A stretch of 38,229 bases of DNA, taken from NCBI GenBank assembly GCA_021414115.1, contig JAIOPD010000129.1, forward strand, positions 1-38,229, given 5' to 3'. The notes beneath the pieces were generated by a model. It made no database searches and had not been told where the DNA came from. It worked only from the letters and a program-made list of their open reading frames with translations. Within the stretch, counting starts at the first letter, position 1, and each line of letters begins with the position of its first letter. This DNA comes from Planctomycetia bacterium. Lineage in GTDB: Bacteria > Planctomycetota > Planctomycetia > Pirellulales > UBA1268. Shown here one piece after another: positions 1-38,229 of the stretch. A program made the position numbers and the translations under genes.

Positions 1-24
1 CGGATCGGGGCGGTTCAAGTCTGC

Positions 25-52
25 TTGACACCCCGACCGACACTGCTAGAAC
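25..52 (+). promoter_or_regulatory. Candidate promoter of tRNA-Glu
   Basis: A perfect -35 hexamer TTGACA (25-30) is followed after 16 bases by TAGAAC (47-52), which matches TATAAT at four of six positions. The predicted transcription start falls about 5 bases before the tRNA 5' end at 64. Found by eye from the sigma-70 consensus; not tested. Confidence 0.55.
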
Positions 53-63
53 GAGTGCGTCCT

Positions 64-136
64 GCCCCCATCGTCTAGAGGCCCAGGACGTCGGGTTCTC
101 AGCCCGAAAACCGGGGTTCGACTCCCCGTGGGGGTA
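64..136 (+). tRNA. tRNA-Glu (anticodon CTC)
   Basis: A 73-nt cloverleaf that lines up with bacterial tRNA-Glu, including the D-arm CGTCTAGAGGCCCAGGAC. The anticodon stem TCGGG/CCCGA closes a 7-nt loop TTCTCAG, giving anticodon CTC, which reads GAG. The T-arm is CGGGG-TTCGACT-CCCCG. The acceptor stem GCCCCCA/TGGGGGT pairs fully except for a G-U at position 1:72, where the E. coli molecule has G-C. The discriminator base is A136. The 3' CCA is not encoded, so it must be added after transcription. A promoter lies just upstream and a strong hairpin just downstream, so this is probably a single-gene transcript. Confidence 0.95.
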
Positions 137-144
137 TCTGATCA

Positions 145-176
145 GCCGTATCCTTCGCAATCGCGAGGGATACGGC
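145..176 (+). terminator. Terminator-like hairpin after tRNA-Glu
   Basis: A perfect 9-bp inverted repeat, GCCGTATCC (145-153) with GGATACGGC (168-176), is extended inward by TCGC/GCGA pairing. It lies 8 bases after the tRNA. The tail (CGTTTCGCTTTCG) is only moderately T-rich, so it may terminate or serve as a processing or stability stem. Confidence 0.6.
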
Positions 177-278
177 CGTTTCGCTTTCGTCGTGCGAGTC
201 GGTGCGGCTCTCTGCTTACGTTGACTGTGCCGCAGCCAGCCTTCTGTAGGGGACTGACCCAGCGAAACGAGAAGCCCT

Positions 279-506
279 TTACTCGTGCTCCCCCTCGACA
301 TGGGCCTCGCCGTCCGGGGCGATGTCGATGTGCAGGCTCATCGGATGGCAGCAGACCGGACAGTCCTCGACGTAGTCTTGATGGGCACCCGCTGAAACGT
401 CGATTGGAACGACGATCTCTTCGCCGCATGAGTCGCAGATATACGTCGCTTCGAGGTCCGCAGCCGGTCTTCTCCTGCGACGGTGCATCGAGCGTTTTTT
501 GGCCAT
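279..506 (-). CDS. CPXCG-motif cysteine-rich small protein
   Basis: A protein of about 75 aa with two cysteine pairs, CDSC and CPVC, separated by about 25 residues. The motif YVEDCPVCCHP is followed by an acidic tail (DIAPDGEAHVEGEHE). This is the pattern of the CPXCG cysteine-rich family (Pfam Cys_rich_CPXG), presumed small metal-binding proteins of unknown role. The start is uncertain. The ATG at 506 (MAKKRS) is preferred because the decayed paralogue at 1471-1683 begins at a matching ATGGC; an in-frame ATG at 563 would add 19 residues. No strong Shine-Dalgarno precedes either start. The arginine run near the N-terminus (residues about 8-12) is notable and may bind nucleic acid, which is inference only. 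Confidence 0.75.
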   Translation of the reverse strand: MAKKRSMHRRRRRPAADLEATYICDSCGEEIVVPIDVSAGAHQDYVEDCPVCCHPMSLHIDIAPDGEAHVEGEHE

Positions 507-638
507 GGCGTTCGGAAGTGTAGCCACGGCGGCGGGCTTGGGAACGCTCGTCGCCGGTTTCATTGCAATCTGCCGGTGGTGCTGCAGATCGGGGCTGGCT
601 TGGTCCGCCCACTTGCTCGGGGGTTCCGCGATCCTGGC

Positions 639-1100
639 TCAGAACTCCCTCACTGCTTTCCTCAAGGCCTGCTCCAGCTCTTCCCTGGCTTTGCGGGCAC
701 CGTCCCGGAGGTGCTTCCACGCCTCGCCGCTCGACTTGCGAATCTCGTCGAGTTTGGTCTCTGCAGTCTTGCGCTTGGCGTCCAGATCGGTCATCTTCTC
801 CGTCCACTCAGTCTTTCCGGTTTCCTTGAGGTTCGCGACTTTGGTCTGCAGTTCACGAATCTCCTCGTCCAGCCGTTCAAGGTTTTCGTTCAACGCCCGC
901 TCAAAGTCTTGCTTGGCTTCGAGAGCGTCGTCGACGGCTTTCGCAGCCGGGGACTCCGCTATCGGCGCAGGAGTCTCAGCGGGCACCTTGCGAACCGTGT
1001 GCTCCAGGGCCTCCTCGGCGGGCTTCGGGGCGCACCCCTGGGTACCCAGCAAAGCGACGCCAAGGACGAAGACGAATGCCGAGCAAGACTGGTAACGCAT
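639..1100 (-). CDS. Coiled-coil lipoprotein
   Basis: A 153-aa exported protein. The start at 1100 gives an N-terminal hydrophobic signal ending in a lipobox-like GTQGC, so the mature protein should be lipid-anchored at Cys. CGGAG lies about 8 bases upstream, which supports this start over the in-frame ATG at 1151. After a short Pro/Ala linker, residues from about 50 onward are charged and heptad-patterned (FERALNENLERLDEEIREL and onward), predicting a long alpha-helical coiled coil. The C-terminus (EAWKHLRDGARKAREEL) resembles small stress-induced coiled-coil proteins of the cyanobacterial sll1863 type; this match is from memory and tentative. It sits among small, possibly stress-related genes on the same strand. 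Confidence 0.7.
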   Translation of the reverse strand: MRYQSCSAFVFVLGVALLGTQGCAPKPAEEALEHTVRKVPAETPAPIAESPAAKAVDDALEAKQDFERALNENLERLDEEIRELQTKVANLKETGKTEWTEKMTDLDAKRKTAETKLDEIRKSSGEAWKHLRDGARKAREELEQALRKAVREF

Positions 1101-1470
1101 GACTGAACTCCGAGGGACGTGCAGGAAACGAACCGGGGCAACGGTAGCCAAGCACCATCAGCGCAGGCTTCTTTGCCGGGGATTCATCCGGCCAGAGCGT
1201 CCTTTGTGCCTCCGGACACTTCAGGGCTCTGCCGCCGGGCGTCACAACAGGCTCCACACTCGCCGTGAAGATGGGCCGTAAGATTTCTCCAGGGCGATCC
1301 ATACCGGAGGCTGCCAATCCCTGAGGGTGATCTCCCCGAGAAGATCTCCGCCGTCGTGAAGGCGGCGGGTGGCATCGTGGGCGTGATGGGGAGCGGGTTG
1401 GGGTGGCGGGCGGAGTCCCCGCGCTTCCGCTTGGGGCTTCCTGACGGGAGGTGTGGCGGCGGGAGCAGGC
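1101..1470. other. Gene-poor stretch of 370 bases
   Basis: No convincing gene is seen on either strand. The segment carries the upstream region of the coiled-coil lipoprotein (minus strand) and one copy of the dispersed AAGCCCC-type repeat near 1413-1443. Open frames across it have no recognisable domain, no good ribosome-binding site, and translate the repeat in the usual spurious way (SPKRKRGD). Confidence 0.5.
1413..1443 (-). repeat. Dispersed short palindromic repeat, copy 1
   Basis: Read on the minus strand this contains GGAAGCCCCAAGCGGAAGCG followed by CGGGGACTCC. It matches the copies at 20604, 27305 and 27384 in the core GAAGCCC-(A/G)AGCGC-AGCG-GGGG. It is intergenic, next to a decayed gene. 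Confidence 0.6.
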
Positions 1471-1683
1471 TCATTCGCGCGCGCCTTCGACATGGGCTTC
1501 GCCGTCACCATCGATCTCGACGTGCAGAAACATGGAGTGGCAGCAGACCGGGCAGTCTTCCACGTAGGCGTGGCGGGCGCCGCCGCGGGGTTTTCGACGA
1601 GCGTTCCGACTGGAACCCCTCCCGACTCGGCCAGAGTAGCCTTGCTCGCATCTGTCATCGTCACGCTCTTGGCGTTGCGCCAT
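1471..1683 (-). pseudogene. Decayed second copy of the CPXCG cysteine-rich gene
   Basis: The 3' half is closely similar to the gene at 279-506 in both DNA and protein: YVEDCPVCCHSMFLHVEID here against YVEDCPVCCHPMSLHIDIA there. Both also end in GEAHVEG. The 5' half does not hold together. The codons for the first cysteine pair (TGCGACTCATGC in the intact copy) correspond to GCCGAGTCGGGA here. The span from there to the conserved TAC of YVEDC is one base shorter, so the reading frame is shifted. The putative start ATGGCGCAACGC parallels ATGGCCAAAAAACGC in the intact copy. I read this as an old tandem-type duplicate that lost its first zinc-binding half. A short expressed protein from the surviving frame (70 aa) cannot be excluded. 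Confidence 0.65.
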
Positions 1684-1700
1684 CGGCGGCGTGGGAAATG

Positions 1701-1898
1701 CTACCGGGAAAACGTGCGCCGCAGTCTTGCCAGCGTCTTGAGGACATGCGTCTTCATATGCCCGGGCTCGCCGATTCCATCATGCACGTGCTCGTCGTCG
1801 TTCCGTGGAACGGCCAGCATGAAGAGATAGACCCCCGCGATGATGGCTCCGGCGAGGACCAAGACCAGGATCAGCATGTCGAAGCGAAGGGTGCTCAT
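1701..1898 (-). CDS. Small single-helix membrane protein
   Basis: A 65-aa protein starting at the ATG at 1898, preceded by GGGAGA about 6 bases upstream. Residues about 8-29 (MLILVLVLAGAIIAGVYLFM) form one transmembrane helix. A charged tail follows with a histidine/acid patch (DDEHVHDGIGEPGH) and a basic C-terminus. I do not recognise a family. The frame extends upstream, but the extension is Pro/Gly-rich with no ribosome-binding site. The His/Asp patch could bind metal, which is inference. Confidence 0.6.
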   Translation of the reverse strand: MSTLRFDMLILVLVLAGAIIAGVYLFMLAVPRNDDEHVHDGIGEPGHMKTHVLKTLARLRRTFSR

Positions 1899-2094
1899 GG
1901 TGTCTCCCAAGACGGCTACCGCTCCAGGAGAGAGGTAGTGACGGAACGAGGGCGCTGCCGAAAACTCATGGCCCGGCGGTCTTTGGATCGGCAGGCCGTC
2001 GCCGTGAAAATCCACGGTGCCCTGCGCGACTGTTCCGTTCGCACAGGGCACAAGAGGATTGAAAGCCCTCTCTGACGCGGACAGTCAGCGAGCG

Positions 2095-2646
2095 TTACGG
2101 CATGAGAACCTTGTCAATGATGTGAACCACGCCGTTGGCGGCCTTGATGTCCGAGTTCTTCACGTGAGCCATCCCTTTCGTGGTGCCGATATGCACGCCC
2201 GTCAGGAGATGGTGCGTCACTTCAACTTTCGTTCCGCCCGCAGTCGTGGCGTCCTTCATCTTTTTCACGTCGGCGATGAGGTGATCGCCCGGCACGACGT
2301 GCATCAGCAACACCGCCTTCAACTTTTCCTTGTTTTCCGGCTTCAACAGGTCGTCGAGCGTGCCCGAGGGCAAGTGCGTAAAGGCTTCGTCAGTCGGAGC
2401 GAACAGCGTGAATGGACCCGTTCCCTTGAGTGTCTCAATGAGTCCGGCCGCCTTGAGGGCTTTGGCAAGCGTGGTGAAGTGGCCCGACTCGACGACAGCT
2501 TCAACGACATCCAGTGTCTTCTCCGGGATCTTGCTGGAATGCTCCGCCTGACCGCTCGCTGGCTCGGCACGAACGCCGCTCGCCGCCATGCTGATCCCCA
2601 CAACCGTCAACAACCCGATGACACAGTTCGCAAGCATCGTTTTCAT
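2095..2646 (-). CDS. Secreted fasciclin (FAS1) domain protein
   Basis: A 183-aa protein with a Sec signal peptide (about residues 1-27, cleavage expected after VRA) followed by a single FAS1 domain. The two FAS1 boxes are visible: H1 as TGPFTLFAPTDEAFTHLP and H2 near the C-terminus as ANGVVHIIDKVLMP. A YH-type core region is present as LMHVVPGDH. Single-domain bacterial FAS1 proteins of this size are secreted and linked to adhesion or cell-surface interactions. The start at 2646 is supported by GAGG about 9 bases upstream; the in-frame ATG at 2691 would put extra residues before the signal peptide. It is flanked by other small genes on the same strand with gaps over 100 bases, so it is probably transcribed separately. 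Confidence 0.9.
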   Translation of the reverse strand: MKTMLANCVIGLLTVVGISMAASGVRAEPASGQAEHSSKIPEKTLDVVEAVVESGHFTTLAKALKAAGLIETLKGTGPFTLFAPTDEAFTHLPSGTLDDLLKPENKEKLKAVLLMHVVPGDHLIADVKKMKDATTAGGTKVEVTHHLLTGVHIGTTKGMAHVKNSDIKAANGVVHIIDKVLMP

Positions 2647-2808
2647 GAGTGCATACCTCGTGAAGGAAAAACCGCTCGACGGCCGGCTCACGCGTGTCGC
2701 CGTCCTCGATCGCGGAACGCTACGAAGGCGTCATGCCGAAAGGCCGGAAAGAGCCGCGGGCCGCTTCTTTCTCGATGCGGGCTCAGGTGGACAGTGCGGC
2801 TGTCCGCT

Positions 2809-3252
2809 TCATGGGCGTGAGGCCATCGGTGGCCTGTCCGGGCTGACGTCGAGCCAGACCTCGTCGCCCACGGCGATCCGGTCATCACCCCGGGGGTGAA
2901 ACTCGACAGTCAGGCTCTCCTTGAGGCGATCCCATTTCACGCCGGTCACCACGCCGATCGCCCGGTCGGAGCCGGGCCCGACGCGATACACCTCATCTCC
3001 GAGCGCCACATGCGGATGCCCGGAAATCCCGCCACCGCGGCCGATGTGGCCCGGCGTATCCCCTGCATACCTGGCATCGAAGCTCTCCACGACTTCGAAC
3101 CGGAACTGGTGCCCTGACGTCACCTGAGCGGTGGACGGCGGCCGTGGAACGACGGGGTCGTCGGCCATCAACGGGACGAGGACGGCAGTAGCCACGCCCA
3201 GGAGGAGCGCCCAGATCGCCATGCGCGGGGGGAACGTGGATGCTCGATTCAT
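2809..3252 (-). CDS. Exported protein of unknown function
   Basis: A 147-aa protein with an N-terminal hydrophobic segment (about residues 12-30, MAIWALLLGVATAVLVPLM) that is either a signal peptide or an anchor. The remainder is soluble and rich in beta-type sequence with Gly, Asp and Val, including VGDEVWLDV and LGDEVYRVG, which may be two similar beta hairpins. No family is recognised. No good Shine-Dalgarno precedes 3252; the internal ATG at 3222 would shorten the positive N-terminus but keep the signal. The repeated (V/L)GDEV phrase hints at a small beta-barrel fold, which is inference. Confidence 0.6.
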   Translation of the reverse strand: MNRASTFPPRMAIWALLLGVATAVLVPLMADDPVVPRPPSTAQVTSGHQFRFEVVESFDARYAGDTPGHIGRGGGISGHPHVALGDEVYRVGPGSDRAIGVVTGVKWDRLKESLTVEFHPRGDDRIAVGDEVWLDVSPDRPPMASRP

Positions 3253-3324
3253 CGCGTCATCGCTTTACGCGTCGGGGGGCGCCGTCGCCAGGAAGTCTTT
3301 CCGGCTCCAGGCAGCAGGCGAGAT

Positions 3325-3534
3325 TCAGTGTTCCGTGGTCGCGCCGATCCTGATCCGCACCTGCCAGTGGGCCACCTTGCCCTCCTCGATGTGGCCACGG
3401 GTTTCCATGACCTCGAACCACCGGAGATGCTTTTCAGCCAGCGCTGCCGTGGCGATGGCGTTGTGAACCGCTCCTTCGATGCTCGTGTGCGAGGATCCGA
3501 CCAACTCGATGATGTTGTAGGTGTGTTCACTCAT
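3325..3534 (-). CDS. Dodecin family flavin-binding protein
   Basis: A 69-aa protein that spans the whole dodecin family from [15 protein letters not shown] to [10 protein letters not shown]. The family signature is clear: KIIELVGSS-like N-terminus, then a helix, then [14 protein letters not shown] with the tryptophan that stacks on flavin, and [13 protein letters not shown]. Dodecins assemble as hollow 12-mers that store riboflavin, FMN or CoA and protect against flavin-driven oxidation. The start at 3534 gives the exact family length. The frame is open upstream but that extension has no family resemblance. Confidence 0.92.
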
Positions 3535-3713
3535 TGTTCGCTCTTTCACCACCGGCGCTCTTTCACCCCCAGGAGGATCGAGGGGTGCATCGCGAAGAAG
3601 TCCGCACATCGGCATCTTTCGCGGGCGGATTCTCGGGAAAGCTTCGAGGGCGTCTGGCTGCGGTGTGGCTCGATGGACAGTTCGGCGCGGTGGCCGGTCA
3701 CTGGGGGAAACGT

Positions 3714-3935
3714 TCAAAACGCCGCCAAGACCCACCACACCGCGACGGCGAGGCAGACGAGCGCCGTGACGATCACCCAGGCGGGCTTGCTTGGCCCAGC
3801 ATGGTCTTCGGCCGAGATATATTGCTCGCAGTACGGACACCGCGGCGAATCTTCGAGTATGTCACGACGACAATAGGGGCAGGGGACGGTTGGTTCATCG
3901 TCATCGTCCTCGTCCTCGTCGCGGTAGGCAGTCAT
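3714..3935 (-). CDS. Zinc-ribbon protein with C-terminal membrane helix
   Basis: A 73-aa protein. A very acidic N-terminus ([12 protein letters not shown]) leads into two CPYC knuckles (CPYCRRDI and CPYCEQYI), together a four-cysteine zinc ribbon at about residues 19-38. One transmembrane helix ends the protein ([21 protein letters not shown]). The ribbon is expected to be cytoplasmic. Small zinc-ribbon/TM proteins of this shape are common as hypotheticals in planctomycetes, and no function is known to me. The start at 3935 is chosen because the upstream extension is low-complexity and arginine-rich. The gene is divergent from the P-type ATPase, with an 86-base gap that should hold both promoters. 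Confidence 0.7.
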
Positions 3936-4021
3936 CGGCTGTCTTTCGGCTCTTCCAATCCATGCGTCCTCACCCGAGCCGTCTCGAGGCGATCTTCTTG
4001 GCTCCCTAGAATAGGAGTGGT

Positions 4022-6886
4022 ATGGCCGGCGATCCACCCCGAGGCCTGACGATGAACGCAGCGAGCGGTACGAGGGCCGGAGCACCGCAGGCCCACGCTC
4101 TCACGCCCGTGCCCTGGCATGCCGTCGATCTCGACGGCGTCATCGCCCGTCTCGAGGCCGACCCAGTACGCGGGCTAGCGACGGCCGAGGCTGTCCGCCG
4201 ACTCGCCGCCCATGGCGCCAACGCGCTCGACGAGCCGCCGCCGCGGCCCTGGTGGCGGAACTTCCTCCGCCAGTTTGAGGAGCTCGTGATCTGGATCCTG
4301 GTGGTGGCTGCCGCGATCGCCGGTGTCATGGGAGACTGGGCCGACGCGGCGGCGATCGTGGCGATCGTGCTCGTCAACGCCATCATCGGCTTCCTCCAGG
4401 AGGAACGCGCGCAGCAGGCGTTGGCCGCGCTGCAGCGCATGGCGGCCCCGACGGCGCGGGTGGTGCGCGACGGTACACGGGCGTCGATTCCTGCGCGGGA
4501 GGTCGTGCCGGGCGATCTGATCGATCTCGAGGCGGGCGATCAGGTGCCGGCCGATGCCCGGCTGCTTCAGGCCTTCGGGCTCTTCGTTCAGGAATCATCG
4601 CTCACCGGCGAGAGCATGCCGGTCGATAAGTCGCCGGCGAAGACGCTGCCCGCCGCCACCCCGCTCGGTGATCGGCTCTCGCTCGTGCATGCGGGGACCG
4701 TGGTCGCCGCGGGCAGCGGGTCGGCCGTCGTCGTGGCCACCGGCATGGCGACCGAAATCGGCCGGATCGCCGGCATGCTGGAGCGGTCTCCGCCGGAGTC
4801 GACGCCGCTTCAGCGGAGACTCGCGGGACTCGGCCGAATCCTGGTTGCCGTCTGCCTCGCCGTGGTCGGCATGATCTTCCTGCTGGAACTGTCCCGCGGC
4901 GGCGGCCTCGGCGAACTCTGGAGGACTGGCAGGCTCGGAGAGGTGCTTCTGCGGGCGGTGAGCCTTGCCGTGGCCGCGGTGCCCGAGGGCCTGCCGGCGG
5001 TTGTCACGCTCGTGCTCGCCCTCGGCCTGCAGCGGATGGTGGCCAGAAACGCGCTGGTGCGCCGCCTGCCGAGCGTGGAGACGCTCGGCTCGGTGACGGT
5101 GATCTGTTCCGACAAGACCGGCACCCTCACCCGCAACGAGATGACCGTCCGCGACATCATCACCGCGGGCCACCACTACCGCGTGACGGGCGTGGGCTAC
5201 GAGCCCCGGGGCGAGTTTCATCCGCATGCTCCGGGTGACGGCCAGACCGTGGGGCCGGCCGCCGAGCCCGATCTCCGCACGTTGCTCTGGATCGCGGCCC
5301 GCTGCACTACCGCCACTTTGCTGCCCGGAGCCGATGGCGCCGGCTGGCAGGTGATCGGTGATCCGACGGAGGGGGCGCTGGTCGTGGCGGCGGTGAAGGG
5401 GGGCGTGGCCGCGAGTGATCCGGCCGAGCCGACGATCTTCGAGATCCCCTTCGACTCCACGAGGAAGCGGATGAGCGTGGTCGTGCGGCTCGATGCGAAG
5501 CGCCGCATGCTGGCCACGAAGGGGGCTCCGGAGGCGGTGCTCGCGGACTGCGTCGCCGAGCAGCGGGACGGCCGCGTCGTGCCGCTCAACGACGAACGCC
5601 GCCTTGAAATCCTGGCGGCAGCGGCCGGTCTCGCCGAGCAGGCATTGCGGGTGCTGTCGCTGGCGTGGCGGGACGTGCCGGCGGAGGAGCCGCTTGACGA
5701 CGACGCGAGCCACATCGAACGTGGTCTCGTGTCCGTGGGCCTCGTCGGCATGATCGACCCGCCCCGCGACGAGGCCGGGGCTGCCGTGCAGCGCTGCCGG
5801 TCGGCCGGCATCCGCCCCGTGATGATCACTGGCGACCACCCGGCGACGGCGCTCGCCGTGGGCCGCGAACTCGGGCTCGTCGGCCCGGGCACCGACCGCG
5901 TCGTCACCGGCATGCAACTCGACGCCCTGGACGACTCGGCCATCACGGCCGTGGCTGCCGAGACGTCCGTCTACGCCCGGGTATCCGCCGAGCACAAACT
6001 CCGCATCGTGCGGGCCCTGCAGCGTCTCGGCGAGGTGGTGGCGATGACGGGCGACGGGGTCAACGACGCCCCGGCCGTGAAGGCTGCCGACATCGGGATC
6101 GCGATGGGGATCACCGGCACCGACGTCACCCGGGAGGCGGCCGACATGGTGCTCACCGACGACAACTTCGCCTCGATCGTCAGCGCGGTGGAGGAGGGGC
6201 GGGGCATCTACGACAACATCCAGAAGTTCATGCACTACCTGCTCGCGTGCAACGCGGGGGAGGTGCTCGTGATGTTCGTCGCCGCCGTGGCCGGATGGCC
6301 CGCACCGTTGGCTGCGATCCAGATCCTGTGGCTCAACCTCGTGACCGACGGCCTGCCGGCACTCGCGCTGGGGCTCGAGCCGCCGGAGCCGGACATCATG
6401 ACGCGACCGCCACGGCCGCCGCGGGAGCCGGTGATCCCGTGGATTCGCGGCGTCCAGATCGTCGCTCACGGAGTGATCGTGGCCGCGGTGGCGATCACCG
6501 CGTTTTGGATCACCTGGCAGGGGGACGAGGCCCGGCTGCCGGCGGCCCGCACCGTGACCTTTTGTGTCGCCGCGTTCAGCCAGCTCTTTTTTGCCATCGG
6601 CTGCCGCAGCGACCGCTCGACCGCGTTTCAGCTGGGCTTTTTCGGCAACCCGGCCCTGCTTCTGGCTGTGGTCCTCTCGGGGTTGCTCCAGTTCAGCGTC
6701 GTGATGCTGCCACCGGCGCAGCCATTGTTCGAGATCGACTCGACGCTCGGCAGCGAGTGGGGGCTCGTGCTCGGGCTGGCGCTCGTGCCGGTCACCGTCA
6801 TCGAACTGGTGAAATGCCTGTTTCCGTCGCGATGCCGCCCGGATCAGACCGTCAACCGGATCAGACCTTGTAGCCGTTGCGGCTGA
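4022..6886 (+). CDS. P-type Ca2+-transporting ATPase (type IIA-like)
   Basis: A 954-aa ATP-driven cation pump of the inner membrane. In order: cation_ATPase N-terminal domain (WHAVDLDGVIARLEADPVRG), actuator domain with SLTGES, phosphorylation site DKTGTLT (Asp364), nucleotide-binding domain with KGAPE, hinge MTGDGVNDAPAVKAADIGIA, and about ten membrane helices. The ion-site residues of SERCA pumps are present: PEGLP in M4, NAGE in M5 (SERCA Asn768/Glu771) and NLVTDG in M6 (Asn796/Thr799/Asp800). This favours Ca2+ over Mg2+ or K+. The ATG at 4022 has AGGAG only 4 bases upstream. The ATG at 4052 has GAGG at 7 bases and may be the real start. The 3' end overlaps the convergent oxidoreductase by 26 bases. 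Confidence 0.93.
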   Translation: MAGDPPRGLTMNAASGTRAGAPQAHALTPVPWHAVDLDGVIARLEADPVRGLATAEAVRRLAAHGANALDEPPPRPWWRNFLRQFEELVIWILVVAAAIAGVMGDWADAAAIVAIVLVNAIIGFLQEERAQQALAALQRMAAPTARVVRDGTRASIPAREVVPGDLIDLEAGDQVPADARLLQAFGLFVQESSLTGESMPVDKSPAKTLPAATPLGDRLSLVHAGTVVAAGSGSAVVVATGMATEIGRIAGMLERSPPESTPLQRRLAGLGRILVAVCLAVVGMIFLLELSRGGGLGELWRTGRLGEVLLRAVSLAVAAVPEGLPAVVTLVLALGLQRMVARNALVRRLPSVETLGSVTVICSDKTGTLTRNEMTVRDIITAGHHYRVTGVGYEPRGEFHPHAPGDGQTVGPAAEPDLRTLLWIAARCTTATLLPGADGAGWQVIGDPTEGALVVAAVKGGVAASDPAEPTIFEIPFDSTRKRMSVVVRLDAKRRMLATKGAPEAVLADCVAEQRDGRVVPLNDERRLEILAAAAGLAEQALRVLSLAWRDVPAEEPLDDDASHIERGLVSVGLVGMIDPPRDEAGAAVQRCRSAGIRPVMITGDHPATALAVGRELGLVGPGTDRVVTGMQLDALDDSAITAVAAETSVYARVSAEHKLRIVRALQRLGEVVAMTGDGVNDAPAVKAADIGIAMGITGTDVTREAADMVLTDDNFASIVSAVEEGRGIYDNIQKFMHYLLACNAGEVLVMFVAAVAGWPAPLAAIQILWLNLVTDGLPALALGLEPPEPDIMTRPPRPPREPVIPWIRGVQIVAHGVIVAAVAITAFWITWQGDEARLPAARTVTFCVAAFSQLFFAIGCRSDRSTAFQLGFFGNPALLLAVVLSGLLQFSVVMLPPAQPLFEIDSTLGSEWGLVLGLALVPVTVIELVKCLFPSRCRPDQTVNRIRPCSRCG

Positions 6887-8546
6887 CGTCGGGCTTCACG
6901 CCTTCGGGTGTCTCGTCGCTGGAGATGTCGAACCACTCGGGTTTGAAGTCGATCCGGGCCTGCGACGTCGGGTTGGCCAGCGCGATGTTGCTCACGAGAG
7001 CGATCACCGCGTCGGCGATCGCCACCTCCGGCTTGCACCGCGGCTGGTTTTCGGGCGACGGGTTGCGGATGCACCACGCCCAGTGCTCCATCTCCTCGGT
7101 GTAGCCCCGGGACGGGGCCGCGTCGGCGGCACCGGCCTTGCCGCCTGCCGCGGAGCCACCGCCACCACCGCTCTCCGTGGTGTCGAGCGTGGGGGAGCCG
7201 TCCTTCGCCTTGGCGACGGTCACGCGGGTGTCTTTCGACGAGTCTTTATAGAGCATCACGTCGCGCTCCTGCTCGAGCACGAGCGTGCCCTTCGTGCCGA
7301 GCACCACTTCGCCGTAGCCGCCGAAGCCGTTGCCGTTGATGGAGGAGTAGGTGACGACGATTTTCTTGTTCTTGTCATCCTCGTATCCCGGCGCGGGATA
7401 CTCGTACATGCAGTAGACGTGGTCGTCGATCTCGCGGTCGGCCGGAAAGATGCTCCGGTTGCCGACGGCGGTGACCGTCAGCGGCTTCACCTTCTTGCCC
7501 GCGCCGTGCATCGCCGACACGAAGATGCCGGCGGCGTCGAGCTGGTGGCTGCCGAGCTCGGCCATCAGGCCGCCGCCCGTGCGGTTCCAGAGCCGCCAGC
7601 GGATGAGTTCCTGCAGCGGCGGGCGGTCCGATCCGTCGGGGAGCGACATCTGCGTGTAGCCATACTTCGCGGCATCGAGCAGGGAATCAGAGATCTGGGC
7701 CTCGAGCTGGGCGATCTTCTTCTGGAGCGAGTCGATGTCGGACGGTTTCGCGTTTTCGAGATCCTTTTTCCAGCCGGCGAGCTGCTTGGCGAGCGACGCG
7801 TCGTCGGGCATCGGCGGCTTCCAGGAATCCTTGCCGGGCAGGTTGCCGCGATGCCACTGGGCGCGGATCGAGTGCAGGTCGCCGATGAGCTTCGCCGTAC
7901 CGATCGTATGCACGGCGTTGTCGTAGAGCATGCTGTAGTGCCGCTGGTGGCCGGTCGCGAGGATCTTGCCGGTCTCCTGGGAAACCCGCCCCATCTCTTT
8001 GCACTCGTGCACGCTGTGGCCCATGAGTTTCTCGGTGAGCACGTGCTTGCCGGCTCGCATCGCCTTGATCGATGCCTCGGCATGAAGGTGAAGCGGCAGC
8101 GCGATGATCACGGCCTCGACGTTCGGGTCGGCGAGCAGATCTTCGTAGGCCGAGTAGATCTTCACCTTTTCGCGGGCGGCATCCTCCGTGGACCACTTGT
8201 ACTTCGCCATCAGCCCGGGGCGGGCCTGATAGGCGGTCGGGCTCGAGACGTCGCCGTGGAAGGCACGGAACACGTTGTAGGGGCGGATGTCGGCGATCGC
8301 GACAACGTTGAGGTAGTTGGGATTATGGGCCCCGAGGAGCACGCTCCCCTCGTCGCCGGTGCCCAGCACGCCGACGCGGAGCGGGTCGCCCACGCTCTTG
8401 CCGTAGCCGAAGTAGATCGAGCCCAGCCCGGCCCCGCTGGCGAGCCCCGCCGCCACCGTGCCGGTGAGGAAATCACGCCGCGTGATGGCGACGACGTCGT
8501 TGAAGTTTTCCTTGCCGATCGTCTTCTGCTGTTCGGTCAGGTTCAT
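6861..8546 (-). CDS. TAT-exported Gfo/Idh/MocA family oxidoreductase
   Basis: A 561-aa NAD(P)-dependent sugar or inositol-type dehydrogenase. The N-terminus has a twin-arginine motif TRRDFL (residues 22-27) and a hydrophobic Ala/Gly stretch, so it should be exported folded with its cofactor. The Rossmann glycine motif GVLGTGDEG is at about 59-67 and the family's EK pair at 172-173. The C-terminal Gfo/Idh domain follows. Two features are odd for the family. One is a helical, probably coiled-coil insertion at about 249-290 (LAGWKKDLENAKPSDIDSL and onward). The other is a Gly/Ala-rich linker (ESGGGGGSAAGGKAG) shortly before the conserved EEMEHWAWCIRN. The DoxX-like gene lies 32 bases upstream on the same strand, suggesting an operon. 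The substrate is unknown. Confidence 0.9.
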   Translation of the reverse strand: MNLTEQQKTIGKENFNDVVAITRRDFLTGTVAAGLASGAGLGSIYFGYGKSVGDPLRVGVLGTGDEGSVLLGAHNPNYLNVVAIADIRPYNVFRAFHGDVSSPTAYQARPGLMAKYKWSTEDAAREKVKIYSAYEDLLADPNVEAVIIALPLHLHAEASIKAMRAGKHVLTEKLMGHSVHECKEMGRVSQETGKILATGHQRHYSMLYDNAVHTIGTAKLIGDLHSIRAQWHRGNLPGKDSWKPPMPDDASLAKQLAGWKKDLENAKPSDIDSLQKKIAQLEAQISDSLLDAAKYGYTQMSLPDGSDRPPLQELIRWRLWNRTGGGLMAELGSHQLDAAGIFVSAMHGAGKKVKPLTVTAVGNRSIFPADREIDDHVYCMYEYPAPGYEDDKNKKIVVTYSSINGNGFGGYGEVVLGTKGTLVLEQERDVMLYKDSSKDTRVTVAKAKDGSPTLDTTESGGGGGSAAGGKAGAADAAPSRGYTEEMEHWAWCIRNPSPENQPRCKPEVAIADAVIALVSNIALANPTSQARIDFKPEWFDISSDETPEGVKPDVSRNGYKV

Positions 8547-8578
8547 GGGTCACCTTCGAGGGCGGGCGGGCGTGGACG

Positions 8579-9520
8579 TCAGGAGGGGGTGCAGCAGGAC
8601 GGCTGTGAGGTCCCGCAGCACGAGGACAGCGGGCACCATTTTTTCAGAAAATAGTCGAGTCCGGTCCAGCCGCCGGTAGGCAGGGAGGCGATGACGAGCA
8701 ACGCCGCCACTTCCACCCATTGATCGTACGTGGACTGGGCCCCAGCGGCCCAAAAGGGCTGGGTGGCGATCACGCTGAGCAGGAAAAACACGCCCCCCAT
8801 GGCGTTGAACTTGGTGAGCACGCCCAGCACCAGGCAGGCCCCGATCGTGACGAGCGACCAGCTCACGAATCGGTCGGCCCGCCAGAGCTTCGTCGGCTCG
8901 GCGGCTGAGCCCGCGCGGCCGCGGTCGGCATCAGAGGGCAGTTGGGCATCCCACTCGGCCGTCAGCTTGTGGCCAATAGCCGCGGCATCCTTCATCCAGC
9001 TGGCGGCCTGAGCCCCGAGCTCCTTCTTCTTTTTAGCGACGCGTTCCCGTTCGAAGGGGATCTCGGCGGCCTCGGGCTTTCGCTCCATCACGCCCAAGCG
9101 GGCCACCTGGAGACGGTAGTCGGTCAGGTCGTCTTCGAGGCTCTGGGCGTAATCGGCCAGTTCCGCGCGGGCGGTTTCGAGGCTCTTTTCGGCGGCAGCA
9201 CGGGCGTCGGCCGCGAGCGGAACCTTCTTGATTCGGGCTTCGAAGAGTCGCTGCCAGCTGTCGACAACGGTCTGCTGCCAGGCTTTCGAGGCCTCATCCA
9301 CGGAGCGGCCGTCGACGGCCCCGAGCGTGCCCGACCAGTCGCCCGTCTGTGGCAGCGCCGAGCGGTACCAATCGGCGAGGGGCCCCACCGCCGCCTTGCG
9401 GAAGCCTGCGCTCGACCATTCCGGGTCTCGGAGGTGGGCGAAGCCTTCGAGAAAGAAATGCAGGCCGCACACGATCCGGAGGAACGCGAGCGCGGCGATA
9501 GCGATGATGGGAAGTCGCAT
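8579..9520 (-). CDS. DoxX-like membrane protein with large soluble insert
   Basis: A 313-aa protein starting at the ATG at 9520. The first helix (ALAFLRIVCGLHFFLEGFAHL) carries the DoxX-family look, including the conserved glycine/histidine and FxxG. Three more helices lie near the C-terminus (about residues 205-300). Between them is a soluble, charged, helical region of about 170 residues, apparently outside the membrane. The protein ends in a cysteine cluster, CCGTSQPSCCTPS. DoxX/DoxD proteins are small membrane subunits associated with thiosulfate:quinone oxidoreductase or redox chemistry, but many are uncharacterised. It is the first gene of a likely two-gene operon with the exported Gfo/Idh oxidoreductase. 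The frame is open far upstream, but a membrane helix starts right at this ATG. Confidence 0.75.
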   Translation of the reverse strand: MRLPIIAIAALAFLRIVCGLHFFLEGFAHLRDPEWSSAGFRKAAVGPLADWYRSALPQTGDWSGTLGAVDGRSVDEASKAWQQTVVDSWQRLFEARIKKVPLAADARAAAEKSLETARAELADYAQSLEDDLTDYRLQVARLGVMERKPEAAEIPFERERVAKKKKELGAQAASWMKDAAAIGHKLTAEWDAQLPSDADRGRAGSAAEPTKLWRADRFVSWSLVTIGACLVLGVLTKFNAMGGVFFLLSVIATQPFWAAGAQSTYDQWVEVAALLVIASLPTGGWTGLDYFLKKWCPLSSCCGTSQPSCCTPS

Positions 9521-9691
9521 GGGGTTCCGAGCGAGGTTGGTCGGCGACGGAGGAACTGGCCCGCGACCGAAATCCATCACCCTATTGAACCCGGAAATGC
9601 AGCGGCGACAAGCCCATGAAACACGGAACCGGCCGAAAGGGCCTCCGGAAAAGGCTTGCCAGATTGGCTCTCCCCCTGCGAAAACGCCGGG

Positions 9692-10669
9692 ATGCGAATC
9701 GTTCTCTGCTATCCCGTGGAGCCCAAACACGTCGCCCAGATCCAGGCGGTGGTCCCCGAGGCCACGCTCGTCGATGCCGGCCAGGAGCGGGTGGCTGATG
9801 AACTCCCGTCGGCCGACCTTTTTTGCGGCCACCCCAAGGTGCCTGTTCCGTGGGACAGGGTCGTGGCCGAGGGGCGGCTGAAATGGATTCAGTCGTCCGC
9901 GGCCGGCCTCGACCACTGCCTCGTGCCAGCGGTGGTCGGTTCCGAGATCATCGTCACGAGCGCGTCGGGCGTGCTGGCCGACCAGGTCGCCGAGCAGACC
10001 GTCGGCATGGCCGTGGCCTGCACGAGACGGTTTCCGTTGTTTCTCGAACAGCAGCACCGCCGCGAGTTTGTCCGCCGCCCGACCGTCGATCTCACCGGAG
10101 CCACGGTCGGAATCGTGGGGATGGGAGGCAATGGCCGTCGGCTGGTCGAGGTGCTCGAGCCCTTTCGCGTGAGGATTCTCGCGACTGACTGGTTTCCCGT
10201 GCGGAAGCCGGCGGCCGTCGAGTTTCTCGGCAGCCCCGACACGCTTTCCGATCTACTGCCCGAGATCGACGTGCTCTTTCTCTGCGCCCCCCTCACCGAA
10301 CACACCCGCTCCATGATCGACGCCACGGCCATCGCCCGGATGAAGAAGGGAGCGATTCTTGTCAACGTCGCCCGCGGGCCGCTGGTCGACGAGGACGCCC
10401 TGGTCGATGCGCTGGAGAGCGGTCACCTCGACTCGGCGGCCCTCGACGTCACCCCCGACGAACCGCCCCGGCCCGAGAGCCGGCTCTGGACGGCGCCGCG
10501 ACTCCTGATCACGCCCCACGTGGGCGGACAGTCAAAACACCGAATCGATGCGATGACCGATTTTTTCTGCGACAATCTCTCGAGGTATCGGCAGGGCCGG
10601 CCCCTCCGGAATCTCGTCGATAAACGACTTGGCTTTCCGGAGCCGCCCGACGAGGGGAGTGGACGATGA
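9692..10669 (+). CDS. D-2-hydroxyacid dehydrogenase, NAD-dependent
   Basis: A 325-aa cytoplasmic oxidoreductase of the D-isomer-specific 2-hydroxyacid dehydrogenase family. The cofactor domain has GIVGMGGNG (a GxGxxG variant). The three catalytic residues are recognisable: Arg in VNVARGPLVDEDAL, Glu in DVTPDEPP, and His in ITPHVGGQS. The length is typical. The start at 9692 (MRIVLCYPVEP) matches where the family begins; an in-frame ATG at 9656 adds 12 residues. The stop overlaps the start of the kinase gene (ATGA at 10666-10669), so the two are probably translationally coupled. The substrate cannot be told from sequence; glyoxylate/hydroxypyruvate-like or phosphoglycerate-like 2-keto acids are possible. 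Confidence 0.88.
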   Translation: MRIVLCYPVEPKHVAQIQAVVPEATLVDAGQERVADELPSADLFCGHPKVPVPWDRVVAEGRLKWIQSSAAGLDHCLVPAVVGSEIIVTSASGVLADQVAEQTVGMAVACTRRFPLFLEQQHRREFVRRPTVDLTGATVGIVGMGGNGRRLVEVLEPFRVRILATDWFPVRKPAAVEFLGSPDTLSDLLPEIDVLFLCAPLTEHTRSMIDATAIARMKKGAILVNVARGPLVDEDALVDALESGHLDSAALDVTPDEPPRPESRLWTAPRLLITPHVGGQSKHRIDAMTDFFCDNLSRYRQGRPLRNLVDKRLGFPEPPDEGSGR

Positions 10670-11769
10670 GCACGACCATCATGCACGAGGAGCGGCCCAC
10701 GATCACGGCCGCGGGGGATGTCGGGGGGCAATGCCCTGAGGAACTCCTCGCCCGCTACGCCGAGATCCTCAGTGCGGGCCGTCTCAACTGGACCGAATAC
10801 CACACGCTCTCGCGGCGGCTCGGGGCGGGCGGGCAGGGGGTGGTCTATCTCACCACCCGGCGCGGCACCGACAACTTCACGCTACCCGTCGCGCTCAAGA
10901 TCTTCTCGCCCGAGCGGTATGCGTCGGAGCAGTTGTATGTGGAGGCAATGAACCGCATCGCGGCGGTCGCGGCCCGGGTGGCCCAGATCCAGCAGGACAA
11001 CCTGCTCGACGTCCACAACTTCGTCGAGCAGCGCATGGTCCGGATCATGGAGATGGAGTGGATCGACGGCTATGACCTCTCGAGGCTCCTCGCGCCCGAG
11101 CTCCTCGAGCGTACCAGGGCGAGTGTCGACGAGGATCGCTGGACCTATCTCAACAACGTGATCGTGACGGCAGGCCCCCGGCAATCGCGACTCAAGCCGG
11201 GAGTGGCGATCGCGATCGTGCGGGAATGCCTCGCGGCACTCGCCGCACTTCACCGCGAGGGGATCGTCCACGCCGACATCAAAACCGCCAACATCATGGT
11301 CAAGCGGACCGGCAACGCGAAGATCATCGACATCGGCTCGGGCCATCCCGTCGACGATCCGCCGCCGACCCGGACCTGCACGCCGGCCTACGCCGCACCG
11401 GAGGTGCTCGAGGGCCGCGACAACACGCCGCGTTCCGATCTGGCCAGCCTCGGCTACGTGCTCATCGAGATGCTTTCAGGGCAGCCGCTGTTCTCGGGCC
11501 TGCAGTCGTTCGGCGATCTGCTGGAGGCCAAGCGGTCGCTCGTCCACCGGCTGCCGCAGCTGCTGCCGACGGAAGTGACCTGCAACGAGCTGCTCATGGA
11601 CTTCTGCCGCGGACTGATCGCCCAAGATCCCGCCAAACGGTTTCCGAGCGCCGAGGATGCCGACATGAAGAAGGGGGGCGCGGCCAGCTTCCATCGCCAG
11701 CTCATCGTGGGCGGTCTGGCCAGCGAGTACGAAAACGAGATCCGCGCCTGGCTCGAGGAACTCGACTGA
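10666..11769 (+). CDS. Serine/threonine protein kinase, soluble
   Basis: A 367-aa Hanks-type kinase. Visible motifs: glycine loop GAGGQGVVY (53-61), VALKIF with the ATP lysine K78, catalytic loop HADIKTANIM (Asp204, HRD replaced by HAD), metal-binding DIG in place of DFG (222-224) and YAAPEVLEG (APE). All strictly required residues (Lys, Asp, Asn, Asp) are present, so it should be active. The C-terminal 100 residues finish the kinase lobe. There is no membrane helix, PASTA or propeller domain, unlike many planctomycete kinases. The Shine-Dalgarno GAGGGGAG sits 6 bases before the ATG, inside the dehydrogenase gene. The four-base overlap suggests that the dehydrogenase or its pathway is a partner or substrate. 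Confidence 0.9.
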   Translation: MSTTIMHEERPTITAAGDVGGQCPEELLARYAEILSAGRLNWTEYHTLSRRLGAGGQGVVYLTTRRGTDNFTLPVALKIFSPERYASEQLYVEAMNRIAAVAARVAQIQQDNLLDVHNFVEQRMVRIMEMEWIDGYDLSRLLAPELLERTRASVDEDRWTYLNNVIVTAGPRQSRLKPGVAIAIVRECLAALAALHREGIVHADIKTANIMVKRTGNAKIIDIGSGHPVDDPPPTRTCTPAYAAPEVLEGRDNTPRSDLASLGYVLIEMLSGQPLFSGLQSFGDLLEAKRSLVHRLPQLLPTEVTCNELLMDFCRGLIAQDPAKRFPSAEDADMKKGGAASFHRQLIVGGLASEYENEIRAWLEELD

Positions 11770-11930
11770 TTCGCCCACACGCCGGCGGCGGGACGGCATG
11801 AGGTTCCTCTCAGGAGTATTTCGCTCCACCCGCCCTGGAGCTTCCCTCGCTGGCGAGCGAAATCCTCGATGCTCGTCACGCTCACGCGGATCCCGTCGCC
11901 TCCCCGAATCTCAGCCCGGGTGGCCGGCGA

Positions 11931-12794
11931 CTACTTCAGCCGGCGGTAGATCGCACGCACGAGCGCCGTCGTCGCCCGCGGGGCGAGCCGCTTGAGCCGC
12001 CACAGCCAGCGGGCCTGCAGCCCGACGACCACGTAGCGGCGGTTGACGTGGATCGCGCGGAGCACGCGGCGGGCGACGCGGTCGCTCGTCCACCACGTGA
12101 CTGCCATCCGTCGCTCAGCCTCCCGCTTCTCGATCGCAGACGTGAAGTGCCACGAGTCGAGGAGCCCCGAGCGGAAGAAGCCCGGGCAGACGATCGTCAC
12201 CCCCGGACGGCGCCGCGGACATTCGGCTGCGATCGCCTCGGAGAGCGCGACCACGCCCGCTTTGCTCGCCGCATAGGCGGCCATCGACGGTGGGGCGAGA
12301 GTCGCCGCGATCGAGGCGACGTTGACGACGTGCGATCTCCGTCGGGCGGCACGCAGCCACGGCAGGAACGTCTCGCAGCCGAGGGCGGTGCCCACGAGGT
12401 TGGTATCGATGACCCGGCGCCATTGTGACTCGGGGAGCGTGCCCACTTCGCCGGTCGCGCCGACGCCCGCCGCATTGACGAGCAGATCGAGCCCCTGCCA
12501 CTCGCCGCGGAGCCGGTCGTGGACCGCCCGCCATGCCGCCGCGTCGCGGACGTCGAGACCCAGCCGGAGCACATGGTCGGGCGGGGGCGGACCGTCGGCC
12601 TGCCAGCGGTGAATCGCGTCGGGAAGGTCGCAGCAGGCGACGCTCCAGCCGGCATCGACGAGAGCGTCGGCCAAGGCGCGGCCGAGGCCGCTGGCGGCCC
12701 CGGTCACCACCGCCGTGCGGCGTGGGGCGTGGGGGCCCGATGCATCGACGGGGCTGCCTGGCACGGGGCGGACGACAGGCGGCCGGAGCCGCAT
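11931..12794 (-). CDS. Short-chain dehydrogenase/reductase
   Basis: A 287-aa NAD(P)-dependent SDR of the classical type. The cofactor motif is TGAASGLG (about 32-39), then LDVRD, NAAG (about 108-111), VNVASIAA with the catalytic Ser, and YAASK with the Tyr and Lys of the active site. PG after VCP is also present. The C-terminal 40 residues (RRYVVVGLQARWLWRLKRL) are basic and hydrophobic. That resembles the SDR subgroup with a membrane-associating tail, acting on lipids or other hydrophobic substrates. The start lies 30 bases after the tRNA-Asp gene on the same strand. The convergent kinase gene ends 161 bases away. The first 20 residues are Pro-rich, and a later start is possible. Confidence 0.88.
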   Translation of the reverse strand: MRLRPPVVRPVPGSPVDASGPHAPRRTAVVTGAASGLGRALADALVDAGWSVACCDLPDAIHRWQADGPPPPDHVLRLGLDVRDAAAWRAVHDRLRGEWQGLDLLVNAAGVGATGEVGTLPESQWRRVIDTNLVGTALGCETFLPWLRAARRRSHVVNVASIAATLAPPSMAAYAASKAGVVALSEAIAAECPRRRPGVTIVCPGFFRSGLLDSWHFTSAIEKREAERRMAVTWWTSDRVARRVLRAIHVNRRYVVVGLQARWLWRLKRLAPRATTALVRAIYRRLK

Positions 12795-12824
12795 CCTGCG
12801 GGACTGAATCGACGGGTGGACGAG

Positions 12825-12898
12825 CGAGGGTGACGGGACTCGAACCCGCGGCCTCCAACGTGACAGGCTGGCGCTCTAACCAACTGAGCTACACCCCC
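12825..12898 (-). tRNA. tRNA-Asp (anticodon GTC)
   Basis: A 74-nt cloverleaf on the minus strand: acceptor GGGGGTG/CACCCTC with one G-U pair, D-arm TAGCTCAGTTGGTTAGAGC, and anticodon stem CCAGC/GTTGG closing the loop CTGTCAC. That gives anticodon GTC. The T-arm is GCGGG-TTCGAGT-CCCGT, with discriminator G, the usual identity base for tRNA-Asp. CCA is not encoded. The layout matches E. coli tRNA-Asp position by position. Confidence 0.95.
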
Positions 12899-13022
12899 GT
12901 GTCGGGCCGAGCGGGTCGCCGTAGCGACGCCGAACAGCGGCATCCGGTGACGGGTGTCCACTTCATCGAGCCCCGAGTATAGCGAACGGCCACCACACGG
13001 CCAGAACACCGGACGGACTCGG

Positions 13023-13973
13023 CTAAAAAATACCCTTCTCGGGAGAATATCCCTTGCGCTTGGCGATTTCGAAATCCTGCCTCGCCTGGCGATCGAGGCC
13101 GAGCGCCTGGCAGGCCAGGCCGCGATGCTGGTGCATGACGGCGAGCCCGTGGTCGAGCGAACGCAGCCGGTAGGCGAGCTCGTCGGGGTCGGCGCGGCCG
13201 GCGAGGAGCAGCAGGTCGCGGCGGGTCTTCTGGGTGCCGTCGATCGCGAGATTGAGCTGGTCGACCGCCTCGTGATGCCGGCCGAGGAGATGGAGCACCA
13301 GCCCCTTGGTGTCGAGAAACTCGGGGGCTCCTTCACCGTTTTCGGAGAGCGCCGCATCGATGTCATCGAGCGCGGCATCGAGATCACGGCCGACCAGGGC
13401 GCGGATGTAGGCGCGATGGTTGAGGGCTTCGGGGTCGGCCGGCCCGGAGAGTTCGACCGCGGCCTGGGCGTCGGCGAGCGCGGCGTCGGAATCGCCAATG
13501 ATCACCAGGGCGAGCGCCCGCACGCGATGGGGCTGCGCCAACGTGGGGGCGATCGAGATCGCCTGATCCGCGTCGGCGATGGCGGATCGTGGGTCACGGT
13601 TCTCGATCTGCAGCATCGCTCGCCAGCAGAGCAGGCGACTGCGGCGTGACGCGTCGTCGTCGGTCCAGCGAATGGCACGTCCGACGTCGCCGATCGCGGC
13701 CCCCACATGACCGCGAGCCTCACGGACCATGGCCCGCTCCAGCGACCACTGCACCACGGCGTCGGAAATCGCCGGCATGATGCCGGGTGCCAGCAGGCCC
13801 GGCACGACGACCGCCGCCAGCACACCAACCAGGAACAGTCTCTTGCCGCGGCCCGCCGAGCGAACGGGACGCGGCGCGGCCGGAGCGTCGCGGCGCGAGG
13901 GCAAACCCTCCTGCCCCGCGGTGGGAAGCGGAAACTCCGGTGGGATCGGAAAGCCGTGGCGGTCGTAGTTCAT
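13023..13973 (-). CDS. TPR-repeat protein with an N-terminal membrane helix
   Basis: A 316-aa protein. A proline-rich N-terminus (GFPIPPEFPLP) and a basic stretch precede one transmembrane helix at about residues 45-68 (RLFLVGVLAAVVVPGLLAPG). The rest is a tandem array of helical TPR-like repeats (for example SAIADADQAISIAPTLAQPH, ALADAQAAVELSGPADPEAL, AALDDIDAALSENG). The C-terminal repeat carries ARQDFEIAKRKGY. TPR arrays bind protein partners, and the domain should sit on the outer (periplasmic) face. The specific partner is unknown. It lies upstream of tRNA-Asp on the same strand but is separated by over 120 bases. Confidence 0.8.
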   Translation of the reverse strand: MNYDRHGFPIPPEFPLPTAGQEGLPSRRDAPAAPRPVRSAGRGKRLFLVGVLAAVVVPGLLAPGIMPAISDAVVQWSLERAMVREARGHVGAAIGDVGRAIRWTDDDASRRSRLLCWRAMLQIENRDPRSAIADADQAISIAPTLAQPHRVRALALVIIGDSDAALADAQAAVELSGPADPEALNHRAYIRALVGRDLDAALDDIDAALSENGEGAPEFLDTKGLVLHLLGRHHEAVDQLNLAIDGTQKTRRDLLLLAGRADPDELAYRLRSLDHGLAVMHQHRGLACQALGLDRQARQDFEIAKRKGYSPEKGIF

Positions 13974-14082
13974 CGATCAGCCTGAAGATGCCGGCGGTGC
14001 TCGAAGGCATTCGCGACGCGACGTCGCCGACCATTCTATGCCGCGGGTGCCGCTGGACCGGGGTTCCGGACCGGCCGTCGGT

Positions 14083-14111
14083 TTGACGCCCCGGACCGGG
14101 TGCCGTACCCT
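14083..14111 (+). promoter_or_regulatory. Candidate promoter of the 108-aa gene
   Basis: TTGACG (14083-14088), a 17-base spacer and TACCCT (14106-14111). The gene's ATG is 30 bases further on, with AGGAG at 14128-14132. The -10 is weak (three of six matches), so the call rests on the good -35, the spacing and the position. Confidence 0.4.
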
Positions 14112-14140
14112 CGCCTCCATCCGGCTCAGGAGCGCACGCC

Positions 14141-14467
14141 ATGCCCCTCTATGAAATCGAGACCGACGCCCACATCATCATCTCGTGGGCCGTCGACGAG
14201 CAGGCCGCCTCGGCGGTGGTGCACGACGCCTATCCGGGGGAGAAGATCGTGCGGCTCACCCGCCGTCCCCGCGACTCGTGGGTGATCTCCAAGTCGGCGC
14301 TGGGGCTCACCGACTCGCGGGCGAATCCGTGCAGCACGGCCCGCGAGTGCCTCGCCAAGGCGGCGGGCGACAAGGTCCACGCGATCCGGCTCTACATGCA
14401 CGAGACCGGCGACGATCTCGACCGGGCCCGCAAGGTGATCGAGTCGAACATGGTCATGGGCTGGTAG
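14141..14467 (+). CDS. Small conserved-looking protein of unknown function
   Basis: A 108-aa soluble protein with an excellent Shine-Dalgarno (AGGAG, 8 bases before the ATG). The sequence mixes beta-rich N-terminal residues (LYEIETDAHIIISWAVDE) with a helical C-terminal half (CSTARECLAKAAGDKVHAIR, DDLDRARKVIESN). Two cysteines lie close together (NPCSTAREC). I do not recognise a domain. The alternating hydrophobic pattern and lack of a signal suggest a compact alpha/beta cytoplasmic protein. Its stop overlaps the convergent phytase-like gene by 14 bases. Codon use looks like that of its neighbours. Confidence 0.75.
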   Translation: MPLYEIETDAHIIISWAVDEQAASAVVHDAYPGEKIVRLTRRPRDSWVISKSALGLTDSRANPCSTARECLAKAAGDKVHAIRLYMHETGDDLDRARKVIESNMVMGW

Positions 14468-15596
14468 GCCGAGCAGGCGGCGGCCCTTCGAGGGCGAATG
14501 CCACGATCTCCGTCGGCGCGCCGAGGCCGCCGTTGTCGGCGATCGCGATCAAGGCACGGCGGCCGTTCGCGAGCGTGGGGCCCAGGCAGAGCCCCTCGAC
14601 ATTGCAGCCGAGGGAGTCTTTCCAGAGAAGTCGCTTGGTGAGCAGGTCGGCGGCACGGCCGGCAAGATCGCGGTCGACGCCCGAGACGTCGGTTGCCTGC
14701 GAGCAGTCGACGAGATGGATGCGGTTCTCGAAGGGGGGGAGGCCGGGACCGCCCGAGCGCTCGAGCACGAGCAGTCTGTCGTCGCCCAAAGACACGAGCG
14801 CCGCCACGCCCGAGAGCGGCTCGCCCTTCAGCACCCGCACGAACGGGTGCGGTGGATCGATTGGGTAGGCGAACTCGCGTGTCTCACTCTTCGCCTCGCT
14901 GTCGCCGGTCGGGATCGGGATGCGGGCCAACCGCACGACCGTGCCCGCGGCTTCCGTCGGGGGTGGGCCGTCGGCGGGCAGGGCCTCCTCGTTCGCGGTC
15001 CAGACATGCCCGCCATCGGAATCGACGGTGAGGGCTTCGAGGCCGCGATTCGGCCGCCGACTGCGGAGCGATTCGGGGATCGGCACCACGCCGACGAGGT
15101 CGCCCGACTCGAGCGCGACGGCCCGCACCGCCGGGGTGTCTTCTTCACAGACAAGCAGGCAGGGGCCGGGATCGGCGGCCCCCCTCCGCAGTCGATGCGC
15201 CACGATGCGGCGGCTGAGCGAGTCGGGGCAGGGGGCGACATCTTCATAGTCGTGCGGCTCCTTGAGTCTCACGAGCCGAAGGTCCTCGATGCCGCGGACA
15301 GCACCATCGGCCGCCAGCGTGAGGCGGAAGCGGGCCAGCCAATGGCTGTTGTCGAGAATGGCGGCGTAACGGTCGTCGCCGAGCCAGGTCACGCCGCTGA
15401 CGCCCGTCAGTCGCACCCCGTTGCCGTCCGCGTCGGCCACGGTTTCGGGAAGCGTGAACGTGCCGCGGGCATGCACCCGATACTGCGGCATTTTATCGGC
15501 AACGGCGGCAGGCCGCGACGCAAAAGGTGAGGCCAGCAGCCCGCAGCAGACGAGCGAGGTCACCGCGAGCGACGTGAGCGTGTGACTCGGACGCAT
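14454..15596 (-). CDS. Secreted esterase-like/phytase-like protein
   Basis: A 380-aa protein with a Sec signal peptide (hydrophobic residues about 8-24; cleavage near SRPAAVA). The body is a likely beta-propeller of the 'esterase-like activity of phytase' family (Pfam Phytase-like). Family hallmarks include GVSGVTWLGDDRYAAILDN, DYEDVAPC, NRGLEALTVDSDGGHVWTAN and, near the end, NVEGLCLGPTLANGRRALI and IADNG. These secreted proteins are often annotated as phosphoester hydrolases, with little biochemical proof. It is convergent with the 108-aa gene and probably monocistronic. Confidence 0.8.
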   Translation of the reverse strand: MRPSHTLTSLAVTSLVCCGLLASPFASRPAAVADKMPQYRVHARGTFTLPETVADADGNGVRLTGVSGVTWLGDDRYAAILDNSHWLARFRLTLAADGAVRGIEDLRLVRLKEPHDYEDVAPCPDSLSRRIVAHRLRRGAADPGPCLLVCEEDTPAVRAVALESGDLVGVVPIPESLRSRRPNRGLEALTVDSDGGHVWTANEEALPADGPPPTEAAGTVVRLARIPIPTGDSEAKSETREFAYPIDPPHPFVRVLKGEPLSGVAALVSLGDDRLLVLERSGGPGLPPFENRIHLVDCSQATDVSGVDRDLAGRAADLLTKRLLWKDSLGCNVEGLCLGPTLANGRRALIAIADNGGLGAPTEIVAFALEGPPPARPTSP

Positions 15597-15640
15597 GGCC
15601 TGAATCTACCACGCGGCCCGTCGCGGCGGTTGGGCGGCTG

Positions 15641-16612
15641 TCAGGGGCCCGTGCCGGAGTCTGTCTGGAATGACGCCTGTTGCACGGCTCCGGTCTCATC
15701 CGTCGGTGCGCCGGCAAGAATCGTGCGACTCGTGCGGTAGCTCGACGTCCCTCCCGGGCGATACCCGGGATCGGGTCGACGGGTCGGCGTGGGAGGAGCG
15801 AGGGGCGCCGCAGCCGGCGCGGAACTGGCGGGCATGCCCGCCGGGGCGGCAGAGGACGGCGGCAGTGAAACTTCCGAGGGCAGGGCCGCCGGGCTGCCGA
15901 ATGCCCCGGACGTCGAGGCCGGCGCCGCGGGCATCGAGCCGCCGGAGAAGCGGCTGCCCATCGTCGAGCCATATCGCGACTCGGTCGTGGCCGGCATGGC
16001 TGCCGGCGGCGTCGACCAGCTGTCGGCTCCACGGGCATCGGCGACCCGCGTGCCGGCAGGTTCAACGGCGGCCGTGCCGGCCGCGGCACCAAACGCCGCT
16101 GCTGCGGCCGGAGCCTGCGGAGCGGCCGCGGGAGCGCTGCCGTACGGGCCGACCTGCGGCGTGATCGAGGAAAGTCCGGTCGGAGGGGCGTTCGACGCAG
16201 CCACCTGCGCGGGGGCGGTCGGCAGGGCCTCGGGAGTCGTCGGCGCGGCGGGCCGCGACCCATAAATGACGGCTGCCGGCTCGACGGGCGACTGGAGTTG
16301 CGGCTGCACCGCGGATGCCGTCGACGACTGTCCGGCCGCTTGCGAGTTGGCGAGGACGTAACCGTCGGGCGTGGTGGTCGTCGGATACGGCTTGGCCGCC
16401 GCCGATGGCTTGGTGACGTCGGTCGGGGCAGGGGGGGCCGACGCGAGTTTCGACGCGTCTTCGGGACTGCCGCCGAACGTCCACCACGAAGGCTTGGCCG
16501 TCCAGCTGCTGCCAGACTTACAGCCCACCGCGGTCACGGCCACGACCATGGCCACCGTGCCCCGGATGGCCGTGCCGGCAAGAAACCGCTGCCACTTCGA
16601 CGCCGTGATCAT
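15641..16612 (-). CDS. Pro/Ala/Ser-rich lipoprotein
   Basis: A 323-aa protein. The start at 16612 has GGAGG 8 bases upstream. A hydrophobic signal (GTVAMVVAVTAVGC) ends in a lipobox cysteine at about residue 31. The mature part begins KSGSSWTAKPSWWTFGG and is then almost entirely low-complexity Pro, Ala, Ser and Thr. It has no folded domain, except a short conserved-looking tail with YRPGGTSSYRTSRT and QQASFQTD. The sequence suggests an extended, disordered cell-envelope spacer. Planctomycetes have many such lipoproteins and their roles are unknown. Confidence 0.7.
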   Translation of the reverse strand: MITASKWQRFLAGTAIRGTVAMVVAVTAVGCKSGSSWTAKPSWWTFGGSPEDASKLASAPPAPTDVTKPSAAAKPYPTTTTPDGYVLANSQAAGQSSTASAVQPQLQSPVEPAAVIYGSRPAAPTTPEALPTAPAQVAASNAPPTGLSSITPQVGPYGSAPAAAPQAPAAAAAFGAAAGTAAVEPAGTRVADARGADSWSTPPAAMPATTESRYGSTMGSRFSGGSMPAAPASTSGAFGSPAALPSEVSLPPSSAAPAGMPASSAPAAAPLAPPTPTRRPDPGYRPGGTSSYRTSRTILAGAPTDETGAVQQASFQTDSGTGP

Positions 16613-16759
16613 GCAAACTGCCTCCGGACGGGATCCATGTACCCAGGAAAAGGGGAATAGGATCCCGCCGGAAGGCGAGTCAACGTCATCCCGCGAGCGC
16701 TTTCGCACGCAGCGGTGGCGATGTAAAGATGGGCGAGCCTGGCAGGAGGCTGTGGTCGC

Positions 16760-17374
16760 TTACTTCTTGATCGTGGCGAACCGCTTGCCGATGGCGTCCC
16801 AGTCGATGACGTTGTAGAAGGCGCTCACGTAGTCGGCGCGGCGATTCTGGTAGAGCAGGTAATACGCGTGCTCCCAGACGTCGATGCCGAGCAGCGGCGT
16901 GTTGCCGTGCATCACCGGGCTGTCCTGATTGGCGGTGCTCTCGATCAGGAGCTTGCCTTTGGGGTCGGCCGAGAGCCAGGCCCAGCCGCTCCCAAAACGG
17001 CCCATGGCCGCCTTGGTGAATTCCTCCTTGAACTTGTCGAACCCACCAAAGACGGAGCGGACGGCCTCGGCGAGATGGCCGGCCGGTTCGCCCCCCTTGC
17101 CCTTGGCAAGCGACTCCCAGAAGAGCGAGTGATTGGCGTGCCCGCCGCCGTTGTTGCGGACCACCGTGCGGATCGCCTCGGGCACCTTCTCCAGATCGGC
17201 GATCAGTTTTTCGACGGGCAACGCCGCCAGGTCCGCGTGGCCCTCGAGCGCCTTGTTGACGTTGGTCACGTAGGCGGCGTGGTGCTTGTCGTGGTGGATC
17301 TCCATCGTGCGGGCGTCGATGTAGGGCTCCAGCGCGTCGAAGGCGTAGGTCAGCGGGGGCAGCGTGTAGGCCAT
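16760..17374 (-). CDS. sodA: Superoxide dismutase, Mn type
   Basis: A 204-aa cytoplasmic enzyme that dismutates superoxide to peroxide and oxygen. The metal ligands are visible: His27 ([13 protein letters not shown]), His in [11 protein letters not shown], and Asp and His in [12 protein letters not shown]. The phrases [11 protein letters not shown] and TANQDSPVM are typical of manganese or cambialistic enzymes rather than iron ones. The start at 17374 (MAYTLPPL) fits the family exactly, with CGGAG about 8 bases upstream. A promoter is visible at 17421-17449. A weak hairpin (16736-16751) follows the gene. Confidence 0.95.
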
Positions 17375-17420
17375 GAGAATGCTCCGAAAAAAGGGGGACA
17401 ACCGTGGCTCGTGTGGCAGG

Positions 17421-17449
17421 ATCGTAGCCGACCTGGATCGGGGCGGCAA
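17421..17449 (-). promoter_or_regulatory. Candidate sodA promoter
   Basis: On the minus strand TTGCCG (17449-17444), a 17-base spacer and TACGAT (17426-17421). Each hexamer matches consensus at four of six positions. The predicted start gives a leader of about 40 bases before sodA. No iron- or oxidant-responsive operator is recognisable. Confidence 0.5.
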
Positions 17450-17724
17450 ATCGCCGGCCTCCGTCGCGACCGTGCCGGTCGGTGCGGTTAGAGCGACCGT
17501 GCGTCGGAAGCCGGCGGTGCCGAACCTGCACGGCGTGCTTTCTCTCATGCCGCGGCAGCGGCCGCTGATTGCCCCCCGTCGTCATGGTCGAAGGAGAGTG
17601 GGCAGGGATCGACACCTGGGCGGCGGGCGGCCGTCTGAATTGTTGGTCTCCGTCGGGGTGTCGCGCCCCCGTTCTGGCAAGGATTGCCGGGACGTCACCG
17701 TCATCGAATGGATTCGAACCTGCC
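17450..17724. other. Intergenic stretch between divergent sodA and membrane-protein genes
   Basis: The whole sodA to 17725 gap is about 350 bases. Beyond the sodA promoter I see no gene, RNA or repeat. Open frames read through it on both strands because of high GC, but with no domain or ribosome-binding site. Confidence 0.4.
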
Positions 17725-18813
17725 ATGTCCCTGAATGCGAATCAGCGGCGCGACCAGCGTCGCCGCCTGGTCGTCTCCTGGAAGCGGTCCGCCGATCCGG
17801 CGCAGGCCGCCGCCGCTGAATCACCGCGGGTGATGGCGGCCTACGACCCCGAAGCTCATCCGGAGAAGCAGCGGGGGCCGGCCACGCTCCTGCCGACCGG
17901 CATCGGCGGGCTGTCGCTGGCGGTCCTCGCGATCACCCTGCCACTCGTGGCGGCGGTCGCTGCCGGGGCCGGCGAGCACCTGTTCGGCCGGTCACTCTTC
18001 AGCGGCGGCGGCCGGTTTGCCCGCACGCTCGCGGCGGCCGACGCGGTCTTCGATCCGCGGACGGCCTCGTCGCTGCAGGGCTGGCTGGCGCACATGTACC
18101 TCGTGGCTGCTGCCGGCGTGGCGGTCATCGTGCGGCTGATGCGGCGGCACCGCCGCGACGACTACAAGGGGCGGTTTCGCGCGTGGGGGTGGATGGCCGC
18201 GCTGTTCCTGATCGCCGCCTGCTCGTCAATCGTCCCGGTGGGGCGGCTGTTCGGGACGGCGATGTCGGACGCGACGGGAGTCATGCTCGGGCCCGACGGT
18301 ATCGGCTGGTGGATTTCCCTCGCGACGATTGCGTTGACGGCCGTCGCGTTCTGGGCAGTGCTGCCCCTGCACGAGCGGACGGCCACCGCGCTGTGGCTGT
18401 CGGCCGCACTCGTGGCCTGGGCCGGTGCGGCGGCGGCGACGTGGCTGGCCGCGAGTCGCGAACGCGTCGTGGTCGCAGGGCTCGCGGCCTGGTCGTTGGG
18501 CGCGGCCTTCGCCATGATCGCGATGCTCGCGGCGGCCCGGTCGGTGATCCGCGAGGTGCGCGGCCAGTGCGGACGGGTGGCAAAGCCGAAGGTGAAGGCC
18601 GACAAGCCGGAAAAGCAGCGGCAGGCACCCGCTGTTTCTCGGCCCGTGGAGGATGACGAGACCGACGGCTCCTCCTTCGACGCGGACGAGCCGGCAGCGG
18701 ACGAGGGCGAGACAGTTTATGTTGACGGGTCGGAACACGACCATCGACACCTGTCGAAGGCGGAGCGGAAACGGCTCCGTAAACTCGCCCGCATGAACGG
18801 AACCGCTGCATGA
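17725..18813 (+). CDS. Polytopic membrane protein, unknown
   Basis: A 362-aa protein starting at the ATG at 17725 (MSLNANQRRDQRRRLVVSW). A basic cytoplasmic N-terminus is followed by about seven predicted membrane helices (for example GLSLAVLAITLPLVAAVAAG, MYLVAAAGVAVIVRL, WMAALFLIAACSSIV, GLAAWSLGAAFAMIAMLAAA). The C-terminus is long, soluble and highly charged: Lys-rich, then acidic (DETDGSSFDADEPAADEGE), ending KAERKRLRKLARMNG. No family is recognised. The stop codon overlaps the gltX start (ATGA at 18810-18813), indicating translational coupling with glutamyl-tRNA synthetase. The start lacks a strong ribosome-binding site, and a longer N-terminus from 17569 is possible but less likely. 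Confidence 0.75.
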   Translation: MSLNANQRRDQRRRLVVSWKRSADPAQAAAAESPRVMAAYDPEAHPEKQRGPATLLPTGIGGLSLAVLAITLPLVAAVAAGAGEHLFGRSLFSGGGRFARTLAAADAVFDPRTASSLQGWLAHMYLVAAAGVAVIVRLMRRHRRDDYKGRFRAWGWMAALFLIAACSSIVPVGRLFGTAMSDATGVMLGPDGIGWWISLATIALTAVAFWAVLPLHERTATALWLSAALVAWAGAAAATWLAASRERVVVAGLAAWSLGAAFAMIAMLAAARSVIREVRGQCGRVAKPKVKADKPEKQRQAPAVSRPVEDDETDGSSFDADEPAADEGETVYVDGSEHDHRHLSKAERKRLRKLARMNGTAA

Positions 18814-20369
18814 CCGTCCGCACCCGATTCGCACCCAGCCCGACCGGCTACCTGCACATCGGCGGCGTCCGCACCGCGCTTTTCAACTGGCTCTTCGCGC
18901 GGCGGCACGGCGGACAGTTCATCCTCCGAATCGACGACACCGATGCGGAGCGGAACGTCGACGAGGCGCTCGAGCCGATCCTCTCGGGCCTGAAGTGGCT
19001 GGGCATCGATTGGGACGAGGGCCCGGGAGTGGGTGGTCCGCACGCGCCCTACTTCCAGTCGCAGCGGGCCGCTGGGCATCGCGCCGCCGCCGAGCGGCTG
19101 CTCGCCGCGGGCCATGCCTACCGCGACTTCGCCCGACCGGAGGAGCTCGACGAGGAACGCAAGGCCGCCCAGGCCGCCGGCAAACCCTTCCTTTACAGCC
19201 GACGGTTCGCGGCCTTCGACGATGCGGCGGCGGCAAAGTGGGCCGCCGAGGGCAGGCAGAGCGTCGTGCGGCTGAAGATGCCCCGCGAAGGCGCGCTGGT
19301 GATCGACGATGCCGTCCGCGGGCGGGTGGAGTTTGCCTGGGAACGCGAGCAGGATCATGTCATCCAGCGAGCCGACGGGTCGTGCCTGTACCACTTGGCC
19401 AGCGTCGTCGACGACCACGACCTCGCGATCACGCATGTGATCCGGGCCGAGGAACACCTCTCCAACACGCCGCGGCAGGCGTTCATCGCCATGTCGCTGG
19501 GCTATGCTCTGCCCGCCTACGCCCACCTGCCGCTCGTCGCCGAGCCGGGCAGCCGGACGAAGCTCTCGAAGCGGAAACTCGCGCAGTATCTCAAGAACGC
19601 CGACTTCAAGCAGATCTCGGAACACGGCACCAAGATCGCGGAGCGGATCGGTCTGGCCCCCGAGGCCGACACCTTCAATCCCGTGATCGTCGACTTCTAC
19701 CGCGAGGTGGGCTATCTGCCGTGGGCGATCGACAACTACCTCGCGCTCCTCGGCTGGTCCTACGACGACAAGACGGAGTTTTTCTCGCGCGACGAGCTCA
19801 TCCAGCACTTCACGCTGGAGCGGATCAACTCGTCACCGGCGAGCTTCGATCCGAAGAAGCTCTGGGCGGTGCAGGACCACTACATGGGAGAGCGGTCGAC
19901 CGACGAGAAGCTCGCCCTGATGCTGCCTTTCCTCGTGAAGGCGAAGCTCGTGGCCGAGCCGCCGCCGGCTGAGGCCGTGGCGACGGTGCGGCAGGTGATC
20001 GAGGCGTCGGGCGACCGGCTCAAGGTGGCAGGCGACATTCTCGGCTACGCCGATTTCTTTCTCGTGGACGAGCCGCCGATGGACGAGGCCGCCGTGAAGC
20101 AGCGGCTCGCGAAGCCGGGCGTGCGGCCGTTGCTGGAGGCCTTTGCTGCGGAAGTGACGACGGTCGAGCCCTTCGAGACGCCGGCGCTCGAAGCCGCGCT
20201 CAAGCGTGTGGTGGAGGCGGCGGGCGTGAAGACGGGCGATCTCGTCCATGCCGTCCGCGTGGCGGTGACGGGCAAGACCGTGGGCCCGGGCCTCTACGAT
20301 TGCCTGGCGATCCTCGGCCGCGAGCAGTCGCTCGCCCGTCTCGCCCGGGCCCTGCCGCTCTGCGGCTGA
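18810..20369 (+). CDS. gltX: Glutamyl-tRNA synthetase
   Basis: A 519-aa class I aminoacyl-tRNA synthetase that charges tRNA-Glu. It begins with RFAPSPTGYLHIGGVRTALF, which contains the HIGH-type signature as HIGG (His16-Gly19). The second ATP motif is KLSKR at 251-255. The zinc-finger region typical of some GluRS is not obvious. The C-terminal anticodon-binding helices run to the end. The length is at the upper end of the bacterial range. The ATG overlaps the stop of the upstream membrane-protein gene. A discriminating or non-discriminating specificity cannot be decided from sequence alone. An inverted-repeat element starts 32 bases after the stop. Confidence 0.96.
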   Translation: MTVRTRFAPSPTGYLHIGGVRTALFNWLFARRHGGQFILRIDDTDAERNVDEALEPILSGLKWLGIDWDEGPGVGGPHAPYFQSQRAAGHRAAAERLLAAGHAYRDFARPEELDEERKAAQAAGKPFLYSRRFAAFDDAAAAKWAAEGRQSVVRLKMPREGALVIDDAVRGRVEFAWEREQDHVIQRADGSCLYHLASVVDDHDLAITHVIRAEEHLSNTPRQAFIAMSLGYALPAYAHLPLVAEPGSRTKLSKRKLAQYLKNADFKQISEHGTKIAERIGLAPEADTFNPVIVDFYREVGYLPWAIDNYLALLGWSYDDKTEFFSRDELIQHFTLERINSSPASFDPKKLWAVQDHYMGERSTDEKLALMLPFLVKAKLVAEPPPAEAVATVRQVIEASGDRLKVAGDILGYADFFLVDEPPMDEAAVKQRLAKPGVRPLLEAFAAEVTTVEPFETPALEAALKRVVEAAGVKTGDLVHAVRVAVTGKTVGPGLYDCLAILGREQSLARLARALPLCG

Positions 20370-20401
20370 ACCCGAGCCCCCGGATTGGCTCGTTGAAGGT
20401 C

Positions 20402-20534
20402 GGGGCTGCCCGTGCCCCGAGGGCCGGACGTTCACCTCGGCCCTCCAGGCCTCGGCTCTCTGCATGTCCGCTGCGCTTCGGCATCCTGCCTTCGCTTGCT
20501 CCCATAGCCCGGCTCTCGGGGCACGGGCAGCCCC
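20402..20534. repeat. Inverted-repeat-ended element, copy A
   Basis: A 133-bp element bounded by 26-bp inverted repeats at 20402-20427 and 20509-20534 that agree at 25 of 26 positions (GGGGCTGCCCGTGCCCCGAG at the outer end). The interior includes CTGCGCTTCGGCATCCTGCC, which is shared with copy B. It has no open frame of its own and no target-site duplication is apparent. It lies between the convergent 3' ends of gltX and the PQQ-propeller gene. The ends could pair as a long hairpin in RNA or DNA. Confidence 0.85.
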
Positions 20535-20603
20535 TCACGCGAACGCTGGGTAGATGGAATTTATGTCGCGCGGAAAATGTGTTGGTGAGCCGCCCTTTCT
20601 TTC

Positions 20604-20637
20604 GGGAAGCCCCAAGCGCGAGCGCGGGGTATACGGG
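20604..20637 (+). repeat. Dispersed short palindromic repeat, copy 2
   Basis: GGGAAGCCCCAAGCGCGAGC followed by GCGGGGTATACGGG. It is nearly identical to copy 4 (27384-27413, opposite strand) and similar to copies 1 and 3. It lies 69 bases beyond the inverted-repeat element, in the same convergent intergenic region. Confidence 0.7.
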
Positions 20638-20652
20638 TTGCCTCGTGCCGGC

Positions 20653-21972
20653 TCACTCTGCCAGTGACACTCGGATGATCTCGGTGTCGTTCCGGACCAC
20701 GATCGACTTGTTGGCGTAGGCCGGAGCGCACCACACCACCTCGCGGCCGAAGGCGACGTTCGTCGGCTCCAGGAGATGCGTTCGCGAGAGTTCCTCGTAG
20801 CCCGCGGGCGTGAGCTTCGCGATCACGAGGTCGCCCGTTTCGGTGAAGAGGAAGAAGCGGTCGTCCCCCTTGGCATCGCCCTGCTTCGTGATGAACGCGG
20901 TGCCCGAGCCCTGCGGCCGCTCGCCCAGCGGCCCGCCCCCCTTCCAGGCGAAGTCGCCGTCGGGAATCCGCATCGCCCGCAGTTCGCCGCTTTCATGGAA
21001 GCCGTAGACGAGGCCGTCGGCCACGAAGGGCTGCACGTTGACGGCCGAGATCCCCTGCTTGGGTTTGTTCCGCCAGACGACTTCCACGCCAGGCGCGTCG
21101 GGCTTCAGTTTCAGAAGCAGATTCTTCCCTTGATAACCGCCGATATAGAGGAAGTCGCCGACGCGGACCGGCGTCATGATGATCGAGCCGTTGTCGGCGT
21201 TGTAAGGCGTCTCCCAGAGGATCTTTCCGGTCTCGGGCTCGACCGCGTAGACGCCGTCGGGCTTCGCGAGCACGAGCTGCCGCACGCCCGCCGCCTCGAT
21301 GATCGACGGCGGCACGTAGCCCTGCTCGGGAGCTGTCCCCGTGCGCCAGACCTCCTTGCCCGTCTTCAGATCGAAGGCCGCGGCATGGGCCACGTCGGTG
21401 CCCACGACGCACACGAGCCGATCGCCGTCGACGAGCGGGTGGCTCGCCCATCCCCACAGGGCCGCCTTCGTGGCGTAGTCTTTCTTGAGATCGCGTGACC
21501 AGACGACTCGGCCCGTGGCGGCGTCGAAGCAATACAGATCGCCCTCGGCGCCGAGCGTGAAGACCAGATCGCCGTGCACGGTCGGCGTGCACCGCGGTCC
21601 GGCGGGGTAGGCGATCGTGTAGGTGACCGGATACTCGTGCTTCCAGATTTCCTTGCCCGTGGCCTCGTCGAGGCAGAACACCCGTTCGGTGCCGGTCGAC
21701 GGCTTCCGTTCGAAGTTGGCCACCTTCACGTCGGCGTCGGTGACGTAGTCGGTGACGAACACACGGCCGCCGGCGACGGCCGGGCCGGCGTAGCCGCCCT
21801 TGATCGGCATCCGCCAGAGCACCTTGGGGCCCCCGGCGGGAAACGTGGCGACGACGCCCTCTTCACGCCAGACGTTGTCGCGGCCCGGGCCCATCCACTG
21901 CGGCCAGTCGTCTCCGCGGGCGACGGCCATCGACGTCAGGGTGATCAACGTGAAGGCGAGGGGGCGATGCAT
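20653..21972 (-). CDS. Secreted PQQ-like beta-propeller protein
   Basis: A 439-aa protein with a signal peptide (residues about 1-19, LAFTLITLTSMAVARG) followed by a repeat-built beta propeller. The mature protein opens with DDWPQWMGPGRDNVWREEGV, a common start in planctomycete PQQ-propeller proteins. Blades carry repeated phrases such as VFCLDEATGKEIWKHEY, YCFDAATGRVVWSRDL, AFDLKTGKEVWRTG and AVEPETGKILWET (the AxxGxxxW tryptophan-docking motif). It should sit in the periplasm. No catalytic PQQ-dehydrogenase residues are obvious, so it may be a BamB-like scaffold or binding protein. The start at 21972 is preferred over 22020, which would precede the signal peptide. Confidence 0.85.
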   Translation of the reverse strand: MHRPLAFTLITLTSMAVARGDDWPQWMGPGRDNVWREEGVVATFPAGGPKVLWRMPIKGGYAGPAVAGGRVFVTDYVTDADVKVANFERKPSTGTERVFCLDEATGKEIWKHEYPVTYTIAYPAGPRCTPTVHGDLVFTLGAEGDLYCFDAATGRVVWSRDLKKDYATKAALWGWASHPLVDGDRLVCVVGTDVAHAAAFDLKTGKEVWRTGTAPEQGYVPPSIIEAAGVRQLVLAKPDGVYAVEPETGKILWETPYNADNGSIIMTPVRVGDFLYIGGYQGKNLLLKLKPDAPGVEVVWRNKPKQGISAVNVQPFVADGLVYGFHESGELRAMRIPDGDFAWKGGGPLGERPQGSGTAFITKQGDAKGDDRFFLFTETGDLVIAKLTPAGYEELSRTHLLEPTNVAFGREVVWCAPAYANKSIVVRNDTEIIRVSLAE

Positions 21973-22056
21973 GCGCGAGGCTCCGTGGGGCGGGGTTCCC
22001 AATCGACGACGACCAGTCATACTCTCGTTGAATTCATCACCCCTGGAAAGACCGCC

Positions 22057-22959
22057 ATGCCGTTGCTCGTCGTCGGAAGCGTCGCCCTCGATTGCGTCGA
22101 AACCCCCACCGACAAGCGCGACGACGTGCTCGGCGGCTCATGCGTGTTCTTCTCCTACGCCGCGAGCTTCTTCTCGCCGGTGAAGATGATCGGCACCGTG
22201 GGCGAGGACTGGCCGCAGCAGCACACGAAGTTTCTCGAAGATCGCGGCATCGACACCTCGGGGATCGAGACGATTCAGGGAGGCAAGACGTTTCGCTGGC
22301 GGGGCCGCTACCTGCCCAACATGAACGACCGCGAGACGCTCGAGGTGCATCTCAACGTGTTCGGCGAGTTCAAGCCGAAGCTGCACGAGAACCATCGGCA
22401 GAGCAAGTTTCTCTTTCTCGGCAACTCGTCGCCGGTGACGCAGCTGTCCGTCCTCGACCAGGTGCCGGAGGCCAGGCTCACCGTGGCCGACACGATGGAT
22501 CTCTGGATCAACATCCAGCGGGACGAACTGGAGGCGCTGCTCAAGCGGATCGACGGCCTCGTGCTCAACGACGCGGAGGCCAAGCTCCTTGCGGAAGACG
22601 AGAACCTCGTGCGGGCCGGCCACAAGGTCCGGGCGATGGGGCCGAAGTTCGTGGTCATCAAGAAGGGGGAGCATGGGGCGATGTTTTTCAGCGAGCACGA
22701 GATGTACGTCATGCCCGCCTATCCGACGCCGCGGGTGCTCGACCCGACCGGCGCCGGCGACAGTTTCGCGGGGGGCATGATGGGCCACCTCGCGTCCCTC
22801 GACCGCTTCGACCCGCAGGCCCTGAAGGAGGCCCTCGCCTACGGCGTGGTCACGGCCAGTTTCACGGTGGAGGACTTCAGCCTCGACCGCCTGGCCGAAA
22901 TCGATCGTGGTGACCTCGACCGCCGCGTGGCCGAATACCGCCAGATGCTGACGTTCTGA
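22057..22959 (+). CDS. PfkB family carbohydrate kinase
   Basis: A 300-aa ribokinase-type sugar or nucleoside kinase. The second family signature is complete at the C-terminal side: DPTGAGDSFAGGMMG, with the catalytic Asp in GAGD. The N-terminal part has LVVGSVALDCVETP and GGSCVFFSYAASFF in the place of the usual glycine-rich first signature. The substrate is not identifiable. GGAAAG lies about 8 bases before the ATG at 22057. The gene is divergent from the PQQ-propeller gene with an 84-base gap and is followed at once by a hairpin. Confidence 0.88.
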   Translation: MPLLVVGSVALDCVETPTDKRDDVLGGSCVFFSYAASFFSPVKMIGTVGEDWPQQHTKFLEDRGIDTSGIETIQGGKTFRWRGRYLPNMNDRETLEVHLNVFGEFKPKLHENHRQSKFLFLGNSSPVTQLSVLDQVPEARLTVADTMDLWINIQRDELEALLKRIDGLVLNDAEAKLLAEDENLVRAGHKVRAMGPKFVVIKKGEHGAMFFSEHEMYVMPAYPTPRVLDPTGAGDSFAGGMMGHLASLDRFDPQALKEALAYGVVTASFTVEDFSLDRLAEIDRGDLDRRVAEYRQMLTF

Positions 22960-22963
22960 CGGC

Positions 22964-22991
22964 GGTTTTCGCCCTGCCGGCGGGCAAAACC
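22964..22991 (+). terminator. Terminator-like hairpin after the PfkB gene
   Basis: GGTTTTCGCCC (22964-22974) pairs with GGGCAAAACC (22982-22991) with one bulged C and a 7-base loop, starting 5 bases after the stop codon. The T run is inside the stem rather than after it, so the termination strength is uncertain. Confidence 0.5.
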
Positions 22992-23021
22992 AAAACCTGT
23001 ACGGCCGTCCATTTTTTCTAC

Positions 23022-23050
23022 TTGCCAGGCGGGCTCGAAGCCGATAGTAT
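23022..23050 (+). promoter_or_regulatory. Candidate recA promoter
   Basis: TTGCCA (23022-23027), a 17-base spacer and TAGTAT (23045-23050). The -35 matches consensus at five of six positions and the -10 at four. Three GTTC tetramers follow downstream (23057, 23064, 23069), but their spacing (7 and 5 bases start to start) does not match a known LexA box. Confidence 0.5.
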
Positions 23051-23181
23051 ACCCGCGTTCAGTGTTCGGTTCCACGGCAAATCGCTCGATTCATGGTGGC
23101 GAAGCAACCACCCCGACGGCGTGCCGGGAAACGTGGGAGATGGTCGCCATGGTGACGGCAGTCGAAGGAGTCAACGGTCGG

Positions 23182-24303
23182 ATGGGCAAGAAAGACGACA
23201 AGGAAAAAGAAGTCCGCGAGTCGAAGGTGCAGGAGAAGGCCGGCAAGAAGGCGGCGAAGGCCGCGCCGTCGTTCCTCGACGACAACGTCAATCTCAGGAA
23301 CACGCTTGCCCAGATCGAGAAGGAGTTTGGCGAGGGCTCGATCATGCCGCTGGGCGCCGAGCGTCAGGCACCAATCGAGGGCATCTCCTCGGGAAGCCTG
23401 TCGGTCGACCTCGCGCTTGGCGGCAAGGGATTTCCCCGTGGCCGGATCATCGAGGTCTTCGGGCCGGAGTCGTCGGGCAAGACGACGATCGCCCTTCACT
23501 CCGTCGCCGCGGCCCAGCGGGCCGGCGGCATCGCGGCCTTCATCGATGCCGAGCACGCGCTCGACCCGAGTTGGGCCAAGAAACTGGGTATCTCGCTCGA
23601 GAAACTGCTGGTGAGCCAGCCCACGAGCGGTGAGGAGGCGATGCAGATCGCGGAGATGCTCATCAAGAGCAACGCGGTCGATATCATCGTCGTCGATTCG
23701 GTCGCTGCCCTCGTTCCCCAGAAGGAACTCGATGGCGAGATCGGCGACTCGTTCGTCGGGTTGCAGGCCCGGCTCATGAGCCAGACGATGCGGAAGCTCA
23801 CCGGCGCCATCGCCAAGAGCAAGACGACCGTGATCTTCATCAATCAGATCCGTGAGAAGATCGGCGTGATGTTCGGGAGTCCTGAGACCACGCCGGGTGG
23901 CCGGGCGCTCAAGTTCTATTCATCGTGTCGCGTCGACGTCCGCCGGATCGGCACGCTCAAGGACGGCGAGGAGGTCGTCGGTCAGCGGGTGAAGGTCAAG
24001 GTCGTGAAAAACAAAGTGGCGCCGCCGTTCCGCGTCGCCGAATTCGACATGATGCACGCCGATGGCATCAGCGTGGAGGGCGACATCCTCGACCTCGCCG
24101 TGCTTGCCAAGCTCATCGACAAGACGGGCACCTGGCTGCGGTATGGCGAGACGCACCTCGGCCAGGGCCGGGAGAAGGCTCGCCAGTTCCTCAAGGACAA
24201 TCCCAAGGTGGCTCAGGAGATTCGCGAGAAGATCCTGGCCAGCAAAGATGCCGTGATCACGATGGCGAGCGATGCCGTCGGCGGTGAAGCCGCCGGCGAG
24301 TGA
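23182..24303 (+). CDS. recA: Recombinase RecA
   Basis: A 373-aa DNA-dependent ATPase that pairs homologous DNA and stimulates LexA-type self-cleavage. Walker A is GPESSGKTT (94-102), Walker B is [12 protein letters not shown], and the L1/L2 region contains [14 protein letters not shown] and [16 protein letters not shown]. Walker A sits about 28 residues later than in E. coli RecA. The difference is a Lys/Glu-rich N-terminal extension ([18 protein letters not shown]). The C-terminus is short and lacks a long acidic tail. Start choice: the ATG at 23182 has GAAGGAG 11 bases upstream; the ATG at 23149 has GGGAGA at 8 bases and would give 384 aa. The gene is probably monocistronic, with a hairpin after it. 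Confidence 0.96.
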
Positions 24304-24337
24304 TCGACGCGTCTGCAGCGGCCAACCATCCCCCCGA

Positions 24338-24378
24338 CCGTCCACGAGTAGCCGACCCAAGCGGCCGCTCGTGGACGG
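24338..24378 (+). terminator. recA terminator-like hairpin
   Basis: A perfect 11-bp inverted repeat, CCGTCCACGAG (24338-24348) and CTCGTGGACGG (24368-24378). GCCG/CGGC pairing inside the loop may extend it. TGTCGTTTTGTCG follows. It lies 35 bases after the recA stop and insulates recA from alaS. Confidence 0.75.
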
Positions 24379-24482
24379 TGTCGTTTTGTCGCGGCGGCAT
24401 CGCGTGAAGGTGGCGGCGACGGGTATAGTGTCGGCCCCGTGGCCATCGTGGCACGGTCTCATTCCCGGGAGCCGATGGTGAT

Positions 24483-27095
24483 ATGAAGGCCGATGATCTT
24501 CGCGAGGCGTATCTCGCATTCTTCGAGTCCAAGGGCTGCGTGCGGAGGCCGAGCGACGTGCTCGTGCCGCGGTGGGATCCGTCGGTGCTGTTCACGCCCG
24601 CGGGCATGAATCAGTTCAAGGACCACTTCCTCGGCAAGTGCAAGCTCGACTTCACGCGGGCCACGACCTGCCAGAAGTGCCTGCGGACGGGCGACATCGA
24701 CAACGTGGGGCGGACGCCGCGGCACCACACGTTTTTCGAGATGCTCGGCAACTTCTCGTTTGGCGACTATTTCAAGCGGGAGGCGATCCACTGGGCCTGG
24801 GAGTTTCTCACGGCGAAGAACTGGCTGAACATCGCCCCCGAGAAACTCTCGATCACCGTCTATCAGGACGACAACGAGGCCTTCGCGATCTGGGCCGACG
24901 AGATCGGCGTGCCCGCCGCGCGGATCACGCGGATGGGCGAGGACGACAACTTCTGGCCGGCGAGTTCGCCGTCACAGGGGCCCGACGGCGTCTGCGGCCC
25001 TTGCAGCGAGATCTTCTATCGCATGCCCGACGGGAGCGATGTCGAGATCTGGAACCTCGTATTTACGCAGTTCAATCGCGTGGGACCGCCGCCCGACAAC
25101 CTCCATCCGCTGCCCAGCCGCAATATCGACACCGGCATGGGTCTCGAGCGGACGTGCGCCATGCTCCAGGGCGTCGATAGCAACTTCCACATCGACATCC
25201 TGCGGCCCATCGTCGAGGCGGTGGCCGAGGTCTGCGGCCGGAAGTACGAGCCCGCGACCGACGACGGCCGGCGGATGCGGCGGATCGCCGACCATGTGCG
25301 GGCCTGCACGTTCGCGATCCACGAAAATGTGCTGCCGGGCAACAACGAGGAGAAGTACGTCGTCAAGCGGCTGCTCCGCAGGGCCGTGCTCGATGGCCGG
25401 CAGATGGGCATGCGCGACCCGTTTCTCCACGCCCTGCCGCCGATCGTCGCCGAGATGATGCGGAAGCCTTACCCGGAACTCGCCGATACGACCGACCGCG
25501 TGGGCGGCGTCATCAAGCGAGAAGAGGAATCGTTTCTCGCCACGATCGACGGCGGCCTCGACCGGATCGAGAAGCTCTTCGCGTCGGTCGGCAAATCGGG
25601 CGCGGCGGTCGTGCCCGGCGGCGATGCCGCCGAACTCTACACGACCTACGGCTTCCCGCCGGAGTTGCTCGAGACGCTCGCCGCCGAGCGGAACTGCGGC
25701 TTTGACTGGGAAGGCTTCCGCGCCGCGATGGAGGCCCATGGCCTCAAGTCGGGCGCCGGCACTCGCGTGGAGGTGTTTGCCTCGGGGCCGCTCGACGCGC
25801 TCAAGAAGACGATGCACGGCTCCGAGTTCGTGGGCTACGACGTCATCGAGGCGGCCGGGAAGGTGATCGGCATCATCGCGCAGAACACGCTCTGCGACCG
25901 GCTCGACGAGGTGGGCCACGCCGCGCCGGTGACCGTGGTGCTCGACCGCACGCCGTTCTACGGCGAGTCGGGCGGTCAGGTCGGCGACACCGGCCGCCTC
26001 GAATGGCCGGGCGGCGAGTTCGAGGTGCTCGACACGCTGCGGGAAGGGGGCTTCATGCTCCATGTCGGCCACCTGCGGAAGGGCACGCTCGATCTGGCCG
26101 CCACCGTCACCGCGAAGGTCGATCCAGCCCGTCGGGCGGCCCTCCGCCGGGCGCATTCGGCCACGCATCTGTTGCATGCGGCGCTCCAGCACCATCTCGG
26201 CTCGCACGCCGTGCAGCAGGGCTCGAAGGTCGATGCCGACCTGCTGCGGTTCGACTTCTCGCACACCAGCTCGATCGACGCCGAGACGCTCCGGGCCATC
26301 GAGACGATGGTCAACGCGGGTGTGTTCGCCGCGGTGCCGGTATCGGCGGAGCTCCTGCCGCTCGCCGAGGCCCGCCACGCCGGGGCGATGATGCTCTTTG
26401 GTGAGAAGTATCCCGACGTGGTGCGAATGGTGACGATGAACGGCGTGAGCCGCGAACTCTGCGGCGGGACCCACGTGACGAGCACCGGCCAGATCGGCCT
26501 CGTGCGAATCATCGGCGAGGAGAGCGTCTCCGCCGGCACCCGGCGCATCACCGCCGTCACGGGGGCCAGGGCCCTCGACCGCTTCCGCCAGGCCGAGCAG
26601 ACGCTCGCCGAGTCGGCCAGCACGCTCAAGGTGCCGGTGAGCGAACTGGCTCATCGGCTCACGGCCGTCGTCAAGGAACTCCGCGATCTCAAGAAGGCGA
26701 AGCCGGCAGCGGCGGGGGCGTCGCTCTCGGTGGACGATCTGCTGGCCGCCGCCTCCGATGTGGGTGGCACGCGGATCGTCGTGGCCGATGCGAAGGGGGG
26801 CGACGCGGGGGCGATGCGGCAGTGCATCGATCAGCTGCGGCGGAAGGCCAGTCCGATCGCCGTACTTCTGGGCAGCGTGGAGGGCGACAAGGTGACGCTC
26901 GTCGCCGGGATCTCCCGCGAACTCGAGGAGCGGGGGCTCTCGGCCGGCAACTGGATCAAGGACGCAGCCACCGTCGTCGGCGGGAAGGGGGGCGGTCGCC
27001 CCGATCTCGCCCAGGCGGGTGGCAAGCTCGTCGATCAACTCCCGGCCGCGCTCGCCGCGGCCCTGAAGTCGATCGAAACGCTCCTGCGGGCGTAG
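24483..27095 (+). CDS. alaS: Alanyl-tRNA synthetase
   Basis: An 870-aa class II synthetase that charges and proofreads tRNA-Ala. The catalytic core starts at once (FFESKGCVRRPSDVLVPRWD), with RATTCQKCLRTGDIDNVG and HHTFFEMLGNFSFGDYFK. The editing domain holds the zinc-site motifs HSATH (His558, His562) and CGGTH (Cys660, His664). The C-Ala oligomerisation domain ends the protein (GGKGGGRPDLAQAGG). The length is typical of bacteria. A possible -10 (TATAGT, 24424-24429) lies 54 bases upstream. A long open frame on the opposite strand here is only a high-GC shadow. Confidence 0.97.
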   Translation: MKADDLREAYLAFFESKGCVRRPSDVLVPRWDPSVLFTPAGMNQFKDHFLGKCKLDFTRATTCQKCLRTGDIDNVGRTPRHHTFFEMLGNFSFGDYFKREAIHWAWEFLTAKNWLNIAPEKLSITVYQDDNEAFAIWADEIGVPAARITRMGEDDNFWPASSPSQGPDGVCGPCSEIFYRMPDGSDVEIWNLVFTQFNRVGPPPDNLHPLPSRNIDTGMGLERTCAMLQGVDSNFHIDILRPIVEAVAEVCGRKYEPATDDGRRMRRIADHVRACTFAIHENVLPGNNEEKYVVKRLLRRAVLDGRQMGMRDPFLHALPPIVAEMMRKPYPELADTTDRVGGVIKREEESFLATIDGGLDRIEKLFASVGKSGAAVVPGGDAAELYTTYGFPPELLETLAAERNCGFDWEGFRAAMEAHGLKSGAGTRVEVFASGPLDALKKTMHGSEFVGYDVIEAAGKVIGIIAQNTLCDRLDEVGHAAPVTVVLDRTPFYGESGGQVGDTGRLEWPGGEFEVLDTLREGGFMLHVGHLRKGTLDLAATVTAKVDPARRAALRRAHSATHLLHAALQHHLGSHAVQQGSKVDADLLRFDFSHTSSIDAETLRAIETMVNAGVFAAVPVSAELLPLAEARHAGAMMLFGEKYPDVVRMVTMNGVSRELCGGTHVTSTGQIGLVRIIGEESVSAGTRRITAVTGARALDRFRQAEQTLAESASTLKVPVSELAHRLTAVVKELRDLKKAKPAAAGASLSVDDLLAAASDVGGTRIVVADAKGGDAGAMRQCIDQLRRKASPIAVLLGSVEGDKVTLVAGISRELEERGLSAGNWIKDAATVVGGKGGGRPDLAQAGGKLVDQLPAALAAALKSIETLLRA

Positions 27096-27144
27096 ATCGC
27101 ATCCGATTTTGGTGTGTCGCCTGAAGGGGGCCCAGAGGTGGGTC

Positions 27145-27276
27145 GGGGCTGCCCGTGCCCCGAGGGCCGGACGTTCACTGCGCCCATCCTGGGCTTCGTT
27201 CACTCGATGCTGCCTGCGCTTCGGCATCCTGCCTGCGCTGGCCAGCAACGCCGGCTCTCGGGGCACGGGCAGCCCC
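27145..27276. repeat. Inverted-repeat-ended element, copy B
   Basis: A 132-bp element with the same 26-bp ends as copy A (27145-27170 and 27251-27276), including the same single internal mismatch. The interior is diverged but keeps ACGTTCAC next to the left end and the CTGCGCTTCGGCATCCTGCC block. Outside the ends both copies have GGTC on the left and TC(A/G)CG on the right. It lies between the convergent 3' ends of alaS and tpx. Confidence 0.85.
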
Positions 27277-27304
27277 TCGCGGGTACTCGATGGTGTCGAA
27301 TGCT

Positions 27305-27338
27305 GGGGAAGCCCGGAGCGCGAGCGACGGGTAAACGC
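27305..27338 (+). repeat. Dispersed short palindromic repeat, copy 3
   Basis: GGGAAGCCCGGAGCGCGAGC followed by GACGGGTAAAC. It forms an inverted pair with copy 4, with about 45 bases between them. It starts 29 bases beyond inverted-repeat element copy B. Confidence 0.6.
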
Positions 27339-27383
27339 GACGCGACCGTGTTGATGGCGGGGAGCCGTTCGACGTGGAGGCCG

Positions 27384-27413
27384 TATTCCCCGCGCTGGCG
27401 CTTGGGGCTTCCC
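27384..27413 (-). repeat. Dispersed short palindromic repeat, copy 4
   Basis: On the minus strand GGGAAGCCCCAAGCGCCAGC followed by GCGGGGAATA. It is close to copy 2, in opposite orientation to copy 3, and ends 10 bases before the tpx stop codon. Confidence 0.65.
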
Positions 27414-27422
27414 TGCCGAGCG

Positions 27423-27944
27423 CTACACGAGCTTCTCGAGCGCGGCGATGGCGGCGTCGTAGTTGGGCTCCTCGGCCACTTCCTTGACGACCTGGGCATA
27501 TTGCACGACGCCCTTGGAGTCGAGCACGAAGACGGCGCGGGCGAGGATCTTGAGCTCGTCGATGAGCACGCCCCACTTCGTGCCGAAGGCGCGGTCCATG
27601 TAGTCGCTACCGTTCCGCATCGACTTGATGTCCTCGGCGCCGCAAAAGCGGTTCATCGCGAAGGGGAGGTCGAGGCTCACGGTGAGCGCGGTCACCTTGT
27701 CGCCGAGGGCGGCCAGCCGCTTGTTGAAGGTCTTGGTCTGCACCTGGCAGACGGGCGTGTCGAGCGACGGCACCACGCTGATGATCGCGGGCTTGCCGAG
27801 GAGGTCGGCCTTCTTGATGTGCTCCATGCCGCCGGACCCGTAGCAGGTGAGATCGAAATCGGGAGCGGCCGAGCCGACCTTCACCTCGTCGCCCACGAGC
27901 GTGAGCGGGTTGCCCTTGAACGTCACTGCGCCGTGTCGACCCAT
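27423..27944 (-). CDS. tpx: Thiol peroxidase (atypical 2-Cys peroxiredoxin)
   Basis: A 173-aa enzyme that reduces hydrogen peroxide and alkyl hydroperoxides using thioredoxin. The family hallmarks are GRHGAVTFKGNPLTLVG at the start, the active-site region SVVPSLDTPVCQVQT with the peroxidatic Cys, and the resolving Cys in MNRFCGAEDI. Tpx forms an intramolecular disulfide between these two. AAGGAG lies 2 bases before the ATG at 27950 and 8 bases before the one at 27944, so the second is preferred. It probably acts with the nearby sodA product in oxidant defence, though the genes are not linked in an operon. Confidence 0.93.
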   Translation of the reverse strand: MGRHGAVTFKGNPLTLVGDEVKVGSAAPDFDLTCYGSGGMEHIKKADLLGKPAIISVVPSLDTPVCQVQTKTFNKRLAALGDKVTALTVSLDLPFAMNRFCGAEDIKSMRNGSDYMDRAFGTKWGVLIDELKILARAVFVLDSKGVVQYAQVVKEVAEEPNYDAAIAALEKLV

Positions 27945-28176
27945 GGTCATCTCTCCTTGCGGGGGTTGTGGACGAACCGAGGCAGTATTGCCGTCATGTC
28001 GTTGGCGGCAAGCCCCAGCCCCATTCCCCCTGCGTGAGAACGGCGAATCGCCCGGGCGGCGCCGGAAACGGTGGCCTGGAGTTGAACCGCGTCAGGCCGA
28101 TCGACGATGATTTGGAGCGGCTCAGAGGCACGAACGCCGACCGTGGCGGATGACGCCGTGGATGAGGACACGCTCG

Positions 28177-28347
28177 ATGAGAACGATTGGACGGTTCGGA
28201 CAGTTCGCCGGGCTGACGGTGCCCGCGATCGCGGTCATCCTCGAACTCAGCGGGCGGATCTCCTCCGGGCCGATGCTCGGCATGCTCGTGTTTTCGGTAT
28301 GCTGCTTCGGCATCGGGCGGATCCTCGAAGGCTACGCCGGCTCGTGA
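28177..28347 (+). CDS. Small two-helix membrane protein
   Basis: A 56-aa protein. GAGGA sits 8 bases before the ATG at 28177, so the upstream in-frame ATGs are unlikely. Two hydrophobic stretches (LTVPAIAVILEL and MLGMLVFSVCCFGIG) are separated by a short turn with SGRISSG, and the protein ends RILEGYAGS. The IGRI(L/V)EGYA ending looks like a small conserved planctomycete membrane protein I have seen as a hypothetical; the function is unknown. manA starts 42 bases downstream on the same strand. Confidence 0.7.
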   Translation: MRTIGRFGQFAGLTVPAIAVILELSGRISSGPMLGMLVFSVCCFGIGRILEGYAGS

Positions 28348-28389
28348 TCGCCGGTCGCCGCCGTCCCAAACCCTTCGGATCGAGGCGCC

Positions 28390-29364
28390 GTGCTGCCACC
28401 GCTGGTCTTCACGCCCGTCTACCGCCGCTACATCTGGGGCGGCCGTCGCTTCGAGTCATTGCTCGGCCGCCACCTGCCTCCGGGTGACGACTTCGCCGAA
28501 TCGTGGGAACTCGTCGACCGAGGAGCCGACCAAAGCATCGTCGCCACCGGCCCGCTCGCCGGTGTCACCCTCGGCGAACTCGTCGTCTCCCGGGGCGGAG
28601 AACTTCTCGGTCGGCACGCGCCGCAGAAGGCATTTCCGCTCCTGTTCAAGTTTCTCGATGCCCGCCGCGATCTCTCCGTGCAGGTGCACCCGGACGACCT
28701 GCGGGCGGCGCGGCTCGGCACACCGGACCTCGGCAAGACCGAGGCCTGGTATGTGATCGCCGCCGAGCCCGGCAGCCGGATCTATGCGGGCCTACGGGCG
28801 GGCGTCTCGCGGGACGACTTCGCGGCGGCATTGTGGGCGGGCCGGTGCGATGAAGCCCTCCATTCGTTTGCCGCCACGCCGGGCGATTGCATCTTCATCC
28901 CGGCAGGCACGGTGCATGCCATCGGCGCGGGGCTCGTGGTCGCCGAGATTCAGCAGTCGAGCGACGTGACGTATCGGCTCTTCGACTGGAATCGCGTCGG
29001 CCCTGACGGCTCGTCGCGGCCGCTGCACGTCGAAGCCGGCCTCGAGGCGACGACCCGCATGGAGCCCGTCGGGCCGGTCACGCCGATGCCGACCGGTGAT
29101 CCCGTCGTGCGGCGGCTCGTCGACTGCGGGTATTTCGTGTTCGACGAGGTGCGTCCGCGAAGCCGCTGGGAAGTCGGCGGCGACGAGGGCTGCCATTTCA
29201 TCGCCGTGCTCTCCGGTGTCGTGACCCTCGACGAGCGGTGGAAACTCCCGCCGCTTTCCGCGGGTGCCTGCCTGCTTCTGCCTGCATCGACCGGCCGACA
29301 GGCCCTCGCCGCCGCGGCGGTCGATGGTCGGCCGGCGACGCTGCTCCACGTCGCGCTCCCCTGA
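28390..29364 (+). CDS. manA: Mannose-6-phosphate isomerase, class I
   Basis: A 324-aa zinc enzyme that interconverts mannose-6-phosphate and fructose-6-phosphate, feeding GDP-mannose and glycan synthesis. The length and layout follow the short Bacillus-type ManA. The opening LVFTPVYRRYIWGGRR is followed by AESWELVD. The metal ligands are His100 in QVHPDD, Glu118 in GKTEAW and His176 in GTVHAIG, all close to the B. subtilis positions. The start is GTG at 28390. The frame includes a Gln-rich catalytic region VAEIQQSSDVTYRLFDWNR, a family signature. The small two-helix gene upstream may share its transcript. Confidence 0.92.
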   Translation: MLPPLVFTPVYRRYIWGGRRFESLLGRHLPPGDDFAESWELVDRGADQSIVATGPLAGVTLGELVVSRGGELLGRHAPQKAFPLLFKFLDARRDLSVQVHPDDLRAARLGTPDLGKTEAWYVIAAEPGSRIYAGLRAGVSRDDFAAALWAGRCDEALHSFAATPGDCIFIPAGTVHAIGAGLVVAEIQQSSDVTYRLFDWNRVGPDGSSRPLHVEAGLEATTRMEPVGPVTPMPTGDPVVRRLVDCGYFVFDEVRPRSRWEVGGDEGCHFIAVLSGVVTLDERWKLPPLSAGACLLLPASTGRQALAAAAVDGRPATLLHVALP

Positions 29365-29407
29365 CTCGCTTCCCTGACGCGACGGCGAAACCGCGGTGGA
29401 AACGGGG

Positions 29408-29436
29408 TTGGGCTCCTGTCTCCGGGCTCCTACACT
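29408..29436 (+). promoter_or_regulatory. Candidate promoter of the 91-aa lipoprotein gene
   Basis: TTGGGC (29408-29413), a 17-base spacer and TACACT (29431-29436), 36 bases before the ATG at 29473. The match is moderate in both boxes. Confidence 0.4.
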
Positions 29437-29472
29437 CCCGCCGTCTCGTGCCGTCCTGGGCCATTCGCCGTC

Positions 29473-29748
29473 ATGCGCGCTCATCGTCTTTTGTCGTTCG
29501 GACCGGTCGCGATCCTGCTCGCGACTGCGGCGGGCTGCGCCTCGCTCAGCAAGCCCGACTGGCTCGATCCGGGCCCCGCCCGGAATCAGCAGCGGCGGGC
29601 CGTGCGGTTCGATCCGTTCATGGAAAACGACATCGGGCCATCCCTCTTCCGGCAGTACTCGACGCTCGACGGCACACGGCCGCGGGACTACGCCGAGCCC
29701 GTTGTGGAAGTGAAGCGGTCTCGCTGGTGGTCGCAACCCGCGCGGTGA
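29473..29748 (+). CDS. Small lipoprotein, unknown
   Basis: A 91-aa protein with a signal peptide and lipobox (ILLATAAGC, Cys22). The mature part contains RRAVRFDPFMENDIGPSLFR and GTRPRDYAEP, then ends with a Trp-Trp pair (SRWWSQPAR). The FDP-ENDIGP and RPRDY phrases recur in short planctomycete envelope lipoproteins as I recall them, with no known role. It is followed by the pseudouridine synthase on the same strand. Confidence 0.75.
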   Translation: MRAHRLLSFGPVAILLATAAGCASLSKPDWLDPGPARNQQRRAVRFDPFMENDIGPSLFRQYSTLDGTRPRDYAEPVVEVKRSRWWSQPAR

Positions 29749-29853
29749 CGTGCCGCGGCTCGGGCCGGCGTGTATGATCGGACCATTCGTCCGTGGCCCG
29801 GTGCCTGTCGCGGATGGTTCGTTTTTCGCGGCACGCCCCCGGAACCCCGCCCC

Positions 29854-31098
29854 ATGCCCGCCCCCGATTCGAGGCCGCCCCGCGGCCGACCCCCACGTCC
29901 TGCGTCAGAGATCCGCGGCCGAACTCCGGCCCGAAGCGCCGGCGGCCGGCGGCCCTTTTCCCGCAGCCGGGACGACGGGGACGACCGTCCGCGATTCACC
30001 GCCGCCGACGATGGGCTCGAGCGTCTGCAGAAGGTGTTGGCCGCCGCGGGTCTCGGCAGTCGCCGCTCCTGCGAGGAACTGATCACGACGGGACGCGTCG
30101 AGGTCGATCGCAAGGTGGCGACGACGCTCGGCGTTCGCGTGGATCCGCTCACCCAGGAGATCCGGGTCGACGGCGAGAAACTGCCGAATCCGAAGCGGGT
30201 CGTCTTCATGCTCAACAAGCCGGTCGGGGTCGTTACCACCAACGTCGACCCTGCGGGCAGGCCCCGCGTCGTCGATCTGGTGCCGGGCGACCACAGGCTC
30301 TTCTCGATCGGTCGGCTCGACCGCATGAGCGAAGGCTTGATTCTGCTCACCAATGACGGGGGACTCGCCAACCTGCTCGCGCACCCGCGGTATGGCGTGG
30401 AGAAGAAATACCTCGTGCAGGTCGCCGGTGTGCCCACCGAGGAACTGCTCGACCGACTCCGCCGCGGCATCCGCCTCGCCGAGGGCGAGGTGCACGCGAA
30501 GCGAGTCTCGATCCGATCGCAGCACAAGCAGAGCGCCGTGCTCGAGATGGTGCTCGACGAGGGCAAGAACCGCGAAATCCGCCGGATGCTCGCCAGCCTG
30601 GGCCACAAGGTGCATCAGTTGAAACGGGTGGCCGTCGGCAAGCTGTCGCTGGGCAACATCCTCCCCGGGCAGTGGCGGCAGCTCACATGGAGTGAGATCG
30701 AGTCGCTGCGGCGCGACGCCATCGCGGAGGTCGGTGCCGACGCCGAGCGGGAGCCGGTGCGTCCGCGAGCACCCGAGCGTGGCCGCCGGCCCGGCGGTCC
30801 GCCGCGGCGGTCGGGCGGCCCCGGTCGGCCGGTGGGAGCGGGGCGACCCGTTGGTGCAGGACGACCCGTTGGTGCAGGACGACCGACTGGTGCAGGACGA
30901 CCGACTGGTGCAGGACGACCGACTGGTGCAGGACGACCTGCCGGGCCGGGTGGAAAGCCGCCTTACGGTCGCCCCTCGGGCGAACCCCGCGGCACCGGCC
31001 GTGGCGGCAAGCCGGCCCGGCCCATGCCGGGCAAGCGGAAGCGAGCCGGCAAGGCGTCGTCGTGGCGGTCGAAGCCGGCCGGTGGCGGAAAGGCCTGA
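29854..31098 (+). CDS. RsuA/RluB-family rRNA pseudouridine synthase
   Basis: A 414-aa enzyme that converts a uridine in rRNA to pseudouridine. Residues 1-50 are Arg/Pro-rich and disordered. An S4 RNA-binding domain follows (LQKVLAAAGLGSRRSCEELI), then the catalytic domain with GRLDRMSEGLILLTNDG, in which Asp156 is the catalytic residue, and EGKNREIRRMLASLGH. The C-terminal 100 residues are an RGG-like tail of GRP(V/T)GA repeats encoded by an 18-bp tandem repeat. The family has several 23S/16S targets; RluB is the closest in layout but the exact target is not certain. The start at 29854 has GGAA 9 bases upstream. pyrK begins 2 bases after the stop. Confidence 0.9.
   Translation: MPAPDSRPPRGRPPRPASEIRGRTPARSAGGRRPFSRSRDDGDDRPRFTAADDGLERLQKVLAAAGLGSRRSCEELITTGRVEVDRKVATTLGVRVDPLTQEIRVDGEKLPNPKRVVFMLNKPVGVVTTNVDPAGRPRVVDLVPGDHRLFSIGRLDRMSEGLILLTNDGGLANLLAHPRYGVEKKYLVQVAGVPTEELLDRLRRGIRLAEGEVHAKRVSIRSQHKQSAVLEMVLDEGKNREIRRMLASLGHKVHQLKRVAVGKLSLGNILPGQWRQLTWSEIESLRRDAIAEVGADAEREPVRPRAPERGRRPGGPPRRSGGPGRPVGAGRPVGAGRPVGAGRPTGAGRPTGAGRPTGAGRPAGPGGKPPYGRPSGEPRGTGRGGKPARPMPGKRKRAGKASSWRSKPAGGGKA
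30823..30948 (+). repeat. 18-bp tandem repeat, seven units, within the pseudouridine synthase gene
   Basis: Seven in-frame units of 18 bases, consensus GGACGACC(C/G)(G/A)(T/C)TGGTGCA, encode GRP(V/T/A)GA. Units 4-6 (30877-30930) are identical to one another, and units 2 and 3 differ by one base. The near-identity suggests recent expansion and possible length variation. Changes of whole units keep the frame. Confidence 0.9.
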
Positions 31099-31100
31099 GC

Positions 31101-31979
31101 ATGGCCACCGTCACTCCCGGAACCGTCTGCCATGCCGATGAGGCCCGCCACATGCGGGTCCGGATCGTGGCGCACGATCAGGTCGCGGAAGCGACCTGGC
31201 GGATCAGGATCGACTGCCCGGAGATCGCCGCCCAGGCCGTGCCTGGCCAGTTTGCGATGCTGCGGCTCCCCGACCGCACCGATCCGCTGCTGGCCCGTCC
31301 GTTGGCGGTCTACGACACGTTCAGCGACGGCGTCGGGCCCCGCTACGCCGACTTCATCTATCTCGTGCATGGCAGGTTCACCACGGCGCTGTCGGTGGCC
31401 CGCCCGGGCGACGAACTCACGGCGTGGGGGCCGCTGGGCAACGGCTTTTCACTGCCGCCCGCAGAGCACCTCGTCCTGGTGGCGGGCGGCATCGGTCAGA
31501 CGGCACTCTTCGCTCTTGCCCGTGAGCGACTCGGGAAGGCCCGCTACGGCCTGCCCCATCGCCACGCGGCCGCCGCCCGGCAGGTGACGTTTTGTTGGGG
31601 AGCCCGACATGCGGGCATGTTCGCCGACGTGCGAGACTTTCGCGACGCCGGATGCGACGTGCATCTGGCGACGCTCGACGGCTCGGCGGGCACGAAGGGC
31701 ACGGTCATCGACCTGCTCGACAGGCGGTTCGCCGACGGAATCGATTGCTCCACCACCCATATCGCCTGTTGCGGCCCCGAGCCGATGATGGCCGCGGTAT
31801 CGCGGTGGGCTCATGCCAGACGCGTGCCGTGCGCGGTCTCTCTCGAGACACCCATGGCGTGCGGCATCGGGATCTGCTTCACCTGCGTGGCGCGGATCCG
31901 AGATGCCGATGGAGGCTGGGACTACCGGCGCACCTGCGTCGAGGGGCCGGTCTTCGACGCGCAAAGCGTTGAGTGGTAA
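31101..31979 (+). CDS. pyrK: Dihydroorotate dehydrogenase electron-transfer subunit
   Basis: A 292-aa subunit that passes electrons from dihydroorotate dehydrogenase B to NAD. The FAD site is RPLAVY (66-71), the NAD site is GGIGQTAL (129-136), and the C-terminal [2Fe-2S] centre has four cysteines at about 254, 259, 262 and 279 (MACGIGICFTC and RRTCVEG). The length is slightly above the usual 250-260. The ATG lies 2 bases after the pseudouridine synthase stop, with GGAAAGG upstream inside that gene, so the two are likely cotranscribed. The catalytic partner pyrD is not in the window. It is convergent with rpsT. Confidence 0.9.
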   Translation: MATVTPGTVCHADEARHMRVRIVAHDQVAEATWRIRIDCPEIAAQAVPGQFAMLRLPDRTDPLLARPLAVYDTFSDGVGPRYADFIYLVHGRFTTALSVARPGDELTAWGPLGNGFSLPPAEHLVLVAGGIGQTALFALARERLGKARYGLPHRHAAAARQVTFCWGARHAGMFADVRDFRDAGCDVHLATLDGSAGTKGTVIDLLDRRFADGIDCSTTHIACCGPEPMMAAVSRWAHARRVPCAVSLETPMACGIGICFTCVARIRDADGGWDYRRTCVEGPVFDAQSVEW

Positions 31980-32014
31980 TCAGCCACGGCTCAGACGACA
32001 CGACCCGGGCCGGA

Positions 32015-32335
32015 TCAGGCCTTCGTCGCGGCCTTGCGTCCCTTGGCGGGCGGCTTGGCGGCGCCGGTGCCCTTCTCGGCATTCTTGATGCGTGCCGAAA
32101 TCCGGGACTTGATACGGGCCGCGCGGTTGCGATGAATCGTGCCCGATGAGGCGGCACGGTCGGTGGACTTCGTCATGCCCTTGAACTGTTCCTTCGCCGA
32201 AGCGACGTCGCCGCTGACGATCGCTTCGAGGACCTTGCGGACCTTCGACCTGATCTCCGATTTGACGACGCGGTTCCGCTCACGATTGCGGAGATTCTGA
32301 CGATGACGCTTCTTGGCGCTGGCCGAATGGGGCAT
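32015..32335 (-). CDS. rpsT: 30S ribosomal protein S20
   Basis: A 106-aa basic protein that binds 16S rRNA in the small subunit. It starts MPHSASAKKRHRQNLRNRER and has the family's helical pattern (RNRVVKSEIRSKVRKVLEAI and HRNRAARIKSRISARI). It is about 20 residues longer than E. coli S20 because of an Ala/Lys-rich C-terminal tail (KPPAKGRKAATKA). GAGG lies 9 bases upstream of the ATG at 32335. A TPR gene lies upstream on the same strand, with a gap of about 100 bases. Confidence 0.95.
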   Translation of the reverse strand: MPHSASAKKRHRQNLRNRERNRVVKSEIRSKVRKVLEAIVSGDVASAKEQFKGMTKSTDRAASSGTIHRNRAARIKSRISARIKNAEKGTGAAKPPAKGRKAATKA

Positions 32336-32437
32336 TCCGAAAATCCTCGAAAAAGGGCTCGATAAAATCAGGCGTGAGAGGGTGAATCGACTTCGGGAGT
32401 GGTCCCGATCAGCGGACGGTCCGCGCCCGGGGGCGGG

Positions 32438-33871
32438 TCAGCCGTCGCCACCTTTATCCTTCGCCGACCCCAACTTGTCCAGACGCTGGGCCACATCCCG
32501 GTATCCAAAGTCGAGTCCGGCCAGCATGGAGAGGTATTTTCGGGCGGCGTCCACGTCGTCGAGTCCCGAGGCCAGCACGCCCGCCCGGTAGAGGGCCCGC
32601 TTGCGAAGCTCCATTTCCCGGTCGCCGAGCGCCTCGACGGCGGCCTGGTAGTTCTGCATGGCGAGCTGGTACTGCTTGATTTTCTGGAAGCATTCACCGA
32701 GTTCCAGCGACACCGCCCCACGCCGCCGACTGTCCTGGGTCGATTCCTGAAAGCAACGGATCGCCTCCGCGAAGTTGCCGGCGGCCTTGAGACGCATCGC
32801 GAGTTCGTATTTCCAGGTGAGGTTCTCGGGGTAGCGGCTGCACCGCGCCGCGTAGACCTCGATCTCCTGCTTGAGCTGGGCTGTCCGCAGCCGCTCGACG
32901 GCCGCGCGATTGTCCGGGGTGTCGTCCGTCTCGAGCCGCTTCTCGGCGAGCATCACCTTCTGCCTGCCCCAGCGGAGGTGGCGATCCTCGACGTGCTCCC
33001 GCACCTTGAGTTCGTTGCCCGAGGCTGCGAGGGCGTTGGCGAGCACCTGCTCGGCCTCGCCGACGGCCCCGTCGCGTTCGAGGAGATCGGCGAGTTCGAG
33101 GTAGGAGTCGATATCGGCCGGATTCTGCGCGATGGTCCGCTTCAGCTCCGCGGTGCGGCCGCCGGCCTTGGCGTCGTCGGTCTTGGCCGCGGTGCCGGGC
33201 TTGCCGCCGCCGGAGGTGCGGCCCACCATGCCGTGTCCGGCGACGATGGTCTTCTCCACCGAGAGCCGGGCGATCTCTCGTTCTGCTTCCTCCGCCAGCC
33301 CCTTCGCCTTCGAGATCCTCCGCCAGCATTCGATCGCCTGGTCGAAGTGCCCCTGGTTGGCGGCGAACCGGGCGCACTGCCGGTTGACCTCGGGGTCAGC
33401 GGGGGATGCGTCGAGCGCGGCCCGCAGATGAACTGCCTGCGCATCGTAGAACATCAGGTTGCCGCAGGCCTCGGCCATCGCCAGGAAGCAGGCGTGGTCG
33501 GAGGGGTTTGCCTTGACGATCTCGACGCCCTGCTTGACGACGTCGCGCCATTGGGCCGATGCGGCGAGCTTCTTGAGCATCACCCGCGAGCCCGCGGAGA
33601 AAAACGACGTCAGGCTGCCGGTCTTCTTCGCGCCGTACTTTCGCTTGAGCGCGGCAAGGAGCGACTGCAGGAAGATGGCGTTGCCCGGATCGCCGGCCAC
33701 GCAGAGGGAAAACATGTCGATCGCGTAGTCGGCGTTGGTCTGCAGGGCCTGAGCCCCCCGCTGGAAGCACTGCATCAGCCTCGACCGCTCGCCCGGCGAA
33801 AGCGTCGCCATGGACGGGGTCGATGCAGGATCGGCCGGGCCCGGGGCAGCCGCAGTGGACTCATTCGCCAT
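32438..33871 (-). CDS. Cytoplasmic TPR-repeat protein
   Basis: A 477-aa protein with no signal peptide. Multiple TPR-type helix pairs are visible: DYAIDMFSLCVAGDPGN, ACFLAMAEACGNLMFYDAQA, EVNRQCARFAANQGHFDQAI, DSYLELADLLERDGAVGEAE, LTWKYELAMRLKAAGNFAEA and AVSLELGECFQKIKQYQLAM. It ends with a charged tail (LDKLGSAKDKGGDG). The central part holds a flexible stretch (GHGMVGRTSGGGKPGTAAKT). It is likely a scaffold, with an unknown partner. The start at 33871 (MANESTAAAPGPADP) is chosen because the frame upstream is low-complexity; it lies 149 bases from the divergent cobA-hemD. Confidence 0.8.
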   Translation of the reverse strand: MANESTAAAPGPADPASTPSMATLSPGERSRLMQCFQRGAQALQTNADYAIDMFSLCVAGDPGNAIFLQSLLAALKRKYGAKKTGSLTSFFSAGSRVMLKKLAASAQWRDVVKQGVEIVKANPSDHACFLAMAEACGNLMFYDAQAVHLRAALDASPADPEVNRQCARFAANQGHFDQAIECWRRISKAKGLAEEAEREIARLSVEKTIVAGHGMVGRTSGGGKPGTAAKTDDAKAGGRTAELKRTIAQNPADIDSYLELADLLERDGAVGEAEQVLANALAASGNELKVREHVEDRHLRWGRQKVMLAEKRLETDDTPDNRAAVERLRTAQLKQEIEVYAARCSRYPENLTWKYELAMRLKAAGNFAEAIRCFQESTQDSRRRGAVSLELGECFQKIKQYQLAMQNYQAAVEALGDREMELRKRALYRAGVLASGLDDVDAARKYLSMLAGLDFGYRDVAQRLDKLGSAKDKGGDG

Positions 33872-34019
33872 GGTGGGGGACGATTGGGGTATCAGGACGC
33901 GGCGTGCTCCGCCGCCGGGGCCGCCTGGCCGTCGGTGGTCAAGAAGGAGCCTGAGTGTAGTTGCCTCGGCAGGGGCCACAAACACCGGTCCTGCCTGGTT
34001 CCCGGATCTTTCTTTCATC

Positions 34020-35591
34020 ATGCAGCCCGAATCCGCCCAAAATCCCGGTCTCGTCTCTTTCGTGGGTGCCGGTCCTGGTGCTCCAGATCTGCTGACGCTG
34101 CGGGCCGCCGAGCGGCTGCGGTCGGCTGAGGTGATCGTGCACGACGCGCTGGTGCCGCGCCGCCTGCTCGACGAGATCAACCCGACGGCGGAGCGGATCG
34201 CCGTGGCCCGCGAGGAGGCGGCGCGGCCCAACCCCGGCGGCGAGACCGGCCGTCTTCTGGCGCGGCTCGCGCTCGAGGGCCGCGCCGTGGTGCGGCTCAA
34301 GGGGGGCGACCCGACCGTCTTCGCCCGGCTCACCGAGGAACTCGAACCCCTGCGTCAGGCCGGCATCCGCGTCGAGTTCGTTCCGGGCGTGACCGCCGCG
34401 CTCGCCGCGGCGTCTGCCGCCGGCATGCCGCTCACGACCCGGGAAGCCGCGTCGAGCCTGACGATCGTCACGGGACGGGAAGCCGACGACAAGGCGGAGG
34501 GAGTCGATTTCCGCGCGCTGGCCGCGCTGTCGGGCACGCTGGCGGTCTACATGGGTGTCGAACAGGTGACCCGCTGGTCGCAGCAACTTCTCGCCGCCGG
34601 CATGTCTCGCGACACGCCCGTCACGATCGTGAGCCGCTGTTCCTGGCCCGACCAGCGGATCGCGACGACCACTTTGGCGTCGTGCGCCGCCGACTGCGCG
34701 CGGCAGGGCTGGCAGTCACCTGCGGTGGCCTTGATCGGCCAGACGGCAGCCGCCGCCGTGGCCGCCACGGGGCCGTTGAGCGGACGGCTCGTGCTCGTGA
34801 CCCGGCCCGTCGGGCAGGAGACGGAACTCGCCGCCGCCGTCCGCGCCGCGGGAGGCGAATGCCTCCATGTGCCGGTGATCCGGATCACCGACCCGCCGTC
34901 CTGGCAGCCGGTCGACGACGCGATCGCCCGCGCCGACACCTACGACTGGATCGTGTTCGCGAGCGGCAACGGCGTGCGCGGCTTTCTCGGACGGCTGCGG
35001 GCCGCCGGCCGCGACGGCCGCGCGCTCGGCACCGTGCGGCTCGCCGCCATCGGCCCGGCCACGCGGCGGCAACTCGAGGACGGGGGCTTCCACTGCGACC
35101 TCACGCCCCAGACGTTCCGCTCCGAGGGGCTCGCGGCCGCACTGGCCGGCACCGCACGCGGCGGCCGCTTTCTCCTCGTGCGGGCCGACAAGGGCCGCGA
35201 CGTGCTGCGGTGCGAACTCGAATCACTTGGGCACCATGTCGACGAGATCGTGGCCTACGTGAGCGAGCCGGTCGAGTCGCTGGCCGCAGACATCGTCGGC
35301 ACGATCGATCGCCTGCCGATCGCATGGATCACGCTCACGAGCTCGTCGATCGCCGAGACCGCCGTCCGGCTGTTCGGCGAGCGGATGCGGCACTGGAAGA
35401 TCGCGAGCATCAGTCCGGTGACCTCCGCCACGCTCGTCCGGGCAGGGTTCGAGCCGACGGTGGAGGCAGCCGAGGCGACCGTTGGCGGTGTCGTGGAGGC
35501 GATCCGCGGCTGGGAAGCCGACGCGGCAGGGGTTCGCCCGCCGGCAGAGTCGCCCGAGACGGTGAATCTTCCCCCGTCGCGCCGCGACTGA
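34020..35591 (+). CDS. CobA-HemD fusion: uroporphyrinogen-III methyltransferase / synthase
   Basis: A 523-aa bifunctional tetrapyrrole enzyme. The N-terminal half (about 1-250) is the SAM-dependent methyltransferase: VGAGPGAPDLLTLRAAE, VRLKGGDPTVFAR, EFVPGVTAALAAASAAGMPL and VYMGVEQV. It makes precorrin-2 on the way to siroheme or cobalamin. The C-terminal half (about 260-510) is uroporphyrinogen-III synthase: LVLVTRPVGQ, WIVFASGNGVRGFL, RADKGRDVL and ITLTSSSIAETAVRLFG. That enzyme closes the ring of hydroxymethylbilane. Both activities act on successive steps, so the fusion may channel substrate. The start at 34020 is where the methyltransferase begins. It is divergent from the TPR gene. Confidence 0.92.
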   Translation: MQPESAQNPGLVSFVGAGPGAPDLLTLRAAERLRSAEVIVHDALVPRRLLDEINPTAERIAVAREEAARPNPGGETGRLLARLALEGRAVVRLKGGDPTVFARLTEELEPLRQAGIRVEFVPGVTAALAAASAAGMPLTTREAASSLTIVTGREADDKAEGVDFRALAALSGTLAVYMGVEQVTRWSQQLLAAGMSRDTPVTIVSRCSWPDQRIATTTLASCAADCARQGWQSPAVALIGQTAAAAVAATGPLSGRLVLVTRPVGQETELAAAVRAAGGECLHVPVIRITDPPSWQPVDDAIARADTYDWIVFASGNGVRGFLGRLRAAGRDGRALGTVRLAAIGPATRRQLEDGGFHCDLTPQTFRSEGLAAALAGTARGGRFLLVRADKGRDVLRCELESLGHHVDEIVAYVSEPVESLAADIVGTIDRLPIAWITLTSSSIAETAVRLFGERMRHWKIASISPVTSATLVRAGFEPTVEAAEATVGGVVEAIRGWEADAAGVRPPAESPETVNLPPSRRD

Positions 35592-35701
35592 TTTCGGCGG
35601 CGCTGGTGCAGAGCCCGGTGGCCGCGGGTCGATAGTCCCGACGACAGGGGTTGGCGATGTGCTCGGAAGTGACATCGCCCGCGAGTCGAGGGGAATGACG
35701 C

Positions 35702-36427
35702 ATGATCCGGTCGAAGGTGCCCGCGACGCTGGTGATCTGCGGCACGACGCCGCGGCAGTCGGCTACTGCCGGCGGCGCGACCTGGCTCGAGGCCACGCGG
35801 TCGATGCCAGTCACGTGGCTCGCGGGGATCGAGGTGTTGGCCGACGTGGCGGCGGCCGTCGTTCGACACGGCGGTGGCAACGAGGTCGCGCTCGACATTC
35901 CTCCAGCGGCATGCGGTTCGCGAGCGAAGCTTCGCGATCTGCTGCTCCGCGCCCGCGACGATGCACCAGGCGTGTCGGCGGTGGTGCTCCGCGGGCCGAC
36001 GCCCCTGTCACACCGCACCTTGCTCGTGGAGCAGGGAGTCTCCGTGGCGCTCGTCGACTCGTTCGAGGACGACGGCCGCGGCAGCCGCCGTCCTGCGCCG
36101 CGTGATTGGCCCTGCCGGAACATCGTCTGGGGCCTGTGGGAGGTGCTGGTCCGGCCGCACCGGCCGCGAGGCATCGCCGGCTGGCTCGGCCTCGGCGGGA
36201 TGCCGACGCCGAAGGCCGGTGGCCTGCATGTGCTGCGGACCGAAGGCGTGACGGCCGGGAGCAGGCACGACGCCTTCGTGACGCCCCGCCTCGATCGCTG
36301 GATGGCCTGGGCCGCTCACCGCGTGTCGGCTGGAACCGTCGTCGTCACGGGCCTCTCCGATCTGCCTGCCGCGATCACGGGCACGGGTCGGCAGCCGCTG
36401 CCGGGATCGGTGCTCCGCGCGGCGTGA
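35702..36427 (+). CDS. Protein of unknown function
   Basis: A 241-aa protein starting MIRSKVPATLVICGTTPRQS, with AGGGGAA about 8 bases upstream of the ATG. It has no signal peptide or membrane helix. Hydrophobic strands recur with short loops (TLVICG, VSVALVDSF, SAVVLRGPTPLS, TVVVTGLSDLP), which suggests an alpha/beta fold. A Trp-rich patch (RNIVWGLWEVLVRPHRPRGI) stands out. I do not recognise a family. Long GC-rich frames on both strands here make chance a possibility, but the ribosome-binding site and position support this one. Confidence 0.55.
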   Translation: MIRSKVPATLVICGTTPRQSATAGGATWLEATRSMPVTWLAGIEVLADVAAAVVRHGGGNEVALDIPPAACGSRAKLRDLLLRARDDAPGVSAVVLRGPTPLSHRTLLVEQGVSVALVDSFEDDGRGSRRPAPRDWPCRNIVWGLWEVLVRPHRPRGIAGWLGLGGMPTPKAGGLHVLRTEGVTAGSRHDAFVTPRLDRWMAWAAHRVSAGTVVVTGLSDLPAAITGTGRQPLPGSVLRAA

Positions 36428-36440
36428 ACCCCGCCGCGGG

Positions 36441-36677
36441 TCAGGCCCTGGCCCGCGGGTTGATCGACCAGCTCAGGTAGGCGACCAGCAGGCCGGCCAG
36501 GATAAAGCCGACGTCGGCGGCCACGCTCGCCCGCTGAAAAGGGAATGCGGCGGCCAGGTCGGCTACGAACAGAATCACGACCATCCCCGAGATGATCAGG
36601 CCGGTGAGAGAGAGCACGTTCGACACGCGGGTGGACCCCCGGACTTGAAAAGGTTTCAATCGTGAGGCCAATTCCAT
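36441..36677 (-). CDS. Small two-helix membrane protein
   Basis: A 78-aa protein with a basic N-terminus (ELASRLKPFQVRGSTRV) and two hydrophobic helices (LSLTGLIISGMVVILFVADL and ADVGFILAGLLVAYLSWSI). The loop between them is AAAFPFQRASV. The family is not recognised, though short proteins of this layout are often conserved hypotheticals. No strong ribosome-binding site precedes the ATG at 36677; the leader is GC-rich. It is convergent with the unknown 241-aa gene (13-base gap) and divergent from coaD. Confidence 0.6.
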   Translation of the reverse strand: MELASRLKPFQVRGSTRVSNVLSLTGLIISGMVVILFVADLAAAFPFQRASVAADVGFILAGLLVAYLSWSINPRARA

Positions 36678-36779
36678 ACCATACTCGCTGCCGCACGGGG
36701 AGGCAGGGGCCTCGGAGTGCCGCTGCGGCAGTGCCGCCGCGACCGTGAGTTTTTCCCCGTGCCTCCCTGGCCATTCCCC

Positions 36780-37283
36780 GTGAAGCCGTCACGCCCGAGC
36801 ATCGCCGTCTACACCGGATCGTTCGATCCGATCACGCTGGGTCACCTCGACGTGATCGGCCGGGCCAGCCAGGTCTTCGAGACGATCGTCGTCGGGGTGG
36901 GCATCAACCCCGACAAGCAGCCGCTGTTTTCGCTCGAGGAGCGGGTGCAACTCGTGAAGTCGTCGCTGGAGGGGTTTGGCAACGTCCGGGTGGAACTCTT
37001 TAGCGGGCTCTCGGTCGCCTTCGTGCGGGCGCAGGGGGCCCATGTTCTGCTCCGCGGCGTGCGGTCCCTCACCGACATCGAGGCCGAGTTCACGATGACG
37101 CTCGCCAACCGCAAACTCGACCCGTCGGTCGAGACGGTCTTCCTGATGGCCGACGCCGCCTACTCGCACATCTCGTCGTCGCTTCTCAAGCAGATCACGC
37201 CGCTGGCCGACGACGAGGCCCTGCTGCGATTCGTGCCGCCAGCGGTCGTCGCCGCCCTGCGGGCGAAGCTCACCGTCGGCTGA
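36780..37283 (+). CDS. coaD: Phosphopantetheine adenylyltransferase
   Basis: A 167-aa enzyme that adds AMP to 4'-phosphopantetheine to form dephospho-CoA, the fourth step of CoA synthesis. The nucleotidyltransferase motif is YTGSFDPITLGHLD (the T/HxGH signature as TLGH). The substrate loop LLRGVRSLTDIEAE and the ISSS motif near the end (YSHISSSLLKQ) are both present. The start is GTG at 36780, which gives the usual family length; a GTG at 36717 would add 21 residues. The ribosome-binding site is weak. It is convergent with mcsB, 70 bases away. Confidence 0.93.
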   Translation: MKPSRPSIAVYTGSFDPITLGHLDVIGRASQVFETIVVGVGINPDKQPLFSLEERVQLVKSSLEGFGNVRVELFSGLSVAFVRAQGAHVLLRGVRSLTDIEAEFTMTLANRKLDPSVETVFLMADAAYSHISSSLLKQITPLADDEALLRFVPPAVVAALRAKLTVG

Positions 37284-37352
37284 CGCGGCGGACCAGGAGC
37301 TGGCGATCCGCCAAAAGTCGCATGTGCCGCAGGGTGGCGGCGTCGCGTACGG

Positions 37353-38229
37353 TCAGTTTGGGCTGGCGGGGGTCGTGCCCCCCTCGAAGTGACGCCGGAG
37401 GTAGCGGGCCCGCTCGATGTTGCGGTCCTTGGTATCGAGCTCCACGCCGCGGAGTTTCTGGAGGTGGGCCGGCTGGGTGCGGACGAGGAGCGAGTTGATG
37501 TCGGCGATCTTGACGTCGCCGATCAGCCCCAAGAGCACTCCCATGCGGACCCGCGAGAGCAACTGCATCGTTTCCTCGGCCGTGATCGTCTGCGCCGTCC
37601 GGAGAATGCCGTAGGCCCGGCTGACCTGGTCGTGGACGTTCTGCTGCGTCTCGCGCACGAGGAATTCCCGGGCCCGCCGCTCGTAGTCGATGAGCACGGG
37701 CACCACGTCCCCCACCTGCTCCACGAGTTCCTCCTCGGATTTCCCGAGCGTGGTCTGGTTGGAGATTTGGTAGAAGTCGCCCATCGCCTGCGAGCCCTCG
37801 CCATACAACCCGCGGACGGCTAGCGAGATCTTGTGCAGGCTGCGAAACACCTTGTCGATCTGCCGCGTGATCACGAGCGCGGGGAGATGGAGCATCACGC
37901 TCACGCGGATGCCGGTGCCGACGTTGGTGGGGCAGGCCGTGAGGTAGCCGAACCGGGGATGGAACGCGTAGGGCACGACCTTCTCGATCTGGTCGTCCAC
38001 CGCCTTGATCTGCCCCCACACGCCGGCGAGGTCCAGGCCGCTGTGCATGCACTGGATCCGCAGGTGATCCTCCTCGTTGATCATCAGGCTCACCTGCTCG
38101 CGGCCGTCGATCGCCACACCGCGGGCGCCCTGGGCGTCGGCGTGCTCGCGGCTGATCAATTGCCGCTCGACTAGAAACTGCCGGTCCAGCACCGCCAGTT
38201 TGTTGACGTCGAGATACGTCATTTCGCCG
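37353..38229 (-). CDS. mcsB: Protein arginine kinase McsB (5' end outside the window)
   Basis: 289 residues from an internal methionine, plus a few more codons, run to the window edge; about 60-70 N-terminal residues are missing. McsB phosphorylates arginines in proteins and marks them for the ClpCP protease. The ATP:guanidino phosphotransferase fold is clear from INEEDHLRIQCM, RFGYLTACPTNVGTGIRVSV (the catalytic Cys region), SQAMGDFYQISNQTTLG and RMGVLLGLIG. The C-terminal DRNIERARYLR resembles the RDxxRA phosphoarginine-binding element. The frame continues upstream past the ATG at 38222 (preceded by Gly-Glu codons), so that ATG is internal. Its usual partners mcsA and clpC would lie beyond the edge or elsewhere. 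Confidence 0.92.
   Translation of the reverse strand, partial: GEMTYLDVNKLAVLDRQFLVERQLISREHADAQGARGVAIDGREQVSLMINEEDHLRIQCMHSGLDLAGVWGQIKAVDDQIEKVVPYAFHPRFGYLTACPTNVGTGIRVSVMLHLPALVITRQIDKVFRSLHKISLAVRGLYGEGSQAMGDFYQISNQTTLGKSEEELVEQVGDVVPVLIDYERRAREFLVRETQQNVHDQVSRAYGILRTAQTITAEETMQLLSRVRMGVLLGLIGDVKIADINSLLVRTQPAHLQKLRGVELDTKDRNIERARYLRRHFEGGTTPASPN

Follow-up and report, generated by a model that had tools for sequence, protein, structure and literature searches.

A non-RD Ser/Thr kinase homologue and its likely translational coupling to a D-2-hydroxyacid dehydrogenase in Pirellulales

Planctomycetes carry many Ser/Thr kinases, few of which have known targets. The best-known non-RD kinases are the immune receptor kinases of plants and animals. 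According to a survey of planctomycete kinases, proteomes in the Pirellula and Bythopirellula clades each contain about 20 to 60 of them, and neither DFG nor HRD was mentioned when its main text was searched for these terms (PMC11032199). Searches of open-licence literature found no mention of the dehydrogenase–kinase pair described here.

This pair lies in a 38,229-nucleotide stretch of DNA from a member of the order Pirellulales, which is referred to as the window. In our reading, based on sequence comparison, the kinase would be a lineage-specific non-RD Ser/Thr kinase, the translation of which became coupled recently to that of an ordinary dehydrogenase.

Anatomy of the overlapping gene pair

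The dehydrogenase ORF extends on the forward strand from an ATG at 9692 to a TGA ending at 10669, and shares bases 10666–10669 (ATGA) with the kinase, the ATG of which is at 10666. An upstream TTG at 9656 is a possible alternative start of the dehydrogenase; the conserved N-terminus MRIVLCYPVE begins at 9692. Within the dehydrogenase gene, GGAG at 10656–10659 is located 6 nt before the kinase ATG. The first-pass annotation had described a D-2-hydroxyacid dehydrogenase overlapping a Ser/Thr kinase by ATGA, with a Shine-Dalgarno sequence inside the first gene. This was confirmed by the ORFs and Pfam, with the GGAG as the likely Shine-Dalgarno sequence, and the overlap recurs in relatives more than by chance. 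The flanking genes on both sides are all encoded on the opposite strand, so that the dehydrogenase and the kinase stand alone on theirs (Table 1). A promoter and terminator scan of 9500–11950 found no promoter-like site and terminator-like sites that were not clearly above those of shuffled sequences, and a repeat search around the pair returned only short chance-like matches.

Table 1. Features of the dehydrogenase–kinase locus and its neighbours (positions in the window)
Feature	Position	Strand	Evidence
Gfo/Idh/MocA oxidoreductase, Tat-like N-terminus	6861..8546	-	Tat score just under cut-off; neighbour kept
DoxX-like membrane protein, divergent neighbour	8579..9520	-	DoxX 6e-4, below Pfam cut-off; kept beyond family
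D-2-hydroxyacid dehydrogenase, 325 aa	9692..10669	+	Pfam, conserved start, catalytic residues, AF2, structural match 5mh5
Dehydrogenase Arg228	10373..10375	+	35/35 in orthologue alignment
Dehydrogenase Glu257	10460..10462	+	35/35 in orthologue alignment
Dehydrogenase His276	10517..10519	+	35/35 in orthologue alignment
GGAG, likely Shine-Dalgarno sequence of kinase	10656..10659	+	Sequence; seen in 10/17 same-genus overlapping pairs
ATGA stop/start overlap	10666..10669	+	Sequence; same-genus comparison
Soluble Ser/Thr kinase homologue, 367 aa, PknB-like fold	10666..11769	+	Pfam Pkinase, AF2, 5u94 match
Kinase Lys78 (beta-3 lysine)	10897..10899	+	75/75 orthologues
Kinase Val101, alpha-C glutamate position	10966..10968	+	Acid in 0/75 orthologues
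Kinase HAD (HxD motif, non-RD), residues 202–204	11269..11277	+	Sequence and orthologue alignment
Kinase DIG (DxG motif), residues 222–224	11329..11337	+	Sequence and orthologue alignment
SDR oxidoreductase, convergent downstream neighbour	11931..12794	-	Pfam; kept only within family

The four-base overlap is young. It was present in 17 of 21 pairs from the same genus, with the GGAG core visible in only 10 of these 17; in a 22nd same-genus genome (G010), the two genes lie on different contigs. Among sister genera, the overlap was found in 1/15 pairs, the one with a frameshifted dehydrogenase, and it was found in none of the 23 other-family genomes, in which gaps of 95–303 bp separate the linked genes. 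The gap of 327 calculated for locus L216 reflects a dehydrogenase split by the frameshift; under L083, which is the same locus, the value is -4.

The pair thus combines a stop/start overlap, an internal ribosome site, and retention in relatives, as predicted for translationally coupled genes. Coupled expression in this genus, as proposed in the first-pass annotation, is likely and is well supported by the anatomy of the locus (overlap, shared strand, opposite-strand flanks, and recurrence in 17/21 same-genus pairs). In this genus, the dehydrogenase and kinase genes would form a two-gene transcription unit, in which the ATGA overlap and the ribosome site inside the dehydrogenase gene would couple translation of the kinase to that of the dehydrogenase.

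Several further observations concern the window and the related loci. A second ATGA overlap joins a Pfam-less ORF (17569–18813) and a Glu-tRNA-synthetase-like gene (18810–20369), both on the forward strand, and such overlaps are therefore not rare here. The edge of the window encodes an ATP:guanido phosphotransferase catalytic domain (37353–38222, reverse strand), which we take to be possibly a McsB-like protein arginine kinase. The frameshifted dehydrogenase of L083/L216 comes from one MAG, and a second dehydrogenase (G057:C25:20578-21549) contains a TAG inside the aligned range; each may reflect assembly error or decay. Seven loci titled Candidatus Kuenenia stuttgartiensis (L194, L196, L197, L206, L211, L230, and L246) carry a Pirellulales-type locus, and their titles look wrong.

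Folds and conserved residues of the two proteins

The dehydrogenase matched the Pfam families 2-Hacid_dh_C (4.5e-50) and 2-Hacid_dh (9.9e-9), and its AF2 model (pLDDT 92.5) was closest to the haloarchaeal D2-HDH 5mh5 (Z 30.9), with formate dehydrogenases and glyoxylate/hydroxypyruvate reductases matching about equally well. The GxGGxG motif, Arg228, Glu257, and His276 were kept without exception in the alignment of orthologues (n = 35); the catalytic roles of these three residues are presumably those of the dehydrogenase family. The protein therefore has the two-domain fold, NAD-binding glycine motif, and Arg/Glu/His triad of D-2-hydroxyacid dehydrogenases, and looks like an active, catalytically competent enzyme. 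It reached no NCBIfam equivalog cut-off (best 152 bits versus 400). Naming of a substrate was rejected because all equivalogs were below cut-off and the structural matches were tied across many substrate types.

The kinase matched Pfam Pkinase over residues 48–327 (3.1e-35) with 122.3 bits against a curated cut-off of 31.7, in addition to weak matches to APH (23 bits), ABC1, and RIO. Its AF2 model (pLDDT 80.6, pTM 0.84) aligned with PknB (5u94) over 258 residues with Z 27.9 and 25% identity. Both the Pkinase score and the kinase fold place the protein with eukaryotic-type Ser/Thr kinases. The Pfam scan of the kinase showed no PASTA or other sensor domain, consistent with a soluble kinase.

We compared the catalytic motifs in an alignment of 76 rows, from which the fragments L115, L096, and L117 were dropped and which also leaves L066 outside; L116 is a 72-residue fragment, and the motif counts are hence out of 75. 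Lys78, Asp204, Lys206, Asn209, Asp222, and Glu246 were invariant (75/75), so that the beta-3 Lys, the HxD Asp, the Asn, and the DxG Asp were found in every orthologue. With these residues, the kinase looks catalytically competent. The middle residue of HxD was G in 49 orthologues, A in 13, C in 7, S in 5, and R in 1; the Arg of RD kinases is thus absent in 74/75. The DxG motif was mostly DIG (I in 62 orthologues), with L, F, M, or V at the middle position otherwise, and four of the most distant rows had D replacing the glycine. The 4.35-Mb genome has 19 places matching the Pkinase model. In eight of the other places, which served as the same-genome comparison, HRD was found in 8/8 and the third motif was DFG, DLG, or DMG, with DLA in L004. 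The first-pass annotation had listed HAD for HRD and DIG for DFG as unusual. On this alignment, HAD is a real and conserved feature that predicts a conserved non-RD kinase, and DIG was rejected as a special feature because the same genome's other kinases have DLG, DMG, and DFG.

The alpha-C glutamate position corresponded to Val101 in three alignments, i.e., phmmer to PknA, MAFFT, and the profile–profile alignment by hhalign. This column contained V in 61 orthologues, I in 6, Q in 5, T in 2, and L in 1, with no D or E, whereas the alpha-C Glu was found in 8/8 other kinases of the same genome. Acids at residues 93 or 94 were common and missing in 8 rows. By sequence alignment, the kinase lacks the pairing of the alpha-C Glu with the beta-3 Lys, and the predicted absence of this glutamate is a larger departure than the motif changes listed in the first-pass annotation. 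A kinase missing two standard residues yet conserved across the order deserves attention on its own; its activity is assumed here. Having neither the HRD arginine nor the alpha-C glutamate, it would probably be active without activation-loop phosphorylation.

A defence role for the kinase was rejected because the PADLOC matches (mad6 and PD-T4-6) correspond to the kinase domain generally. The Pfam-scanned neighbouring genes included no defence family.

Gene order and history of the pair

Both genes were present in 60/60 relatives searched. Among 80 named loci, the dehydrogenase was directly upstream of the kinase on the same strand in 66 of the 74 that could be scored and not in 8; the remaining 6 had too little upstream sequence. 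Within the family, the pair was linked at every locus with enough sequence. The 23 other-family genomes (G037–G059) included 13 with a linked pair and 9 in which both genes were present but unlinked; in G053, 2.9 kb separates the two genes, and this interval contains an opposite-strand ORF. In the class sample, the pair was linked in 19/27 same-order genomes, as counted from coordinates. Much of the order thus retains the pair, and the refuting condition named in the first-pass annotation, that the pair is not conserved in any relative, fails.

As a gene-order background, four control pairs from the same window, in which a common function is not evident, were counted in the same 23 other-family genomes. 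Pseudouridine synthase and a PyrK-like protein were within 1.9 kb in 22/23, RecA and AlaRS within 2.5 kb in 13/23 (mostly far enough apart to accommodate a gene), a phosphomannose-isomerase-like protein and pseudouridine synthase within about 2.5 kb in 7/23, and the kinase and its downstream SDR in 0/23. RecA and AlaRS are also conserved as neighbours elsewhere among bacteria. Counted by eye from coordinates, with contig breaks lowering all counts, and set against the thin null of four non-random control pairs, the dehydrogenase–kinase linkage (13–14/23) was inside the control range (22, 13, 7, and 0/23). Linkage alone is therefore no argument for shared function, and, in view of the control pairs, conservation of the pair was rejected as proof of phospho-control. 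As a separate observation, the genes for pseudouridine synthase and the PyrK-like iron-sulphur flavin reductase subunit (29770–31979, forward strand), adjacent in 22/23 other-family genomes, keep this adjacency nearly order-wide with no obvious shared function.

The two genes differ in distribution. Kinase orthologues were found in 53 of the 118 class-sample genomes, and dehydrogenase orthologues (at least 49% identity) in 27, all from the same order and all with the kinase (27/27). The other 26 of the 53 kinase-encoding genomes, which belong to other families and include other orders, had no dehydrogenase orthologue, and the neighbours of the kinase differ in the other-family genomes of this kind.

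We examined the history of the kinase in a maximum-likelihood tree of 51 kinases. Genomes with an unlinked pair were placed inside clades that include linked ones: G045 grouped with G058, G040, and G054; G042 with G059; and G331 with G050 and G262 (support 85/89), while G055 adjoined the family of the window, G051, and G053. If linkage is ancestral, this placement indicates that it broke at least four times, and both genes survived every separation. The kinases of G393 (L266) and G431 (L267), from a family outside the order, showed 64% identity and fell within the Pirellulales clade, although this placement is weakly supported (83/85). Neither has a dehydrogenase beside it, and they possibly reflect transfer of the kinase alone. 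Other features of the kinase loci included two orthologues in G439 (L271 and L272), which are apart in the tree; no other duplicate was listed for the class sample. In one other-family lineage (L129, L130, and L131), a conserved gene follows the kinase, which by eye is ECF-sigma-factor-like in L129; a caspase-like ORF, also labelled by eye, is upstream of the kinase orthologue in L129.

Meaning of the pairing and comparison with known proteins

These data suggest that an ordinary D-2-hydroxyacid dehydrogenase, NAD(P)-dependent and similar in type to glyoxylate/hydroxypyruvate reductases, with orthologues confined to Pirellulales in our samples, stands beside an older, broader, single-copy soluble PknB-fold protein that retains the nucleotide, metal, and base residues. 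For the most part, the order-wide pairing would reflect inheritance of gene order, with tightening to an overlap in a single lineage, and the targets of the kinase would most likely be proteins other than, or besides, the dehydrogenase. We consider this combination of a coupled two-gene unit, an ordinary dehydrogenase, a broader non-RD kinase, and a mostly inherited pairing to be the probable one, if with some reserve.

The first-pass annotation had taken coupling to suggest direct phospho-control, which does not follow, given linkage inside the control range (13–14/23), at least four rearrangements that parted the genes with both surviving, and a kinase without the dehydrogenase in 26/118 genomes. 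Such control is possible, and comparative evidence does not favour it. In its explicit form, the kinase would phosphorylate the dehydrogenase and control a glyoxylate/hydroxypyruvate or related step, with coupling setting the ratio of the two proteins. The overlap and same-strand pairing, the linkage in 66/74 scorable named loci and 19/27 same-order class-sample genomes, and the asymmetry by which the dehydrogenase orthologue was found only with the kinase (27/27), being absent wherever the kinase was absent in the class sample, speak for this explanation, and a real functional link may exist, given that more than half of the 23 other-family genomes and 19/27 same-order genomes retain the pair. 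We nevertheless regard it as unlikely because the linkage lies within the range of the control pairs, 26/53 of the genomes with the kinase have no dehydrogenase orthologue, and both genes persist once separated (9/23). A stronger version, in which the kinase family, working with neither the HRD arginine nor the alpha-C glutamate, can dispense with activation-loop phosphorylation and the usual Lys–Glu switch, and in which its dose in Pirellulales is set by translational coupling to the dehydrogenase that it phosphorylates as a one-enzyme module, appears highly doubtful.

The missing alpha-C glutamate also raises the question of whether the kinase homologue is a working protein kinase at all, rather than a pseudokinase, scaffold, or small-molecule kinase. 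An acid in 0/75 orthologues against Glu in 8/8 same-genome kinases and the weak APH, ABC1, and RIO matches would fit such a protein; however, the six catalytic residues from Lys78 to Glu246 are kept in 75/75, and Pkinase scored 122 bits against 23 for APH, which makes this explanation improbable. It is very unlikely that the true partners of the dehydrogenase are the divergent Gfo/Idh/MocA and DoxX-like genes, with the kinase as a passenger: these genes are near the dehydrogenase in 12/23 other-family genomes, including three without the kinase there, but the kinase stays in position at a similar frequency (13–14/23), and five kinase-linked loci (L092, L095, L102, L105, and L107) are without them.

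Conserved throughout the sampled genomes of the order and, in one lineage, with a partner gene fixed beside it, the kinase offers a tractable first candidate for substrate finding. Loss of the alpha-C glutamate in 75/75 orthologues with retention of the catalytic residues provides a test of how dispensable this kinase switch is. The control pairs indicate that, in this group, function is not to be inferred from neighbourhood alone.

Compared with described proteins, the dehydrogenase resembles D2-HDH (5mh5), the glyoxylate/hydroxypyruvate reductases 5aov and 2gcg, and GhrA (6ovl) in fold (Z 29.5–30.9) and shares GxGGxG, Arg228, Glu257, and His276 with them, although it is only about 25% identical to these enzymes and is under every NCBIfam equivalog cut-off. 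The kinase is similar to non-RD kinases in that 74/75 orthologues lack an Arg preceding the catalytic Asp, but unlike the plant and animal immune receptor kinases of this type, it is bacterial and has no recognised sensor domain. With the PknB/PknA-type kinases (5u94 and 4ow8), it shares the fold, the Lys, the HxD Asp, the Asn, and the DxG Asp, whereas it differs from them in having neither the HRD Arg nor the alpha-C Glu and in carrying an extra segment at approximately residues 143–177 and a C-terminal stretch that replaces the sensor domains.
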